NCBI GenBank assembly: GCA_016788785.1
Contig: JAEUSM010000006.1
Span: 62,001 to 126,000, forward strand
DNA length: 64,000 nt
Origin: Candidatus Kapaibacterium sp.
Lineage (GTDB): Bacteria; Bacteroidota; Ignavibacteria; Kapaibacteriales; JAEUSM01
Reading direction: 5' to 3'
Position 1 is the stretch's first letter. Each line of letters begins with the position of its first letter. The notes beneath the pieces are model-generated. The model was not told the origin of the DNA. It made no database searches and worked only from the letters and a program-made list of their open reading frames with translations. Shown here in pieces: positions 1 to 64,000 of the stretch. Both the position numbers and the translations under genes were made by a program.

Positions 1-1
1 C

Positions 2-115
2 TGTGAATTCGTTGCCTACCACGGTGAAACGTTACTCGCAAACGGCACCCAAACCCAACATTACTTTCCCCAATCCAAAATCGACACGTTGATAAGTAAT
101 GCTTATAAGCGGTAG
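2..115 (+). CDS. C-terminal end of an unidentified protein (cut by window edge)
   Basis: An open frame enters from the left edge and ends at a TAG at 113-115, giving 37 residues that begin CEFVAYHGETLL and end ISNAYKR. The composition (NGTQTQHYFPQSKID) looks like a real protein tail, and the frame stops just before the repeat cluster. I do not recognise the family; the rest of the gene lies outside the window. Confidence 0.5.
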   Translation, partial: CEFVAYHGETLLANGTQTQHYFPQSKIDTLISNAYKR

Positions 116-132
116 GGGGGAGTTTTTAAAAA

Positions 133-168
133 TCCCTCTCCCTGACCCTCTCCCTTCAAGGGAGAGGG
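133..168. repeat. REP-like palindrome, copy 1
   Basis: A leading TCCCTCTCCCTGA is followed by a perfect inverted repeat, CCCTCTCCC (146-154), loop TTCAA, GGGAGAGGG (160-168). Its GC content contrasts sharply with the surrounding AT-rich DNA. It belongs to the same element family as 213-270 and 316-353. Confidence 0.75.
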
Positions 169-212
169 AATATCCTTTTCGTTCTTTTCTTGCGTAAAAA
201 CCCATAAAACAA

Positions 213-270
213 CCCCCTCTACCTTGAAGGGAGATGTCCACTGAGGCTCTCGAAGTGGATGGGGTGAGGG
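213..270. repeat. REP-like palindrome, copy 2 (diverged, extended)
   Basis: A variant copy: CCCCTCTACCTTGAAGGGAGA is followed by a second stem, TCCACT ... AGTGGA, and then GGGGTGAGGG. It shares the core and the trailing GGGG(T/A)GAGGGATT with copy 3. The extra stem suggests an insertion in the element or a related subfamily. Confidence 0.6.
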
Positions 271-315
271 ATTATATTACAACAAACTTCTTAATAACTA
301 AGCCCAAAAACAACA

Positions 316-353
316 CCCTCTCCCTCGAAGGGAGAGGGATGGGGAGAGGGATT
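316..353. repeat. REP-like palindrome, copy 3
   Basis: Perfect inverted repeat CCCTCTCCC (316-324), loop TCGAA, GGGAGAGGG (330-338), followed by ATGGGGAGAGGGATT. The core differs from copy 1 only in the loop. Such extragenic palindromes are usually dispersed through a genome; only this cluster is visible here. Confidence 0.75.
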
Positions 354-418
354 CACTATCCAAAAACAAATTTCACCAAATACCTAAACAATTGCCATAA
401 AAAGACAATATAATTATG

Positions 419-426
419 TATATTTG
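419..426 (+). promoter_or_regulatory. Bacteroidetes-type -7 element TATATTTG
   Basis: TATATTTG matches the TAnnTTTG consensus of the Bacteroidota primary sigma factor and lies 32 bases before the ATG chosen for the gene at 458. Transcription would start near 433, so an upstream ATG at 416 cannot be the start. No clear -33 TTTG is seen at ideal spacing. Confidence 0.5.
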
Positions 427-457
427 TCTTAGTTATAATAATCGAAAGGTAAAGATA

Positions 458-1075
458 ATGAGCACATTACAGCATTTACATCAAATTTACACTCAATATG
501 TCAAACTTGCTTATTTGACAGATGTTTTGTATCACAATTTTGCAAATGAGAAATTGGAAGAAAATAATATTGATATTCTAATTAAAGATTCAATATTAGT
601 AGCTTGGAGTGCATTTGCTCGTTCTTTATTAGATTGTCTATTAACTGAAAATAAAAGTGAAAATGAAAACAGAAAAGATGACTTGATAGCCATAGATTTT
701 TTTAATTCTCAACTAGTAAATGAATATTTAGCTACTCAAAATAAACTAAAAAGTTGTTTTGAAGTAACTGAATTTAAAAAGAGCATCCATAAATATTCCC
801 TACATTTGACGTATTTTAATAACCCAGAAATTGAAGAATATCGAAGAAAAGTATTTGAATACTTTGATTTTATTCATTATGCAATGAATAATTTTCTTAT
901 CTATTTAAAAAGAGTAGAAGAATTTGAACCTATAATGAATAAGTATCCTTTAATTGTTCTAGAATTTTCAACAACAACCCCAGATTTTAAAATGAAGATA
1001 TCAGGTGAAGTTAGAGGTATTACGTTATTGTCAAACTTAAGATTATTCGATGCTCTAAATGACATGAAGTTTTGA
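458..1075 (+). CDS. Hypothetical helical protein
   Basis: A 205-residue protein of unknown family. The ATG at 458 is preferred because it follows AAAGGTAAAG and lies downstream of the TATATTTG element; an ATG at 416 precedes the likely transcription start. The sequence is charged and rich in predicted helix, with no signal peptide, membrane span or recognisable catalytic motif. A run near the middle (ENKSENENRKDD) looks like a flexible loop. The gene stands alone between a REP-like cluster and the hairpin array, a setting typical of accessory genes. An all-helical HEPN-type or phage-defence role is possible but unsupported by any motif I can see. Confidence 0.6.
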   Translation: MSTLQHLHQIYTQYVKLAYLTDVLYHNFANEKLEENNIDILIKDSILVAWSAFARSLLDCLLTENKSENENRKDDLIAIDFFNSQLVNEYLATQNKLKSCFEVTEFKKSIHKYSLHLTYFNNPEIEEYRRKVFEYFDFIHYAMNNFLIYLKRVEEFEPIMNKYPLIVLEFSTTTPDFKMKISGEVRGITLLSNLRLFDALNDMKF

Positions 1076-1154
1076 CTAATTTTTGTTTAGAAAATCCTAT
1101 ATCGGAGCTTTTTTTTGTCGTGCACTGTCACAATGTCGTGTATATTGTGTGAAA

Positions 1155-1171
1155 GTAAGGAAATTTCTTAC
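1155..1171. promoter_or_regulatory. Near-palindrome, possible operator
   Basis: The 17 bases form an inverted repeat with arms GTAAG and CTTAC around GAAATTT. It lies 18 bases before a TATATTTG element (1189-1196), overlapping where the -33 contact should be, so it could be a repressor site for transcription into the hairpin array. No regulator is identified. Confidence 0.25.
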
Positions 1172-1188
1172 CGTAATTTACATTTTCG

Positions 1189-1196
1189 TATATTTG
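1189..1196 (+). promoter_or_regulatory. Bacteroidetes-type -7 element TATATTTG
   Basis: TATATTTG matches TAnnTTTG. Transcription from about 1203 would read into the first hairpin of the array and give a transcript of about 205 bases with no credible coding frame. A TATAAT at 1215-1220 is an alternative. Confidence 0.4.
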
Positions 1197-1375
1197 TATT
1201 CTATACTCTTACTTTATAATCAATTATTCTATGCCGTCATTACAGTGGATTGGGAAAGATTTTTAAATCAATTGTATTAGGATAATTGTGAAAGAACAAT
1301 GAACTTGCACTGAAAACGTTTATAAATTAGCTGTCTGGAGTTGAGAATGAAATTGTTTTCATCGTTTTACTCCTT

Positions 1376-1410
1376 AGTCATCATACTTCATAGGTATGAT
1401 GACTTTTTTT
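1376..1410 (+). terminator. Array hairpin 1 (family A)
   Basis: Perfect 11-bp stem AGTCATCATAC / GTATGATGACT with a 7-base loop, followed by seven T. This is a textbook intrinsic terminator on the plus strand. CTCCTT (1370-1375) immediately precedes it, and a small stem ATGAAA/TTTCAT sits at 1347-1362. Confidence 0.8.
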
Positions 1411-1502
1411 GTGTCTCAAACAATTTTCGTTTTTATTCAACGTTGATTAATCTGACTAAATGAATAAGTTCATGAGGTCTCCTTTAAGGAAAAATAAAAA
1501 TA

Positions 1503-1545
1503 GCATAAGACCATCAAGCAAAATGTTTGGTGGTTTTATGCTTTT
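1503..1545 (+). terminator. Array hairpin 2 (family B)
   Basis: A 17-bp stem with arms GCATAAGACCATCAAGC (1503-1519) and GTTTGGTGGTTTTATGC (1525-1541), a 5-base loop and TTTT after it. Every position pairs in plus-strand RNA if G-U is allowed. CTCCTTT lies at 1479-1485. Confidence 0.75.
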
Positions 1546-1623
1546 GTACAATCTGTTTATTTTAAAACCGTAATATAATTTAGGTTACGATTTTGTGCTG
1601 TCATAATCGCAATCTCCTTTAAA

Positions 1624-1664
1624 GCATAAGACCATCAAGCAGAAATGTTTGGTGGTTTTGTGTT
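1624..1664 (+). terminator. Array hairpin 3 (family B)
   Basis: The 5' arm (1624-1640) is identical to hairpin 2; the 3' arm is GTTTGGTGGTTTTGTGT (1647-1663), two changes that remain G-U pairs on the plus strand. The T-tract is weak (TTATAAAA), so termination may be partial. CTCCTTT lies at 1614-1620 and a CGATT/AATCG stem at 1588-1609. Confidence 0.65.
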
Positions 1665-1677
1665 ATAAAAGAAATAA

Positions 1678-1705
1678 TTGAACAAACATTACGTTTAAAT
1701 ATACT
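1678..1705 (+). promoter_or_regulatory. Sigma70-like promoter before array unit 4
   Basis: TTGAAC (1678-1683) and TATACT (1700-1705) are separated by 16 bases. Transcription would start near 1712, giving an RNA of about 80 bases that ends at the T-tract 1785-1790. It does not match TAnnTTTG, so its use in this lineage is uncertain. Confidence 0.35.
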
Positions 1706-1755
1706 AATGAATACATGACTCATTTCAAGTTTGTCTACTGAAATGAAAGCCTCCG

Positions 1756-1790
1756 AGTCATCATATCTGTACTGGTATGGTGACTTTTTT
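1756..1790 (+). terminator. Array hairpin 4 (family A)
   Basis: Arms AGTCATCATATC (1756-1767) and GGTATGGTGACT (1774-1785) pair at all 12 positions as plus-strand RNA, with G-U pairs replacing A-U of hairpin 1. TTTTTT follows. CTCC is at 1751-1754, and a 7-bp stem CATTTCA/TGAAATG lies at 1721-1745. Confidence 0.75.
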
Positions 1791-1886
1791 GTATTCAATA
1801 AAATACATCATCTATCGTATAATAGTTATCGAAAGTCTATGGGAATTTGTTCACATAGGAGACTCCTATCGTAAAGTGTGAAAAAA

Positions 1887-1929
1887 GCATAAGACCATCA
1901 AGCAGAAATGTTTGGTGGTTTTGTGTTTT
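1887..1929 (+). terminator. Array hairpin 5 (family B)
   Basis: Same arms as hairpin 3 (1887-1903 and 1910-1926) with loop AGAAAT and a TTTT tail. Six A precede it, so on the minus strand it is also followed by T6 and may terminate the opposing gene at 1936. CTCC at 1863-1866 sits in an inverted repeat ATAGGAG-A-CTCCTAT. Confidence 0.7.
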
Positions 1930-1935
1930 ATGACA

Positions 1936-2748
1936 TCACTCCTTCAAGGCACCGGATGTGAGTGATTGAATGATTTGTTTTTGGAAGAAGAGGAAGAGAA
2001 TAAGGACTGGGAGTGAGGAGATTCCTGCACCTGCCATCAAATGCCCCCAGTCGATGGATTGTTTGCCAAGATAGAATGCAAGTCCGACTGGAAGTGTACG
2101 CAGGTTTGGGTCTGAAACAAAAAGAAATGGAAAGAGAAACGAATTCCAATGAAAAAGGAAAATGTAGACGGTTAAAACTGATAGAATGGGTTTACAAAGT
2201 GGGAAAACGATACGAAAAATGATTCGAAGCTCAGATGCACCGTCGATTCGAGCAGCTTCTTCGATGTCTTTTGGAACGGATTCGAGATATTGTTTCACCA
2301 AAAATATCCCAAATGGCGATACTAACCAAGGAAGTATCAACGCTGCGTAGGTGTCCAACCACCCAAAAACCGCCATCATTTTATACAGAGGTATCATTAT
2401 CACTTGTGCCGGAATAAACAACACCAGTAGCACCGAACCAAAAAGCCACGCCGTTTTTTTTGAATTCAATTTGCGTGCAAATACATACGCAGATGTGTAG
2501 CAGAAAAGAAGATTCGCAATGGTAATTACTGAAGCAACCAATATTGAATTGAGAAAATAAATGGTGTAATTATCAGTTGAAAATGCGTCTGTATAGTTGA
2601 CAATAGTGAATGAACTAGTAAGCAATTCCCAAAACGTAGTATACTGCTCTGGAGTTGATTTGAGTGACAAAAGAATCATCAATCCTAATGGCAAAATCAT
2701 TGCCATTGCAACTATTGTGAGTACGCCATACCGAAAAAGTGATTTCAT
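1936..2748 (-). CDS. Sugar-type ABC transporter permease (MalG/UgpE family)
   Basis: A 270-residue inner-membrane permease, the usual length for MalG/UgpE-type subunits of carbohydrate ABC importers. It has about six hydrophobic segments and the EAA coupling loop (EEAARIDGASELR, residues 163-175) that docks on the ATPase. The start codon overlaps the nadD stop by four bases (ATGA), so it is translated from the nadD message. No partner permease, binding protein or ATPase lies in the window, which is odd for an importer component; they must be elsewhere or the gene is an orphan. The substrate cannot be read from the sequence. Confidence 0.88.
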   Translation of the reverse strand: MKSLFRYGVLTIVAMAMILPLGLMILLSLKSTPEQYTTFWELLTSSFTIVNYTDAFSTDNYTIYFLNSILVASVITIANLLFCYTSAYVFARKLNSKKTAWLFGSVLLVLFIPAQVIMIPLYKMMAVFGWLDTYAALILPWLVSPFGIFLVKQYLESVPKDIEEAARIDGASELRIIFRIVFPLCKPILSVLTVYIFLFHWNSFLFPFLFVSDPNLRTLPVGLAFYLGKQSIDWGHLMAGAGISSLPVLILFLFFQKQIIQSLTSGALKE

Positions 2749-3353
2749 GGAGCGTAAAACCCTTTGACGTTAATGTAACGCTCAACTTCAGGATGCACTA
2801 AGTTAGTGATAGGACGTTTCGTTGCGATTCGGTGGCGTATTTCCGTAGAAGAAATATCGATAAATGGTGCATTAATCCATATTGGAGGACGTTGGTCAGA
2901 CGAAGAAAGTTTTTTGTAATAATCTTGGTCTAAAATTACTTCTTTCAATGCTCGACGTGTGATGCACAATTGAACATTATCGACAATATCTCGCCATTGA
3001 TGCCACGATTGGAACAATCGCGATTGATCTTCTCCAATGAGCAAATACAATTGAGAGTTCGGATATTTACTTTTCAAATGATGCACAGTATCGATGGTAT
3101 ATGAGACCTTTTGTTGTTTAATTTCATAATCATCAATAGAAAAATTTTCATTGCCCTTGATAGCAAGTTCTAACATTCTCATACGGTCAATATCATCAAC
3201 AATTGGTGCTTCTGTAACCTTAAACGGTGATTTATACGTCGGTATGAAAATACAATGATCCAACTTCATTTGCTCCATAAAATACATAGCGTGTATTGTG
3301 TGAGCAATATGAACCGGATTGAACGAACCACCAAAAAAACCAATTCTTTGCAT
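2745..3353 (-). CDS. nadD: Nicotinate-nucleotide adenylyltransferase
   Basis: This 202-residue cytoplasmic enzyme joins nicotinate mononucleotide and ATP to nicotinate adenine dinucleotide in NAD synthesis. GGSFNPVHIAH at residues 8-18 is the nucleotidyltransferase (T/H)xGH-type motif, and SSTEIR near the C-terminus is the second family signature. Length fits the family. It starts nine bases from the divergent lipoprotein gene at 3363 and overlaps the ABC permease downstream by four bases. No pathway partners lie beside it. Confidence 0.93.
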   Translation of the reverse strand: MQRIGFFGGSFNPVHIAHTIHAMYFMEQMKLDHCIFIPTYKSPFKVTEAPIVDDIDRMRMLELAIKGNENFSIDDYEIKQQKVSYTIDTVHHLKSKYPNSQLYLLIGEDQSRLFQSWHQWRDIVDNVQLCITRRALKEVILDQDYYKKLSSSDQRPPIWINAPFIDISSTEIRHRIATKRPITNLVHPEVERYINVKGFYAP

Positions 3354-3362
3354 AGAAATAAA

Positions 3363-4346
3363 ATGAACGTAGAGAAAATAATTATAAAATCAGTGTTCTT
3401 GCTTTTGATTTTAGGATTGAGTAATTGTTCACCAACATCTCAAAATCAACCAATACCAGAGCCAACATTTCGAACATTTGTAACAAAAATACAATCTCAC
3501 AAACAAAGCAGAAATGCTTTGACAATCGAACCACTTTCAGGTCAGAGACCACTACAAATTGAACTCAAGATAAACGGAAATACGTACAAAGATACGGTTT
3601 TAGTGACAAAATCTATCGTAGAATTTCAATCCCCAGATGTAAGTACGATTTGCTCTATAATCGGAACAACAACAGACGGTAAAAAATTCACCAAGGAAAT
3701 TCCGATTGAAATCATTTCACAAACAACTCCCGAAATGGTTCTCATAGGCGATACTTTGTGGGCAGCTACAAGCGAAATAACCCAAAGAATGTGGGAAGCA
3801 GTAATGGATACGAACGAATCTACTGTTGTTGGAGAAAACTACCCAATTGAAAAAGTAAGCTGGTATGAAGCAATAGAGTATTGTAACAGATTGTCTTTAT
3901 CCAGAGGTTTTACACCTTACTACATTTACGAAGCAGACACAATACGTTACGACAAAAATTCGAAAGGATATCGATTGCCATTCGAATATGAATGGATTTT
4001 TGCCACATTCAATTCTGCAAAAACTGCTTTATTTAATGGAGAACTAACGCACGAAGGATGTTTTCCCTTGGATACATTATTAGATGAAATTGGTTGGTAT
4101 TGTGCAAATACTCAGTTCCCAAGACCTGTGAAATTGAAAAAAGCAAATGATTTTGGACTTTTTGATGTTCACGGAAATGTATGGGAATGGTGCAATGATT
4201 GGGTCCTTCCCTTTGGAGATACCAAGTTACTCAAAGGTGGTTCTTGGTACAACGATGCACACTTTTCGATGCGAACACATTTTTACAATCTTCATCCAGC
4301 AGATAAGTTCAGAATTTACTCTTTCAGAGTATTTCGGTCAAACTAA
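3363..4346 (+). CDS. SUMF1/FGE-domain lipoprotein
   Basis: 327 residues with an N-terminal lipoprotein signal (hydrophobic stretch ending LGLSNC, lipobox cysteine at about residue 20). A short beta-rich region follows, then from about residue 125 a formylglycine-generating-enzyme-like (SUMF1) domain: EITQRMWEAVMD, YPIEKVSWYEAIEYCNRLS, YRLPFEYEW and DVHGNVWEWCNDW are its usual signatures. In Bacteroidota, lipoproteins of this fold include the gliding/T9SS proteins GldK and GldJ, but most members have non-catalytic roles. The start at 3363 is chosen because upstream codons overlap nadD and lack a signal peptide. Exact role unknown. Confidence 0.85.
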   Translation: MNVEKIIIKSVFLLLILGLSNCSPTSQNQPIPEPTFRTFVTKIQSHKQSRNALTIEPLSGQRPLQIELKINGNTYKDTVLVTKSIVEFQSPDVSTICSIIGTTTDGKKFTKEIPIEIISQTTPEMVLIGDTLWAATSEITQRMWEAVMDTNESTVVGENYPIEKVSWYEAIEYCNRLSLSRGFTPYYIYEADTIRYDKNSKGYRLPFEYEWIFATFNSAKTALFNGELTHEGCFPLDTLLDEIGWYCANTQFPRPVKLKKANDFGLFDVHGNVWEWCNDWVLPFGDTKLLKGGSWYNDAHFSMRTHFYNLHPADKFRIYSFRVFRSN

Positions 4347-4371
4347 ATTTTTCGTTTTTCCTGAACTTTAG

Positions 4372-4379
4372 TATCTTTG
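4372..4379 (+). promoter_or_regulatory. Bacteroidetes-type -7 element TATCTTTG before purH
   Basis: TATCTTTG matches TAnnTTTG and lies 26 bases before the purH ATG, giving an expected start near 4386 and a leader of about 19 bases. It probably drives purH, tmk and perhaps the following protease gene. Confidence 0.6.
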
Positions 4380-4404
4380 TACTTTCTGTACAAAAATATA
4401 CTAC

Positions 4405-5943
4405 ATGAATCTTTCTATACAACGAGCATTATTAAGCGTTTCGGATAAAAGTGGACTATTAGAGTTAGCAACTGCATTGGTTGCAAAAGGGGTAGAAATT
4501 ATTTCAACAGGGGGTACTGCAACCTACCTTCGAAACAACGGAATCACGGTTACTTCTTTACAAGATATTACTAACTTTCCTGAAATTATGGATGGCAGAG
4601 TGAAAACTTTGCATCCAAATATTTACGGTGGAATATTAGCAAATCTTGCAGTCGAAGATCACAAAAAAGCACTCATCGACCATTCAATTTTATCAATTGA
4701 TTTGGTAGTTGTGAATCTCTACCCTTTTGAAGAAACTGTCAAAAAACCACATTCAACCCACGAAGATATAATTGAGAATATTGACATTGGTGGACCATCG
4801 ATGGTTCGTGCTTCAGCAAAAAACTACCTTTGGACAACTATTCTCACTCATCCAAACCAATACACTACATTTTTAGAATATTTCAACGATACTTCTTCAA
4901 TTCCAGAGGAATATAGACTTCAGTTAGCAAAAGAAGCATTCCAACATACAGCTTATTACGATGCAAAAATAAGTGCTTATTTTGAAACGAAATCTGAGGA
5001 TACTCTTTCATCTGTGTCGGTTTTAGGATATAAAGAAGATTTTCCTTTGCGTTATGGTGAAAACAACCACCAAAATGCAAAATTATATGGTGAATTTTCC
5101 TCGATTTTTACAAAACTACACGGTAAAGAACTTTCGTACAACAATATCGTTGATACTGATTCTTCTGCAAAGTTATGTGCAGAATTTGAAGAACCAACTG
5201 TAGTCATAATCAAACACAATAACCCTTGTGGAGTTGGTTCAAGTGCAAATTTGATCTCAGCATTTGAAAAAGCATTTTCGACGGATGTAGTTTCACCATT
5301 TGGTGGTATTATTGCAGTTAATCGTGAAGTTGATTTGAAGTTTACACAACGAATCGAATCATTGTTTTTGGAATTGTTAGTTGCACCAAGTTTCACTCCA
5401 GAGGCATTAGAATATCTCCGCAAAAAGAAGGATAGAAGGATTGTCACTGTAGATTATTCCCTTCTGAAATCATCAAACGTTAGAGAAATAAAATCTGTCA
5501 GTGGCGGTATTTTGGTGCAAGAAAGCGATAATATTCTCTTTGATAGCGAACAACTACGTTGCGTTACTAACCGACAACCAAGTGAAGAGGAATTACAAGC
5601 AATGCATTATGCGTTGAAAATTGCAAAACATGTGAAATCCAATGCAATTGTTTACGCTTCAGCCGACCAATCATTAGCAATAGGTGCTGGACAAATGTCA
5701 AGAGTAGATTCTGCAAGAATTGCCGTTTTAAAAGCGAAAGAAGCTGGAATAACACTCAAAGGTTCTGCTGTGGCATCGGATGCATTTTTCCCATTTGCAG
5801 ATGGTTTAATGCAAGCAGTAGAAGCTGGAGCAACTTCGGTTATTCAACCGGGTGGTTCAAAACGAGATGACGAAGTGATAGCTGCAGCGAATGAACATAA
5901 TATTACAATGATGTTTACTGGAATACGACACTTTAAACACTAA
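4405..5943 (+). CDS. purH: Bifunctional AICAR transformylase / IMP cyclohydrolase
   Basis: 512 residues, the standard PurH length. It catalyses the last two steps of IMP synthesis: formyl transfer from 10-formyl-THF to AICAR, then ring closure. The N-terminal MGS-like cyclohydrolase domain shows LSVSDKSGL and STGGTATYL. The transformylase domain carries the catalytic KHNNPCG motif (K270, H271), and the C-terminal part shows [19 protein letters not shown] promoter lies just upstream and tmk follows at once, so both nucleotide enzymes are co-transcribed. A formate-dependent purine enzyme (purT) is at the other end of the window. Confidence 0.97.
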
Positions 5944-6567
5944 ATGCTCATAACATTTGAAGGAATAGATGGCTCTGGAAAAAGTACCCAAGTGCAATTA
6001 CTTGCATCTTGGTTGCAGGAACGTGGTAAAAAAGTAGCCACTTTTCGTGAACCGGGTGGTACCGTAATTACAGAAAAAATTCGTTCAATATTGCTAAATA
6101 AAGATACTGAGGAACTAAGTTACAAAGCTGAGTTGTTATTGTTTTTAGCGGCAAGAAATCATTTGTTAATGACGAAAATACTTCCTCTTTTGCAAAATGA
6201 AACCATTGTAATTCTTGATAGATTTTCTGACTCAACGATAGCGTATCAAGGATTTGGAAGAGGATTAAATGTCGAAGAAATACAACAACTGATTGAATTC
6301 GCAACAGACAAATTACGTCCGCATGTAACTTTTTATTTGGATATGTGTTTTACAGATACTGTAAAACGACTTTCTGCTGAATCTTCGCGTTTAGATCGAT
6401 TCGAAACATTGGGAGAATCGTTTTTCGAAAAAGTTAGAGCAGGGTATCATTTTTTGCAAAAAAGAGAAGCACAAAGAATAAAGATGATATCAGGAAAAGA
6501 AAGTATCGAGACAATACATTCTTTTATAATAAAAGAACTACAAGAAAATTTTTCATCATTACTATAG
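5944..6567 (+). CDS. tmk: Thymidylate kinase
   Basis: This 207-residue cytoplasmic kinase phosphorylates dTMP to dTDP. The P-loop GIDGSGKST is at residues 6-14, REPGGT follows, and the DRFSDSTIAYQG stretch is the family's DR(Y/F) motif. Its ATG directly follows the purH stop codon with no gap, implying translational coupling. Length and motifs are normal for the family. Confidence 0.96.
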   Translation: MLITFEGIDGSGKSTQVQLLASWLQERGKKVATFREPGGTVITEKIRSILLNKDTEELSYKAELLLFLAARNHLLMTKILPLLQNETIVILDRFSDSTIAYQGFGRGLNVEEIQQLIEFATDKLRPHVTFYLDMCFTDTVKRLSAESSRLDRFETLGESFFEKVRAGYHFLQKREAQRIKMISGKESIETIHSFIIKELQENFSSLL

Positions 6568-6579
6568 ATGGGTTTTTCC

Positions 6580-9189
6580 ATGAAAAACATACGTTTACTA
6601 CTATTGCTTTTCTGCATTTCAACAAGTGTTGTGTTTGCAGATACAGCAAAAAAAATATCAGCTACAAAATTCTTACAAATGGATAAATCCAAAGAATTTT
6701 TAGCTTCAACTGCAAGAGTTCAGGAATTTAAAGTTTCTACAACTGAGATGACTTCTTCTTTACAAGGAGTTACCAATGTAGAAATTTCTAATTTTCCAAT
6801 ATCACTGCAAGAATTAGGAACTGTGGTTTTAGAACGAGGAAGTGCAGTTATGGATGATTTTACCAATATTGTCCATGAAACTAAAAATGGTAATGTAAAA
6901 ATTGCAGTTCCACAAATGGATGTTTATAAAGGGTATATTGTTGGAAATGAAGACTCAAAAGTTTTTATAAATGTTACAGATGGTATGATGGTCGGATTCA
7001 TCGAAAATGATGGTATCCGTCATATAATCTCACCGAATGTAGAAGCTGAAACTAATAGACTTACCTTCAAAACACACTATATCACTCCTGAAAAAGATTT
7101 CAGACTTTTGGGTGAAGAAACTTCCTACAAATGTCAACCGATGGATTTATTGAGTGAACAAGAAGTTGCCGATATAATTGAACGTCGTAAAAATAAAAAC
7201 TACGAAGAAACAATGGCTGATTATACTAAGCTATTGGAAGTAGAAATGGCGATTGAGACTGATGGTCGTTTGTATACTCGTTTTAATGGAAATATAGAAA
7301 CATTAACTCGATACGTTAATACTATTTGGTCAATGGTTAATTACATTTATTCGGAGCAATTAAATATCCGATTCAAAATTGTACATTTGAATATCTTAGA
7401 TCCTGATACAGATCCATATAACAATGAAACGAATATTGGAACCCTACTTCAACGATTCATTAATGAATGGAATGGAACCAAAACTAATGTACGACGTGAT
7501 GTTGCACATTTAATGACGTTTTTCACTAACTCTGGTGGAGGAGTTGTTGCGGGTGGTATAGCTCGTTTACAAGGACTTTGTAATATGCAAGGAGGTTATG
7601 CAGTTAGTGGTGTAACTGTTACGACTCAATTTGCAAATGTTTATCCAACAAGAGCATATACATGGGATGTGATGGTTGTTGCTCACGAAACGGGTCATTC
7701 ACTTGGTTCTTCTCATACTCATAACTGTGAAAATAATATTACAGGATATATCCCACCTTTAGATACTTGTGTTGTAGACTTACCTGTAACTCAAGATCCA
7801 TTAGGAACAGGAGATGCTTGTTACCAAAATCTTTCCTTAGTAAGAAGACCAGCAGATCCTGAAATTATGAGTTATTGTCACCTTCGCTACGAAAGTTCTA
7901 TGAAGTTGGTGTTTACCCCAAGAGTTGCAAAAAGAATTCGTGATTTTGTCAATAGTAGGGTTGGAACAACTGCTTCACGATGTGTAAGTGAACCAACAAA
8001 AATTATTGAGTTGACTTATCCATTAGGTTTTAGAAACGATTTAAATCAACCTCAAGTTCTTTCAGGTACTCCAAAAATTAAATGGGCTTACAGTGCGGAT
8101 GTTTCTGCTGTGAAATTAGAATATTCTACTAACAGTGGTTCTACTTGGGAATTGATTGAAAACAATATTCCTGCAGTTTCTGGAAGAGATAATGGTTATG
8201 CATGGTCTATTCCTAAAAACTTAACTACAAACAATGGTCTCATTAGAATTTCAGACGTGAATGACGCTTCTATTGCAGATACTTCTATGGCTACCTTTGG
8301 AATTGAACAACAAGAGCTTAAATTAACTAAACCTGTTTTTGGTCAAGAACTAGGTCAGGGTGATCTTGTTTCGATTACTTGGGAAAAGGATAATGTTGCA
8401 AATTGTAAGGTGGAATTTTTTAATGGTACAAGCTGGCAAACATTAATTGCTTCAACTCCAGGTACATCATACAATTGGACGGTACCTGCGATTGCTATAG
8501 AAAATGGAAGAATCAGAGTTTCTGATGCATCCAATTCTGATTTGGCAGCAACAGCTGATGAACTGAAACTTGGAATACCAACTTTAACCGTGGTAAAACC
8601 TTTAACTCAAGATTCCATTTGTATTGGATTTAGAAACGATCTTAACTGGCAATCCCGATTTATAGACAGAATTAGAATTCGTTTTAGTGATGATGGCGGT
8701 AATCTCAAAAATGTGCCAAGTGGATTGAATGTTGATGCAACGTTAGGTACATTTAGTTGGAATGTATCAAACAGTTTACTTGAGACTACAAATGGTAGAA
8801 TTGAATTTACCAATCAAACAACAGGCGCGAATAGTGGAACTGTTTTAGCAACTATAAATAATGTAGAATTCAAAAAATGTGTTCCTACTTCTGTAGCAGA
8901 TTTTTCAGGAGCAGAATCGGTGTTATCTCTTGATGAGATTATCCCTAATCCTGCAAAAGAAAAAGCAATTATGAACTTGTCAATTTTCAATGAAATTCCA
9001 TCTGCTCAATTGGATGTAACAATTACTTCCATCAAAGGTGAAATATTGGCAAAAGTATTTGTACCAAAACCGATGATGGGTATGAATACAATTACATTAC
9101 CAATCGAAAACTTAGCTACTGGAACATACTATGTTGTTGCACGTTATGGTTCTTTCTCAACGTTCAAACAATTGACTGTCATTAAATAA
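6580..9189 (+). CDS. Secreted metzincin metalloprotease with T9SS sorting tail
   Basis: A large exported protease (869 residues from the ATG at 6580; an ATG at 6568, which directly abuts tmk, adds four residues). It has a clear signal peptide (KNIRLLLLLFCISTSVVFA), a pro-region, then a reprolysin-like zinc domain with HETGHSLGSSH (H373, E374, H377, H383 counted from 6568) and the Met-turn IMSY (M434). Several beta-sandwich repeats follow. The C-terminus has the T9SS type A sorting features (IPNPAKEKA, LATGTYYVVARYG, FKQLTVIK), so it is expected to cross the outer membrane by type IX secretion and be anchored or released. No T9SS machinery lies nearby. Confidence 0.9.
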   Translation: MKNIRLLLLLFCISTSVVFADTAKKISATKFLQMDKSKEFLASTARVQEFKVSTTEMTSSLQGVTNVEISNFPISLQELGTVVLERGSAVMDDFTNIVHETKNGNVKIAVPQMDVYKGYIVGNEDSKVFINVTDGMMVGFIENDGIRHIISPNVEAETNRLTFKTHYITPEKDFRLLGEETSYKCQPMDLLSEQEVADIIERRKNKNYEETMADYTKLLEVEMAIETDGRLYTRFNGNIETLTRYVNTIWSMVNYIYSEQLNIRFKIVHLNILDPDTDPYNNETNIGTLLQRFINEWNGTKTNVRRDVAHLMTFFTNSGGGVVAGGIARLQGLCNMQGGYAVSGVTVTTQFANVYPTRAYTWDVMVVAHETGHSLGSSHTHNCENNITGYIPPLDTCVVDLPVTQDPLGTGDACYQNLSLVRRPADPEIMSYCHLRYESSMKLVFTPRVAKRIRDFVNSRVGTTASRCVSEPTKIIELTYPLGFRNDLNQPQVLSGTPKIKWAYSADVSAVKLEYSTNSGSTWELIENNIPAVSGRDNGYAWSIPKNLTTNNGLIRISDVNDASIADTSMATFGIEQQELKLTKPVFGQELGQGDLVSITWEKDNVANCKVEFFNGTSWQTLIASTPGTSYNWTVPAIAIENGRIRVSDASNSDLAATADELKLGIPTLTVVKPLTQDSICIGFRNDLNWQSRFIDRIRIRFSDDGGNLKNVPSGLNVDATLGTFSWNVSNSLLETTNGRIEFTNQTTGANSGTVLATINNVEFKKCVPTSVADFSGAESVLSLDEIIPNPAKEKAIMNLSIFNEIPSAQLDVTITSIKGEILAKVFVPKPMMGMNTITLPIENLATGTYYVVARYGSFSTFKQLTVIK

Positions 9190-9214
9190 CCATTTCAAAT
9201 CTTTCTTGAATCCT

Positions 9215-9249
9215 AAGGCGAATATGAATTCATATTCGCCTTACTTTTG
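9215..9249 (+). terminator. 28-base perfect palindrome overlapping a promoter
   Basis: The arms AAGGCGAATATGAA (9215-9228) and TTCATATTCGCCTT (9229-9242) pair perfectly. The tail ACTTTTG is T-rich, so this is a likely terminator for the protease gene. Its last base is also the first base of TACTTTTG, the -7 element of the next gene. Confidence 0.7.
9242..9249 (+). promoter_or_regulatory. Bacteroidetes-type -7 element TACTTTTG
   Basis: TACTTTTG matches TAnnTTTG and lies 13 bases before the GTG start at 9262. Transcription near 9256 would leave a leader of about six bases. It abuts the preceding palindromic terminator. Confidence 0.5.
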
Positions 9250-9261
9250 TAAAAAATACTC

Positions 9262-10164
9262 GTGTCACTATTAAACTCTCTCATAGTTGGAACAATGCCC
9301 TTGATACCAAAAGGGATTGTCAAAAAAATTTCTCAACGCTACATAGCTGGTGATTCAATTGCAGATGCTATTAGAGTAGCAAAACAGTTAGAATCCGTTA
9401 ATGTAGTTGCTACAATTGATGTTCTTGGTGAATTTAAAACACTCAAGGAGCAAGTAGAACGAGAAAAGAAAGAAACTATTCGATTACTCCATGCAATTAA
9501 AGAACATCAACTGAAAAGCTATTTGAGTATTAAGTTGACTTCAATAGGAATGGATATTGATGAGGACTATTGTTTTGAAAACTTGCTTGAAATAGTCACA
9601 ATTGCAAGTGAAGAAGGAATATTTGTTCGATTAGATATGGAGAACTCTCCATACACTTCAAAGACATTAGATATGTATCGAAAAATTCGTGAGAAAGGTT
9701 TTTCGAATATTGGTGTAGTGATTCAAGCGTATCTAAAACGCAGTGAAGCAGATATTCAATCTCTTTTAGAATACAAACCTTCTATTCGTTTATGCAAAGG
9801 AATCTATGTGGAATCTGCTGACATTGCCTTTAAAGATCCTGACCATATTCGCACTAACTACAAAAAATTATATCACTTACTTATCGAAAATGGAGCTTAC
9901 AGTTGTTTAGCAACTCATGATGTAGCTTTGATTGATTATTGCTTACAAGACATCGAAAAACAACAATTTTCGAAAGAACAATTTGAGTTTCAAATGCTAT
10001 TGGGAGTTAAAGAAGAAGAACGAACAAAAATTGTTCAAAAAGGTCATACTATGAGGGTGTATATTCCATTTGGCGAGGATTGGTATGGTTACTCAACTCG
10101 CAGATTAAAAGAAAATCCACAGATAGCGTTATACGTGACAAAAGCTCTTTTTAGACTTGGTTAG
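9262..10164 (+). CDS. Proline dehydrogenase
   Basis: A 300-residue single-domain proline dehydrogenase of the PRODH/PutA barrel family, oxidising proline to pyrroline-5-carboxylate with FAD and feeding electrons to quinone. Family stretches visible are YLSIKLTSIGMD, FVRLDMENS, VIQAYLKRSEAD, IRLCKGIYVES, CLATHD and the C-terminal YIPFGEDWYGYSTRRLKENP, which holds the paired arginines that bind proline carboxylate. The start is a GTG at 9262, nearly leaderless; ATG at 9295 is an alternative that would shorten the first helix. The P5C dehydrogenase partner is not in the window. The gene runs tail to tail into cheB-like 10151 with a 14-base overlap. Confidence 0.9.
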   Translation: MSLLNSLIVGTMPLIPKGIVKKISQRYIAGDSIADAIRVAKQLESVNVVATIDVLGEFKTLKEQVEREKKETIRLLHAIKEHQLKSYLSIKLTSIGMDIDEDYCFENLLEIVTIASEEGIFVRLDMENSPYTSKTLDMYRKIREKGFSNIGVVIQAYLKRSEADIQSLLEYKPSIRLCKGIYVESADIAFKDPDHIRTNYKKLYHLLIENGAYSCLATHDVALIDYCLQDIEKQQFSKEQFEFQMLLGVKEEERTKIVQKGHTMRVYIPFGEDWYGYSTRRLKENPQIALYVTKALFRLG

Positions 10165-10756
10165 AACGTTGCAATAAAGCGGTAATATGCAATTCTAAAA
10201 CCTTCGGCATATCGTCAATAGCCACTGTAAGATTTTGTAATTCTGCTCGAATTATTGATTCTGGCATTGAAGGAGCAACAGCTGATTCTGGGGTTTGAAC
10301 AAAAATAGTTCCTTTCATTCGTTTCAATTCTTTGGCACCGTTTGTTCCATCGTAACCTAATCCACTCAAAACAATTCCAGTAGCATTTTTTTTAAAATAT
10401 TTTGCAGCTGAAAAAAACAACGGATCTGCTGATGGTTTCACAAAATTCACATCGGGTCCATCGCTAATAGTAATTGTAGCTTGTGAGTCAAAACTCATAT
10501 GATAACCACCAGGAGCAATATATACAGTACATGGTTCAAAGGGGACTCTCTTTCTTACGACCACAACCTTTCTATCCAAAGCTGCGTCTAATCGTTCTGC
10601 AAAACTATTTAACATCCACTCAGGTCCATGTTGAACGATACAAAACGAAGTATGAAAACGAAGAATATCTGCAGTACATTGAAGTAAAAAATTCAGAAGC
10701 AACTTTGGACCTCCAGTTGAAGAAGCAAGTACAATTGGGAAGAGATTTTTTACCAT
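10151..10756 (-). CDS. Stand-alone CheB-type methylesterase domain
   Basis: 201 residues covering only the CheB catalytic domain, which removes methyl groups (or deamidates) on chemoreceptor glutamates. The triad is visible: ASSTGGP with S13, VQHGPEW with H43 and LSGLGYDGTNGA with D136; APGGYHM at 81-87 is also typical. The usual N-terminal receiver domain is missing, and the ATG start leaves no room for one. No cheR or receptor gene is nearby, so its target is unknown. A methylesterase-fold enzyme in another sensory pathway is possible. Its 3' end overlaps proline dehydrogenase by 14 bases. Confidence 0.87.
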   Translation of the reverse strand: MVKNLFPIVLASSTGGPKLLLNFLLQCTADILRFHTSFCIVQHGPEWMLNSFAERLDAALDRKVVVVRKRVPFEPCTVYIAPGGYHMSFDSQATITISDGPDVNFVKPSADPLFFSAAKYFKKNATGIVLSGLGYDGTNGAKELKRMKGTIFVQTPESAVAPSMPESIIRAELQNLTVAIDDMPKVLELHITALLQRSNQV

Positions 10757-10808
10757 CAGGTGAATTTGGTTATTAATTTCACAATAGTGTCGTTATAAGA
10801 AAATACAG

Positions 10809-10816
10809 TATATTTG
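10809..10816 (+). promoter_or_regulatory. Bacteroidetes-type -7 element TATATTTG
   Basis: TATATTTG (TAnnTTTG) lies 33 bases before the ATG at 10849, with an expected start near 10823. It would drive the endonuclease/phosphatase-family gene and the kinase gene after it. Confidence 0.6.
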
Positions 10817-10848
10817 CGAAGGAACGACAACTGTAAGTAGTATTTAAA

Positions 10849-11718
10849 ATGATACAAATAAAAGATTTTCTACATAGGAAAAAAATACTGATTTTGATTG
10901 TTTGTTTGTTGATTGTTCAATTCACTCAACTGATTGCTCAACAAAAACAAATACGAATTGGTACTTTTAATATTGAATGGTTAGGAGATGGTAATGCTGA
11001 TACAATTCGAAGAAATGAAAATGACTATCTTGCGATCGCAAAAATAATCGAAACCATTGATTGTGATGTTTTAGCGTTACAAGAAATAGAAAATGAAGAT
11101 GCATTGAGGAAAGTAATGGATAAAGTAAAAAGAAAGTATTATTTATTCATTGACACTTCAACAAAAAACTTACATAAAGTTGCCATTTTATATGACAAGT
11201 CATTTCAAAAAATTGATGAACAATTCATTCATTTATCTTTTCAAGAAATCTCTTACAAACGTCCTGCACTTTATCTTAAATTGAAAAAAAAGGACAAAGA
11301 ATTTGAATTTATTTCTTTACATCTAAAGTCTTCTAGTAAAAAGAATCATGATAAAAAGCAGAGCATTGTTTCACCAAAAGAAATTCGAACTAAACAAGCA
11401 AATGAGTTAATAGATTGGATGAAAAAACACCAAAAAAATCATGCAATTTTATTGGGTGATTTTAATGAAGAATATGAAAAAGGAACGATTTTGAAACAAT
11501 TTGAAAATACATTTAATTCGGTTGTTATATCCAAAAACATGATTAGTTGTGCTAATCCAAAATGGAAAATGATAGACCATATAATTTTACCCGAACATTT
11601 TCGTAAAACGTACAAAGTAGAACGATTGCAAAATTACAATCATCGAATTATGTACACAACAACCAATGCCCCCAAAATTTCAGATCATTGTTTATTGTAC
11701 TATACCTTACGTTACTAA
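10849..11718 (+). CDS. Exported endonuclease/exonuclease/phosphatase (EEP) family protein
   Basis: 289 residues with an N-terminal signal or anchor (ILILIVCLLIVQFTQLIAQ), so it acts outside the cytoplasm. The EEP fold is shown by IRIGTFNIEWLGDG, DVLALQEIENEDAL (metal-binding glutamate), FISLHLKSSS, HAILLGDFNEE (catalytic D and N) and the terminal ISDHCLLYYTL (SDH motif). All core residues are present, so it should be an active phosphodiesterase or nuclease, but nuclease versus phosphatase cannot be told apart. It is followed after two bases by the receiver-kinase gene, so they probably share a message. Confidence 0.88.
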   Translation: MIQIKDFLHRKKILILIVCLLIVQFTQLIAQQKQIRIGTFNIEWLGDGNADTIRRNENDYLAIAKIIETIDCDVLALQEIENEDALRKVMDKVKRKYYLFIDTSTKNLHKVAILYDKSFQKIDEQFIHLSFQEISYKRPALYLKLKKKDKEFEFISLHLKSSSKKNHDKKQSIVSPKEIRTKQANELIDWMKKHQKNHAILLGDFNEEYEKGTILKQFENTFNSVVISKNMISCANPKWKMIDHIILPEHFRKTYKVERLQNYNHRIMYTTTNAPKISDHCLLYYTLRY

Positions 11719-11720
11719 GA

Positions 11721-12863
11721 ATGAGCCAAAATACCGTCGCAAAAAAAACCGTTTTAGTTGTTGATGACATCGAACAGAATGTCATGGTTGTATCCCAAAT
11801 TCTGCGAACAGCAGGATATAATGTTATACCGGCTTTTTCTGGTGCTACAGCATTGGGAATATTGGAAAAACGGCAACCACATTTGGTTTTGCTGGATGTT
11901 ATGATGCCAGATATGGATGGATTTGAGGTGTGTGAACGTATAAAAAGTATGGAAAACTTACGTTCAATTCCTATCATTTTTTTGAGTGCATTACATGATA
12001 CTGACAAAAAAGTTAAAGCACTCGAAGTTGGTGGTGTTGATTATATTACAAAGCCCTTCCAAGAGGCAGAAGTAATTGCTCGTGTGAATTTGCATATTCG
12101 AACCCATGAATTAGAATTAGAACGTAAGATGCATATTGACCAATTGCAAGAGCTGAATTCTGAAAAAGATAGACTAATGGGTATTGTTTCACACGATTTA
12201 CGTTCTCCATTATCAGGTATTGTTGGGCTGTCTGAATTAATGAAAGAAGTACAAGAACCAGTTGACTCGGAATTTGTTCGTCAAATGTCCGAGGTCATTT
12301 ATTCTACTTCCAGTCACCTCATTAGTTTGGTAAATGATTTATTAGATATTGCAAAAATTGAATCCGGCGACCAACATAAATTGCAACTTACTAATGAGCC
12401 AATTTCCGAAATTTTCAAAAGTGTCAAAAATATCTTTTTCCAATTAGCAAAGCAAAAGAATATTGATTTTCTTTTAGAGTTACATGATGAAAATCTAACT
12501 ATTGATTGTGACATAGCCAAAATCAAACAGATCTTTAACAATCTGGTTTCAAATGCAATCAAATTTACTCCTGAAAATGGTTCTGTTTATTTAAAACATT
12601 CACATAACGATACTCATAATATTTTCAAAGTTCAAGACACAGGAATTGGTATTTCACCTGAAAACTTGCCAAAACTTTACGAAAAATTTGGTGATCACCA
12701 ACGATTAGGAACAGGTGGAGAAAAAGGTACAGGATTGGGAATGCCGATAGTGAAATCTTTTGTAGATTTACACAATGGAACTATTGAAATTAAAAGCGAA
12801 GTTGGAAAAGGAACTACCTTTGTAATCTCTTTACCAAAAGAAATTTCTTCTACTCAGAAATAA
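11721..12863 (+). CDS. Receiver domain - histidine kinase protein
   Basis: 380 residues and cytoplasmic. The N-terminal receiver domain has VLVVDD (residues 11-16), phosphoacceptor D59 in LVLLDVMMPD and K111. A short coiled linker leads to a HisKA domain with SHDLRSP (H158) and a HATPase domain with N-box VSNAIKFTPENGSVY, DTGIGI and GTGLGMPIV. The receiver-first order without transmembrane or sensor region marks a relay kinase that takes phosphate from another kinase. An HPt protein is encoded at 35989. The start is the ATG two bases after the preceding stop; an upstream ATG inside that gene is not used. Its 3' end overlaps the convergent PASTA gene by 14 bases. Confidence 0.93.
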   Translation: MSQNTVAKKTVLVVDDIEQNVMVVSQILRTAGYNVIPAFSGATALGILEKRQPHLVLLDVMMPDMDGFEVCERIKSMENLRSIPIIFLSALHDTDKKVKALEVGGVDYITKPFQEAEVIARVNLHIRTHELELERKMHIDQLQELNSEKDRLMGIVSHDLRSPLSGIVGLSELMKEVQEPVDSEFVRQMSEVIYSTSSHLISLVNDLLDIAKIESGDQHKLQLTNEPISEIFKSVKNIFFQLAKQKNIDFLLELHDENLTIDCDIAKIKQIFNNLVSNAIKFTPENGSVYLKHSHNDTHNIFKVQDTGIGISPENLPKLYEKFGDHQRLGTGGEKGTGLGMPIVKSFVDLHNGTIEIKSEVGKGTTFVISLPKEISSTQK

Positions 12864-13587
12864 CTACATTTATTTTAGTATTTGGAGCAACCTTAGTGCC
12901 TGCAGTGGGTTGTTGTTGAATGATATACCCTGGGTCATAGGTTTCATTTCTTTGAAATGTTATATCTCCAATAATCAAATCAAATTGTTTTAAAAGATTT
13001 TCTGCATCTTCACGAGACAAATCAATGATTGATGGCACAACTAATGCAGTTGATGAACCTTTACTAATCACTAAAGCAATTGGATCGAGAGGGTTGATAA
13101 TTTGACCGGAAGGAAAATTTTGAGCTATCACATAGTTTTCTGTTACAGATTCGCTAAATTCATATCGTTCCGTAGCGTTAGAAAGACCTAAACGGATTAA
13201 CTCAACCCTTGCGTCACGAATTGGTTTTCCGACCAAAAAAGGCATTCGTAACGTTTCTTTGCCTTTGCTGACTGTCAAATACACTCTTCGACCTTCTTTC
13301 ACCTTTGTTCCACCGAAAGGTAATTGAGTAATAACGACGCCTGCTGGAATTTTATCATTAAATTGTTCAGATATTCCTTGTACTATCAAACCAGATTTTA
13401 ATATTGCTTCTTTTGCTTCTTCAGAATTCAAATTTTCAACATTTGGAACGACGATAATGTCATTTTTTGAAACAACTAATGGTAATATTATCGAGTCTAA
13501 TAAAAACACTAAAAGTACAAAAACGGAGAGAAATCCGCTTATTACTAATAGGTACTGTGTGGCTTTTTGTTGGAGTATTTTCTTCAT
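12850..13587 (-). CDS. Membrane-anchored PASTA-domain protein
   Basis: 245 residues: a short cytoplasmic start (MKKILQQKATQY), one transmembrane helix (about 14-36) and three PASTA repeats outside (about 43-110, 112-178 and 180-245), recognisable by VPNVENLNSEEAKEAI, MPFLVGKPIRDARVEL and VPSIIDLSREDAENLL. PASTA domains bind muropeptides or transpeptidase partners. Here there is no kinase or transpeptidase domain, only the anchor, so it may bind peptidoglycan or steer a cell-wall enzyme. The ATG at 13587 is chosen because upstream codons encode no signal and run into the divergent promoter region. Confidence 0.88.
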   Translation of the reverse strand: MKKILQQKATQYLLVISGFLSVFVLLVFLLDSIILPLVVSKNDIIVVPNVENLNSEEAKEAILKSGLIVQGISEQFNDKIPAGVVITQLPFGGTKVKEGRRVYLTVSKGKETLRMPFLVGKPIRDARVELIRLGLSNATERYEFSESVTENYVIAQNFPSGQIINPLDPIALVISKGSSTALVVPSIIDLSREDAENLLKQFDLIIGDITFQRNETYDPGYIIQQQPTAGTKVAPNTKINVVISE

Positions 13588-13626
13588 AACTTTTTTCTTT
13601 TCTCTGTAAAAATACAAAGAAATTTC

Positions 13627-13634
13627 TATTTTTG
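13627..13634 (+). promoter_or_regulatory. Bacteroidetes-type -7 element TATTTTTG
   Basis: TATTTTTG matches TAnnTTTG and lies 36 bases before the ATG at 13671 in the divergent gap with the PASTA gene. Expected start is near 13641. Confidence 0.5.
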
Positions 13635-13670
13635 AAGAAATCAATGGCAAATAGACACTAATCGAATACC

Positions 13671-14864
13671 ATGTTACCACAAATTCAACAAGATTTTGCT
13701 AAGAAATTTGAAATTCAAGACATTGACCAATTTAGAACCGAATTAGGCAATCAAATTGGTTGCCCGATAGAGTTTAAAATAAGTGAAATGCCTATTTTTG
13801 TTTCAAGACAATTTAAAAAAACACTCGAAGATTGCTCAATCGAACTTTTGTTGCAATGTACATCTGATGAATATATCAACAAAACTCAATTCCTACTGGA
13901 AGAACAATTTACTGTTCCAAATCAATCAAAAAAACCATTATTTGCAGTTGTTGATTTTGCTGTAACTAAAAATTCTTTAACTGGAGAATATGAACCAAAA
14001 TTAGTAGAACTTCAAGGATTTCCATCGTTGTATGGATATCAGTATTATTATGCAGAATTTGCTCGAAAACAATATTCAATTGATGAGAAATACGATAGTT
14101 TTTTTAGTTCACTGACCTATGAAACATTTCATAGTATTCTCAAAGAAGCAATTTGTGGGAATGTTCCTTCTGAAAATGTGATTTTATTGGAATTACGTCC
14201 AGAAGAACAAAAAACAAAACCAGATTTTTATGCTTTGAAAAAACTTTTGGGAATTGAATCTGTTAATATTGAAGATGTTGTTGTAAAAGGTACGCAGTTA
14301 TTTTATGTTCGTGATGGGAAAGAAATACACATCAAACGAATTTTTAACAGGACAATAATCGATGAACTTCAACAAGAACAAGCATCAATTCCAATAACAT
14401 GGAATCAAAACTATGATGTAGAATGGGCTGGACACCCAAATTGGTACTTTTTGATAAGTAAATATACATTACCTTTTTTCAATCATCCCTGTGTACCTAA
14501 AACATTTTTTTTAGATACTGTTCAACTTGATGGATTAGATTTGACTTCTTTTGTATTAAAGCCACTCTTTTCTTTTGCTGGAAAAGGGGTTATCATTCAT
14601 CCAACGATGGATGATATTTCAATAATACCACCCAACGAACGTAAAAACTATATCCTTCAAGAGAAGATTGAATATGATCCTTGCATTTATACGCCTTACG
14701 GAATGAATAAAGTAGAGATTCGAGTTATGATGGTCTGGCTTCCAGAATGGGAAAAACCACTTCCAGTCTCTTCATTAACTCGTAGTGGTAGAGGTGAAAT
14801 GATGGGAGTTCGGTATAATACCATTCCATGGACAGGATCTGCAGGATGTTTTTTTGAAGTGTAA
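13671..14864 (+). CDS. ATP-grasp-like protein of unknown substrate
   Basis: 397 residues, cytoplasmic. I do not recognise a named enzyme, but several stretches resemble ATP-grasp ligases: EPKLVELQGFPSLYG near residue 105, FVLKPLFSFAGKGVII near 298 (lysine before a glycine-rich loop, as in ATP-binding loops) and YILQEKIEYDP near 325, followed by EIRVMMVW and NTIPWTGSAG that could hold metal-binding residues. Circularly permuted ATP-grasp proteins are of similar size. The start is the ATG 37 bases after a TATTTTTG element. It faces the PASTA gene divergently. The reaction could be a carboxylate-amine ligation, but nothing shows the substrate. Confidence 0.6.
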   Translation: MLPQIQQDFAKKFEIQDIDQFRTELGNQIGCPIEFKISEMPIFVSRQFKKTLEDCSIELLLQCTSDEYINKTQFLLEEQFTVPNQSKKPLFAVVDFAVTKNSLTGEYEPKLVELQGFPSLYGYQYYYAEFARKQYSIDEKYDSFFSSLTYETFHSILKEAICGNVPSENVILLELRPEEQKTKPDFYALKKLLGIESVNIEDVVVKGTQLFYVRDGKEIHIKRIFNRTIIDELQQEQASIPITWNQNYDVEWAGHPNWYFLISKYTLPFFNHPCVPKTFFLDTVQLDGLDLTSFVLKPLFSFAGKGVIIHPTMDDISIIPPNERKNYILQEKIEYDPCIYTPYGMNKVEIRVMMVWLPEWEKPLPVSSLTRSGRGEMMGVRYNTIPWTGSAGCFFEV

Positions 14865-14902
14865 ATTACGAACATTTATTTCCATTATTACAACAAGTCG
14901 AA

Positions 14903-15190
14903 ATGTCAACTATAAGCAAAAAATTTGAAACTAAGGCTTCGAAAGAAGAGTTAAAAACATATATCAATACCAAGGTATTGTCTCGCCAAGAATTAGCACC
15001 GTTAATTAATTCCGCTGTTTGGAATGGTGATATATTAACAATCGATTCCAAATTTGGAAATGGAACAGTTACTCTATTAGATCAAGAAATAGAGGTAACT
15101 ATTCATTTGTCGATGTTTGGGTCAATGGCAAAATCTGCTATTGAAAGTTCCTTAGATAAAGGATTTAAGGAATTACCTCCAAAAAAATAA
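14903..15190 (+). CDS. Small protein resembling the polyhydroxyalkanoic acid system (PHA_gran_rgn) family
   Basis: A 95-residue basic protein. The pattern of an N-terminal helix, a central WNGDILTIDSKFGNGTVTL strand pair and a C-terminal FGSMAKSAIESSLDKGF helix matches the small proteins annotated as PHA granule/system proteins, which have no proven function and are often found without PHA genes. No PHA synthase is in the window. The gene sits one base before the dnaE start and is surely co-transcribed with it. Confidence 0.55.
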   Translation: MSTISKKFETKASKEELKTYINTKVLSRQELAPLINSAVWNGDILTIDSKFGNGTVTLLDQEIEVTIHLSMFGSMAKSAIESSLDKGFKELPPKK

Positions 15191-15191
15191 T

Positions 15192-18100
15192 ATGGCTCAA
15201 TTCACTCATTTACATAACCATACTCACTATTCGCTTTTAGATGGGGCATGTACCCCTGAAAAACTCATCAAAGCTGCCCTTGAAGATGGTCAAGAAGCTA
15301 TTGCTCTCACTGATCATGGAGTGATGTTTGGTTGTTATGATTTTTACAAACAAGCCAAAAAATCTGGAATTAAGCCTATATTGGGATGCGAAGTTTATGT
15401 TGCAAATGGTTCACGATTTGACAAAGACAATAGAAAAGCAGGTGTAAAAAAGAGAAATTATTATCATTTAGTTCTTTTAGCCAAAAACAACATTGGTTAC
15501 AAAAACTTGATGAAATTAGTTTCGTTCGGTTTCACAGAAGGGTTCTATTACAAACCAAGAATTGATACAGATTTATTGGAGCAATATTCCGAAGGACTGA
15601 TTGCAATGAGTGCTTGTTTAGCAGGAGTTGTGAACGCTCATATTGTTGCTGGAGATATGGAGGAAGCTGTAAAAACTGCTAAATGGTACAAAGGAGTTTT
15701 TGGAGATGATTTTTATTTAGAACTTCAAAACCATGAATTAGATTTAGATGGTTTGATTTTAGAAAAAGTTCCTAAAATCGCAAAGGATTTGTCTATCAAA
15801 TTAGTTGCTTCCAACGATGCACATTATATCAAAAAGGAAGATGCATTACCGCATAATGTGTTGTTACATATTCAAAACTCATCTTCCTCTAATAACGGCA
15901 CTTTCGATGTTCATAATCTGAGATATGGCAAACCGGAGATGTATTTGAAATCGCAACAACAAATGATAGAGTTGTTTTCTTCATATCCTGGTGCAATTGA
16001 AAATTCGATGGAAATTGCAGCCAAATGTGATGTAGATTTAAAAACTGGTATTCACATGCCTATTTTCCAAATTCCTCCTACTTCAACAGCGAAAGATGAT
16101 AATGAATATTTGCGTGAAATCACTTTCAAAGGTATGGAAGAACGTTATTCAGAGTTAACCGAATCGTTAATTGAACGCTTGAATTTTGAATTAGATGTTA
16201 TTATCAAAATGGATTATGCATCTTATTTTTTGATAGTACAAGATTTGATTCAAGCTGCTCGAGATTTGGGAGTAAGGGTTGGTCCAGGTCGTGGTTCTGC
16301 AGCTGGTTCTTTGGTAGCCTATGCACTCAAAATCATCAATGTAGATCCAATGAAACATGATCTTCTCTTTGAACGTTTTCTCAATCCAGATCGTGTCTCA
16401 ATGCCAGATATAGATATTGATTTTTCCGATGACAAGCGTGATCGAGTTATAACATACGTAAAAGAAAAATATGGCGAACAATCTGTAGCTCAAATTATCA
16501 CGTTTAATACATTATCTTCAAAAGCAGTTCTCAAAGATGTTGGTCGAGTTTTGGGAATTCCACTTGATCAAGTAAATAAAACAACGAAATGTATCCCGAC
16601 TACTTTAGGAAAAGTGATGCCAATTGGTGAAGCTATGAATTTACCTGATTTAGCATGGTTGAAAAATCATAATGACCCACGGTTCAAAGAGTGGATTGAA
16701 TATTCCAAAACCTTGGAAGGTTTTGCACGAAACTCTTCCGTTCACGCAGCAGGTGTAGTCATTGCACCAAGTGATATCACTGATTTTGTCCCATTATACA
16801 AAGCACCAGATTCTGACCCATCGACTCAATATACGATGAAGGATTTGGAAGAGGCTGGGTTGTTGAAAATGGACTTTTTGGGGCTAAGAACCTTATCAAT
16901 AATTGATAATACCTTAGAAATGATTAAACGTAATCATGGTATAGACTTGGATATTGATGCTATTGATTATGAAGATGAATTGACCTACAAACTTATCGGA
17001 AATGGAGATACCTTAGCGATTTTTCAATTCGAATCTGACGGAATGCAATCGTATCTTAAAAAGTTAAAACCTCAAAATATTGAGGAATTAACAGCTATGA
17101 ATGCTCTCTATCGACCGGGTCCTATGGAGAATATTCCAGAATTTATCGATAGAAAACAAGGAAAGAAGAATATTTCCTATCTGCATCCACTTATGGAACG
17201 TTCGCTCAAAACTACCTATGGTGTCATCGTTTACCAAGAACAAGTTATGCAATTAGTACGTGATTTGGCGGGTTTTACCCTTGCTCAATCAGATATTATG
17301 CGTAGAGCAATGGGGAAAAAAGACGAAAAAACGATGAATACGCTCAGAGCACAATTCACCTCTGGTGCGGCTTCAAATGGCATAAGTGATTCTTTAGCAA
17401 CGGATATATTCAATCTCATTTTAAAATTTGCGAGTTACGGATTTAATAAATCACACTCATTAGCTTATTCATATTTAGCGTTTCAAACAGCTTACTTAAA
17501 GGCACATTTTACAGCGGAGTTTTTAGCTGCCAATATGTCAGCCGAATTGAATGATTTGAAAAAAATTGTACAACTGATTGAAGAAGCAAAAAAGTTTGGG
17601 TTCATTGTTATTCCTCCGAATATTAATAAATCATTTTCTACATTTACTGTTGAAGAAAAAAAGATTATATTTGGACTATCAGCAATTAAAAATGTGGGTT
17701 CTTCTGTTGTAGATTCTATCATAATAGCTCGTGAAGAAAAGCCATTCGAATCGCTCTTTGATTTCGTTACACGGGTCGATAACAAAGCATTGAACAAACG
17801 AGGTCTTGAAGCCTTAATATGTTCCGGTGCATTTGATTGTTTGGAAAATGGAACTCGTGCACAATTGTTTGCAGCAATTGAGATTTCTTTAGAGTATGCT
17901 AAAACTGTAGCTGGTTCTCAGGAGGAATCCATGGATTCTTTGTTCGGTGAAGATGTTAATTCCATGACAATTTCAGAGCCAGCCTTACCGATGGTCAAAG
18001 ACTGGACAGAATTAGAAAGACTGCAAAAAGAGAAAGAGTTTTTAAACTTTTATGTAAGTGGTCACCCAATGGGAAGATACATTTTGGAACATCATGCCCT

Positions 18101-18692
18101 TTCAACATTTACTTTTGATAAAATTGATGAAAGTTTTCATGGTAAAGATGTACAAGTGTGCGGACTTATTACAGAAAATAGAACAAGAATAGATAAATCA
18201 AACAGAACCATTGCCTTTCCTACATTAGAAGATATGTATGGAAGAATCGAATTAGTTCTGTGGGCAGACATCTATGAACAGTATCGAGAGTTGATAGATG
18301 TTGGAGAATTACTGTGTATTCAAGGCGAATTTGATTTTGGAGAAGAATCTGCAAAAATCAAAGTAACGAAGGTTCAAGCGTTTGCAGATGCTGTTAAAAA
18401 CAATATTAAATCCGTTCAAATTCGATTACCAATTACTGACGAAAGTTTGGTGAAAATACAACAGTTACAACTTGAATTTGAACATGTCAAAGAATCCATT
18501 GAAATGCAATTTGTTTGTATGGAAGATGATCAAATAGTAAAAAGATTTTCAGCACCATCAGTGCCTTTTGATGTCAATTCTCGATCAATAGAAATAATTT
18601 CTCGTATATTTGGAAAAAATAATATTCGTTTACGTGCTAACTCTACGATTGTATCTTCGAAAAAACAATGGCAAAACAGAAAAAGAACGTAG
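15192..18692 (+). CDS. dnaE: DNA polymerase III alpha subunit
   Basis: 1166 residues, the replicative polymerase of the DnaE1 class. Domains in order: PHP (HLHNHTHYSLLDGA, from residue 5), palm with GPGRGSAAGSLVAYAL and catalytic PDIDIDF (D406, D408), the thumb/fingers region with YGFNKSHSLAYS, a helix-hairpin-helix region (about 850-900) and a C-terminal OB fold (QVCGLITENRTR onward). The PHP histidines are retained, so residual exonuclease activity is possible. Length is normal for DnaE. The 3' end overlaps the next gene by 25 bases. Confidence 0.97.
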   Translation: MAQFTHLHNHTHYSLLDGACTPEKLIKAALEDGQEAIALTDHGVMFGCYDFYKQAKKSGIKPILGCEVYVANGSRFDKDNRKAGVKKRNYYHLVLLAKNNIGYKNLMKLVSFGFTEGFYYKPRIDTDLLEQYSEGLIAMSACLAGVVNAHIVAGDMEEAVKTAKWYKGVFGDDFYLELQNHELDLDGLILEKVPKIAKDLSIKLVASNDAHYIKKEDALPHNVLLHIQNSSSSNNGTFDVHNLRYGKPEMYLKSQQQMIELFSSYPGAIENSMEIAAKCDVDLKTGIHMPIFQIPPTSTAKDDNEYLREITFKGMEERYSELTESLIERLNFELDVIIKMDYASYFLIVQDLIQAARDLGVRVGPGRGSAAGSLVAYALKIINVDPMKHDLLFERFLNPDRVSMPDIDIDFSDDKRDRVITYVKEKYGEQSVAQIITFNTLSSKAVLKDVGRVLGIPLDQVNKTTKCIPTTLGKVMPIGEAMNLPDLAWLKNHNDPRFKEWIEYSKTLEGFARNSSVHAAGVVIAPSDITDFVPLYKAPDSDPSTQYTMKDLEEAGLLKMDFLGLRTLSIIDNTLEMIKRNHGIDLDIDAIDYEDELTYKLIGNGDTLAIFQFESDGMQSYLKKLKPQNIEELTAMNALYRPGPMENIPEFIDRKQGKKNISYLHPLMERSLKTTYGVIVYQEQVMQLVRDLAGFTLAQSDIMRRAMGKKDEKTMNTLRAQFTSGAASNGISDSLATDIFNLILKFASYGFNKSHSLAYSYLAFQTAYLKAHFTAEFLAANMSAELNDLKKIVQLIEEAKKFGFIVIPPNINKSFSTFTVEEKKIIFGLSAIKNVGSSVVDSIIIAREEKPFESLFDFVTRVDNKALNKRGLEALICSGAFDCLENGTRAQLFAAIEISLEYAKTVAGSQEESMDSLFGEDVNSMTISEPALPMVKDWTELERLQKEKEFLNFYVSGHPMGRYILEHHALSTFTFDKIDESFHGKDVQVCGLITENRTRIDKSNRTIAFPTLEDMYGRIELVLWADIYEQYRELIDVGELLCIQGEFDFGEESAKIKVTKVQAFADAVKNNIKSVQIRLPITDESLVKIQQLQLEFEHVKESIEMQFVCMEDDQIVKRFSAPSVPFDVNSRSIEIISRIFGKNNIRLRANSTIVSSKKQWQNRKRT

Positions 18693-19069
18693 AACTTTCT
18701 GAAAAAGATTTAGAAAAAAAGGAAATGACTGATTATCCTATTGCAACACTCTTTCAAGTGAGTATGTTGGCAGGGATAGTCTCGTTTTTTCTTTTTTACT
18801 TTAATAATCCTAATGGTGATATTTTCACTATGATTTTTAGAGCGTTTTTTGTCTTTACTATTTTCGCCATTTGTGGAGGTGTCATTATTGTCATCGTAGT
18901 TTCCATCTTCAATTCCAACAGAGAACGAGAAGAACGCATCTATTTTGATGAACAATATGAAAAGACAATCAAAAATATTGAAGAAGCGAAACAACGATTC
19001 GAAGAGGAAAGAAAACGTTTGGAAGAAGAGGCTCGTTTGAATTCTGAAGGTCCTGCAAAAAATATCTAA
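18668..19069 (+). CDS. Small membrane protein with coiled-coil tail
   Basis: 133 residues of unknown family. After a charged N-terminus (KKNVELSEKDLEKKE) there are two hydrophobic helices (about 25-43 and 55-82) and then a strongly charged coiled coil (about 90-125, rich in E, K and R). The ATG lies inside the dnaE end (25-base overlap), and a FliA-like sigma gene begins 19 bases later. It could be a scaffold or anti-sigma-like membrane partner, but no anti-sigma motif is seen. Confidence 0.75.
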   Translation: MAKQKKNVELSEKDLEKKEMTDYPIATLFQVSMLAGIVSFFLFYFNNPNGDIFTMIFRAFFVFTIFAICGGVIIVIVVSIFNSNREREERIYFDEQYEKTIKNIEEAKQRFEEERKRLEEEARLNSEGPAKNI

Positions 19070-19088
19070 TTGACCATAAACTACAGTA

Positions 19089-19880
19089 ATGAATAAGAAT
19101 TTACAGACAGAAGAACATCTGAATTCATTGTGGAAAGAATATCATTCTTTCGAAACTGTTGAAGTCAAACAACAGCTTATGAACCAATATTTATGGTTGA
19201 TAAAATATGTCATAAATTCTATGTCTTTATCGTCGAATTCGATTTTAGTAGAACGAGATTTTTTGCATTACGGGATACTTGCTTTAGATGATTGTATCAA
19301 ACGGTATCAACCAGAAATGGGAACAAAATTTGAAACGTTTGCTGTTCCGAGAATTAAAGGTACGATACTTGACGAGTTACGAAAATTAGACAAACTGTCT
19401 CGTGGAGTTCGAAAAAAAGCACAAGATTTTCTCTATACTCAAGACGCTCTTCGAAGTATCCAACAACGAGAGGTCAGTTTAGATGAAGTACGTGTAAAAT
19501 TAGGTGTTTCTAAAGAAGAATTCCAAAGTTATCTTTCTGCTGCTGCCTCAGCAGTTGAAACAATGTCATTAGATGATTCTTTATTTGTTCACAGAATGAA
19601 TGAAGATGATGAAGGATATGATGTATTAGGACAAATACCAGATACTTCACAAAATAATATTATTGATAATTTAATTGACTCAGAAAGAAAAGCATATCTG
19701 GTTGAATATATCAAAGGGTTACCAGAAAAAAAACGCATCATTGTATCACTTTATTATTACGAAGAGATAACTTTTAAAGAAATTGGTCAAGTGCTCAATA
19801 TTACTGAATCTCGAGTGTGTCAAATCCATACTCAAATTATAAAAGATTTGCGTTCTTCATTTCAAAAAAGAGAACGATGA
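19089..19880 (+). CDS. FliA/WhiG-type RNA polymerase sigma factor
   Basis: 263 residues, an alternative sigma factor of the sigma28 class. Region 2 is seen in DFLHYGILALDDCIKRYQP and FETFAVPRIKGTILDELRKLD, which includes the RIRGAMLDELR-like signature of FliA. Region 3 covers SRGVRKKAQ to DEVRVKLGVSKEEF, and region 4 has LPEKKRIIVSLYYYEEITFKEIG and ITESRVCQIH. In flagellated bacteria this class transcribes late flagellar and chemotaxis genes; WhiG relatives control other programmes. No flagellar gene is in the window. The gene overlaps the next start by four bases (ATGA). Confidence 0.92.
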   Translation: MNKNLQTEEHLNSLWKEYHSFETVEVKQQLMNQYLWLIKYVINSMSLSSNSILVERDFLHYGILALDDCIKRYQPEMGTKFETFAVPRIKGTILDELRKLDKLSRGVRKKAQDFLYTQDALRSIQQREVSLDEVRVKLGVSKEEFQSYLSAAASAVETMSLDDSLFVHRMNEDDEGYDVLGQIPDTSQNNIIDNLIDSERKAYLVEYIKGLPEKKRIIVSLYYYEEITFKEIGQVLNITESRVCQIHTQIIKDLRSSFQKRER

Positions 19881-21391
19881 AATGGTTGTTATTGACACTA
19901 TCTTTTGTTTTGAATATTTTGCCATTATTTGCACAAAGTTCATTGCAAGATATCAAGTTACTTTCACAACAAGGTATCATTATTCACTTTGATGTCGTTC
20001 CCACAAATATCATTTCAAATCTATCAGAAGACAAGACGCAAATTTCCATAGAATTTCAAAAAGTATCTCGAAATACTCCTCAAAAAACCTATTCTTTTTT
20101 ATCTTCCATCGTTCGTGAATGTTCTATTGAAGAAAAAGATGTATCATGTATAGTTAGAATTCAAATGAATTCTAAAAATGGTTATACTATTTCCAATTTG
20201 TCTTTTTCAAATTCATTGTACGTAGAATTTTTTCAGTGGGACAAATTAACACAATCTGAAGATGTATACAGAACTGGTTTACTTTCACTTTCCGAAAAAT
20301 TACCTGACGTTGCAAAGCAATACTTCGATTCTGCTTATGCAATGGGAAATACCGAAGTAAATGCTATTGTTGCTATTGAAAACCTAAATAAAAAGAATTA
20401 TGCCTATGCATTAGAACATTCATTACGAGCGATTGAGAAAAAATCCCTCCATCCAGATAATTTTGCAATAGTATCATTACTATTAAAAAATCACTCAGAT
20501 GAAGTTTCTTCACTATTCAATAAACAGTATACTTTTTTAACAGGACTTTCATCAATTCAATACGGTAATGAAATAGGAAAATTTAGAATACCTATCGAAT
20601 TGGACAGCTTAGCAGCACGTTTGGCAAGAAGTTTTGATACAACAAAAGTAGTTTCCCAAAATGACACTTCAAAGACCTCTATTGCTAAAAACGATACCTT
20701 ACCTCAGATTGTGACAAAAATTCCACGTCCTGCTGTTCAAGCATATAAACCAACAACTCAAACAATCGTTTTAGGGTCATTAGTGTTGTTAATTATCGTT
20801 GGGATAATTGTTTTTAGAAAAAATCTCTTTCCAAAAAAACAACCAATTGTTGATAATTCAATTGAAGAACAAGCTGAAGAAGAATCTTCGAACATAGGAG
20901 TTCATTTTGACGAAATTCTTAAGGACGAAAACGAAATGTTGACCGAATATTCTGAAGTCTCACAAGAAAATGTTGTTAAAGAAGAGTCAATTGTAAAAGA
21001 ATCAAATGAAGAAAAAAACACAATCCCTCCTGAAATTGTTGAAGCAATTGAAGAAGCAAAAAAAGCGGAAGAAGTGAAAAAAGCAATTGGTCAATTTCAC
21101 AACCAACAAGATGATTTGTTGCTGGGTATTCAAGAAATAGATCCAAAGTCATTAATGGCAATAAAAGGGAAAATTGACTTTGCTGAAAATCTCAAAGAAC
21201 AAATTCAACAAAAAAAAGATGAAACCATTTCAAATTTGAAGGAAATTGAATTACCTACCGAATCATTTCAAATTTCTTCCAAAGCAAAAGAATTAGGAGT
21301 TGAAAAAGAAGTTTTGGATATTGAAAAATCACTTCAAGATTTGGATCAGGATGAAGAAACGAAGCAATCTTTGAAAAAGAAGTTTTTATAA
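19877..21391 (+). CDS. Exported single-pass protein with repeat-like domain and acidic coiled tail
   Basis: 504 residues, family not recognised. A signal peptide (MKWLLLTLSFVLNILPLFAQ) is followed by a beta-rich region, a helical tetratricopeptide-like part (YRTGLLSLSEKLPDVAKQY to about residue 230), a transmembrane helix near 295-313 (IVLGSLVLLIIVGIIVF) and an acidic, glutamate- and lysine-rich cytoplasmic tail of about 190 residues with coiled-coil character. The start overlaps the sigma factor stop (ATGA), so the two are translationally coupled. The layout (sensor-like outside, long tail inside) would fit a trans-membrane partner of the sigma factor or a surface-motility protein, but that is inference from position only. 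Confidence 0.75.
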   Translation: MKWLLLTLSFVLNILPLFAQSSLQDIKLLSQQGIIIHFDVVPTNIISNLSEDKTQISIEFQKVSRNTPQKTYSFLSSIVRECSIEEKDVSCIVRIQMNSKNGYTISNLSFSNSLYVEFFQWDKLTQSEDVYRTGLLSLSEKLPDVAKQYFDSAYAMGNTEVNAIVAIENLNKKNYAYALEHSLRAIEKKSLHPDNFAIVSLLLKNHSDEVSSLFNKQYTFLTGLSSIQYGNEIGKFRIPIELDSLAARLARSFDTTKVVSQNDTSKTSIAKNDTLPQIVTKIPRPAVQAYKPTTQTIVLGSLVLLIIVGIIVFRKNLFPKKQPIVDNSIEEQAEEESSNIGVHFDEILKDENEMLTEYSEVSQENVVKEESIVKESNEEKNTIPPEIVEAIEEAKKAEEVKKAIGQFHNQQDDLLLGIQEIDPKSLMAIKGKIDFAENLKEQIQQKKDETISNLKEIELPTESFQISSKAKELGVEKEVLDIEKSLQDLDQDEETKQSLKKKFL

Positions 21392-21465
21392 GACTTTCAT
21401 AATGTGAAATGAATTTTTGTGCTTTTCGTCTTTAGTCCTATTACAAACATACCTTGAAAAGAACG

Positions 21466-21855
21466 ATGAACAGAATAATGTTCAAGTCAAAAATACATAG
21501 AGCTACCATTACTGAAGCTGAATTACACTATGAAGGCTCTCTTACCATCGACGAAGATTTGATGGAAAGTGCAGATTTGCTTGAGTATGAAAAAGTTGCT
21601 GTTGTGAATATCAACAATGGTGAACGTTTTGAAACTTACGTCATAAAAGGGGAACGTGGTTCAAAGGTCATTTGTCTCAATGGTGCGGCTGCTCGAAAAG
21701 GTCAAGTTGGGGATAGAATTATTATTATTTCCTACACGACACTTAGCGACGAAGAAGCAAAGGTACATGAACCTACTATTGTTTTAGTCGATGAGAACAA
21801 TTCTATAGTTCAAAAAGCACATTCTGTTCAAGCACACCGATTTCTCAATAATTAA
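21466..21855 (+). CDS. panD: Aspartate 1-decarboxylase
   Basis: 129 residues, makes beta-alanine from aspartate for pantothenate and coenzyme A. The proenzyme self-cleaves at HYEGS (G24-S25) to form the pyruvoyl cofactor; [15 protein letters not shown] before it and [13 protein letters not shown] (residues about 71-83) are family signatures. The ATG at 21466 gives the usual N-terminus; a TTG 12 bases earlier is not needed. The glmU-like gene starts three bases after its stop. Confidence 0.96.
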
Positions 21856-21858
21856 TTG

Positions 21859-22629
21859 ATGTCGAAAACAAACACAATCGCTACTATAATTTTAGCAGCT
21901 GGTATGGGTAAACGTATGAATAACCCGACCTTGCCAAAAGTATTAGTTCCTCTCAACGAAAAACCACTCCTCGGATATGTCATTGATGTTGCCAATCAAC
22001 TTCATTCAAAAAGAAATGTAGTTATTGTTGGTCACAAAAAAGAATTAGTCGAAACTTTTGTTTCTTCTTTTGGTGATGATTCTTTAGTTTGTGTTACTCA
22101 GTCAGAACAATTGGGTACAGGACATGCTACTCAACAAGCAGAATCCGCTTTGATGGACTTTCCTTTAGATGGATTAGTCATCATACTTTCTGGAGATGTG
22201 CCGCTTATTCGAGCGTCTACACTTGAAAATCTCATAGATTTTCATACCCAAAACAATTTCAAAATGACCTTACTTTCAACATTACTCGACCAACCAAAAG
22301 GTTATGGCCGAATTGTGCGTGATGAATCTGGTGTTTTTCAACGAATTGTTGAAGAAAAAGATGCCAATGATACAGAACGCATGATTCGAGAAATAAATGC
22401 TGGGATTTACTGTATTGAACATCAATATTTGTTTTCACTATTGAAAAACATCAAAAATTCAAATGCACAGGGTGAATATTATCTTACTGATTTGGTGGAA
22501 ATATTCAAACAAAACCAACTTTCCGTTGGTGCATTGATTCATACAGACCCAATTGAAATATCTGGAATCAATACAGAAGAAGAATTAAAAAAATTAGAAG
22601 CAATATATCTTGAGCGTGTGAATGATTAA
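21859..22629 (+). CDS. GlmU-type uridylyltransferase domain protein
   Basis: 256 residues matching only the N-terminal half of GlmU: ATIILAAGMGKRM, LPKVLVPL, EQLGTGHAT, LSGDVPLI and EINAGIYC are the nucleotide-sugar pyrophosphorylase motifs. The C-terminal left-handed beta-helix acetyltransferase is absent. It probably makes UDP-N-acetylglucosamine from UTP and GlcNAc-1-phosphate, in which case the acetyl transfer must come from another protein; a different nucleotidyl transfer is possible. The ATG at 21859 is used; the preceding TTG is ignored. It overlaps mce by eight bases. Confidence 0.87.
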   Translation: MSKTNTIATIILAAGMGKRMNNPTLPKVLVPLNEKPLLGYVIDVANQLHSKRNVVIVGHKKELVETFVSSFGDDSLVCVTQSEQLGTGHATQQAESALMDFPLDGLVIILSGDVPLIRASTLENLIDFHTQNNFKMTLLSTLLDQPKGYGRIVRDESGVFQRIVEEKDANDTERMIREINAGIYCIEHQYLFSLLKNIKNSNAQGEYYLTDLVEIFKQNQLSVGALIHTDPIEISGINTEEELKKLEAIYLERVND

Positions 22630-23029
22630 AGGAATTAATCATATAGGAATAGCTGTCAAAAATTTGGAAGAAAGTATGAAAAAATTCGAAAAAATTTTTT
22701 CTGTAGAAAGCTTCCATCAAGAAACAGTAGAAGAACAAAAAGTACAAGTTGCATCATTTAATTTGAATGGAATTCTTATTGAGCTGACTGCTGCTACTGA
22801 TGAAAGCTCACCAATTGCAAAATTTATTGAAAAACGGGGTGAAGGTATACATCATATTGCCTTTGAAAGTGATGAAATTCAATCTGATTTGACAAAATTA
22901 TCGAACGACGGTATTGAACTCATCAACAAAACGCCAGCCGATGGTGCTCACGATATGCTTATAGCATTTTTACATCCCAAATCAACAAATGGGGTTCTAA
23001 TGGAACTTTGTCAACCTAAAAACACTTAA
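22622..23029 (+). CDS. mce: Methylmalonyl-CoA epimerase
   Basis: 135 residues of the vicinal-oxygen-chelate family. INHIGIAVKNLEES (metal-binding histidine), GIHHIAFESD (second histidine) and HPKSTNGVLMELCQP (C-terminal glutamate) mark the epimerase that links (S)- and (R)-methylmalonyl-CoA in propionate metabolism. The mutase genes are not in the window. The start overlaps the preceding gene by eight bases and gpmA follows four bases later. Confidence 0.93.
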   Translation: MIKGINHIGIAVKNLEESMKKFEKIFSVESFHQETVEEQKVQVASFNLNGILIELTAATDESSPIAKFIEKRGEGIHHIAFESDEIQSDLTKLSNDGIELINKTPADGAHDMLIAFLHPKSTNGVLMELCQPKNT

Positions 23030-23033
23030 AAAA

Positions 23034-23642
23034 ATGTCATTACTTATCTTACTTCGACACGGTCAATCGTTGTGGAATTTGGAAAATAAATTCACTGGTT
23101 GGGTTGATGTTGATATCTCTGAGCTTGGTGAACAAGAAGCAAAAAACGCAGGCACCATTTTAGCCGATTTACCTATCGATGTTGTGTTTACTTCTGTGCT
23201 TACTCGAGCAAAACGTACTGCTTCTATAGCATTGGAAGTTGCTAACAAATCCAATCTTCCAACCTTTGAAGATCAAGCCCTAAACGAACGTCATTATGGC
23301 GATTTGCAAGGATTGAATAAAGAAGAAACTGCTAAAATTCATGGCGATGAACAAGTGCATATTTGGAGAAGAAGTTATGATATTCCTCCTCCAAATGGAG
23401 AATCGCTTCAAATGACTCAAGAACGTGTTTTGCCCTATTTCCAATCACAAATTCAACCGTATTTGGAGCAAGGAAAAAATGTATTAGTAGTTGCTCATGG
23501 TAATTCATTACGTGCATTGGTAGCAACAATTGAACATTTGAACAAAGAACAAATTTTAGCCTTGAATATTCCAACTGGAACGCCATTTTATTATGAATTA
23601 GCACCAGATTTGTCTATAATCAAAAAAGTATCACCATTTTAA
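23034..23642 (+). CDS. gpmA: 2,3-bisphosphoglycerate-dependent phosphoglycerate mutase
   Basis: 202 residues, glycolytic enzyme interconverting 3- and 2-phosphoglycerate. LRHGQSLWNLENKFTGW holds the phospho-histidine (H9); LNERHYGDLQGLNK and VAHGNSLRAL complete the active site. It is shorter than the roughly 250-residue proteobacterial form, as in other bacteria with the compact dPGM. The stop overlaps the next start by one base. Confidence 0.95.
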   Translation: MSLLILLRHGQSLWNLENKFTGWVDVDISELGEQEAKNAGTILADLPIDVVFTSVLTRAKRTASIALEVANKSNLPTFEDQALNERHYGDLQGLNKEETAKIHGDEQVHIWRRSYDIPPPNGESLQMTQERVLPYFQSQIQPYLEQGKNVLVVAHGNSLRALVATIEHLNKEQILALNIPTGTPFYYELAPDLSIIKKVSPF

Positions 23643-25330
23643 TGAAACAATCCTTCTTAGTTCTTTTCATTTCCATATTTGCATCTTCAATGATGCTTTT
23701 TTCACAGGAAAACTCAATTATTACAACGATGAACGAAGAGTTATCTCGTTCAATGAAGGAACTTTCTACCCAAAAGCAACCTCCCTATTTTTTGTCGTAT
23801 ATGATTACGAATAGAAATGCTACTTCCATAGCAGGTTCTTTGGGAAAATTAGAAGATGATGAACAAATTCAAGAACGATTTTTAGATATTGATATTCGTG
23901 TTGGAGATTATCAACTTGATAATACTCACACAATTCGAGGGAACAGAATCAATTTTACTGCATCAAAAGGATTGGCAGTTCCAATGCCCTTGACAGATAA
24001 TCCTGATGCGATTAAAACCATTTTATGGTATAACACTGATAAGGCATATAAAGCTGCCGAAGAGCAGTATATGAAGGTGAAAACGAATATTGCTGTAAAA
24101 GTATCAGACGAAGATACATCCGCAGATTTTTCGAAAGAACAAGCCTTAGTAGATTTGACAGCACCTATTTTGAATCCCATTATTCCTCTCAATGCACAAG
24201 ATGTGGTTCGATTGGCATCGCAACGATTCAGAAAATATCCCTTCATAACAAATTCGAAAGTGTATTTTCAAGCAGATTTTACGACAAAGTATTTTGTGAA
24301 TTCTGAAGGCTCAAAATTGTCGTGGTCTGAAGGTTCATATCGTGTATTTATCATTGCTTCTACAAAGGCTGATGATGGAATGGTTTTGCCACTTTTCCGT
24401 TCATTCTTTGCTCATACGACAGGTTCTTTGCCATCGAAAGAAACACTTATTGAGACCATTGATTCAATGGCAACCTTACTTGCAGAACTAAAAAAGGCAC
24501 CTTTGACGGACACGTATTCAGGTCCAGCTATATTATCTGGAGAAGCATCTGGTGTGTTTTTTCACGAGATTTTTGGTCATAGAGTGGAAGGACATCGTCA
24601 AAAAGACCCTAATTCTTCGCAAACATTCAAAGGATTTGTTGGTAAGCCAATTCTTCCTGATTTTATTGATGTGATTTTTGACCCGACTATCAAATTTCTT
24701 GACGGAAGAGAAGTTCACGGATATGTGAATTATGACGATCAAGGGGTCAAAGGGAAAAAAGTTGTTGCTGTAGAAAATGGGATTTTCAAAGAATTTTTGA
24801 TGTCTCGTTCTCCAATTGAAAGTTTCCCAATTTCCAATGGTCATGGGAGAAAACAAATGGGCTATATTCCAGTTTCTCGACAATCTAATTTGATTGTCCG
24901 CTCAAGAAATAAAGTTTCAGTGAATGAATTGAAAAACTTGCTTCGCAAAGAATGTAAAGAACAAAATAAAGAATATGGTTTGTATTTCGTTGAAATTTCT
25001 GGTGGATTTACCTTCACCTCTCGTACAATCCCCAATTCCTTCACCGTTCAGCCATTAGTGGTGTATAAAATTTATGCAGATGGTCGTCCAGATGAATTGG
25101 TTCGCGGAGTTGATATGATTGGCACTCCATTAACCACCTTCCAAAATATCGTTACCACTGGGGATGATTTGGGAATTTTCAATGGAATTTGCGGTGCTGA
25201 ATCAGGAAATGTCCCTGTTTCAGCGTCATCTCCAAGCATTCTCGTTTCTTCTGTTGAAGTACAAAAAAAGTCAAAATCACAAGCAAAACCCCCAATCCTC
25301 GACAGCCCAAACCTACATAATCATCCGTAG
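23642..25330 (+). CDS. Exported TldD/PmbA-family peptidase
   Basis: 562 residues with a signal peptide (KQSFLVLFISIFASSMMLFSQ), which is unusual because classical TldD and TldE are cytosolic. The zinc-binding HExxxH is present as HEIFGH (H308, E309, H313), preceded by SGEASGVFF; VEGHRQKD and the IVTTGDDLGIFNG region towards the end are also TldD-like. It probably degrades peptides in the periplasm or at the surface. No TldE/PmbA partner is adjacent. It overlaps gpmA by one base. Its terminator lies inside the convergent kinase gene (25364-25396). Confidence 0.88.
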   Translation: MKQSFLVLFISIFASSMMLFSQENSIITTMNEELSRSMKELSTQKQPPYFLSYMITNRNATSIAGSLGKLEDDEQIQERFLDIDIRVGDYQLDNTHTIRGNRINFTASKGLAVPMPLTDNPDAIKTILWYNTDKAYKAAEEQYMKVKTNIAVKVSDEDTSADFSKEQALVDLTAPILNPIIPLNAQDVVRLASQRFRKYPFITNSKVYFQADFTTKYFVNSEGSKLSWSEGSYRVFIIASTKADDGMVLPLFRSFFAHTTGSLPSKETLIETIDSMATLLAELKKAPLTDTYSGPAILSGEASGVFFHEIFGHRVEGHRQKDPNSSQTFKGFVGKPILPDFIDVIFDPTIKFLDGREVHGYVNYDDQGVKGKKVVAVENGIFKEFLMSRSPIESFPISNGHGRKQMGYIPVSRQSNLIVRSRNKVSVNELKNLLRKECKEQNKEYGLYFVEISGGFTFTSRTIPNSFTVQPLVVYKIYADGRPDELVRGVDMIGTPLTTFQNIVTTGDDLGIFNGICGAESGNVPVSASSPSILVSSVEVQKKSKSQAKPPILDSPNLHNHP

Positions 25331-25333
25331 AAC

Positions 25334-26590
25334 CTATTTTTGGGTTTCGATTTGTTGAAGAAGAGGGATTTCCAAATAAAAGGAAGTCCCTTTTTTTGGT
25401 GTGGATTCTTTAATGAAGAGCTTTCCTTTGTGGTATTCTTCGATGATACGTTTTGAAAGGCTGAGACCGATGCCCCAACCGCGTTTTTTTGTGGAAAAAC
25501 CGGGTGTGAATGCCTGACGTTTTACTGATGAAGTCATTCCCTTTCCTGTGTCAGAAAAGAAAACAATCATCTTGTTGTTTACTTTTGTGAGGTTCACCGA
25601 AATAGTACCTTGTTGTTTTTCAATTGCTTCAATGGCATTTTTACATAGATTTTCAAATACCCAAGAGATAAGGTCATGGTTTGCAAAACCTATAACATCC
25701 GCTTGAATAGATTTTTCAAATTGAATATCTTTTACTCCCGGAATACGTTTTTGGTAATAATCAACTACTTCATGTACAATTTGCGATAAATTTTCTTCTT
25801 TTAGTTCTGGTTGAGAGCCAATTTTAGAAAATCGAATTGCAATCGTGTTCAATCTTGCAATATCACGCTCCATTTCCACTAACGTCGTTTCAAAAAGTTC
25901 TTCCTCAGTGCGAGATTGTTTCAAAATTTCCAACCACGCCAATAGACTCGAAAGAGGCGTTCCAAGCTGGTGAGCGGCTTCTTTTGCCATACCCACCCAA
26001 ACTCTCGATTGCTCACTTCTTCGCAAATAGGAGAACGCTACATAGCCCATAAACACAAATGCTATGACTATGATCAACTCAATGTACGGCAATAGACGTA
26101 ATGAATTAACTAAGGCAGAGTGGGTATAATAGATTTTAGAGATAACTTTCCCATTATTATCCTTGATAAAGATAGGATTATAGGTTGCTCTCATCATGTT
26201 TATTTCTGAAATCAACATCTGCTTAATCAATGTGTCAGATTGGGTTGTATCAATGGGAATATTAAGACTAAATTGGTTATATGGATAATTTGGAATATCT
26301 AATTCATTGGTGAAAATCATTGGGAAGGAGACAATTTTCGGTATTCTATCCATAAAAAAAAGCAAATCCTCGGAATTACTATTGGGTAATTTTACATAAT
26401 GTTCTATCACATCTGCATAAAATTCTACATTCTCTTTTTCCCTTTCAATAAGTTCATCTACCAAGGTTTTTGCATAAAATAATAAAACTGCGATTACCAA
26501 AAAAGACAAAAAAGCAAGTAAAACCTTTACTTGCCATTTGTTGAGAGATTCGATAATGGTATAGAGCAGTTTTGTTAATTTATTTTTCAT
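25334..26590 (-). CDS. Membrane sensor histidine kinase
   Basis: 418 residues. Two transmembrane helices (about 21-40 and 168-187) enclose a periplasmic sensor region of about 125 residues with no named domain. Inside follow a histidine box, AAHQLGTPLSSLLAW (H207), with the variant of this motif common in Bacteroidota, and a HATPase domain with NLCKNAIEAIE, FSDTGKGM and GWGIGLSLSKRIIEE. No response regulator is next to it, so it is an orphan kinase. It overlaps the preceding small gene by 11 bases and is the last gene of a five-gene minus-strand operon. Confidence 0.92.
   Translation of the reverse strand: MKNKLTKLLYTIIESLNKWQVKVLLAFLSFLVIAVLLFYAKTLVDELIEREKENVEFYADVIEHYVKLPNSNSEDLLFFMDRIPKIVSFPMIFTNELDIPNYPYNQFSLNIPIDTTQSDTLIKQMLISEINMMRATYNPIFIKDNNGKVISKIYYTHSALVNSLRLLPYIELIIVIAFVFMGYVAFSYLRRSEQSRVWVGMAKEAAHQLGTPLSSLLAWLEILKQSRTEEELFETTLVEMERDIARLNTIAIRFSKIGSQPELKEENLSQIVHEVVDYYQKRIPGVKDIQFEKSIQADVIGFANHDLISWVFENLCKNAIEAIEKQQGTISVNLTKVNNKMIVFFSDTGKGMTSSVKRQAFTPGFSTKKRGWGIGLSLSKRIIEEYHKGKLFIKESTPKKGTSFYLEIPLLQQIETQK
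25364..25396 (+). terminator. Intrinsic terminator of the TldD gene, inside the opposing kinase gene
   Basis: Arms AGGGATTTCC (25364-25373) and GGAAGTCCCT (25382-25391) pair fully with one G-U, then TTTTTT. It serves the plus strand, yet the DNA is also codons near the C-terminus of the minus-strand histidine kinase. Confidence 0.75.
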
Positions 26591-26924
26591 TGATGGTTTG
26601 CAAATGTTGAATCAAAATCTGACCATCATTGTTGGAAATAGAGCAATGAATTTCAAAACCCTTGTTTTTAAACTTAATTTGAGAAGTTTCATTCGCTTTT
26701 ACTTGTATCAAATCAATAAATGTCGCAGGTCCATCTGGAGTTTGAAGAGATGAGTTAATAGTTAAACCCTTGAGATTGTATTCTGTTGCAGAAGATGTTT
26801 GTTTTTTCGCAACAACTATATCATAAGAGAAGTTAGAAAACTGTCGAATGGTAGCTATTGAAAGTTGTACTTCATCTTGAAGAGGAGTAAACTCAAAAAT
26901 GTATTCATTTTGTTCGATTTTCAT
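26580..26924 (-). CDS. Hypothetical small protein
   Basis: 114 residues, no signal peptide or membrane span and no family I recognise. Alternating polar and hydrophobic residues suggest beta strands. It lies six bases after hisS and overlaps the histidine kinase start by 11 bases, so it is translated with them. It may have a sensory or chaperone-like role with the kinase, but this rests only on position. Confidence 0.7.
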   Translation of the reverse strand: MKIEQNEYIFEFTPLQDEVQLSIATIRQFSNFSYDIVVAKKQTSSATEYNLKGLTINSSLQTPDGPATFIDLIQVKANETSQIKFKNKGFEIHCSISNNDGQILIQHLQTINEK

Positions 26925-26929
26925 GGTGA

Positions 26930-28171
26930 TTAAGAAAAGAAAGTGGATATTTGAGACATTGGAATGGTTTTTTGCTCCGAAGTTGCCATATTTTTAACAG
27001 ATACAGAACTTTTTGCAACTTCATCTTCACCTAAAATAAGGACAAAATCAGCCTCATTATTATTAGCATCTTTCATTTGATTTTTGAACGATTTTTCCGA
27101 CAAATCAAAATACACAGAGCAGTTTGTTGAAGTTATGAGCGTAGATTGAAGTTGTAATGCAATAGTATAATACTCTTGATTTGCTATCAAAATATATACA
27201 GATGTCGGTTTTTGGATTCGCGCCGATTGACCTTCCAGCTCCAGAATTAACCGTTCCATTCCCAAAGATACACCAATGCATAGAGTTGGTTTGGCACCAA
27301 ATTCTTCGAACATATTGTTATAACGACCACCACCACCAAGCGAATCTTGTGAACCTAATTTGGACCCAGTAATTTCGAACACAAAATGCGAATAATAGTC
27401 TAATCCTCTCACTAAATTATACGAAACTTCAAAATCAATAGATAGTGATGATAATGCATTTTGAATCGCTTCAAATCGAGCAATTTCTTCATCTGTGAGA
27501 AATTGATATAATTGAGGTGCATTTTCAAGTGCAAGTTTATCTTGTGGTGATTTTGAGTCCAAAATTCGTAAAGGATTCGTTAATAATCGACGTTGTGAGT
27601 CCTCTGAAAGTTCATCCTTTTTGGTTGCTAAAAACTGAACTAAGGCTTCTGAAAAGGAAGAACGAGTTTCTTTTGAGCCTAAGGTGTTAATTTTGAATTT
27701 GTGGGTTGTAATTCCAATTGCTTTCAAAAAAACATCAGTCAAAACAACAATCTCCACATCTGATTTGAGAGTGTCATACCCAATACACTCAACACCAACT
27801 TGATGAAACTGACGTTGACGTCCTTTTTGGGGTCGTTCATAGCGAAAAATTGGGCCAAAATAGAATAATTTTTGCAGATGTTTATTCAAAAAATCGTGTT
27901 GAATTGCAGAACGTATCACTCCGGCGGTAAATTCAGGACGTAAGGTAATGGAAGTATCTCCACGATCTAGAAAGGTGTACATTTCTTTACCAACAACATC
28001 CGTTCCTTCACCAATTGCTCGTTGGAAAACTTCAGTATATTCTAATAGTGGGGTTCGTATTTCTTTGTAATTGAATTGTGTGAATGTTGTTCTGGCAATT
28101 TGTTCGAGTAAAACCCAAAGATCAATTTCAGGTGAAAAAATGTCTTTGGTTCCTCTTATCGTTTGTTTCAT
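26930..28171 (-). CDS. hisS: Histidyl-tRNA synthetase
   Basis: 413 residues, the usual length of the bacterial class II enzyme that charges tRNA-His. RGTKDIFSPE at the start, motif 2 as FRYERPQKGRQRQFHQ, the histidine-binding LVRGLDYYSHFVFEI and motif 3 as GVSLGMERLI are all present, then an anticodon-binding domain. It overlaps the EIIA gene by four bases and is in the operon starting at 31149. Confidence 0.97.
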   Translation of the reverse strand: MKQTIRGTKDIFSPEIDLWVLLEQIARTTFTQFNYKEIRTPLLEYTEVFQRAIGEGTDVVGKEMYTFLDRGDTSITLRPEFTAGVIRSAIQHDFLNKHLQKLFYFGPIFRYERPQKGRQRQFHQVGVECIGYDTLKSDVEIVVLTDVFLKAIGITTHKFKINTLGSKETRSSFSEALVQFLATKKDELSEDSQRRLLTNPLRILDSKSPQDKLALENAPQLYQFLTDEEIARFEAIQNALSSLSIDFEVSYNLVRGLDYYSHFVFEITGSKLGSQDSLGGGGRYNNMFEEFGAKPTLCIGVSLGMERLILELEGQSARIQKPTSVYILIANQEYYTIALQLQSTLITSTNCSVYFDLSEKSFKNQMKDANNNEADFVLILGEDEVAKSSVSVKNMATSEQKTIPMSQISTFFS

Positions 28172-28638
28172 ATTGGCATTGTTTCGTTTTCTTCTTCTAA
28201 AAAGAGCGTAAAGGCGTCTTGCTGATTTTTTGAGGCGATAAGTTTTGTTCTAAACAGTGAACTGTTCATTATTTTCGAAATTCTGCTCAATAATTTCAAA
28301 TGATTACCAACAGAATTTTCAGTACTTAAAAGCAAAAATATCACTGTAACAGGGTTATTGTCCAATGAATCAAATTCTAAAGGAGATTGAAGCACTGCAA
28401 CAACACCAATTGTTTTTTCTATGCCACTTGTTTTACAATGTGGAAGAGCAAAACCATTTCCAATACCAGTAGACATAATTTTTTCTCGTTCCATAATTGC
28501 AGATAAAACAACCGTAGAATCAAGAACAAAACCACTTTTTTGTGCTTCAGATACTAATGTACGAATAGCTTCTTCTTTAGATGTAAACGTTTTATTCAAA
28601 AGAATTTGTTCTTTTGATAAGATGTCAGTGATTCTCAT
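28168..28638 (-). CDS. PtsN-like PTS EIIA domain protein
   Basis: 156 residues, one EIIA domain of the fructose/nitrogen type. The phosphorylatable histidine is H67 in GFALPHCK, preceded by MSTGIGNG, both typical of PtsN. No sugar permease (EIIBC) is nearby, so a regulatory role (nitrogen-PTS type) is likelier than sugar uptake. It is nine bases after the guanylyltransferase gene and overlaps hisS by four bases. Confidence 0.88.
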   Translation of the reverse strand: MRITDILSKEQILLNKTFTSKEEAIRTLVSEAQKSGFVLDSTVVLSAIMEREKIMSTGIGNGFALPHCKTSGIEKTIGVVAVLQSPLEFDSLDNNPVTVIFLLLSTENSVGNHLKLLSRISKIMNSSLFRTKLIASKNQQDAFTLFLEEENETMPI

Positions 28639-28647
28639 ATTGATGTT

Positions 28648-31149
28648 TTAAGAAGTTATCCATTGATGGATAAGTGAACAATACTCATCGCAAAGTGCTT
28701 GAGACGACTGGAGAGAATCTGATTCGGCAAGTACTGCAAACGATGCTAATTCACGCTCAGGATACAAAATAACGCTACTTTTTTCAAAGAATACTTTTAC
28801 TCCATCAACTAATTCGCGTTGCATCCCATGAGTATGTTGCATAGCTTTACGCATGACAGTTCCTTTAGACTCCCAAGGTATTAAGACGGATTTATGCACA
28901 ATTTCACGTTTTGGTAGTTTTGCTATGAATGTTGCTAACGATTCATTGATTTTTGATAACATTTCCAATACTTTTGCAATGGTAAACATACTATCAGCAG
29001 CAAACATAAACTCAGGAAAAATGAAGCCTCCACGAGTTCCACCTACAAATTGGATTTCTGGATTTCGAGTTTCTTCCATCATAGCAGAATGGGAGTTCTT
29101 TATCCGAATAACAGTTACATTATACTGAGCAGCTAATACATCAATTTCTGAGCTTGCTTGAATTGGAACAGCAATAGAATAAGGTTCCAAATGACGATGA
29201 GTTTCCAAAAACAATGCAGTCATAACAGTGAGCAAACGCATATTTTCTATCCATGTTCCAGTTTCGTCAATGACAGAAATTCGTTCTACACCTGGGTCAA
29301 TCTGAAATCCAAGTTCATACCCTTGCAAAGACTGAAGTACCGTTGTAAGTGTATGTTTGTCTTTATGTGCATTGGTTTGAGTATATTTATTAGCATCTAC
29401 ATAATTATTCATTGCCAATGTAGAACAATTGAGTTTTCCAAGTATAGATGGGAATATATTTGAACCCAACCCATAGGAATAATCAACGACAATTTTAAAG
29501 TTACGTTCTGTAATAGAGGTTGTATCAATTTTATTAACAAATCGAGCTATATACGATTCTAATGTCCTTTCAGGATATACAATCGTTCCAATTTTATCAA
29601 AAGACGCTCTACGAATGTCTTCACCATAGTAAAATCGTTCTACTTGTTTTGCTCGAGAAAGTTGAATATCACGACCATCAGAACTAAACAATATTATATC
29701 AATATTCTGAGGATTTCTTGGAGATGTACGAACATGAAATCCACCAATATAATTTCCACTGGTTAACTCTTGACGCGTTTGAGGAATAGAAGTAGATTGT
29801 AAATCGGTGATAGTTATACCTGTTGATAGCAAACCAGATGTAATAGTTCTTTTTATCATTCTGGCAGCATTAGAACCATCTCTTGAAGCTAAAATTGTTC
29901 CTGATTGACCAAAAGCATTACCAATTGCTACTCCTAATTTGGCAGCAAATTCTGGAACAACATCAATATTCGATAGACCTGTAATTCTGGCTTCGTTGAA
30001 CAGTTCTCGAACCCATTTTTCTTCTTGAACTAAACTATGATTGAGTATAGCACCCGGTTCAACAACTTTATTAGGCCATAATTTTATATTGGAATGCAAC
30101 AACGAATTTTCACCAATCGAACAACCATCCGCAATGAAAACGCTTTCATTGACTATTGCAGAATCACCTATTGTAATGTTATTACACAAAACATCTTCTG
30201 TGACTGAGGCTGAATGACCTATAGTCGTTCCATTCCAAATTACAGAACGAGTAACTTTAGAACCATTTTTGAGATGACAATTGTCGCCAATAATGGAGGT
30301 TACAACGGTGGCACCATTTTCAATGGTAACGTTATCACCAATAATACTGCCACCAATAAATTCAACAGAATCTCCAATAGTACAATTGGAACCGACATAT
30401 ACACCTGGACGAATTTCATTTCCAACTTTTTCAATCGAAACGGTATTACTTAATATATCCAACGATGCTTGTTGATATTCATTCAAATTACCAATATCTC
30501 GCCAATACCCTTCACAAATATACCCATACAAAGGAAGATTGTTTCGTAGCATTAATGGAAAAAGGTCTTTTGAGAAGTCAAAATCTTTTTGGTAAGGAAT
30601 AAGATCTAAAACTTCAGGTTCTAGAATGTAGATTCCAGTATTAATGGTATCAGAGAACACTTGACCCCAAGACGGTTTTTCCAAAAAACGAGTAATTTTA
30701 CCATCATCGTCAGTCATTACAATTCCAAATTGAATTGGATTTGTTACTCTGGTCAATAAAATTGTTGCCATCGAACCTTGTTGTTCGTGATATTCGAGAG
30801 CTTTGGTGATGTCAAAATCGGTAAGTACATCACCTGAAATAATAATAAATCTGTCGTCTAAGTATTGATATGCATTTTTAACACTACCTGCAGTTCCATA
30901 ATCGGCTTCAGCAGTAACGTATTTCATGCTAATGTCAAATTCAGAACCATCTTTGAAATAGTCTTTTATTTTATCAGGTTGGAAGTACAAAAGTGAAACA
31001 ATATCAGAGACACCGTGATGCTTTAATAAATTGACGATATGGTGCATCATCGGTTTGTTTGCAACAGGAGCCATCGGTTTGGGTGAAGTCATTGTTAATG
31101 GTCTTAATCGTGTTCCAAAACCACCCGCCATAATTACTGCTTTGTTCAT
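28648..31149 (-). CDS. Mannose-1-phosphate guanylyltransferase / phosphomannomutase fusion
   Basis: 833 residues in three parts. Residues 1-230 form a nucleotidyltransferase (AVIMAGGFGTRLRPLT, PKPMAPVANKPM). About 250-350 are hexapeptide left-handed beta-helix repeats. From about 375 an alpha-D-phosphohexomutase-like region follows (FGQSGTILASRDGSNAARM, GGTRGGFIFPEF). Fused proteins of this length occur in several bacterial phyla and supply GDP-sugar for glycans. The phosphoserine loop, TASHNP in active mutases, reads TSPRNP (475-480), so the mutase half may be inactive or regulatory. It is the first gene of the operon; a TATCTTTG promoter lies upstream. Confidence 0.88.
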   Translation of the reverse strand: MNKAVIMAGGFGTRLRPLTMTSPKPMAPVANKPMMHHIVNLLKHHGVSDIVSLLYFQPDKIKDYFKDGSEFDISMKYVTAEADYGTAGSVKNAYQYLDDRFIIISGDVLTDFDITKALEYHEQQGSMATILLTRVTNPIQFGIVMTDDDGKITRFLEKPSWGQVFSDTINTGIYILEPEVLDLIPYQKDFDFSKDLFPLMLRNNLPLYGYICEGYWRDIGNLNEYQQASLDILSNTVSIEKVGNEIRPGVYVGSNCTIGDSVEFIGGSIIGDNVTIENGATVVTSIIGDNCHLKNGSKVTRSVIWNGTTIGHSASVTEDVLCNNITIGDSAIVNESVFIADGCSIGENSLLHSNIKLWPNKVVEPGAILNHSLVQEEKWVRELFNEARITGLSNIDVVPEFAAKLGVAIGNAFGQSGTILASRDGSNAARMIKRTITSGLLSTGITITDLQSTSIPQTRQELTSGNYIGGFHVRTSPRNPQNIDIILFSSDGRDIQLSRAKQVERFYYGEDIRRASFDKIGTIVYPERTLESYIARFVNKIDTTSITERNFKIVVDYSYGLGSNIFPSILGKLNCSTLAMNNYVDANKYTQTNAHKDKHTLTTVLQSLQGYELGFQIDPGVERISVIDETGTWIENMRLLTVMTALFLETHRHLEPYSIAVPIQASSEIDVLAAQYNVTVIRIKNSHSAMMEETRNPEIQFVGGTRGGFIFPEFMFAADSMFTIAKVLEMLSKINESLATFIAKLPKREIVHKSVLIPWESKGTVMRKAMQHTHGMQRELVDGVKVFFEKSSVILYPERELASFAVLAESDSLQSSQALCDEYCSLIHQWITS

Positions 31150-31192
31150 ATTTTTTCGATGCTCTCAAAGTGTAAAACCATACCATTTATAG

Positions 31193-31200
31193 CAAAGATA
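31193..31200 (-). promoter_or_regulatory. Bacteroidetes-type -7 element TATCTTTG (minus strand)
   Basis: Read on the minus strand the bases are TATCTTTG, matching TAnnTTTG, 44 bases before the ATG of the fusion gene at 31149. It probably drives the whole 31149-to-25334 operon. Confidence 0.6.
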
Positions 31201-31245
31201 GAGAATTTTTTTTGCATTAGAAAAGAAATTGTTCAAATTGTTCTC

Positions 31246-31281
31246 AAAAAAAAATGCTAACCTATTTTCGGATAGATTAGC
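31246..31281 (-). terminator. Intrinsic terminator after the PNGase F-like gene
   Basis: On the minus strand GCTAATCTAT and ATAGGTTAGC form a 10-bp stem (one G-U) at 31281-31256, followed by nine T within a few bases (31254-31246). Confidence 0.8.
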
Positions 31282-31305
31282 AATCATTTGATTTATTTAT
31301 TTTGG

Positions 31306-33573
31306 TTATTTTGATACAACAAATTCATCATATAATTCTATGGATTCTGTTACTACGGAAACATAATAAGTTCCGTTAGAAAATTTGCTAATATCGATAT
31401 CAATATTTGGTGCATCAGTCAAATTTACTGAAGTAGTAAAAACAGTTTGTCCTTGAATATTTCGAACAACAACAGTCGCTTTTTCTTTCAATGTAAGTCC
31501 ATTCCAAGAAACAGAAACTGTAGTAGAGCTCGGATTTGGCGAGATAAAAAGACCTTTTACTTTTTCAAATGTATTATCTACAATGCCAGTAGAGGTACCA
31601 ATGGTAAATGGAATAATTTCTCTATCTCCAAAACTTGCTTTAAAATTTGAACCACTTGATAACGCTGAATAGAACATTGTTCCAGTCTGATCTCTTAAAG
31701 AAAATGCTCCACGAACAGATCCTTGGAAAATAGGTATGAGTCCATCAGCAAATCCTTCGTCGTATATTACAAAATAATAACATCCAGGTTGCAAAGAGAA
31801 AGTGTCTCTTACTATAGAATTATCAGCAAATCCATTCTTATCCAAAAGAACACTTCCTAAATCTGTAACAACTTGATAACGAATTCCATTCATATCACCA
31901 TTGAATATTGTGTTTGGTACATCATCAGTTTGCAATGCCAACGCTACTTTTCCATAGTATACACTCGGAAGAGTAAATGAGGTTTTTTTCTCATTATTAT
32001 CTGGATATTCATCATTTGATCCATTCACTAACCGTACAGTTGCTGTAAATTCACCGCTGGTAGTACCCAAATCAACTGTAGGAAATTCTATAGTAGTTTC
32101 TTCTAAATATGATAATGTTCCTGTCCAATTTTCCGTTCTTTTATTCGAAGCAGTCCCGTATTCTATTTGCATAGATGTAACTGTTTCAGAACCATAGTTT
32201 TTTACTTTTATTTTAGGCTGAGAACCAGCACATATTGGGTTGATTCTCGAAAACTGAAAATCTGTAGTTGGCTGAACAATTGCAGTTACTTCCACGTTTT
32301 TAGCAAATATAGGCGGAGTTGTTTGAATCAATTGATTTTGAATTATATAAGATGCTCTTGAGCTTAAATTTGCATTCGTATAAGGTTGAAGTTTGTATTG
32401 AACACTTATCGAATCATCGGTTCCATAAAATGGATGTAGTGCAAAATCTTTGAATTTAACATCTTGCCCCGGACACCATCCTGAACGGTTATAATACCAC
32501 GTACCAGCTTGAGGGTAGACAGGATTTTGTCCGCAGTCATCATTCCACATTCTGTGGGTATATCGTTCTTGTGCTTTAACAAGAATTGAATGCGTCTTGT
32601 CTGAAAACTCAGCAGCATTTTCTGTCCCTCCAAAACCATGACCAGTATTGAGAACTCTCAAATATGCATGATTTTCTTGTTGAATACCGAATTTGTAAGG
32701 AATCAACACATTTTCAGGAGGATTTGCAGGATCACCATACGTAGGGTTACCAGAGTAGATGACATCAACGGTTTTAGTAGTTCTGAAAGGAGTTCCCTCG
32801 ATATAAATGAAATCCAAAGAGAATAATGAACCTTGCGACCATCCATCATAAAAAGCACGAATATCTACGTTGCCATTGAACAATGGAGCATAATCAGTAA
32901 CATCAATATCCCAATAAAATTCTCTTCCTGGAGCAAACCAAAATCCATATGGAGTTATAACACGTCCAATTTCAATTTCACGAAATTTCTCGAAAGTTTT
33001 AAAACGTTGAGTTGTTTCAACAGTCAACATACTGTCATAACCAATTTTTACAGAATCTCTCAATCCACCAAATTGAGAATAATAATAATTCGTGAAATTT
33101 CCTTGATAGACTACAACTGAATCTGTGGGAACAAATGGAGTATTCGTATTTCTATAATAACGAACAGTTGAAGGTTCAACTAATGCAGAGTCTGTTCTTC
33201 GTGCAGTACTATTATAGAATGTTTTAAAACGAGGTTGATTTGTAAAATAAAACGTTTCAACCTTTACTCCATTCACATCAAAAGAAAGTGCCTCCGCTAA
33301 GGAAGAATCCAAAACACCTAACTTATCGCGAAGATAAATATTCGTTGTATAATCCCATTCCCCACATGCAGGATTTGGACAAGTAAGTTTGTAACGCATC
33401 AATATTTTACTATAAGTTTTAGTTTGTGTAGTAAAGTTTGCATTACGAATTTGAGAACCATTCCAAGTAAACAGGTATTTATCAAAAACAGGAACTATTG
33501 TTGTGTCTCCATTTTTTGCTAAAGAGCTTATTTGAACAAATAGAAACAATAAAATAGGTAAGGTATATTTCAT
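31306..33573 (-). CDS. Secreted PNGase F-like protein with T9SS sorting tail
   Basis: 755 residues from the ATG at 33573, which starts a signal peptide (MKYTLPILLFLFVQISSLA); an ATG 36 bases earlier gives an unlikely N-terminus. The first part resembles peptide-N-glycosidase F: NPACGEWDYTTNIYLRD, FYWDIDVTDYAPLFNG, RAFYDGW and HRMWNDDCGQNP are typical stretches of its two jelly-roll domains. PNGase F cuts N-glycans from asparagine. A beta-sandwich region follows, then a T9SS type A tail (FISPNPSSTTVSVSW, FSNGTYYVSVVTES). Cell-surface or released glycoprotein degradation is likely. It shares a message with the probable barrel protein upstream (37-base gap). Confidence 0.88.
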   Translation of the reverse strand: MKYTLPILLFLFVQISSLAKNGDTTIVPVFDKYLFTWNGSQIRNANFTTQTKTYSKILMRYKLTCPNPACGEWDYTTNIYLRDKLGVLDSSLAEALSFDVNGVKVETFYFTNQPRFKTFYNSTARRTDSALVEPSTVRYYRNTNTPFVPTDSVVVYQGNFTNYYYSQFGGLRDSVKIGYDSMLTVETTQRFKTFEKFREIEIGRVITPYGFWFAPGREFYWDIDVTDYAPLFNGNVDIRAFYDGWSQGSLFSLDFIYIEGTPFRTTKTVDVIYSGNPTYGDPANPPENVLIPYKFGIQQENHAYLRVLNTGHGFGGTENAAEFSDKTHSILVKAQERYTHRMWNDDCGQNPVYPQAGTWYYNRSGWCPGQDVKFKDFALHPFYGTDDSISVQYKLQPYTNANLSSRASYIIQNQLIQTTPPIFAKNVEVTAIVQPTTDFQFSRINPICAGSQPKIKVKNYGSETVTSMQIEYGTASNKRTENWTGTLSYLEETTIEFPTVDLGTTSGEFTATVRLVNGSNDEYPDNNEKKTSFTLPSVYYGKVALALQTDDVPNTIFNGDMNGIRYQVVTDLGSVLLDKNGFADNSIVRDTFSLQPGCYYFVIYDEGFADGLIPIFQGSVRGAFSLRDQTGTMFYSALSSGSNFKASFGDREIIPFTIGTSTGIVDNTFEKVKGLFISPNPSSTTVSVSWNGLTLKEKATVVVRNIQGQTVFTTSVNLTDAPNIDIDISKFSNGTYYVSVVTESIELYDEFVVSK

Positions 33574-33610
33574 AATTTTTACGAAAATTAAGTAATGAAT
33601 TTTATGCAAT

Positions 33611-34306
33611 TTACAGAGAAATTCCTAAAGATATATATAAACCACCGAAATTTTTAATAGGGTTTCGTAAAATACTTTCTAATCCCTCACCACCAAATGG
33701 CGAATATTGATATCGTAAAGAAATTTCTAAAGGTCGTATTCTATTGGAAAAACTTGCACCCACACCAATGGTCATAACTGGTCTAAAATAAATATTAGCT
33801 TCTTCCCATGCTTCGAAAAAACCTAATTGGTAAGGGTTAGAAAGTATGACATTCATTCCTCCATTTGCTTGAACAAAAGGCTTAAATTCCTTTGACAATT
33901 CCGCTGGGAATAGATAGGTTCTTAGCCCAATTGTCATTGGAAGCATAAACAATCGATTGATTTTTCCAGGAATGAAAAATTGTCCAGTAAATGGGTCATA
34001 AAATTCTAATTCATCGGTATTTCTTGCACCTGAAAAGAAAATAGAACCAGTCATTGAAAAAACTGAATTAAGTTCTTTCGTGGCATAATAACCAATGCTA
34101 TAGCCATTATCAGACAAGGTTAATTCCAAAAAATTAATCAGTTCGGAATTAACAACTACTGTATCTCCCAAAAGAGGTCTAACAGGAGTGAAAATAAAGA
34201 CAGAATCAACGGTTGGACTTGGAGAAGAATCATCTCCTTTACTTTGTGAAAATAGAATCGAACTGTTGAAAATAAGAAGAAAAACTAATAGTAGTTTATC
34301 AATCAT
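33611..34306 (-). CDS. Exported protein, probable outer-membrane beta-barrel
   Basis: 231 residues with a signal peptide (LLLVFLLIFNSSILFSQ). The rest is rich in alternating hydrophobic strands (SLRYQYSPFG, GLYISLGISL at the end), typical of a small outer-membrane barrel, and ends on a hydrophobic residue pattern used by BAM. No named family is recognised. It is upstream of and probably co-transcribed with the PNGase F-like gene. Confidence 0.7.
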   Translation of the reverse strand: MIDKLLLVFLLIFNSSILFSQSKGDDSSPSPTVDSVFIFTPVRPLLGDTVVVNSELINFLELTLSDNGYSIGYYATKELNSVFSMTGSIFFSGARNTDELEFYDPFTGQFFIPGKINRLFMLPMTIGLRTYLFPAELSKEFKPFVQANGGMNVILSNPYQLGFFEAWEEANIYFRPVMTIGVGASFSNRIRPLEISLRYQYSPFGGEGLESILRNPIKNFGGLYISLGISL

Positions 34307-34374
34307 TGATAAATATAAATAGAGAAAGTACTCATTTCAAAATAACTATTTCATAGTAACGTATGTTTTTTACG

Positions 34375-34382
34375 TATATTTG
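34375..34382 (+). promoter_or_regulatory. Bacteroidetes-type -7 element TATATTTG
   Basis: TATATTTG (TAnnTTTG) lies 38 bases before the ATG at 34420; the expected start is near 34389. This rules out the in-frame ATG at 34363 as the protein start. Confidence 0.6.
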
Positions 34383-34419
34383 TATTATAACTCAGAAATT
34401 AAACATTCAAATTGTATTT

Positions 34420-35127
34420 ATGGACAAACAATTAGACCTACTCGCTCGACTTTCAGAAATAGATGTTGAATTATTTGAAATGCAAGAAGAGCTTGGAGAA
34501 TTACCCGCAGAAGTACGTTATTTAGAACAATTAGCTCGGGAATTTTTAGAGAAAAAAACACAAACTGAAGCACTTATTGAAGATATACTAACGTTTCGTT
34601 CAAATGCTCACATAACGTTGCAAGAAATTCACGACAAAGAAACGCATATTGGCGAACAACAAGCGGCTGTTCGTAATAACAAAGAATATGATGCAATGAC
34701 CAAAGAAATTGCTTCTTTCAAAGAGAATAAAGAATCTATACAAAATGAACTCAGAACTTCCGTTGTAAAAGAAGAAAATCTTCGAATGATTTTATCAGAA
34801 CAAGAAGAAGATTATAACAATATTCTTTTAGATTTGGCAGATAAAGAAAAAGAACTTAAAGAATTGTTCAGTGATCAAAATGAAGATGTTTCTGCATTAG
34901 AAAAAGAAAGAGCTTCAATTGTAAAAAATTGTGAAACAGAAGTGTTAGCGACGTACGAACGAGTAAGAACCTTCCATCATGATGCGGCTGTTTTTTTAAA
35001 GAGAGGTTCTTGTTCTGGTTGTTTTCGTTCAGTTCCTCCTCAAGTCATTGTAGAAATTAGAAAAAAACAACAAATCTATATGTGTGAAGGTTGTGGAAGA
35101 ATCTTACTTCCAGAAGAACAAATGTAA
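34420..35127 (+). CDS. Coiled-coil protein with C4 zinc ribbon (CT398/DUF164-like)
   Basis: 235 residues: a long coiled coil (about 1-190, rich in E, K and Q) and a C-terminal zinc ribbon with two CxxC pairs, CSGC and CEGC, in RGSCSGCFRSVPPQ ... MCEGCGRILLP. This is the CT398-type architecture found in many bacteria, without a proven function; binding to RNA polymerase or export components has been proposed for members. The start follows the TATATTTG promoter. Its stop overlaps the RNase H start by one base. Confidence 0.9.
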   Translation: MDKQLDLLARLSEIDVELFEMQEELGELPAEVRYLEQLAREFLEKKTQTEALIEDILTFRSNAHITLQEIHDKETHIGEQQAAVRNNKEYDAMTKEIASFKENKESIQNELRTSVVKEENLRMILSEQEEDYNNILLDLADKEKELKELFSDQNEDVSALEKERASIVKNCETEVLATYERVRTFHHDAAVFLKRGSCSGCFRSVPPQVIVEIRKKQQIYMCEGCGRILLPEEQM

Positions 35128-35588
35128 TGATTCTTCGATGTTACACTGATGGAGGAGCGAGAGGAAATCCTGGACCTGCAGGAATTGGAGTCTATATTTG
35201 TTTGGTCGATAAAACTCCGATAGCTTCCTATTATGAATATCTACAAGAACAAACTAATAATTTCGCAGAATGTTTTGCAGTTTTTCGTTTGGCACAATTA
35301 TTGGTTAAAAGATGTGGATTCGCAACGAAGATTGAATTATACTTAGATTCTGAACTTGTTACAAAACAACTTCGTGGAGAATATAAGATAAAAAACGAGC
35401 AGTTAAAAGAAATTCATTCGAAAATTCGGGCTGTACTTTCTAAATTAACTGTTCCATTATCTTATAATCATATTCTAAGAGAATATAACTCCATTGCAGA
35501 TTCTTTAGCGAATAAGGCTATTGATTCTAAATCGAAAGATTTTCAATGGTTTTATCAATCAAGTGGGGAAAGCGGGCAATTGCGGTAA
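35127..35588 (+). CDS. rnhA: Ribonuclease HI
   Basis: 153 residues, cleaves RNA in RNA-DNA hybrids. The four acidic catalytic residues are visible: D8 (YTDGGARGNPGPAG), E48 (NNFAECFAV), D74 (LYLDSELV) and D125 (NSIADSLANKA). The ATG overlaps the stop of the preceding gene by one base. The last eight or so codons overlap the 5' end of the RNase P RNA gene, which limits how both can vary. Confidence 0.95.
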   Translation: MILRCYTDGGARGNPGPAGIGVYICLVDKTPIASYYEYLQEQTNNFAECFAVFRLAQLLVKRCGFATKIELYLDSELVTKQLRGEYKIKNEQLKEIHSKIRAVLSKLTVPLSYNHILREYNSIADSLANKAIDSKSKDFQWFYQSSGESGQLR

Positions 35589-35913
35589 TTGAATCAATTA
35601 CTGAGGAAAGTCCGAACTCCAAAGAACAGTATGCCGGTTAATGGCCGGGCAACAATGGCAATTCGCCAAAGTTGACGGAAAGTGCAACAGAAAAAATACC
35701 GCCTTTTTCGAAAGGTAAGGGTGAAATGGTGAGGTAAGAGCTTACCGCACAATTGGTAACAATTGTGGCATTGTAAACCCCATACGGAGCAAAGCCAAAT
35801 AAAAATACTTTATCATCTCGGTGATAACTATATTGTTCGTGTAGATAGTATTTGGGTAGGCTGCTTGAGGATAGTAGCAATACTATTCCCAGATAAATAA
35901 TTGCCTCCTTCCA
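35566..35913 (+). ncRNA. rnpB: RNase P RNA (bacterial type A)
   Basis: The catalytic RNA of RNase P, which trims tRNA 5' ends. Conserved blocks in order: GAGGAAAGTCCG (35603-35614, P4 5' strand), ACAGAAAAAATACCGCC, GGTAAGGGTGAAATGG, AAACCCCATACGGAGCAAAGCC, GGTAGGCTGCTTGAG and AGATAAATAATTGCC (P4 3' strand and end). P1 pairs GGAAAGCGGGCAATT (35567-35581) with AATTGCCTCCTTCC (35899-35912), which sets both ends within a few bases. The 5' 23 bases lie inside rnhA. After it CTTCCA-T7-TGGAAG could form a hairpin competing with P1. Confidence 0.96.
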
Positions 35914-35988
35914 TTTTTTTTGGAAGAAGACAGAATTCGGCTTACAGCTTTCTTCACTGTTTTTTTCATTTTTTTAATTGTTAGAACA

Positions 35989-36279
35989 ATGCAATTACCT
36001 GACGATCCGTTTATAAGAGAGTTATTACCTGAGTTTATTGACGATTGGATTGACCAAATTCAACAAAATTTTGATGAATATGTCCAATCGAATAATTTCG
36101 AAGATATGTATAGACTTGGTCATACATTAAAAGGCTCTTGTTTGCAATTTGGACTCGATGACCTTGCCGCTATTGGAATTGAAATAATGAATTTTTGTAA
36201 AGAACAACAAATGGAACAAGTTATTCCAATGAAACAAAAACTTCTTTCCACATTTACTTACGTTAAATCCTTAGTATAA
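35989..36279 (+). CDS. HPt (histidine phosphotransfer) domain protein
   Basis: 96 residues, a four-helix HPt domain with the phosphorylated histidine H45 in YRLGHTLKGSC, matching the usual LAHxLKGS signature. It relays phosphate between receiver domains; the receiver-kinase at 11721 is one possible partner. The ATG at 35989 is chosen; longer readings start within the rnpB tail. A TolB-like gene follows after five bases. Confidence 0.88.
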   Translation: MQLPDDPFIRELLPEFIDDWIDQIQQNFDEYVQSNNFEDMYRLGHTLKGSCLQFGLDDLAAIGIEIMNFCKEQQMEQVIPMKQKLLSTFTYVKSLV

Positions 36280-36284
36280 CCATT

Positions 36285-36767
36285 ATGAAAACTATTTGTA
36301 TTTTAGCAATACTCTTTTGTATTTCGTACATTGATACTCTTTCTCAAACAACAGTAGCGGTACTTCCATTCCGAAATATGGACGGTAACATTAAATTGGA
36401 TGTCTATTCATCGAAACTTTCAGATTCTTTATATAAAGAAATTGAAAAAATTGCAGGAGATTTGGGTATTAAGTTGATTACAAATGAGCAAGTAGAAAAG
36501 ACTATTTCTTCGCTAAAAGAGGGTGAAACCCATCCAAATTATGAAGCGACAATGTGGAAGGCTGCTGAAATGTTAGGTACAAATAAAGTAGTTTCTGGTA
36601 CTTTCAATATGCAAAACGACAGATTGTTAGTCAATGCGTATATTTATGACAGTGTACTTCGACTACAAGACTCACAAAATAAGGCGATAAACCTCTTCAA
36701 AGCACCAGAAAGTGTTATGGAAGTAATTCCTATTATCGTTCGAAAACTCAAACCAGGTTTGAATTGA
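36285..36767 (+). CDS. Exported TolB-N/FlgO-like protein
   Basis: 160 residues with a signal peptide (KTICILAILFCISYIDTLSQ). The mature part begins TTVAVLPFRNMDG and continues with a helix, ITNEQVEKTI and ATMWKAAEMLGTNKVVSGTF, the fold of the TolB N-terminal-like/FlgO/CsgG-like domain that builds envelope assemblies. No beta-propeller follows. It is probably periplasmic. The role is unknown; it is in a plus-strand run with the HPt and 5'-nucleotidase genes. Confidence 0.7.
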   Translation: MKTICILAILFCISYIDTLSQTTVAVLPFRNMDGNIKLDVYSSKLSDSLYKEIEKIAGDLGIKLITNEQVEKTISSLKEGETHPNYEATMWKAAEMLGTNKVVSGTFNMQNDRLLVNAYIYDSVLRLQDSQNKAINLFKAPESVMEVIPIIVRKLKPGLN

Positions 36768-36770
36768 TGT

Positions 36771-37670
36771 ATGTCTGATTCTGCACCAAGTTTAGTCATA
36801 GGAATCTCTTCAAGAGCTTTGTTCAATCTTTCAAAAGAAAACGAGATTTTTGAAAAAGAAGGTGCGGAAGTATATAAACAATATCAATTACAAAATGAAG
36901 ATGTCCTTTTAGATAGAGGAACTGGGTTTCATTTAGTAGAATCACTACTTAAATTAAATAGCTATCTACCAAATCAACAATTAGTAGACGTAGTGATTAT
37001 GTCAAGAAATAGTTCTGAAATAAGTCTTCGACTTTTTCATTCTATTTCACATTATAACCTCGATATAACTCGAGCTGTATTTACAACAGGTGCACCTTTA
37101 GCTCCGTATTTACGAGCATTCAATGTCGACTTATTCCTTTCTGCTCATTTGGAAGATGTACAAGGTGCTATTGATGCAGGATTTGCATCAGCCATGATAT
37201 TCCCTTTTCACTCAAAATCTCAAAGTCCATTACATCAAATTCGTATCGCTTTCGATGGTGATGCTGTTTTATTTTCAGAGGAATCTGAAACAATATTTCA
37301 AAATGAGGGAATGGATTCATTTATTGAACATGAACGAAAAAACGCTAAAACACCTTTACCCAAAGGTCCATTTGCACCGTTTTTGCACAAATTAGCAATT
37401 GTTCAATCTCTTCTACCTCAAGATACTGACTTGATTCGTACAGCACTTATTACTGCTCGTGATTCTAAGGTTCACGAGAGAGTAATTCGTACTCTTAGAT
37501 CTTGGAATATTATTGTCAATGAAACGTTTTTTATGGGAGGACTGAGTAAAGCAAATGTATTAGAAGCATTTGGAGCTCATATTTTCTTTGACGATCAATT
37601 ATCTCATATCGAACCAGCCTCCAAAATAGTTCCAACAGCCTTAGTTCCACACCCATCAAAACGAATATGA
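36771..37670 (+). CDS. 5'-nucleotidase
   Basis: 299 residues matching the cytosolic 5'-nucleotidase family (NT5C1-type, PF06189): LVIGISSRALFNLSKEN, VDVVIMSRNSSEISLRLFHSI, RAVFTTGAPLAPYLRAFNVDLFLSA and IAFDGDAVLFSEESE (an aspartate motif) are typical. It dephosphorylates nucleoside monophosphates. It begins three bases after the TolB-like gene and overlaps the rhomboid start by four bases. Confidence 0.9.
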   Translation: MSDSAPSLVIGISSRALFNLSKENEIFEKEGAEVYKQYQLQNEDVLLDRGTGFHLVESLLKLNSYLPNQQLVDVVIMSRNSSEISLRLFHSISHYNLDITRAVFTTGAPLAPYLRAFNVDLFLSAHLEDVQGAIDAGFASAMIFPFHSKSQSPLHQIRIAFDGDAVLFSEESETIFQNEGMDSFIEHERKNAKTPLPKGPFAPFLHKLAIVQSLLPQDTDLIRTALITARDSKVHERVIRTLRSWNIIVNETFFMGGLSKANVLEAFGAHIFFDDQLSHIEPASKIVPTALVPHPSKRI

Positions 37671-38260
37671 AATTACAATACAACTCCCCAGTTATACTGA
37701 CATTTACATTGATTTCTACTGCAGTTTTAGCGATAGATTATGTAACTGCTCATTTTTTGATTACTAACTTTTTCACAGTTTCTTCATCAATGTCAATGTG
37801 GAATCCAATATCGTATTTTCGATTATTTTCCCATGTATTTGGTCATGCAGATTGGGGACATCTACTGTCTAATTTTTCCTTCATTCTACTAATTGGACCA
37901 TTGTTAGAAGAAAAATATGGCTCAAAAATAATGATGGAAATGATGTTCATAACTGCATTATTAACAGGTATTATAACGTTAATTTTTATGAATATGACCT
38001 TGTTAGGCGCAAGTGGTATTGTATTTATGCTTATACTATTAAGTTCATTTGCAAATTTCAAAGCTGGAAGAATTCCAATCACCTTTTTATTGATAGTGTT
38101 GCTATATATTGGAAAAGAAGTGGCAAATTCTTTTACTCAAGATTCAATTTCACAATTTGCACATATATTTGGTGGGATTTGTGGAGGAATTTTTGGATTT
38201 ATTATCAATAAATCTGGTGGTGAGAAAAAACCAATAGCAGAAGAATCTTCAATGTTTTGA
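37667..38260 (+). CDS. Rhomboid-family intramembrane serine protease
   Basis: 197 residues with about six transmembrane helices. Catalytic serine S116 is in LLGASGIVF (GxSG), and histidine H166 is in AHIFGGICGG, giving the Ser-His dyad; GHADWGHLLSNF (residues 59-70) is the loop-1 region. It cleaves membrane-spanning substrates. The stop of the nucleotidase overlaps its start by four bases. It ends two bases before the convergent acid phosphatase gene. Confidence 0.9.
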   Translation: MKLQYNSPVILTFTLISTAVLAIDYVTAHFLITNFFTVSSSMSMWNPISYFRLFSHVFGHADWGHLLSNFSFILLIGPLLEEKYGSKIMMEMMFITALLTGIITLIFMNMTLLGASGIVFMLILLSSFANFKAGRIPITFLLIVLLYIGKEVANSFTQDSISQFAHIFGGICGGIFGFIINKSGGEKKPIAEESSMF

Positions 38261-38262
38261 CA

Positions 38263-39072
38263 TTAATTACTTCGTTTTAAGACCTCTTTTCTCATTGATG
38301 ATTTAGTTTCAGAAGATCTACTACTTTCTGTATTTTTATAGAGTAAATCATCCCAAGAACCATACATTGGATTAGGGAAAATGATAAATTTTGAACCGAA
38401 TTTATCAGCATTTTTCATTACATTCATTTCCCTTTCTTCTAATGATTTTGTGTCAAAAACATCATCAAAATCTCCTAAATTATCACCTAACAACAACTCA
38501 ATTGAATAAGAAGAAAGAATTGTATCTCTTCGGTCTTTTTTGCTTGATTCAAATTTCCGTAAAAAGATATTTTCTTCATTTAGTCCAGGTAATTTGAAAC
38601 GTTGTAGGTTTTCCAAAGTAACCTCTTGCTCATAATCATATCTATTAGAAACTAAAAATATCTCAAAGCCTAAAGAATCTGCTACAGTAAAAAATCGAGC
38701 TACACCCGGGAGTAAATCAGCATTTTTTTGAGATGTCCACTTACTCCAAAGAATATTATTATAATTTTGAAAAGAATACGCCAATTTTGCTTGAAATGGT
38801 GAATTGTCAAGAATTGTTTCATCTATATCTAATACCACAGCCAAATTCGTTTCAGATGGTTTATTGTTTCTAATTTCAATCAATCGAGAAATGGCAATAT
38901 TATAACCTTGCAAATACAACGCTTTTGCTTCAGCAGATTTTTGGTACCAAACAATTGATGAAACACTTTCACGATTAAAATCTTTTGTATGATTTAAATC
39001 GGAGAAAAGTTGAAAAACCAATAACATGGTAGAAAATAGTTTGGCAAAATTATTGGGGTAAAGTATTTCCAT
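38263..39072 (-). CDS. HAD acid phosphatase, e(P4)/class B-like
   Basis: 269 residues. The N-terminus has a hydrophobic stretch (FAKLFSTMLLVFQLFS), a possible signal, with no clear lipobox. The HAD motif AVVLDIDETILDNSP (two catalytic aspartates) and the characteristic FIIFPNPMYGSWDDLLY near the end place it with the e(P4)-type phosphatases, which dephosphorylate nucleotides outside the cytoplasm. It is the last gene of the minus-strand operon headed by the HpnE-like gene. Confidence 0.9.
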   Translation of the reverse strand: MEILYPNNFAKLFSTMLLVFQLFSDLNHTKDFNRESVSSIVWYQKSAEAKALYLQGYNIAISRLIEIRNNKPSETNLAVVLDIDETILDNSPFQAKLAYSFQNYNNILWSKWTSQKNADLLPGVARFFTVADSLGFEIFLVSNRYDYEQEVTLENLQRFKLPGLNEENIFLRKFESSKKDRRDTILSSYSIELLLGDNLGDFDDVFDTKSLEEREMNVMKNADKFGSKFIIFPNPMYGSWDDLLYKNTESSRSSETKSSMRKEVLKRSN

Positions 39073-39086
39073 TTTTTATTTAAGTA

Positions 39087-40367
39087 TTAATATCCGTACT
39101 TTTTCAAATTAGTTATCAATTGAGGTACAAACAGATTATTATATGACTGGTAAATTTCTGCAATTGGCTTTATTACCAAAGTAGAAATCTTAGTTTTATC
39201 ATCATAATCTTCTGTAGACAATACAGTTGTTATCTCAGGATAAAAGTCAGAATCTGCATCGAAAACTGAAATAGAAAAGCCCACCTCAGAAGTGGTATTT
39301 ATATCAGAAATTATCTCAGAAAAGGGGATTTTTGCATACAAAACATATCCATTTTTTGTTTTGATTACATCCACCGTTGCTTCAGTCGTTGCTGGTAAAG
39401 ATACAAATGATTTGGTTGTGGAAAAATCACCTAATGAGAATTCAAAATCAATCTTTTTGGACTTAATTGGCTTAGTTTGAATAGTGCTTTTTTGCAATGT
39501 TGAGAAAAATTGTTTTAAAACACCATCATTTGATTTATCATGTTGATAAAAACTAATTTTCACTTTATCAACGGATAAATAATTAGAACCAGCTACAAGA
39601 GAATCATCAATAACATCTATCATTGCATACAAAAAATCATCCTTTTTTGTTAACTGCAAAGTGAACGAACAATCTTCCTCACCTTTCCAATAATACGCAC
39701 CTGATTCAACATATTGAATAGTGGAAAATTCACGCTTATTCTGATTCCCACTTTGGTATTTATCAAATTCTGCAAAAAGTGGAAAATATTGAATTTTGTT
39801 GATTTGACTAATTTTTCCAGATGAAGAATGTACTATTCGTTCTTCGGCGATGCTTTTAGAAAAATCAATTAAAGACTCTTTTGTAACTGCTGCGGTATGT
39901 TTTTCAGTTCTATAGATTGAACGCTGTTTGAAATTTCCGTTTTCTACATACCAACCAGTAATATTCCAATGAAATTGTTTGATTTTATTGGTAACATAAC
40001 AAGTGTTTTCTTTGATAGCAATTCCAACTTCCAACGGTAATTCTACATATTTTTCTTGAAATTCCTTGACTTTAACCAAATAACCATCTATATCAACAAC
40101 TAATGTAACAGTAAGATTTTTACCACTAACAGATTTATCCTTAGTTACAAAGGCCAAATCAGGATATCCATCCCCTGTATAATCACCTACATCCCAAGAC
40201 CAAAACTGAGAGGATTCAATTTGAGGTTTCAATTGTATTAAATCTGAAATCATATCTTCTTCGTAGTAATTTAAAAGAGCTTTTTTAAACTCTGTATACG
40301 TCAAAGCTGATTGTGAAATTAGAAGATTAGTAGAAATTAAAAATAGTAAAACGTAAATATATTTCAT
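39087..40367 (-). CDS. Exported protein with CBM9/DOMON-like domain
   Basis: 426 residues from the ATG at 40367, which starts a clean signal peptide (MKYIYVLLFLISTNLLISQ); an ATG at 40388 adds seven residues and overlaps the kinase gene. The N-terminal part includes VGDYTGDGYPDLAFVT, an FG-GAP/VCBS-like calcium-binding loop. The C-terminal half (from about residue 200) resembles the carbohydrate-binding DOMON/CBM9 fold, as in YYWKGEEDCSFTLQ, LYAMIDVIDDSL and VGFSISVFDADSD. It is probably periplasmic or outer-membrane linked. The ligand is unknown. Confidence 0.7.
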   Translation of the reverse strand: MKYIYVLLFLISTNLLISQSALTYTEFKKALLNYYEEDMISDLIQLKPQIESSQFWSWDVGDYTGDGYPDLAFVTKDKSVSGKNLTVTLVVDIDGYLVKVKEFQEKYVELPLEVGIAIKENTCYVTNKIKQFHWNITGWYVENGNFKQRSIYRTEKHTAAVTKESLIDFSKSIAEERIVHSSSGKISQINKIQYFPLFAEFDKYQSGNQNKREFSTIQYVESGAYYWKGEEDCSFTLQLTKKDDFLYAMIDVIDDSLVAGSNYLSVDKVKISFYQHDKSNDGVLKQFFSTLQKSTIQTKPIKSKKIDFEFSLGDFSTTKSFVSLPATTEATVDVIKTKNGYVLYAKIPFSEIISDINTTSEVGFSISVFDADSDFYPEITTVLSTEDYDDKTKISTLVIKPIAEIYQSYNNLFVPQLITNLKKYGY

Positions 40368-40380
40368 AATGGTTTTGCTA

Positions 40381-41361
40381 TTAGTCAATATATTGGAGAA
40401 AATTCTTTATATTACCTTTGTATCGTGCTCCCATTTGGGCAACAATTTGAGCAGATGCAAATGATGCTAACTTTCCGCTTTGTTTAACACTTAAACCATT
40501 CAACAATCCGTACAGTAAAGAACCTGCATACATATCTCCAGCACCAGTTGTATCGATTGCTTTCACAGAAACTGCGTCAAATGACTGTGTTTCGCCATAC
40601 CATTTTACTCTGGAACCAAGTTTACCTTGCGTTAAAGCTACATTTTCAATGATTGAAGTTAATAGTGTAAAATTTTTCTCAAAATCATCAGAATTTGAAT
40701 ATGCAGCAGCTTCAGTTTCATTACAAAAGAGAAAATCGGTGTTTTCTAATATTTTTTGAACATCATTTCGAAAGAAATTCACAACAAAGGTATCAGAAAA
40801 GGATAGAGCAACCTTTGTATTGCTATTTTTTGCAATTTCAATTGCATAATTTATAGATTCAACACCAGATGGTTCAGAAAATTTATATCCTTCTATATAG
40901 AGCCATTCACTTTGTTCTATAGTACTAGGAAGAATGTTATTTTTCCCATACGTCGCATTAACACCTAAGGAAGTAAATAGTGTTCTTTCAGCATCTTCTG
41001 TAATTAAAACTGCACAAGTACCTGTAGAAATAGAATCTACTTTTTCAGCGTCTAATTTGATTCCCAAATCGACAAATTCTTGAGCATAAAAATTACCAAA
41101 AGAATCATTCCCGAGAATGGTTTTATGGGCAGCTTTTCCACCTAATGCACTAAAGGCTATAATTGAATTCGCTACAGAACCACCTGAACATCGAAAGGGT
41201 TGTGTATGGGAAAGTTTTGCAAGTAATTCCTCTTGTTCTTGTTCAGAAACAAGTGTCATTGTCCCCTTTTTAATTCCTAATTCTTCTAATTGTTGTGTAG
41301 TAGTAATTATTTCTAAATCTACTAATCCATTACCGAGACCGCATAGTTGTATGTTTTTCAT
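40381..41361 (-). CDS. PfkB-family sugar/nucleoside kinase, adenosine-kinase-like
   Basis: 326 residues. Family signatures are FRCSGGSVANSIIAFSALGG near residue 57 and the catalytic DTTGAGDMYAGS (ATP anion hole and base aspartate) near 264. The arrangement is closest to bacterial adenosine-kinase-like PfkB proteins; other substrates (ribose, tagatose, fructose) remain possible. It overlaps the upstream SDR gene by four bases and ends next to the CBM9-like gene. Confidence 0.87.
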   Translation of the reverse strand: MKNIQLCGLGNGLVDLEIITTTQQLEELGIKKGTMTLVSEQEQEELLAKLSHTQPFRCSGGSVANSIIAFSALGGKAAHKTILGNDSFGNFYAQEFVDLGIKLDAEKVDSISTGTCAVLITEDAERTLFTSLGVNATYGKNNILPSTIEQSEWLYIEGYKFSEPSGVESINYAIEIAKNSNTKVALSFSDTFVVNFFRNDVQKILENTDFLFCNETEAAAYSNSDDFEKNFTLLTSIIENVALTQGKLGSRVKWYGETQSFDAVSVKAIDTTGAGDMYAGSLLYGLLNGLSVKQSGKLASFASAQIVAQMGARYKGNIKNFLQYID

Positions 41362-42137
41362 TTGTTTTTTGGTTTAAAAATTTGTTCACTTACATAGACA
41401 TTAATTTGATATGGTAATATTCTTGTCAGAAATACCATAATTGCGTTGTACCAGCCAGAAATTGTCAAAGCTTTTTTCGATTCTAATCCTTCCAAAGCTG
41501 TAAAAGCAACAATTTCCGGTGATTGAAGAGGAACAGCCATTGAAGATCTATCAACCTTTGCTCTGTCAAAAAAATTCGTTGCTGTTCCACCAGGACAACA
41601 GCACGAAACTGTGACACCAAACTGCTTTAATTCAGCATGTAATGCAACAGAAAAGTTTTTTACGAATGCTTTTGATGCAGCATAACTGGCTAAATAAGGA
41701 ATTCCTGTGTAAGCTGCGGTTGAAGCTATGTTAAGAATTCCTCCTTTACCACGTTGAATCATAGGTTGTGAAAATAGGGAGCATAATGCTACTAAGGAAT
41801 TAATATTACATTGTAACATTGTATTTTCTTCTTCTGCACTATGCGAAGAAAATAAACCATTTAATCCATATCCAGCATTATTAATTAATACATCTACATT
41901 CCACATATTGTTTTGTACTAAGGAATAAATCTCAGTCGCTGAATTTGGATGTGAAAGGTCATAATCCAAACAATGAACAAAAACATTATAGGAATCTCGT
42001 AAATTTGATGCTACTTGTTCTAATTTTTGTTTATTTCGAGCAACTAAAATCAAGTGTTTACCACGTTGTGCAGATAATAAAGCAATTTGTTCTCCAATAC
42101 CTCCTGATGCACCAGTAATTAAAGTATACGATATCAT
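41358..42137 (-). CDS. Short-chain dehydrogenase/reductase
   Basis: 259 residues. The cofactor motif TGASGGIG is at residues 8-15 and NNAGYG at 86-91. The active site has S139 (NIASTAAY) and Y152-x3-K156 (YAASK). The start at 42137 overlaps the HpnE-like stop by four bases (ATGA), so it is coupled to that gene. The substrate is unknown; a lipid or isoprenoid-related step would fit the neighbour, by inference. Confidence 0.93.
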   Translation of the reverse strand: MISYTLITGASGGIGEQIALLSAQRGKHLILVARNKQKLEQVASNLRDSYNVFVHCLDYDLSHPNSATEIYSLVQNNMWNVDVLINNAGYGLNGLFSSHSAEEENTMLQCNINSLVALCSLFSQPMIQRGKGGILNIASTAAYTGIPYLASYAASKAFVKNFSVALHAELKQFGVTVSCCCPGGTATNFFDRAKVDRSSMAVPLQSPEIVAFTALEGLESKKALTISGWYNAIMVFLTRILPYQINVYVSEQIFKPKNK

Positions 42138-43465
42138 AATTTTTGTAAAAATTTCAAAACTTCCCTTGATGCAGTCACACCACTTAGAGCAGCTCCTTCC
42201 ATTGTCGCAGGAAGACCTGTATTGGTCCAATCTCCTGCAATAACAATTCCTTCCTTTGAAGTTGAAGTACGTAAACGTTCTAATTCAAAACTTGGTGTTG
42301 AAAGAAATGTTGCTTTCTTTTCTTTAATAACAACACTATGTTTTACATTTGAAGATTTTATTGATGGAAATACTTCTGATAGCTCAGTATAGATCATTGT
42401 AGTTATTTCATCTTTAGAAAGTGAAACAATTTTATCAGATGCACTGATTACTATAGAAAGTAAGGATTTTGCAAAATTTGAAGTTCTATTTTCAATTTTA
42501 TACTTATTAAATACCCATTGAGTAATAGTGCCTATCATTCCAAAAAAAGAATCTTCTATTTCTGTCAATACTTCTTCGTCAAACCATAAATAGATTGATG
42601 TTATTGGAGAATGTTCATCAAACTTTGGTAAATTTATTTCCAAATCAGAAAGCAAACTCTTCGTTGTTGAAAGTGGAGTTGCAAAAACTATTGATGAAGT
42701 ATAATATATTGTACCAAGAGAATCAAGAATTTCAAAAGTTTTTCCGTTCTTATGAATACTTTTAACAGTACATGAAGTTTTTGCGTTTTCCTCAAGTAGC
42801 TCTGCATGAGAAAAAAAGTGAGAAAGTCCTTTCGTTGGTAAAACAAAGGCAGATTTGGTGCCTCCACCTAAAAGTGCTTTCTCTAAAACAGTGACCAATA
42901 ATTTTGCAGAAGCTTTTTGGATTGAGGTATTTATAGTTGCCAAGGTAATTGGTTCAAACAACCATATGATGAGTTTTTGATTGATATTTCTTCTTTGTAA
43001 ATATTCAAATACTGTTTCATTATCAAAAGGTTTAAAAATTTTAAGACCAAGCATAAACCAGCATAACTGAATTTTTTCAGAAAGTGTAAACGCAGAAAAG
43101 TGAAGCAATCCAATCAATATTCCAATATTATTCGGTAGATACTTTTGTTCAAGTAAGTGTTTTTTGAAAGGTTGCAATGAATTTTGCGTTTTTGAAACAA
43201 AACAAACTTTCATTCTTTTTTGAGCATTTACTAGATTTATCGAATTTATTTCAGAAAGAAGAGAAAGAAAGTTTTCGTAACAATTCATCAAGATATGTTG
43301 ACCATTATCAATTTCATCATTAGAAATTGAATCGATATAAGAACGTACTCTGCCTCCCAAAAATGGGCGTGATTCTAAAAGCAAAACGTTGCAATTGTTT
43401 CTTTTTAACTGATTTAATGATGAAACTCCTGAAATACCACCACCAATTATAATACAATCGTACAT
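42134..43465 (-). CDS. hpnE: HpnE-like FAD-dependent amine oxidase/desaturase
   Basis: 443 residues. An FAD Rossmann motif, IIIGGGISG, is at residues 5-13, GGRVRSY follows, and NGQHILMNCYENFLSLL matches hydroxysqualene dehydroxylase HpnE, which removes the hydroxyl from hydroxysqualene to make squalene. The C-terminal GDWTNTGLPATMEGAALSG is the usual FAD-dependent ending. hpnC and hpnD are not in the window, so related carotenoid-type reactions remain possible. It is the first gene of a five-gene minus-strand operon under a TACATTTG promoter. Confidence 0.82.
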   Translation of the reverse strand: MYDCIIIGGGISGVSSLNQLKRNNCNVLLLESRPFLGGRVRSYIDSISNDEIDNGQHILMNCYENFLSLLSEINSINLVNAQKRMKVCFVSKTQNSLQPFKKHLLEQKYLPNNIGILIGLLHFSAFTLSEKIQLCWFMLGLKIFKPFDNETVFEYLQRRNINQKLIIWLFEPITLATINTSIQKASAKLLVTVLEKALLGGGTKSAFVLPTKGLSHFFSHAELLEENAKTSCTVKSIHKNGKTFEILDSLGTIYYTSSIVFATPLSTTKSLLSDLEINLPKFDEHSPITSIYLWFDEEVLTEIEDSFFGMIGTITQWVFNKYKIENRTSNFAKSLLSIVISASDKIVSLSKDEITTMIYTELSEVFPSIKSSNVKHSVVIKEKKATFLSTPSFELERLRTSTSKEGIVIAGDWTNTGLPATMEGAALSGVTASREVLKFLQKL

Positions 43466-43532
43466 GAAAAAGCGAAGTTATGGAACAATAAAAAGAAGAT
43501 ATTTGTTTGTATTTGTAACGATACTATTGATG

Positions 43533-43540
43533 CAAATGTA
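43533..43540 (-). promoter_or_regulatory. Bacteroidetes-type -7 element TACATTTG (minus strand)
   Basis: On the minus strand these bases read TACATTTG, matching TAnnTTTG, about 68 bases before the HpnE-like ATG at 43465. It is separated by only 15 bases from the divergent plus-strand element. Confidence 0.55.
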
Positions 43541-43555
43541 CCTTTTTTTTCTTGA

Positions 43556-43563
43556 TAAATTTG
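43556..43563 (+). promoter_or_regulatory. Bacteroidetes-type -7 element TAAATTTG of the respiratory operon
   Basis: TAAATTTG matches TAnnTTTG, 65 bases before the cytochrome c ATG at 43628. The expected start is near 43570, leaving a leader of about 58 bases. It is the best candidate promoter for the 14-kb respiratory block. Confidence 0.6.
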
Positions 43564-43627
43564 CAAAATATAGTATAAATACGTACATTCGTAGAAATAG
43601 ATAAGTATATAACACCATTACCAAATT

Positions 43628-44146
43628 ATGAAGATTACGTACGCATTACTTATTTCAATTTTCTTAGTTATATCTTTTACATCATGTAATGTCAAAGGAT
43701 TTTTTGTAAAACCCGGTGACGACCCCCAATGGGTTGACCCTAATCCTCAACCAAAAGCTGGTGCAATTGCTGAATTGCCTGGTGAAAAAGTTTTCAAGTC
43801 TAAATGTGCTGCGTGTCACCAAGCAAACGGAAAAGGTCTACCAGGTTCATACCCCCCTTTAGTTGGTTCAAAACTCTTGAATACTGAACCTACAACACCT
43901 ATTAGAATAGTATTACATGGAATCCAAGGTCCAATTGTAAGAGAAGGTCAATCGTATAACGGAGCTATGACGCCTCACAAAGATATATTAAATGATCTTG
44001 AAATTGCAGAGGTATTAACTTATGCAAGATCTCAATGGGGTAATACAGGTGCTGCTGTAACTGAAGATGAAGTAAAAGCAGTCAGAGCAAAAACTGCTTC
44101 ACAAACAGTTTCTTACACAGAAGCTGATTTAACAAAACCATTATAA
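43628..44146 (+). CDS. Monohaem cytochrome c lipoprotein of the oxidase
   Basis: 172 residues. A lipoprotein signal ends at C20 (LVISFTSC). One haem-binding motif, CAACH (C60, C63, H64), and a methionine ligand at M114 (NGAMTPHKD) identify a class I cytochrome c domain. It is anchored in the membrane facing the periplasm and likely carries electrons between alternative complex III and CoxB, which here lacks its own cytochrome domain. First gene of the respiratory block, 16 bases before coxB. Confidence 0.92.
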   Translation: MKITYALLISIFLVISFTSCNVKGFFVKPGDDPQWVDPNPQPKAGAIAELPGEKVFKSKCAACHQANGKGLPGSYPPLVGSKLLNTEPTTPIRIVLHGIQGPIVREGQSYNGAMTPHKDILNDLEIAEVLTYARSQWGNTGAAVTEDEVKAVRAKTASQTVSYTEADLTKPL

Positions 44147-44161
44147 TTGTAAAGGAAAAAA

Positions 44162-45070
44162 ATGATTTTAGCTGCAATTCCATCGTTTACAGAATTACTT
44201 GGTATGTTTGATATGCTCAAGTGGTTCCCAGAGAATGTCTCTACATTCGGACATGAATTAGATAATCTTTTTGCTTTCATTTATTATATTTCTTTAGGAA
44301 TCTTTTTCCTTACATATGGAGTGTTGATTGCATTCATGATTAAGTATAGAAGAAAAGATAATGTAAAAGCATATTATTACCATGGTAATAACTTAGTTGA
44401 ATTTACTTGGACTTTATTACCAACGATACTATTTGCCGGAATAGGTCTTTATTCGGATGGTATGTGGGAAAAAACAAAATACGAGAAAAAAGTACCTGTA
44501 CCAGATGTAGAAGTTCAAGTTATGGGTTACCAATATGGTTGGACTTGTCGTTACCCAGGACCTGATGGAACTTTTGGTCGTCAAGATAGAAATCAAATGA
44601 CAACATCGAATAGATTTGGAATAGATTCAGCCGATGCTGCAGGAAAAGACGATATCGTCAAAGACGGTTCTTTCACTTTTCCTATTAATAGAAATATCGT
44701 AGTTGGACTTTCTGCCTCAGACGTTCTACATAGTTTCTTTTTACCGAATTTCCGAGTGAAACAGGATGCTGTTCCTGGTCAATGGATTAAGGTTTGGTTC
44801 AATGGAACTAAAGTAGGTAAATATGAACTTGCTTGTGCTGAATTATGCGGTTCTGGGCATTACAACATGCGTGGGGAAGTTACTATGTTATCACAAGCAG
44901 ATTTTGACAAGTGGCTATCTGATGAATCTGCTAAGAAACTGGGAGTAAGTTTTGCTGTATCCCCAGTTAAATCTGATTCTAGTGCAACTAAAAAGAATGA
45001 TTCGACAGCAACAGTTGTAGCAGTTGCAACAACTGATACATCAAAAACAACTAATAAAAAAAGTAAATAA
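44162..45070 (+). CDS. coxB: Cytochrome c oxidase subunit II
   Basis: 302 residues. Two transmembrane helices near the start (about 35-60 and 78-98) precede a periplasmic CuA domain. The CuA ligands are visible: H in LSASDVLHSFF and CAELCGSGHYNM (C225, C229, H233, M236). The tail after about residue 265 is low-complexity, rich in S, T and K. No haem motif is fused. It transfers electrons from cytochrome c to CoxA. Confidence 0.96.
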   Translation: MILAAIPSFTELLGMFDMLKWFPENVSTFGHELDNLFAFIYYISLGIFFLTYGVLIAFMIKYRRKDNVKAYYYHGNNLVEFTWTLLPTILFAGIGLYSDGMWEKTKYEKKVPVPDVEVQVMGYQYGWTCRYPGPDGTFGRQDRNQMTTSNRFGIDSADAAGKDDIVKDGSFTFPINRNIVVGLSASDVLHSFFLPNFRVKQDAVPGQWIKVWFNGTKVGKYELACAELCGSGHYNMRGEVTMLSQADFDKWLSDESAKKLGVSFAVSPVKSDSSATKKNDSTATVVAVATTDTSKTTNKKSK

Positions 45071-45090
45071 TATTTAATAGGATTACTACT

Positions 45091-46926
45091 ATGTCATCAC
45101 CCGTTTTAGTTTCTGATACTCATCATGATGTGCATACCGATCATGGACATCACGAACATCACAAACAATCCTTTATAACGAAATATATATTTTCAACCGA
45201 TCACAAAATGGTTGCAAAACAGTTTATGCTATCTGCACTTTTCTTTTTACTTATTGGTGGTGCACTAGCATTATTACTCCGCTGGCAATTAGCATATCCT
45301 GGTGAAGCTGTTCCACTTATTGGACAATTCTTACCTGAATTGATTGCATCTGATGGAGTAATACAACCTGGACTTTTCATTCAGTTAACTACAATGCATG
45401 CCTCCGTTATGATATTTTTTGTTATCATTCCATTGGCTGTTGGTTTATTTGGAAATTTATGTATTCCACTAATGATTGGAACTGATGATATGGCACTGCC
45501 ATTTATCAATCTCCTATCTTTTTGGTTATATTTCTTGGCAGGAATAGTTGCTGCTGCTGGATTCTTTGTACAAGGAGGTGCTGGAGCATCAGGTTGGACT
45601 GGTTATCCTCCACTTAGTGCAATTGGAGGATTAGGACAAACCTTATGGATTGTTGCTGTATTTCTTGTCGGTTTTTCTTCTATTTTAGGTGGTATGAATT
45701 ATGTTACCACGGTATTGAATAAAAGAGCACCGGGTATGAAAATGTTTGATATGCCATTATCTGTTTGGGCAATTTTCATTACATCAGTTCTAATGGTTCT
45801 TGGAACACCAGTTCTAGCATCTGCTGTAAGTATGTTGTTTTTTGACAATGTACTCCATACATCTTTCTTCATGCCTGATAATTTAACGGTAGCTTCTCCA
45901 TATGCAAATGGAATGAAACATTCTGGAGGTGGACAACCTATATTGTTCCAACATTTGTTTTGGTTCTATTCACACCCTGCGGTATATATTATGATTTTGC
46001 CATTGATGGGTGTTGTTTCTGATGTTCTATCAACATTTTCTCGTAAACCAATATATGGTTACAAAGCGATGATTTTCGCAATAATGGCAATAGCTTTCTT
46101 AGGGTTTATCGTTTGGGGACATCATATGTTTCAATCTGGTATGAATCCGCTGTTAGGTACAACTTTCATGTTGTCAACAATAGTAATTGCAGTACCTTCA
46201 GCTATAAAAGTATTTAATTGGCTTGGTACAATTTGGAGAGGAAGCATTCGCTATACAACTGCCAATATGATGGCACTCGGTTTTATAGCTACTTTCATTA
46301 TTGGTGGTTTGTCAGGTGTCTTTATGGCCTCAGCTCCTGTAGATATATATATCCATGATACATATTTCATTGTTGCACACATTCATTATGTATTATTCGG
46401 TGGTTCATTATTTGGTATTTATGCAGGTATTTATTATTGGTTTCCAAAATTATTCGGTAAAATGTTAAATGAAATTTGGGGACGTCGTCACTTCTTTTGG
46501 ACCTTTATTTTCTTCAACTTAACATTCTTCCCAATGCATATCTTAGGTGTTGGTGGACACATGAGAAGAATTCATGATCCGAATGTTTATGACTTTTTGA
46601 AACCTTTCCAACCTTGGAATGAATTTATTACCATCATGGCAATTATTCTTGGTTTCTCCCAGTTAATTCTTTTTGGAAATATCATATATACTTGGATTTG
46701 GGGACCTAAAGCACCAAAAAATCCATGGAATGCAAATACGTTAGAATGGCATGCTCCATCTCCACCTCCACATGGTAACTTCTTAGCACCTGTAAGAGTT
46801 TATCGTTCTCCATATGAATTTTCTCATCCAGATCGTGCTGATGATTTCCATCCACAATGGTTGGCTCCAGGAGAAGTGGAAATTGAAGAAACAACTACTG
46901 TTTCAGAAACTCAAAATACTCATTAA
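45091..46926 (+). CDS. coxA: Cytochrome c oxidase subunit I (A2 type)
   Basis: 611 residues with about twelve or more transmembrane helices. It holds the haem and CuB centre: HHMFQSG and the HIHYVLFGGSLFG helix are typical. The motif YSHPAVYIMILP replaces the GHPEVY of A1 enzymes, marking a type A2 haem-copper oxidase. The N-terminus is histidine-rich (DTHHDVHTDHGHHEHH). The C-terminal hydrophilic part is FSHPDRADDFHPQ. It reduces oxygen to water and pumps protons. Confidence 0.97.
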   Translation: MSSPVLVSDTHHDVHTDHGHHEHHKQSFITKYIFSTDHKMVAKQFMLSALFFLLIGGALALLLRWQLAYPGEAVPLIGQFLPELIASDGVIQPGLFIQLTTMHASVMIFFVIIPLAVGLFGNLCIPLMIGTDDMALPFINLLSFWLYFLAGIVAAAGFFVQGGAGASGWTGYPPLSAIGGLGQTLWIVAVFLVGFSSILGGMNYVTTVLNKRAPGMKMFDMPLSVWAIFITSVLMVLGTPVLASAVSMLFFDNVLHTSFFMPDNLTVASPYANGMKHSGGGQPILFQHLFWFYSHPAVYIMILPLMGVVSDVLSTFSRKPIYGYKAMIFAIMAIAFLGFIVWGHHMFQSGMNPLLGTTFMLSTIVIAVPSAIKVFNWLGTIWRGSIRYTTANMMALGFIATFIIGGLSGVFMASAPVDIYIHDTYFIVAHIHYVLFGGSLFGIYAGIYYWFPKLFGKMLNEIWGRRHFFWTFIFFNLTFFPMHILGVGGHMRRIHDPNVYDFLKPFQPWNEFITIMAIILGFSQLILFGNIIYTWIWGPKAPKNPWNANTLEWHAPSPPPHGNFLAPVRVYRSPYEFSHPDRADDFHPQWLAPGEVEIEETTTVSETQNTH

Positions 46927-46942
46927 TTTATTGAAATGTTAA

Positions 46943-46975
46943 GAGACTTTTCATGAACAAAACATGAAAAGTCTC
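46943..46975 (+). other. 13-bp perfect hairpin between coxA and ctaB
   Basis: GAGACTTTTCATG and CATGAAAAGTCTC pair perfectly around a 7-base loop. No T-tract follows (AAATTTATC), so it is not a standard terminator; an mRNA processing or stability element fits better. It also rules against starting ctaB at the ATG inside the stem (46964). Confidence 0.7.
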
Positions 46976-46987
46976 AAATTTATCAAA

Positions 46988-47932
46988 ATGACTACAACTA
47001 CCCATTCATTAGAACTCTCAAACCAAATGGTAAACTCCAAAGGTTTAGTAGAAACACATAGTAAGTTTTCTTCTTACTACGAGTTATCTAAACCTGGGAT
47101 TACTAAAATGGTTGTTTTTTCTACAACTGTTGGATATTTTTTGGGATTAACTTCTGTAAGTTCCCATTTTTCAACTTTGGAAGGTTTAGTTCATTTTCTT
47201 CTTACAGTTCTTGGTACAACCTTTGTTAGTGCTGGTAGTTGTGCTTTAAATCATTACGTCGAAAGGTCATTTGATGCAAAAATGGCTCGAACTCAAAATA
47301 GACCTTTAGTAAATGGATCGCTTCATCCTACTCAAGGTTTGTTGTTTGCATTAGCTATTTCAGTAATAGGATTATATTTTGTTTTTCTTATTAATGACTT
47401 AACATTTACTTTAGCTGTAGTTACAACGGTAACCTACATTGCAGTTTATACTCCATTAAAACGAAAAACGACACTTTCAACCATTATAGGAGCATTACCA
47501 GGAGCTATCCCAGCTCTGGGTGGTTATACATCTGTTACAAATTCTTTTGGTATTCCCGGAATTTTGTTATTCTCGGTTCTTTTCTTTTGGCAATTACCAC
47601 ATTTTTATTCTCTTTCTTGGTTATACCGTGAAGATTATTCAAATGGCGGCTTTGTTTTAGATTCGGTTGTAGATCCAACTGGAAAAAATGTTTCTATAAA
47701 ATCAAGTGTTTATATAGTATTGTTGTTAGCAACAACAACTGCATTTTATGTCTTTAATGTTGCTTCAGTGCTATTTCTTGTTGGCTCTACATTAGTAGGC
47801 TGTTATTTCTTGTATAATGCTATCTTGTTTATTAAAAACAGAACGAAGAAAGCATCAAGAACCCTTTTGATATCTTCATATATTTATCTTATGACGGTAT
47901 TTTTTCTCTTGTTAATTGATACATTACTATAA
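46988..47932 (+). CDS. ctaB: Haem O synthase (protohaem IX farnesyltransferase)
   Basis: 314 residues from the ATG at 46988, chosen because an earlier ATG at 46964 is inside a strong hairpin. About eight membrane helices; the polyprenyltransferase motif LNHYVERSFDAKMARTQNRP holds the prenyl-diphosphate-binding acidic residues. It adds a farnesyl group to haem B, supplying the haem O/A of the oxidase. Its place between coxA and coxC couples cofactor supply to enzyme synthesis. Confidence 0.94.
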   Translation: MTTTTHSLELSNQMVNSKGLVETHSKFSSYYELSKPGITKMVVFSTTVGYFLGLTSVSSHFSTLEGLVHFLLTVLGTTFVSAGSCALNHYVERSFDAKMARTQNRPLVNGSLHPTQGLLFALAISVIGLYFVFLINDLTFTLAVVTTVTYIAVYTPLKRKTTLSTIIGALPGAIPALGGYTSVTNSFGIPGILLFSVLFFWQLPHFYSLSWLYREDYSNGGFVLDSVVDPTGKNVSIKSSVYIVLLLATTTAFYVFNVASVLFLVGSTLVGCYFLYNAILFIKNRTKKASRTLLISSYIYLMTVFFLLLIDTLL

Positions 47933-47948
47933 ATCTACGGTATAATTT

Positions 47949-48560
47949 ATGTCAGGACTTGTACTCGATCATGAACCAGTAAGTGGCATACCGCATGGCA
48001 AATTAGCTATGTGGGTATTCTTAGCCTCTGAAATAATGTTTTTCACTGGTTTTTTTGCTTCTTTCATTGTTTTGCGAAATGCTAACATCGATCTCTTTAC
48101 AAATTCAGCTCAAGCTCTTAATAAGTGGTTAGCACTTTTAAATACGATTGTTCTTATTGGGTCCTCACTAACAATGGCACTTTCAGTTTTGGCTATTGAA
48201 AAAGGCAACAAAAGAAATTTTCAATTGTACATGACTATAACCATTTTATGTGCTTTTACATTCTTAATTGTTAAGTACTTTGAATATACGTCAAAATTTT
48301 CTCATCATATATATCCTTGGACAGATTTATTCTATTCATATTACTTCTTAACAACTGGATTTCACGGAATGCATGTTATTGGAGGTATTATTCCAATGGT
48401 TTGGATGTTAATGAGATCTTTTACCAAAAAAGGGTATCATAATCATGTAAGAGTTGAAGTTTTGGGATTATATTGGCATTTTGTAGATTTGGTATGGATT
48501 TTCTTATTTCCTGTACTTTATCTTATGTTTCCAACTTCGTATGTTCCACCAATTCATTAA
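47949..48560 (+). CDS. coxC: Cytochrome c oxidase subunit III
   Basis: 203 residues with about five membrane helices, the length of the shorter caa3-type subunit III. HGKLAMWVFLASEIMFFTGFF at the start, the FHGMHVIGG loop and VLGLYWHFVDLVWIFLFP near the end are family signatures. It stabilises proton pumping by CoxA. Twelve bases separate it from coxD. Confidence 0.95.
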   Translation: MSGLVLDHEPVSGIPHGKLAMWVFLASEIMFFTGFFASFIVLRNANIDLFTNSAQALNKWLALLNTIVLIGSSLTMALSVLAIEKGNKRNFQLYMTITILCAFTFLIVKYFEYTSKFSHHIYPWTDLFYSYYFLTTGFHGMHVIGGIIPMVWMLMRSFTKKGYHNHVRVEVLGLYWHFVDLVWIFLFPVLYLMFPTSYVPPIH

Positions 48561-48571
48561 TCAAGATTACA

Positions 48572-48871
48572 ATGGCTCATTTGACTGAAACTGAAACGAA
48601 AAAAGAATATTTAAAAGTGTTTTTTGGATTAATGGCTTTAACCGTTTTAACAGTAGTTGCCGCGGTTCTACACTTTCCAGAAAGCTGGGGAAAAGCTGGT
48701 GATACTCTTCATATTGGAATAGGAATTCTCATTGCAATCGTCAAAGTGTTAATGGTGATTTACATTTTCATGCATTTGAAGTTTGACCACCCTTATTTAA
48801 GATTTATGGTGATTGTACCTGTATTTCTCTTTTTTGTACTTACATTTGCATTAAATGTACTTGGCCCATAA
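48572..48871 (+). CDS. coxD: Cytochrome c oxidase subunit IV
   Basis: 99 residues, three membrane helices. The start at 48572 begins MAHLTETETKKEYLKVFFG, then ALTVLTVVAA, and HIGIGILIAIVKVLMVIYIF matches the prokaryotic subunit IV family of caa3-type oxidases. Upstream codons overlap coxC and are ignored. The end overlaps the SCO gene by 17 bases. Confidence 0.9.
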   Translation: MAHLTETETKKEYLKVFFGLMALTVLTVVAAVLHFPESWGKAGDTLHIGIGILIAIVKVLMVIYIFMHLKFDHPYLRFMVIVPVFLFFVLTFALNVLGP

Positions 48872-49436
48872 ATTTTTGATTCTTGGATTGTCGTTCTTCA
48901 TTTTTGCATGTAGTAAAACTTCTACACCAGAAAAAGAAAACAATACCTTAGAATCAATAAAAACGATTCCGGTGATAAAAGATGTTGGTGCTTTTAGTGG
49001 ATTAACATCAACGAAAAAACAGTTTTCAAATAATGATTTGAAAGACATTCCATCTGTAGTATATTTTATGTTTACGACCTGTAAAGGACCTTGTCCGATT
49101 ATCAATAAACAAACTGAAACTTTATTAACGGAAATACCAACTCCAGTACGCTTTGTTGCAATAACGGTTGATCCAGAAACAGATACTGAGGATAAACTAT
49201 TAGAATATTCTAAAACATTTACTTTCAAAGATTCATCTTGGATTTTTGTTCGTACACATCCTGATAGTTTGCGTTCAGTCGCTGTGAAAAATTTTATGGT
49301 CGGAGATATGGAATCCCCAATGGTACATAGTACACGATATATATTAGTTGATAAAAATGCTAAAATTCGTGGTTACTATGATGGTTTAGATTCTAAAGCT
49401 ATTGAAAAACTAAAACAAGATTTACAACTATTATAA
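48855..49436 (+). CDS. SCO1/SenC-family copper chaperone lipoprotein
   Basis: 193 residues. The lipobox FIFAC gives C19 as the lipidated cysteine. The thioredoxin-like SCO domain has the copper ligands CKGPC (C76, C80) and H158 (PMVHSTRYIL). It delivers copper to the CuA centre of CoxB. It starts 17 bases before the coxD stop, so it is translated with the oxidase genes. Confidence 0.93.
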   Translation: MYLAHKFLILGLSFFIFACSKTSTPEKENNTLESIKTIPVIKDVGAFSGLTSTKKQFSNNDLKDIPSVVYFMFTTCKGPCPIINKQTETLLTEIPTPVRFVAITVDPETDTEDKLLEYSKTFTFKDSSWIFVRTHPDSLRSVAVKNFMVGDMESPMVHSTRYILVDKNAKIRGYYDGLDSKAIEKLKQDLQLL

Positions 49437-49442
49437 TTCTCA

Positions 49443-49880
49443 ATGAATTTAGCAGAATTACCTTTGGTAAACGCTCTTTTAAATACACTGTCAGCTATTT
49501 TATTAGTTATTGGTTTTCGTTTTATCAAACAAAAAAAAATATCTCAACATAGAATAGTAATGATTACTGCTTTTGTAATATCTATCATCTTTCTTTGCTG
49601 TTACCTATTACATAAGTATCATTTGTATGTTACTACTGGTACCTACAATACAACGTTCAAAGGCGATGGAATTTGGAGAATAGTATATTTTATTATATTA
49701 ATCACACATTTAATTTTCGCAATTATGGTTCCGTTTTTAGCTATCATTACTCTTTTTAGAGGATTAAAAATGAAGGTTGAAACACATAAAAAAATAGCAA
49801 AGTTTACACTTCCTATTTGGATGTATGTGTCGGTGACTGGTGTACTTGTATACATTATGTTGTACAAATTATTTCCATAA
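49443..49880 (+). CDS. DUF420 membrane protein
   Basis: 145 residues with four membrane helices. ISQHRIVMITAFVISIIFL, LHKYHLYVT and LITHLIFAIMVPFL are the histidine-bearing segments of DUF420 (CtaM/YozB-like), linked in Firmicutes to oxidase assembly. Placed next to the SCO gene, an assembly role for the A2 oxidase is likely. Confidence 0.88.
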   Translation: MNLAELPLVNALLNTLSAILLVIGFRFIKQKKISQHRIVMITAFVISIIFLCCYLLHKYHLYVTTGTYNTTFKGDGIWRIVYFIILITHLIFAIMVPFLAIITLFRGLKMKVETHKKIAKFTLPIWMYVSVTGVLVYIMLYKLFP

Positions 49881-49882
49881 CT

Positions 49883-50098
49883 ATGAAAAAATTCGGATTT
49901 CTCTTTATAGTTACTCTTCTTGCTTTTTGCCTTGAGACATTTGCATGTCCAAATTGTAAGAATGCATATGCTCAAGATCCTACATTGGCATTAATTGGGG
50001 ATGCTTACAATTACAGTATTTTTTTGATGATTCTCATACCAATTGCATTAATTGGTTCTATTACGTTTTTGGTGATTAAAAATGCCAAAAAAAATTAA
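49883..50098 (+). CDS. Small exported CxxC membrane protein
   Basis: 71 residues, family not recognised. A signal peptide (KKFGFLFIVTLLAFCLETFA) is followed by CPNCKNAY (cysteines at 22 and 25), a short loop and a membrane helix (SIFLMILIPIALIGSITFLVI) with a basic cytoplasmic end. The exposed CxxC near the membrane could bind copper or act in disulfide or haem chemistry. It sits two bases after DUF420 and 33 bases before actA, exactly between oxidase assembly genes and complex III genes. Confidence 0.75.
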   Translation: MKKFGFLFIVTLLAFCLETFACPNCKNAYAQDPTLALIGDAYNYSIFLMILIPIALIGSITFLVIKNAKKN

Positions 50099-50131
50099 TA
50101 ACGAATTGAATATTTATCTCGGATACAATCT

Positions 50132-50866
50132 ATGTACTTTAGTAAAAAATTAGAAAATCAAATCAAACTCGGTGGATTGCTCGTAGCAGCAGCTGTCGGT
50201 TGTCTTTTTCTAACGGGTTATTTCGGATTTAATAACAGAGTTGCTGATAAGGGATATAGACCTGAACAACCTGTTCCTTTTTCTCATAAACTTCATGCTG
50301 GCGAATTGGAAATTAGCTGTATGTATTGTCACACAGGTGTGGAACAATCATCTCATTCTCCTGTTCCTAGTACCTCGACGTGTATGAATTGTCATAGCGT
50401 TGTTAAAAGTGATAGCCCAAAAATCAAATTGGTCAAAGAAAGTTATGAGAACAACACTCCAATTGAGTGGAAACGAATTCATTATCTTCCTGGGTATGCT
50501 CACTTCAATCACTCTCGACACATTCGTGCTATGATTGATTGTGCCTCTTGTCATGGACAAGTTGAAACGATGGGAGTAGTTCATCAAGAAAATAGACTTT
50601 CTATGGGATGGTGTCTAGATTGTCATCGCAATCCTGAACAGTACATTGTTCCTGCACGACCAATTTCTGGTATTTTTACTGGAGTTGATCCAATGAATGC
50701 TGTTAATAAAGAGACTGGTAAGTATAAACTTGCAGTTTCAAAACCTATTACAAGTCCACAATTTGGTCAGTATGAAACAGAAATTCCTAAAACAATTGTA
50801 GAGGGAATTCCTACTCCAAAACATGCTGGATTTGGACCAGAAAATTGTTCTGCTTGTCATCATTAA
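50132..50866 (+). CDS. actA: Alternative complex III subunit A, pentahaem cytochrome c
   Basis: 244 residues. One N-terminal membrane helix (about 12-30) anchors a periplasmic domain with five haem motifs: CMYCH (63-67), CMNCH (84-88), CASCH (137-141), CLDCH (161-165) and CSACH (239-243). This matches ActA, the pentahaem subunit of alternative complex III, a quinol:electron acceptor oxidoreductase that replaces cytochrome bc1. Confidence 0.95.
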   Translation: MYFSKKLENQIKLGGLLVAAAVGCLFLTGYFGFNNRVADKGYRPEQPVPFSHKLHAGELEISCMYCHTGVEQSSHSPVPSTSTCMNCHSVVKSDSPKIKLVKESYENNTPIEWKRIHYLPGYAHFNHSRHIRAMIDCASCHGQVETMGVVHQENRLSMGWCLDCHRNPEQYIVPARPISGIFTGVDPMNAVNKETGKYKLAVSKPITSPQFGQYETEIPKTIVEGIPTPKHAGFGPENCSACHH

Positions 50867-50890
50867 TACGAAAGAAAAAATACGATACCT

Positions 50891-53800
50891 ATGTCTACTT
50901 TATTTGAAAACAATCGGAAAAAATACTGGAAAAGTATTGATGAATTACAATCAAACGTATCTGCATCAACTCCTGAATTTCCAGAGAACTATGATAAACC
51001 CGTTGAACATAAAGACGGTGTATCACGCAGAAGTTTTTTAGCGTTACTTTCTGCTTCAATGGCAGTTACTGCAACTGCTTGTAGACGACCAGATCATAAA
51101 TTGGTTCCGACTACTCAAGCAGTTGAATATCAAACTCCCGGAATGCCTCTTCATTATGCAACATCCTTTTCCTTCGGTGGTGTTGCTAGTTCAATTGTAG
51201 TTAAATCATTAGATGGTCGCCCATTACGCGTTATGGGGAATAAATTGGACGACTCATCTAAAGGTGGTGCTTCGACTCAAGCCGTTGCTTCAATTTTGGG
51301 TCTCTATGATCCTGATAGAATCAGACGGTCTAGAGTTAATAAAGGTGATGCCTCCACTCAAGTAGCTCTTTACAAAATATCTGAAAAAGTTAAAGCATCA
51401 ATTTCAGCAGGTAAAGAAGTTCGTTTACTTATTGAAAAACATTCTTCTCCATCTATTTCTCGATTAGTTCAGTTAGTTGAATCTAAATTTCCACAAGTGA
51501 AATTCGTTCAATACGACCCTAATTATTCTTATACTGCTTCATCACTGTACAGTAAATTGTTAGGTATAGATGGTGAAATAGTTCCTGACATATCTAAAGC
51601 TAATTATATAGTTTCTATCGAAGCTGATTTAGTTGGAACAGATTCTCATTCAAATTACCATTCAGCAAATTTAGCAACTAGTCGAAATGTTAGTTTGTCC
51701 AAACCAACAATGTCAAAATTGGTTGCTGTAGAGTCTACTATGTCTTTGACAGGAATTAATTCTGATGAAAGAGTTAAGATTTCTCCTAATCAAATTGATG
51801 ATTTTATTGCTGCGATTTTAAAAGAAATTTCTTCTGTTAAAGCAACTATTCCCGTCAATGTTTCATCATCAATAAGTGGAGAACTCGCTACTAAGGCAAA
51901 AGAAATTGCAAAAGAGTTGCTTAAAAATGGTGAAAATTCAGCATTTACTGTTGGTTCTCATTTGTCTGAGTCTGCTCAAAAAATGGGAATTACAATAAAC
52001 TATTTGTTAGGTACAATTGCTACAGGCAAATCTTTTGACCCATCAAGGGTATCTCCGACATCTAAAAACCTTAACAATAGAATTCAAGAATTGGTTGCAG
52101 ATTTAACTGCAAAAAAAGTTGAAACAATTGTTTTCTGTAATGTTAATCCAGAATATTGTGCCTCACAGAATTTGAAAGATTTGATTGCAAAAGTTGATAA
52201 TAAATTTGCATTGAATATATATGAAGACGAAACTGCAAAAATTTCTACTATTTCCATACCAATGGCACATAGTTTAGAAACTTGGGGTGATTCAGCAACG
52301 TTTTTAGGTGATTTATTAATTCAACAACCATTAATTGCTCCTTTAGCTGAAAGTTCTTTAGGATTAATAGACTTTACGTTGCAATTGTTTTCATCAATTG
52401 ATTCTACATTGTTTACTGAAACAAAATCAATGGATTTTGTTCAAAAAACTTGGGAACAAGGCCTTAATTTAACAGGAAACCCATTCAAAACTAAATGGGA
52501 AGCAATTCTAAAAGATGGATTATTTAAAAATACTCAAGCTGCTGAAATAGTAGTTACACCAAATACTACTGAATTCTCCTCATTTGGTACATTTTCAAAA
52601 ATTAACTCTCAATATATTGGATGTGTATTACCATCGCTATCTATTGTTGATGGTTCATTTGCTAATAATGGTTGGTTACAAGAAGTTGCTGATCCAGTAA
52701 CAAAAATTACTTGGGGTAATGTTATTTCTGTTTCTCAAAAAACAGCTAAAGCATTAGATGTAACTCAAAATGATGTTGTTAGAATAGAAACTACATCTGG
52801 TAATATTGAAGCTCCTATCTGGATTCAACCAGGATTAGCAGATAATGTACTTTCAACTACTACTGGTTATGGAAGAATTTCTGGTGGTATCGTTATGCAA
52901 AATATAGGCTCAAATGCTTATAAATTAGCAACGTCTGAAAACAAAACTGGTTATTTTTCCATTAAAAATGTAGTAAAAACAGGTAGACGTGAAAAGATTG
53001 CATCTACACAGTCTCATCATTCATTAGATGACCCAACTTTCTCAGGCGGTAGAAGAAATGATATCGTAAAAGAATTATCTCTAGACATTTACAAAAAAGG
53101 TCAAAAAGAAGTTGATGCAGCTATGAAAATGCATGCACCTGAAATTGGAACAAAAGGAAAGGATAAGTTCCTAATTCCTTTGAATATCGTAGATAACTAT
53201 GAATACAAAGGTCATCGTTGGGGAATGACAATTGACTTAAATACTTGTACTGGTTGTAGTGCTTGTGTAATAGCATGTCAATCTGAAAATAATATTCCAG
53301 TTGTAGGTAAAAAAGAAGTCCTTACTGGTAGAGAAATGGCATGGATTCGTTTAGATAGATATTATTCAGGAGATCCTGAAAATCCACAAACATCATTACA
53401 ACCGATGTTATGTCAACATTGTGAAAACGCTCCTTGTGAGAATGTTTGTCCTGTTGCTGCGACAACACACAGTCCTGAAGGATTAAACGAAATGACCTAC
53501 AATCGTTGTGTAGGAACTCGTTATTGTTTGAACAACTGTCCATATAAAGTTCGACGTTTCAACTTCTTAAACTATCACACGGAAAAACGTTCTCCTTTGG
53601 ATTTTGTATTTAATCCTGAGGTAACCGTCAGAATGCGTGGTATTATGGAAAAATGTACTTTCTGCGTTCAAATAATCAATGCTTCCAAATATCATGCTAA
53701 AGATCAAGGTCTTTCTCGTGTACCAGACGGTACAATTACGACTGCATGTCAAAGTGTTTGTCCAACAAGTGCTATTGTGTTTGGTGATTTGAATGATGCA

Positions 53801-53953
53801 AAAAGTCAAGTTTCAATAGCACGTCAAAGTGAAAGAAGTTTCCTAGTTTTACAAGAACTAAACACAAGACCTTCTGTATCATACTTGGCAAGAGTAAGAA
53901 ATGGTCAATCGAATGCTATTGATGCACAAAATCATTCTGCGAGTAAACACTAA
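50891..53953 (+). CDS. actB: Alternative complex III subunit B, molybdopterin-like/iron-sulfur protein
   Basis: 1020 residues. A twin-arginine-like signal (SRRSFLALLSASMAVTATAC, residues 45-64) ends at a possible lipidated cysteine, so it is exported folded. The long middle part resembles molybdopterin oxidoreductases, but in ActB no molybdenum cofactor is bound. The C-terminal 250 residues form a ferredoxin-type domain with clusters on CTGCSACVIAC, CQHCENAPCENVCP, YCLNNCP, CTFCVQI and CQSVCP. It carries electrons from the quinol site to the haems. Confidence 0.95.
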   Translation: MSTLFENNRKKYWKSIDELQSNVSASTPEFPENYDKPVEHKDGVSRRSFLALLSASMAVTATACRRPDHKLVPTTQAVEYQTPGMPLHYATSFSFGGVASSIVVKSLDGRPLRVMGNKLDDSSKGGASTQAVASILGLYDPDRIRRSRVNKGDASTQVALYKISEKVKASISAGKEVRLLIEKHSSPSISRLVQLVESKFPQVKFVQYDPNYSYTASSLYSKLLGIDGEIVPDISKANYIVSIEADLVGTDSHSNYHSANLATSRNVSLSKPTMSKLVAVESTMSLTGINSDERVKISPNQIDDFIAAILKEISSVKATIPVNVSSSISGELATKAKEIAKELLKNGENSAFTVGSHLSESAQKMGITINYLLGTIATGKSFDPSRVSPTSKNLNNRIQELVADLTAKKVETIVFCNVNPEYCASQNLKDLIAKVDNKFALNIYEDETAKISTISIPMAHSLETWGDSATFLGDLLIQQPLIAPLAESSLGLIDFTLQLFSSIDSTLFTETKSMDFVQKTWEQGLNLTGNPFKTKWEAILKDGLFKNTQAAEIVVTPNTTEFSSFGTFSKINSQYIGCVLPSLSIVDGSFANNGWLQEVADPVTKITWGNVISVSQKTAKALDVTQNDVVRIETTSGNIEAPIWIQPGLADNVLSTTTGYGRISGGIVMQNIGSNAYKLATSENKTGYFSIKNVVKTGRREKIASTQSHHSLDDPTFSGGRRNDIVKELSLDIYKKGQKEVDAAMKMHAPEIGTKGKDKFLIPLNIVDNYEYKGHRWGMTIDLNTCTGCSACVIACQSENNIPVVGKKEVLTGREMAWIRLDRYYSGDPENPQTSLQPMLCQHCENAPCENVCPVAATTHSPEGLNEMTYNRCVGTRYCLNNCPYKVRRFNFLNYHTEKRSPLDFVFNPEVTVRMRGIMEKCTFCVQIINASKYHAKDQGLSRVPDGTITTACQSVCPTSAIVFGDLNDAKSQVSIARQSERSFLVLQELNTRPSVSYLARVRNGQSNAIDAQNHSASKH

Positions 53954-53983
53954 TTAGATTAAAAAAATAAGGATATATTTATA

Positions 53984-55420
53984 ATGGCTATTGAAGAACA
54001 AAAAGTCGTTTCGCATTCTCGAACGGTATCCTTAGGAGATAATACTCCAGCTTTACCGGAAGAATTGCGTGATCCATTAGTACTTGGAAATCCAAGTATT
54101 CATGATATTTCTGAAAAAATTGCAAGTATTACAGATTCGCCAATGAATCTAAAGTTCTTACTTGCAATAGGTGCAACAGCATCGTTGGCTGGATGGGGTG
54201 TACTAACAATTGTATACACTATTGCGACTGGAATTGGAGTTTGGGGACTAAATAATCCTGTTGGTTGGGGTTGGGACATTACAAACTTCGTATTTTGGAT
54301 TGGTATTGGTCACGCAGGTACATTAATTTCTGCGATACTTTATTTATTCAGACAAAAGTGGCGTACTGCAATTAATAGAGCTGCTGAGGCAATGACTATT
54401 TTTGCCGTTATTTGTGCCTTAATTTTTCCTTTGTTACACACAGGAAGACCATGGTTGGCTATTTATTGGCTTTTACCGTATCCAAATCAAATGCAAATGT
54501 GGGTAAATTTCCGATCTCCTCTTCTTTGGGACGTATTTGCTGTCAGTACGTATGGTACTGTTTCTGCATTATTTTGGTTTTTAGGATTAATTCCAGATTT
54601 GGCTACTGTTAGAAACTATGTTAAAGGTCCAGTGAAAAAAATGGCATATTGGCTAACATCCTTAGGATGGACAGGTTCAAACAGAGCATGGCATCACTAT
54701 GAAGTTGCATATATGATTTTAGCGGGTATTTCTACCCCATTAGTACTTTCAGTCCATACAATCGTATCCTTTGACTTCGCTGTATCAGTTCTCCCAGGTT
54801 GGCATACAACTATTTTTCCTCCATATTTCGTTGCAGGTGCTGTATTCTCAGGATTTGCAATGGTTATGACTCTTTTGATTATAACTCGTGAAATTTTAGA
54901 TTTAAAAGATTACATTACTCTCAAACACTTAGATAATATGAATAAAATCATATTAACGACTGGGATGATGGTTGGATATGCTTATACTATGGAGTTTTTC
55001 ATTGCATGGTATTCAGGTAATCCATACGAGTTATCAGTATTTATTAACCGTGCAACTGGTGATTATGCATGGTCATATTGGGCAATGTTTATCTGTAATG
55101 TTGTTTCTCCACAAGTGTATTGGTTTAAAAATTTACGTAGAAATATTCCTTTAATGTTTATTATTTCTATTTTCGTAAATATTGGAATGTGGTTTGAACG
55201 TTTTACGATTATATCTACTTCTTTACACCATGATTTCTTACCGGGATCTTGGGGATATTATTCTCCAACGTGGGTTGAAGTTTCTATCTTTGCAGGTACC
55301 TTTGGTATATTTTTAACATTATTCTTGTTATTTGCTAAATTTGTACCAGTAATTGCAATTTCTGAGGTGAAAGCTATTATGCCAACAGCTCAACCACATC
55401 ATCATAACGAACACCACTAA
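53984..55420 (+). CDS. actC: Alternative complex III subunit C, NrfD-like quinol-binding subunit
   Basis: 478 residues with about ten membrane helices, NrfD/PsrC family. [21 protein letters not shown] and [18 protein letters not shown] mark the quinol-site region. The C-terminal HHHNEHH is histidine-rich. It oxidises menaquinol. It follows actB by 30 bases and a match with ActC is clear. Confidence 0.95.
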
Positions 55421-55438
55421 AAATAGGAGATTAACATA

Positions 55439-55984
55439 ATGAGTATAGGTACATCAACAGTAGTAATGGGCAACTTTACAGACCCCAATGCACTACTTCA
55501 TGCTGCTGAGAAAATTAGAGATTCTGGTTTTAGAAAATTTGATGTTTTTACTCCGTACCCAGTTCACGGACTGGATGGGGCTATGGGTATCAAAAGAACT
55601 ATTCTTCCTTATATTTCTTTTGGTGGAGCAATGTTCGGTTTATCAAATGCACTTTTGCTTCAGTACTTTACTGGTGCAATTGATTATAAACTCAATATTG
55701 GTGGAAAACCTTTTTTTGGTTGGCAATTTTCGATTCCTATTGATTTTGAATTAACAATCCTCTGTACAGCGTTAGCAACAATTGGAGGAGTGTTTTTCTT
55801 ATCAAATCTACCAAAATGGCATTTACCATTTCAACATGACGCTGGATTCCAAAAAGCTGTCGATGACACTTTTGTTGTAGCAATTTCTTCTGAAGATCCA
55901 AGATATACAACTGATGGTACGAAAATGTTATTAGAACAATTAGGTGCATCAGATGTTCGAATTGTTGAACCTAAAAACGATTAA
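55439..55984 (+). CDS. actD: Alternative complex III subunit D (DUF3341)
   Basis: 181 residues with two membrane helices (about 62-80 and 100-125). FDVFTPYPVHGLDGAMGIKR at about residue 33 and FLSNLPKWHLPF are DUF3341 signatures. It is a small structural subunit without cofactors, lying between actC and actE as in other operons. Confidence 0.94.
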   Translation: MSIGTSTVVMGNFTDPNALLHAAEKIRDSGFRKFDVFTPYPVHGLDGAMGIKRTILPYISFGGAMFGLSNALLLQYFTGAIDYKLNIGGKPFFGWQFSIPIDFELTILCTALATIGGVFFLSNLPKWHLPFQHDAGFQKAVDDTFVVAISSEDPRYTTDGTKMLLEQLGASDVRIVEPKND

Positions 55985-56008
55985 TTCTTTACGAAAACAA
56001 CTGTAAAA

Positions 56009-56653
56009 ATGGAAAAAAAATCAATTATAAATGGAAAAACCATCTTCGGTATAATACTTGCAATCCCTGTGGTGTTGTTTGTAGCCGGAGTTTTATCTGC
56101 TCAAATTCCATGGTTTTCTGAGAAACCGCCTTTGGAATTTAATAGTGATATGGATAACCAATTTAAAGCGAAAACACAACAAGGAACTTCATTCTTTGCT
56201 GACCGTGCTACATCTCGCCCTCCAGTTGAAGGTACAGTTCCAAGAGAAGGTAGTAAATATAAACTTCAAATGAACGAAGTTGCCTCAGCAGATTCATTGT
56301 ATAAAAATACTTTAGTAAAAAATGATTTTGTACTTGCAAGAGGAAAAAACAGATTTAATACTTTTTGTCTTCCATGTCATGGAGCTGATGGTAAAGGGCA
56401 AGGAAAAGTAGTTCAAAAGGGATTTGCTCCACCACCATCATTAGTGGTTCAAAAAGCATCTGATTATACTGATAGCAAAATATTTCATATTATCTCAGCA
56501 GGTCAAGGTGTAATGCCAAAATATGCAGATAAATTATCTGAAGTTGATCGTTGGGCTGTTGTTCATTATATCCGTTCTATCCAAGAAAAAAATGGTTTGA
56601 AGCCTAATTCAAACCAACAATTAGCTTTATCAACTTCAACGAAAGGAGAATAA
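56009..56653 (+). CDS. actE: Alternative complex III subunit E, monohaem cytochrome c
   Basis: 214 residues. One N-terminal membrane anchor (about 11-30) precedes a class I cytochrome c domain with CLPCH (C120, C123, H124) and methionine ligand M169 (GQGVMPKYAD). It accepts electrons from ActA/ActB and hands them to the oxidase-side cytochrome c. The gene starts 24 bases after actD and ends two bases before actF. Confidence 0.94.
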   Translation: MEKKSIINGKTIFGIILAIPVVLFVAGVLSAQIPWFSEKPPLEFNSDMDNQFKAKTQQGTSFFADRATSRPPVEGTVPREGSKYKLQMNEVASADSLYKNTLVKNDFVLARGKNRFNTFCLPCHGADGKGQGKVVQKGFAPPPSLVVQKASDYTDSKIFHIISAGQGVMPKYADKLSEVDRWAVVHYIRSIQEKNGLKPNSNQQLALSTSTKGE

Positions 56654-56655
56654 AA

Positions 56656-57840
56656 ATGGGAAATATTGAACCGTTAGTATTACAAGGAACTCAATTCCAT
56701 AAAAAACTCCAAATGATTTCAATTTTTATGATTTCTGTTGGAGTGATTGGTTCTGCAATTGCAGCTGTATTAGATTTAGAACGATTTTTAGCAGCATATT
56801 TATTAGGTTTTGTCTATGTTGCCGGTATAACTGTTACTGCAATGTTCTTCTCAACATTACAGTTTTTAGCACGTGCTGGATGGTCTGCTGGTATTCGTAG
56901 AATTCCTGAAATGTTTGCTGGTTTCGTTCCGTATTTGGTTCTTGGTTTTATTCCAATAATTGCTGGAATGGGACACTTATATCATCATTGGATGCATGCA
57001 CCAGCTGATGATTATATCGTAGCTCATAAATCAATGTACTTAAATTCTACATTTTTTACAGTTAGAATAGCAATTTATGCAGTTTTATGGTATTGGATGT
57101 ACAAATTTATCGTTGGTAATTCATTCAAACAAGATACTGCAGAAGATTTCGGACCAACAAAAAAGAATCTTAAAAGAGCAGCTCCTTTTGCTATTATATT
57201 TGCATTAACGATTACATTCTTTTCGTTTGATTTGTTAATGAGTTTAGAACCACATTGGTTTTCAACAATTTGGGGAGTATATTCATTTGCGGGACATTTT
57301 GTTTCCACTATTGCAATGATAACACTCTTCACAATAGCATTGCGTGAAGGTGGCTATTTGAAACACGTTATCCGTGAAGATCATTACCATGATTTAGGAA
57401 AATTAATGTTTGCATTTACTGTCTTTTGGACATACTGTGCATTTTCTCAGTATTTCTTGATTTGGTATGCAAATATTCCTGAAGAGACTATTTATTTTAC
57501 AAATAGACTTACTAATGGTTGGGAAATAATTGGTATCGCAAATGTTGCGTTACATTTTGTTGTTCCTTTTATGTTATTACTTCGTCAGGATGTGAAACGT
57601 AAAAAACAACTCTTAGTATTTGCATCATGTATTATTTTGATAAGTCATTTTATTGATTTGGCTTGGATTATTTATCCTGCAATTCACGGTTCCTCTTTCC
57701 ACTTTAGCTGGCAAGAAGTTGTTCCGTGGATAATGATGGTTGGATTATTTTTGTTCGTGGTATCTATGCAATTTGCAAAGAAAAACGCGATAGCTTACAA
57801 AGATCCATTCTTCAAAGAAACCTTAGAATATCATAGCTAA
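56656..57840 (+). CDS. actF: Alternative complex III subunit F
   Basis: 394 residues with about ten membrane helices. ActF is a partial duplicate of the NrfD fold without a proven quinol site. HHWMHAP, FFSFDLLMSLEPHWFSTIWG and VFWTYCAFSQYFLIWYANIP are its characteristic stretches. It completes the module, which ends in a strong terminator 16 bases later. Confidence 0.94.
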   Translation: MGNIEPLVLQGTQFHKKLQMISIFMISVGVIGSAIAAVLDLERFLAAYLLGFVYVAGITVTAMFFSTLQFLARAGWSAGIRRIPEMFAGFVPYLVLGFIPIIAGMGHLYHHWMHAPADDYIVAHKSMYLNSTFFTVRIAIYAVLWYWMYKFIVGNSFKQDTAEDFGPTKKNLKRAAPFAIIFALTITFFSFDLLMSLEPHWFSTIWGVYSFAGHFVSTIAMITLFTIALREGGYLKHVIREDHYHDLGKLMFAFTVFWTYCAFSQYFLIWYANIPEETIYFTNRLTNGWEIIGIANVALHFVVPFMLLLRQDVKRKKQLLVFASCIILISHFIDLAWIIYPAIHGSSFHFSWQEVVPWIMMVGLFLFVVSMQFAKKNAIAYKDPFFKETLEYHS

Positions 57841-57856
57841 TCAAATATAAATTATA

Positions 57857-57884
57857 AAGAGACAACCTAGGTTGTCTCTTTTCA
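57857..57884 (+). terminator. Terminator of the respiratory operon
   Basis: AAGAGACAACCT and AGGTTGTCTCTT form a perfect 12-bp palindrome (57857-57880) that runs into TTTC. It ends the cox-act block and separates it from the recombinase gene. Confidence 0.8.
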
Positions 57885-57898
57885 TATTAGTCAAAACA

Positions 57899-58954
57899 AT
57901 GAGTATAAAACTTCGATTTAAGGAAATAAAAGACAATAGAAAAAGTTTGTATTTGGATTTATATGTCCAAAAAAAACACCAATACAAATTTCTCAATTGT
58001 TTTATTTATTCAAATCCTCGAACAAAGGAAGAAAGAACTCATAACAAAGAAATACTAGCGTATGCACATAGTCAACTTTCACAATTACAACTTGAATTGT
58101 ATAATAGTAACGAATTGTTTTTTGCTCCAGCACAAACGAAAAATTCAATAATAGAGTATCTTAAAGAATTGCAAGATTCAAAGACCACTAAACAATCACA
58201 ATCAAATATATCATCCTTACAGTATCATCTTATAACTTCGAAACTTTTTGAAAGTATCGATGATATACATTTGAACTCAATTCAAAAATTCTCACAGTAT
58301 TTGCAAAATACGGTATCCTCTAACAGTGCTAAAACCTACTTTACGCTCTTTCTCCATTTTCTTCGTTTTTTGCAAGGTAAAAAACTTTTACAAAATATTG
58401 ATTTGAAAAGAGTGAAAAAAATTTCTGGCGAAGAAACACAACGTACATTTTTATCTGAATCTGAATTACAATTGTTATCAAAAACAGATTGTCCAAATGA
58501 ACAAGTAAAACGTGCATTTTTGTTTTCCTGCTTATGTGGTTTGCGTTTATCTGATATTAAAACATTATCCTCAAAAAACCTTGATTGGGAAAATAATTGT
58601 ATTGTGCTTAGAAACAAAAAAACATCTTCAATTCAATATATTCCAATAACAGAATCAATGAAAGTTTTCTTAGATTCTCTTCGAAATTCAGAAATACTAT
58701 TTTCACTTCCAGATACTTCAAATGTTGAAAGAAATTTAGAAAAATGGGCAAAGAAAGCAAATTTAGGAAAAAAATTAACGTTTCATGTCGCAAGACATAC
58801 CTTTGCTACATTATTATTAACAAAGAATATTGACATATATACCATTTCCAAATTGCTCAATCACAAAGATCTTAAAACAACACAGATTTATGCTTCGTTA
58901 GTTGATGAAAAGAAAATTTCAGCATTGAATACTCTTCCAACAATAACAATATAA
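57899..58954 (+). CDS. Tyrosine recombinase (site-specific integrase)
   Basis: 351 residues from the ATG at 57899; an earlier TTG lies inside the terminator. The N-terminal 75 residues (KLRFKEIKDNRKSLYLDLY) resemble the arm-binding domain of Bacteroidota integrases, then a SAM-like core-binding domain. The catalytic domain has R216 (CGLRLSDI), K241, H296 and R299 (HVARHTFATL), H322 (LNHKDLKTT) and Y331 (IYASL), so it should be active. It might be an integrase of a small element or a Xer-like enzyme. No attachment site, partner or other mobility gene is recognised around it. Confidence 0.88.
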   Translation: MSIKLRFKEIKDNRKSLYLDLYVQKKHQYKFLNCFIYSNPRTKEERTHNKEILAYAHSQLSQLQLELYNSNELFFAPAQTKNSIIEYLKELQDSKTTKQSQSNISSLQYHLITSKLFESIDDIHLNSIQKFSQYLQNTVSSNSAKTYFTLFLHFLRFLQGKKLLQNIDLKRVKKISGEETQRTFLSESELQLLSKTDCPNEQVKRAFLFSCLCGLRLSDIKTLSSKNLDWENNCIVLRNKKTSSIQYIPITESMKVFLDSLRNSEILFSLPDTSNVERNLEKWAKKANLGKKLTFHVARHTFATLLLTKNIDIYTISKLLNHKDLKTTQIYASLVDEKKISALNTLPTITI

Positions 58955-58956
58955 TA

Positions 58957-59670
58957 ATGAGACCATTGTACTTCCTTTGCTTTCTATTATTTCCGTTTAC
59001 TATTTGTTCTCAAACATTTCCATCTAACCAAAAAATTAAATCTGATTTAGTAGCAAATAAAATAATAGAAAAAGCTAACATAGGTTATTTAGAACAAACT
59101 GAGTATCCCTGGGAATTAGGTATAGTTAAACTCTACAATAGAAAAACGCAAGATTCTGTCATTCCTGATTATTTCAACAAAGCGAGTAGAATTTTAAAAT
59201 ATAATCTTCCTCCCCGATTTAGTATGAATGAATGTACAATAACCGTTGTATATGTAAAAACAAAACAAAACGAAGGTTGGAAGTATTACACAACAATTTC
59301 TGAAGGATGTCCTAAAGGTTCTATACATACTTATAACATTATTGAACAAGATTCAAAAGTTAATCATTCGTTAAAACATGCTTTTCTTTCATCATTTATA
59401 GAAAAGCCATCAGAATGGGCAGATGTGATATATTTAGAAGGTATTGATAAAGACTCTATAAATATCACAGAATCATTTGGAAAAGAAATGTTAACGTATT
59501 CTATTGAGTACAGTCTTTACTATTCAAACAATGGGAAATATCAAAATAAGAAGTTCATTTCATTAGCAAGACTTTTTAATAATAGATTTTCACCGAATGG
59601 AGATGTTGTAAAGAAGAATGAACAAACTTTCAACGAACTTCCTGCGTCTATTCAACGTATCAAACAATAG
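58957..59670 (+). CDS. Exported hypothetical protein
   Basis: 237 residues with a signal peptide (MRPLYFLCFLLFPFTICSQ). No family is recognised; the mature part mixes strands and charged loops, with two cysteines (NECTI, EGCPKG). It begins two bases after the recombinase stop, so the two may share a transcript. It precedes rbfA. Confidence 0.7.
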   Translation: MRPLYFLCFLLFPFTICSQTFPSNQKIKSDLVANKIIEKANIGYLEQTEYPWELGIVKLYNRKTQDSVIPDYFNKASRILKYNLPPRFSMNECTITVVYVKTKQNEGWKYYTTISEGCPKGSIHTYNIIEQDSKVNHSLKHAFLSSFIEKPSEWADVIYLEGIDKDSINITESFGKEMLTYSIEYSLYYSNNGKYQNKKFISLARLFNNRFSPNGDVVKKNEQTFNELPASIQRIKQ

Positions 59671-59698
59671 TTTGTCTCCATCGAAAGGTAGTAATAAT

Positions 59699-60040
59699 AT
59701 GAGTCATAGAATTCAAAAAGTCTCAAGTGTAGTTAAAAGGTCTGTTTCTTCCGTCATAAATAGTATTCTTAAAGAATATACAAAAGAGTTTGTCTCTGTT
59801 TCAGATGTTATAATGTCACCAGATCTCCAAATTGCGAAAGTGTATGTTTCTGTTCAAAATGAAGAAGTATGGAATAAAATCAAATCATATCTTGAACTGG
59901 AAAAAAGTAAGATTCGAAAGTTAGTTGGTAACGAAGTGAAACTACGATTTACACCAGAATTACGATTTTTTTACGATGACACACTTGATAAAATCGAAAC
60001 TATTGATAAATTGCTTGCCTCAATTCCTAAAAGTGAGTAA
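59699..60040 (+). CDS. rbfA: Ribosome-binding factor A
   Basis: 113 residues from the ATG at 59699, giving the usual N-terminus SHRIQKVSSVVKRSVSSVI. The KH-like fold is supported by VSDVIMSPDLQIAKVYVSV and LRFTPELRFFYDDTLDKIE at the C-terminal end, both family signatures. It matures the 30S subunit. truB follows after three bases, the common pairing. Confidence 0.93.
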   Translation: MSHRIQKVSSVVKRSVSSVINSILKEYTKEFVSVSDVIMSPDLQIAKVYVSVQNEEVWNKIKSYLELEKSKIRKLVGNEVKLRFTPELRFFYDDTLDKIETIDKLLASIPKSE

Positions 60041-60043
60041 AAA

Positions 60044-60745
60044 TTGTCAGAAAATGTAGTTTTTATTCAAAAATATGTGCAGTTGGGAGATATTTCAAAC
60101 TGTTTTGTGTTAATTAATAAGGAAGTTGGTTGGACAAGTTTTGATGTCGTAGCAAAATTACGATCAATTTTTAAAACGAAAAAAATAGGTCATGCCGGTA
60201 CCTTAGATCCCTTAGCAACTGGTTTACTAATTTGTGCAGTAGGCAAAAATACAAAGCTCATTCCTTATGTACAAAATCTACCAAAAGTCTATAAGGCAAC
60301 TTTTCGTTTAGGTGCAACAACTATAACTGATGATTCTGAAGGTGATGAAGAGAATGTTACATCAACTGATCATTTAACAAAACAAGATATTGTGAACGCA
60401 TTAGCAAAGTGTTTAGGAACTATACAACAAGTTCCTCCTCAATATTCTGCAGTTCATATAAATGGAAAAAGATCGTATGCATTAGCAAGAAAAGGAATTT
60501 CAGTTGATATTCCTCCGCGAAAAGTGATAGTTAACTCCATTATACTAACTAATATTTCTACTCCTTCATCAATTGAATTAACCATTAATTGTGAAAAAGG
60601 TACCTACATACGATCAATTGCTCGTGATGTTGGTATGTTCCTTGGAGTCGGAGGATATATGTCAAAGTTAGAAAGAGTTTCGATTGGTTCCCATTTAGTG
60701 ACTAATTCTTTAACAATATCTGAGCTAAAAGAAAAATTATCATGA
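60044..60745 (+). CDS. truB: tRNA pseudouridine-55 synthase
   Basis: 233 residues starting at a TTG at 60044; no ATG precedes the conserved region, and a GTG at 60077 is the alternative. NKEVGWTSFDVVAKLR, the catalytic GHAGTLDPLATGLL (D55), QVPPQYSAVHINGKRSY and KGTYIRSIARDVG are TruB signatures. It modifies U55 of tRNA. It ends before a 180-base AT-rich gap. Confidence 0.95.
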   Translation: MSENVVFIQKYVQLGDISNCFVLINKEVGWTSFDVVAKLRSIFKTKKIGHAGTLDPLATGLLICAVGKNTKLIPYVQNLPKVYKATFRLGATTITDDSEGDEENVTSTDHLTKQDIVNALAKCLGTIQQVPPQYSAVHINGKRSYALARKGISVDIPPRKVIVNSIILTNISTPSSIELTINCEKGTYIRSIARDVGMFLGVGGYMSKLERVSIGSHLVTNSLTISELKEKLS

Positions 60746-60925
60746 AATAGTGTTGTTATTAAGTAGAAATATTATATTAAACAGTACCGATATTTTTTCT
60801 ACATTATACTCAACTACAATTTATATATAGCGGTTATTAGACTTATTAATTTTCTACTATTTATCTTAACTATTAGTTTATACTTCATTTTCATTTTATC
60901 ATATATTTTATATATTTAATATTTT

Positions 60926-61687
60926 ATGGCAATTACTTGGGATTTTAGTCCAACGTTATTTACAATCGGATCTATAGAGATTCGCTGGTATGGTCTGTTA
61001 TTTTCTATAGCATTCTATACTTCCTATGCTTTAATGAAGTATATGCTTAAATTAGAAAATAAACCAACGAATAAATTAGATTCGTTATCAATTTATTTGA
61101 TTTTAGGGACTGTTTTTGGTGCAAGATTAGGCCATTGTTTTTTTTATGAACCTCAATATTATCTTCAAAATCCTTTAGAAATTTTAGCCATTTGGAAAGG
61201 TGGTTTGGCATCTCATGGTGGAATGATAGGTGTTTTGATAGCAACGTTCTTCTTTACTAAAAGAAATAAAGAGTATGGATATATTGGTACTTTAGACAAA
61301 TTATCCGTAATATCAGCATCTTCAGCAGTTTTAATAAGACTCGGTAATTTGTTTAATTCAGAGATATATGGTAAGCCTACTGGAAGTGACTTTGGAGTAA
61401 TTTTTACTGCAGTAGATGAATTGCCAAGACATCCTACACAAATATATGAAGGCTTTTGTTATTTAGTAATTTTCATTACATTATTGTTATTAACGAAATG
61501 GAAAACATTCTCTCAACCTGGTAAATATTTGGGTTTATTTTTAGTTTCAACATTCTCCGCAAGATTTTTCATTGAATACTTTAAAGTCAATCAATCGTTG
61601 TTTGAAAATGGAATGATGTTAAACATGGGTCAGATACTTAGTATCGTACCAATTCTTGTAGGTTGTTACTTTTTAGTGAGAAAATGA
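60926..61687 (+). CDS. lgt: Prolipoprotein diacylglyceryl transferase
   Basis: 253 residues with about seven membrane helices. IEIRWYGLLFSIAF, GARLGHCFFYEP, HGGMIG and IRLGNLFNSEIYGKPT are Lgt signatures, including the conserved arginine and asparagine. It adds diacylglycerol to lipobox cysteines, such as those of the lipoproteins encoded at 3363, 43628 and 48855. The preceding 180-base AT-rich gap presumably holds its promoter. Confidence 0.95.
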   Translation: MAITWDFSPTLFTIGSIEIRWYGLLFSIAFYTSYALMKYMLKLENKPTNKLDSLSIYLILGTVFGARLGHCFFYEPQYYLQNPLEILAIWKGGLASHGGMIGVLIATFFFTKRNKEYGYIGTLDKLSVISASSAVLIRLGNLFNSEIYGKPTGSDFGVIFTAVDELPRHPTQIYEGFCYLVIFITLLLLTKWKTFSQPGKYLGLFLVSTFSARFFIEYFKVNQSLFENGMMLNMGQILSIVPILVGCYFLVRK

Positions 61688-61751
61688 TACTATCTTGTTA
61701 CTATGCATTAACTTAATGGTTGTAAAAACTCCCATAATACGGCTTTTACGA

Positions 61752-61794
61752 AAGTAACGCAACATTATAAATAATAATGTTGCGTTACTTTTTA
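61752..61794. terminator. Bidirectional terminator between lgt and purT
   Basis: AAGTAACGCAACATTAT (61752-61768) and its exact complement (61774-61790) form a 17-bp perfect stem with a 5-base loop. A T-rich tail follows on the plus strand. The last six bases of the stem are also the stop and final codon of purT. Confidence 0.85.
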
Positions 61795-62969
61795 TACTCT
61801 AATTCCACTAAAGAGGCAACTTCATTAGCTTTTTTAACCAAGTTGTTAATTTCAACTTTTTCATTCGGACCTTCATGTACAACAGCTACTGCCATTCTTC
61901 TATTTTTTCTCGTAGAGGGTTTTTTGAAAATGAATACTGAAGAATTTGGAATTTCTAAAGCTTTTTCAATATTTGTAAATAAAGGTTCATAATCAGAAGT
62001 TTCGGAAGCTAAAATTACCGCCGAAGCTCCTTTACGTATTAACTCAATTTTCGGGATCGGTATACCCAATATTGCACGTAAGTGTAACTCAAATTCATTG
62101 AGTGTCTGAGTTCCAGCCAAAGTAACCATACCTGTATCGTGAGGTCGAGGTGACAATTCAGAAAATATAACTTCATTTTCAGTTAGGAAAAATTCAACTC
62201 CCCAAATTCCAAATCCAGTTAAAGCAGTTACAACTGTTTTTGCCATTTGTTGTGCTTGATGTAAAAATTCTTCTGACATTGGATGAGGCTGCCAACTTTC
62301 TACATAATCTCCACTTCTTTGCGTATGACCTATTGGTGGGCAAAAAAGTACTTCACCATTTTTCTGCGAAATTGTTAATAATGTAATTTCAGAAGAAAAA
62401 TGAATAAATTCTTCCATAATAACTTCAGCGGATTTTCCGCGAGACTCATTGATTGCTTTTTCCCATGCAGTCGACAATTCATCGTAAGAATGAACAGTAC
62501 TTTGACCTTTTCCGGAAGATGACATAGTAGGCTTTATAACGGCTGGAAATCCAACAGAATGAGAAGCTGATTGAAGTTCTTCAAGTGATGTAGCAAAAGC
62601 AAATTTAGAAGTTCGAATACCTAATGTCTCTGAAGAAAGTTTTCTAATGCCTTTTCTGTCCATAGTTAGGTTAACAGCATTAGCAGAAGGAACTACAACA
62701 GCTCCCAACTTCTCTATTTTTTTCAATAATTCTGTATTTATTGCTTCAATTTCTGGAACTATATAATCTGGAGAATGATCTGCAATAATTTGAGACAATT
62801 GTTCTTCGTTTTGCATATCAATTGCAAAGGATTCGTCTGCAACATGCATTGCTGGAGCTCCCAAATAACGGTCAACAGCAATAACATATTGCCCTAATCT
62901 TTGAGCAGCGATGACAAATTCTTTTCCTAATTCACCACTACCTAAAAGGAGTATTTTATTCTTTTTCAT
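61785..62969 (-). CDS. purT: Formate-dependent phosphoribosylglycinamide formyltransferase
   Basis: 394 residues of the ATP-grasp family. KILLLGSGELGKEFVIAAQRLG, EIEAINTELL, PTMSSSGKGQS (glycine-rich loop), VIMEEFI and SELSPRPHDTGMVTL are PurT signatures. It makes formyl-glycinamide ribotide from formate and ATP rather than formyl-THF, complementing PurH. It overlaps the next gene by four bases and shares a terminator with lgt. Confidence 0.96.
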   Translation of the reverse strand: MKKNKILLLGSGELGKEFVIAAQRLGQYVIAVDRYLGAPAMHVADESFAIDMQNEEQLSQIIADHSPDYIVPEIEAINTELLKKIEKLGAVVVPSANAVNLTMDRKGIRKLSSETLGIRTSKFAFATSLEELQSASHSVGFPAVIKPTMSSSGKGQSTVHSYDELSTAWEKAINESRGKSAEVIMEEFIHFSSEITLLTISQKNGEVLFCPPIGHTQRSGDYVESWQPHPMSEEFLHQAQQMAKTVVTALTGFGIWGVEFFLTENEVIFSELSPRPHDTGMVTLAGTQTLNEFELHLRAILGIPIPKIELIRKGASAVILASETSDYEPLFTNIEKALEIPNSSVFIFKKPSTRKNRRMAVAVVHEGPNEKVEINNLVKKANEVASLVELEYKK

Positions 62970-63700
62970 TTTTCTGGATTTAATGGACTTGTTTTAGTGT
63001 TCTTGTCTAAAGGAATATCGATTCCAATTAGTAACTTTGTAAAGAAAGAAGGAACGTTTATAGGTAAATTTCCTCTATCAAAAATTGTAGCAAATTCTAA
63101 TCTTGAAATAAAATTGACATCTGTATTTATTGTAGTTTTATAAATGAGAAAACCTGCCATAATACCTTTTAATCTTGTATTATCTATATCTTGATTAACT
63201 ATTTGTTCAAAATTTGGATTTGTATACTGTACACCTTCAGTAAGAATTCTCTCAGATTGTGAATAATTTGTTGAAAGTTCCGAAACTATCCCTAATCTGG
63301 CTCCAAGAGAAAAATAATTGTTAAGAATACGTTCTATTCCAGTTGAAAATTCAAATTGATGAAATGAGAATTGAGAAGTATACTCAAAATCAACATTTTG
63401 AACCGTATTGTCTTTTAATATAGGATATGAATATTTCGAAGAGGTAGAAGGATTTACTTGAGAATACTGTAGTGCTGTAAAAAGGTTTATATCATCATTA
63501 ATAATGAAAGAGTGAGAAATTCCTAATAAAAATGAATTAGAAACTGGTGAAAAAAACATCGGACAACAAGATTGAAAATCCAAAACCTTTGAATACTCAG
63601 TTATATACGCAGAATTTTGAAAACCTACAGAAACTCCGAATGAAGATTGACCAAACATCAATGATGGTATTAAATAGAGAATGATAAAGAGTATTTTCAT
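62966..63700 (-). CDS. Exported protein, probable outer-membrane beta-barrel
   Basis: 244 residues with a signal peptide (KILFIILYLIPSLMFGQ). Alternating-strand composition (SSFGVSVGFQNSAYI, FSLGARLGIVSEL, FEFSTGIERIL) suggests a small outer-membrane barrel, but there is no named family. It overlaps purT by four bases and the upstream gene by four bases. Confidence 0.65.
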   Translation of the reverse strand: MKILFIILYLIPSLMFGQSSFGVSVGFQNSAYITEYSKVLDFQSCCPMFFSPVSNSFLLGISHSFIINDDINLFTALQYSQVNPSTSSKYSYPILKDNTVQNVDFEYTSQFSFHQFEFSTGIERILNNYFSLGARLGIVSELSTNYSQSERILTEGVQYTNPNFEQIVNQDIDNTRLKGIMAGFLIYKTTINTDVNFISRLEFATIFDRGNLPINVPSFFTKLLIGIDIPLDKNTKTSPLNPEK

Positions 63701-64000
63701 CGTAATATGGGTATAAATAATGAATTTTTTGAATCTTTAACAATCATGTAAAATTGATTTTGCTCAATTAAATCAGAGTAGATTGAATATTCACTGTTTG
63801 ATACTTTAATAGCATTAGATGTGATTTTTTTTCCTAATAGTGTGTATAATTCTATTTGTAGATCTTCTGTTGACTCAACGATTTGTTCATTATACTGGTA
63901 TATCGAATTAGCAAAGTACAAAGTAAATAGTACTTGTTTAGAATTTTCTTTCACAAATACATCTCTATCTTCACAAATAGGAAGCATAGTATAATAACCA
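63697..64000 (-). CDS. C-terminal part of a secreted protein with T9SS-like tail (cut by window edge)
   Basis: The frame is open to the right edge (codons for GYYT precede an internal methionine), so the gene continues outside the window. The last 70 residues, including LQIELYTLLGKKITS and YSIYSDLIEQNQFYMIV, resemble the type IX sorting domain. It overlaps the gene at 62966 by four bases. Confidence 0.7.
   Translation of the reverse strand, partial: GYYTMLPICEDRDVFVKENSKQVLFTLYFANSIYQYNEQIVESTEDLQIELYTLLGKKITSNAIKVSNSEYSIYSDLIEQNQFYMIVKDSKNSLFIPILR

Follow-up and report, generated by a model that had tools for sequence, protein, structure and literature searches.

A 71-residue CxxC membrane protein encoded between cytochrome oxidase and alternative complex III genes is a candidate accessory factor of aa3-type cytochrome c oxidase

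Results

The window, a stretch of 64,000 nucleotides from Candidatus Kapaibacterium sp., carries on its plus strand a set of cytochrome c oxidase (cox) genes that leads into a block of alternative complex III (act) genes. A cytochrome c gene lies upstream of cox2 (43628..44146, +; PF00034, E 3.7e-12) and is followed by cox2 itself (44162..45070, +; PF00116, E 2e-14), whose product contains the CuA motif CAELCGSGHYNM and lacks CxxCH, by cox1 (45091..46926, +; PF00115, E 1.7e-144), by a UbiA-family gene that is ctaB by its place (46964..47932, +; PF01040, E 1.5e-46), by cox3 (47949..48560, +; PF00510, E 1.5e-20), by cox4 (48572..48871, +; PF03626, E 1e-12; start assigned by inspection), by a Sco gene (48855..49436, +; PF02630, E 9.3e-15) and by a gene of the DUF420 (CtaM) family (49443..49880, +; PF04238, E 8.1e-39). 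The complex III block begins with actA (50132..50866, +), assigned by a phmmer match to 6btm_A (Alternative Complex III subunit A; E 2.9e-36). Its last gene, taken as actF from its place, matched nothing in Pfam at 1e-5. The ActB gene (window 50891-53953, +) matched the TAT-variant molybdopterin signal domain TIGR04519 at 27.6 bits against a cut-off of 20.6 bits. A tyrosine recombinase ORF (57872-58954, +; Phage_integrase, E 6.9e-24, plus an arm-binding domain) starts 31 bases past actF on the same strand.

Between the two gene sets lies a short ORF, here called X (49883..50098, +, stop codon included), with COX2, COX1, UbiA, COX3, COX4_pro, SCO1-SenC and DUF420 domains encoded before it and actA, ActB, NrfD, ActD and cytochrome c after it. 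It encodes a 71-residue CxxC protein with a single predicted membrane helix, MKKFGFLFIVTLLAFCLETFACPNCKNAYAQDPTLALIGDAYNYSIFLMILIPIALIGSITFLVIKNAKKN. The ATG start at 49883 is 2 bases past the DUF420 stop codon, and actA starts 33 bases past the stop codon of X. The original prediction described this frame, its coordinates, its CPNC motif and its place between DUF420 and actA, all of which the window sequence bears out; the signal peptide and the one membrane helix that it named are predicted here too.

Judged from its homologues, their conservation and dN/dS, X is a genuine gene. A protein search found homologues at E<=0.01 in 33 of the 61 genomes of the window's order that formed our order-level sample, the best match outside the window's own genome having an E-value of 1.6e-12. 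A profile built from 27 X copies (A1, which leaves out L019, L025 and L030, the last truncated at its N-terminus beside Ns) returned the same 33 of the 61 genomes searched at E<=2.5e-19, a partly circular result with A1 rows among the targets. In five further genomes it gave only weak matches, and those in G020, G040 and G017 are diverged X relatives. Two other profiles, A2 (29 rows) and A3 (34 rows), are selections, and E-values are circular for the rows that built a given profile; the start codons of X homologues were chosen by script. Values of dN/dS ranged from 0 to 0.21 in nine pairs, with dS saturated (>1) in six of the nine, for which the ratios are rough. Conservation and dN/dS rule out a chance ORF.

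Searched against Pfam and NCBIfam, the window protein had nothing above the curated cut-offs, and neither did six relatives searched against both collections or further relatives searched against Pfam alone. Sequence and profile searches of PDB chains with known residues revealed no related chain, the weak matches being mostly to zinc-finger or RING proteins. A plasmid search with one relative (L107) gave no match, and no description of the family was found in titles and passages of open-licence papers. The family appears to be new, as do its distribution and its build, in which a CxxC opens the mature protein; oxidase assembly or accessory factors as a kind are already known.

By prediction, the signal peptide of X is cleaved, its cysteines lie outside the membrane and its basic tail lies inside. 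The predicted signal peptide comprises residues 1-21 (49883..49945, +), with cleavage after Ala21. An alanine precedes the predicted cleavage site in 60 of 61 copies, and the sole exception (L027) is a script artefact involving an earlier cysteine pair, the alanine being in place in A1. The predicted mature N-terminus is CPNCK (residues 22-26; 49946..49960, +). Across the 30 fetched act-linked copies, the A, C, P and C of ACPxC and Gly39 are invariant, which includes both of the cysteines on whose conservation the original prediction leaned, and the lysine after the second cysteine (Lys26) is present in 29, with serine in one. Both cysteines are also found in all 34 rows of A3, in which the two residues between them vary (PN, PA, AM, AL, SI, PV, ST and others). 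The ectodomain and helix are free of histidine in 60 of 61 copies and hold exactly two cysteines in 56 of 61.

Each of the 61 copies has one hydrophobic stretch, beginning 19-28 residues past the predicted mature N-terminus; in the window copy the predicted membrane helix spans residues ~45-65 (50015..50077, +) and contains a near-invariant Pro53 (proline in at least 90% of A3). The tail carries a net positive charge in 56 of 61 copies. Mean pairwise identity in A1 was 0.80 for the CPxCK region, 0.41 for the linker, 0.33 for the helix, 0.26 for the tail and 0.13 for the hydrophobic core of the signal, the least conserved region of X. Because the helix is better conserved than the equally hydrophobic signal region, it seems to be more than a simple hydrophobic anchor. 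The AlphaFold model, made from the single sequence, was all helical (mean pLDDT 74.7) and adds little. A bacterial lipoprotein was ruled out, as a loose lipobox pattern before the first cysteine fits 7 of 61 copies and does not fit the window copy (TFA-C). The CPNCK of the window copy does not match CxxCH, the motif of c-type cytochromes.

Homologues occupy the same position in act-cox operons of the window's type, as the original prediction had envisaged: X lies directly before actA in all 33 clear carriers (30 loci were read, and those of G012, G025 and G057 were placed by coordinates). The other neighbour of the 30 fetched copies is DUF420 in 14, Sco in 8 and Cox4 in 8. A Cox1 of the window type (68-72% identity) was found in 31 of the 33 clear carriers, and the other two, G053 and G057, are both assemblies of more than 300 contigs. 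One genome without X, G034, has such a Cox1 too, close to the end of a contig. The actA gene was found in 58 of the 61 genomes, 25 of which have it without a clear X. Approximately 3 kb upstream of actA was read in 20 of these 25 genomes, and X was present in none. In 14 of the 20 regions the genes before actA are CtaB, Sco and DUF420, without cox1-4 or X, and the six others, all of family f3, have no related genes upstream; five of these six f3 genomes have cox1 on the actA contig, downstream of actA.

Twenty cox loci, chosen by hand, were fetched from the order. Sixteen of them, the second cox operon of G012 included, are separated from act, either by more than 1 Mb or by standing on a different contig. 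A diverged X relative of the QCAMCK, QCALCR, QCSLCR or ACPLCQ types stands at the cox end, after Cox4 or Cox3, in 13 of the 16. No X relative was found in the three family f5 cox loci apart from act, and no X in the four family f3 cox loci. G012 carries two cox operons, each with its own X gene: the first X stands at actA, and the X at the second cox operon is of the G017 type. Most of the cox loci apart from act (13 of 16) keep an X relative, and the 20 act upstream regions read that have no cox genes have none; on this pattern of gene order, X goes with the aa3 oxidase rather than with complex III. A tie to complex III, or to the haem c insertion of the original prediction, is not supported, as X follows cox where cox lies apart from act. 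A haem c role was rejected on the absence of CxxCH and on the copies whose cox operons show no act gene in the stretch that was read.

Two features of the cox loci themselves were recorded. Family f3 genomes (for example L063, L069, L070 and L071) have Cox1-Cox3-Cox4-Cox2-CtaB operons although they are without Cox11, Caa3_CtaG, PCuAC, DUF420 and X. The cox3 matches at G008:C1:81950-82609 and G048:C296:6456-7115 are each split by a gap of 66 bases, as an inserted loop would do; their open frames are 253 aa (G008) and 230 aa (G048).

With the A2 profile and at most 14 candidates scored per genome, X was found in at least 109 of 395 genomes drawn from the phylum; 85 of these lie outside the order. 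Twenty contexts were chosen and fetched from these 85 genomes with a match, and 16 are cox operons, in which X follows DUF420 (12 contexts), precedes Sco (L101, L102) or stands in the order Cox3-X-Cox2 (L117, L118). Both within the order (the 13 of 16 loci above) and outside it (16 of 20), X is genetically linked to cox genes that stand away from those of complex III. DUF420 or Sco adjoins X in 14 of the 20 contexts. Four X relatives (L113, L115, L116, L120), of the QCSICAK, QCAMCSL and QCSICTK types, are not close to any recognised cox or act gene.

A contig scan for complex III loci in named genomes gave at least 80 loci, with R. marinus and F. johnsoniae not among the matches listed; for F. 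johnsoniae, deletions of actA and actE are on record (PMC8552683). The A3 profile, run on 40 of these at least 80 genomes, matched in seven at E<=1e-3 and found no convincing X in the other 33. By record title, the seven comprise one MAG each of Bacteroidetes and Acidobacteria, one MAG labelled Cyanobacteria, one Chthoniobacterales, one Methylacidiphilales and two Rhodothermales genomes. The order is Sco-DUF420-X-ActA in the Bacteroidetes MAG (L201), in which an act locus of the same genome (L143) is without X, and Cox3-Sco-X-DUF420 in the Chthoniobacterales genome; in the other five, X lies between Cox3/Cox4 and Cox2. L201 is the only X-bearing cox operon outside the order with an act gene in the stretch read. 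The X relatives in the cox operons of Acidobacteria, Verrucomicrobia and Rhodothermales MAGs are weaker: the case for such cross-phylum copies is built on weak scores (per-genome E 5e-9 to 6.5e-4) combined with build and gene order. The locus labelled Cyanobacteria (L153, genome G438) has an X of the form ACPVCFGAEET and a cox-X order that both closely resemble those of Acidobacteria L148, and its label may be wrong. In L202 and L204 another small hydrophobic ORF (MNLRWVHAM or MNLRSVHAM start) lies between Cox4 and X.

An inventory of copper factors was made in the 61 genomes of the order. Cox11 was over the cut-off in none (the Caulobacter control was positive), and nor was Caa3_CtaG, which gave two weak matches below the cut-off and positive controls in B. 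subtilis and C. glutamicum. PCuAC is present in 15 of the 61 genomes, and among the 33 clear X carriers in G009 alone (Fisher p 3e-5). When the diverged X copies of families f4, f6 and f9 are counted, 11 of 45 X carriers have PCuAC (Fisher p 1), with no mutual exclusion. DUF420 is present in 48 of the 61 genomes and in 43 of the 45 X carriers; 43 genomes have both, two X only, five DUF420 only and 11 neither (p 7e-7, ignoring kinship). All of these co-occurrence tests ignore phylogeny, and family f3 supplies 10 of the 11 genomes with neither, so that the correlation of X with DUF420 rests largely on f3. None of the 10 f3 genomes, nine of which have cox1, has X, DUF420, PCuAC, Cox11 or Caa3_CtaG. 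Since f3 has cox1 yet is without all of these factors and X, the absence of a known factor does not imply that X fills the gap. In family f5 (three genomes), cox, DUF420 and PCuAC are present and X is absent.

Discussion

The linkage of X to cox genes, and the separate X for each of the two cox operons of G012, lead us to propose that X assists the aa3-type cytochrome c oxidase with which it is encoded, as an accessory factor specific to that enzyme. Against this stand the families f3 and f5 without X, the 4 of 20 contexts outside the order that lie off cox and act, and the 33 of 40 named complex III genomes in which no convincing X was found. More narrowly, we give roughly even odds to X being a Cu(I)/thiol maturation factor that is anchored in the membrane, specific to the oxidase and active together with CtaM and Sco. 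The original prediction had suggested a new assembly factor for copper or haem c insertion, and the copper-related part stands as our best guess. This copper reading is helped by the Sco or DUF420 gene next to X in 22 of 30 act-linked copies, by the invariant cysteines, by the cox linkage and by the absence of Cox11 and Caa3_CtaG and scarcity of PCuAC. The two invariant cysteines of X, which has almost no histidine, are candidate copper ligands; one CxxC without histidine is a thin copper site, which counts against the copper reading.

The gene, its conservation, its oxidase linkage and the inventory of copper factors are results of this analysis, whereas topology, copper and partners are inferred, as follows. 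Cleavage after Ala21 would leave approximately 50 residues, with Cys-Pro-x-Cys-Lys first and outside the membrane, then a linker of approximately 20 residues, one helix that could dock on partners within the membrane, and, on the inner side, a basic tail. The N-terminal dithiol would bind Cu(I), or keep target thiols reduced, at the outer face of the membrane, next to Sco and CtaM or to Cox4 and Cox2. X may pass copper from CtaM on to Sco/CuA in Cox2 or CuB in Cox1, and would so cover part of the job of PCuAC, Cox11 or CtaG.

DUF420 is CtaM, which an active oxidase in S. aureus requires. CtaM (YozB) resembles the proposed X in being a membrane factor of aa3 oxidase maturation, lies beside X in the window and largely co-occurs with it; however, it belongs to another Pfam family and, according to a 2022 review, has four or five helices (PMC9145763), whereas X has one helix with a CxxC. 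Another paper proposes CtaM as a copper exporter in B. subtilis (PMC13344008). The copper chaperones PCuAC and CtaK share the proposed place of X in the pathway, that of a small extracytoplasmic copper donor to CuA, but the same review gives them histidine and methionine as ligands or putative ligands and a soluble or lipoprotein form (PMC9145763), in contrast to the CxxC and helix of X. Cox11 and Caa3_CtaG are membrane-bound and tied to CuB, as X may be, and X has no family match to either.

The main and serious rival to a Cu(I)/thiol factor is a small structural subunit. It is possible, although we think it rather unlikely, that X is a supernumerary subunit of the aa3 oxidase or of an oxidase-complex III supercomplex, with a disulfide or a metal at its cysteines. 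X lies among subunit genes, in other groups even between cox3/cox4 and cox2; each cox operon of G012 has one X; the helix is conserved, with Pro53; Cox4 adjoins X in 8 of 30 act-linked copies; and in size and operon place X is like the small single-helix subunits of cytochrome oxidases. However, no PDB chain with known residues matches X by sequence, and X is absent from f3 and f5. X also drifts at least as much as Sco, with 23-39% identity to the window copy (whole alignment) against 30-40% for Sco and 48-70% for Cox4 (local BLAST), although these identity measures differ between X and Sco/Cox4, and small subunits can drift too. We know of no small single-helix oxidase subunit with an N-terminal CxxC outside the membrane.

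The CPxC of X resembles thiol-exchange motifs, which counts for a role as thiol reductant or disulfide partner of Sco or of the CuA cysteines of Cox2, binding no metal. This role would fit the lack of histidine in 60 of 61 copies and the need for reduced cysteines in CuA assembly, as stated in the 2022 review (PMC9145763). An ectodomain of approximately 20-25 residues is, however, too short for a thioredoxin fold, and the two residues between the cysteines are variable, and we judge such a partner improbable.

We consider it very unlikely that X is a subunit of complex III, such as ActG, or an assembly factor for complex III or haem c, despite the actA gene adjoining all 33 clear copies. Published work places actG between actA and Sco in the respiratory cluster of C. 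aurantiacus (PMC3150298) and describes ActG as a subunit with one predicted helix, missing from some clusters (PMC5928083), so that it resembles X in being small, with one predicted helix, and near act genes. In three Rhodothermales loci (L123, L124, L125), actF and a Sco-like gene enclose an ORF of 114, 120 and 132 aa, respectively, with one hydrophobic stretch and no cysteine; these ORFs are longer than X, which for its part follows cox. L121, L122 and L127 have a longer ORF at the actG place. X is probably not ActG, on a comparison with these ORFs matched by place. No X was found in the act loci listed for named genomes (at least 80), searched with flanks of up to 10 kb, many of them shorter (best E 0.06). 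A complex III factor was rejected on the act upstream regions, all 20 without X, and the cox loci apart from act that carry an X relative.

Least probable of all is a copper-sensing leader peptide controlling the downstream act genes: X is short and stands before actA, and one study reports a copper-responsive upstream ORF (PMC9426467), but elsewhere X is an inner or last gene of the cox operon without actA following, its helix and proline are conserved, and its tail is positive in 56 of 61 copies.

The 2022 review describes the inserters of metal centres into oxidase subunit I as poorly understood and diverse, with more factors expected (PMC9145763). We suggest, tentatively and at somewhat less than even confidence, that X founds a cross-phylum family of membrane-tethered copper carriers with an N-terminal CxxC, which with CtaM and Sco would metallate the aa3 oxidases of bacteria that have no Cox11, CtaG and PCuAC. 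With approximately 50 mature residues and a presence in the cox operons of several groups, X represents a small target for deletion and metal-binding tests, and it should be considered wherever such oxidases show an unassigned helix.
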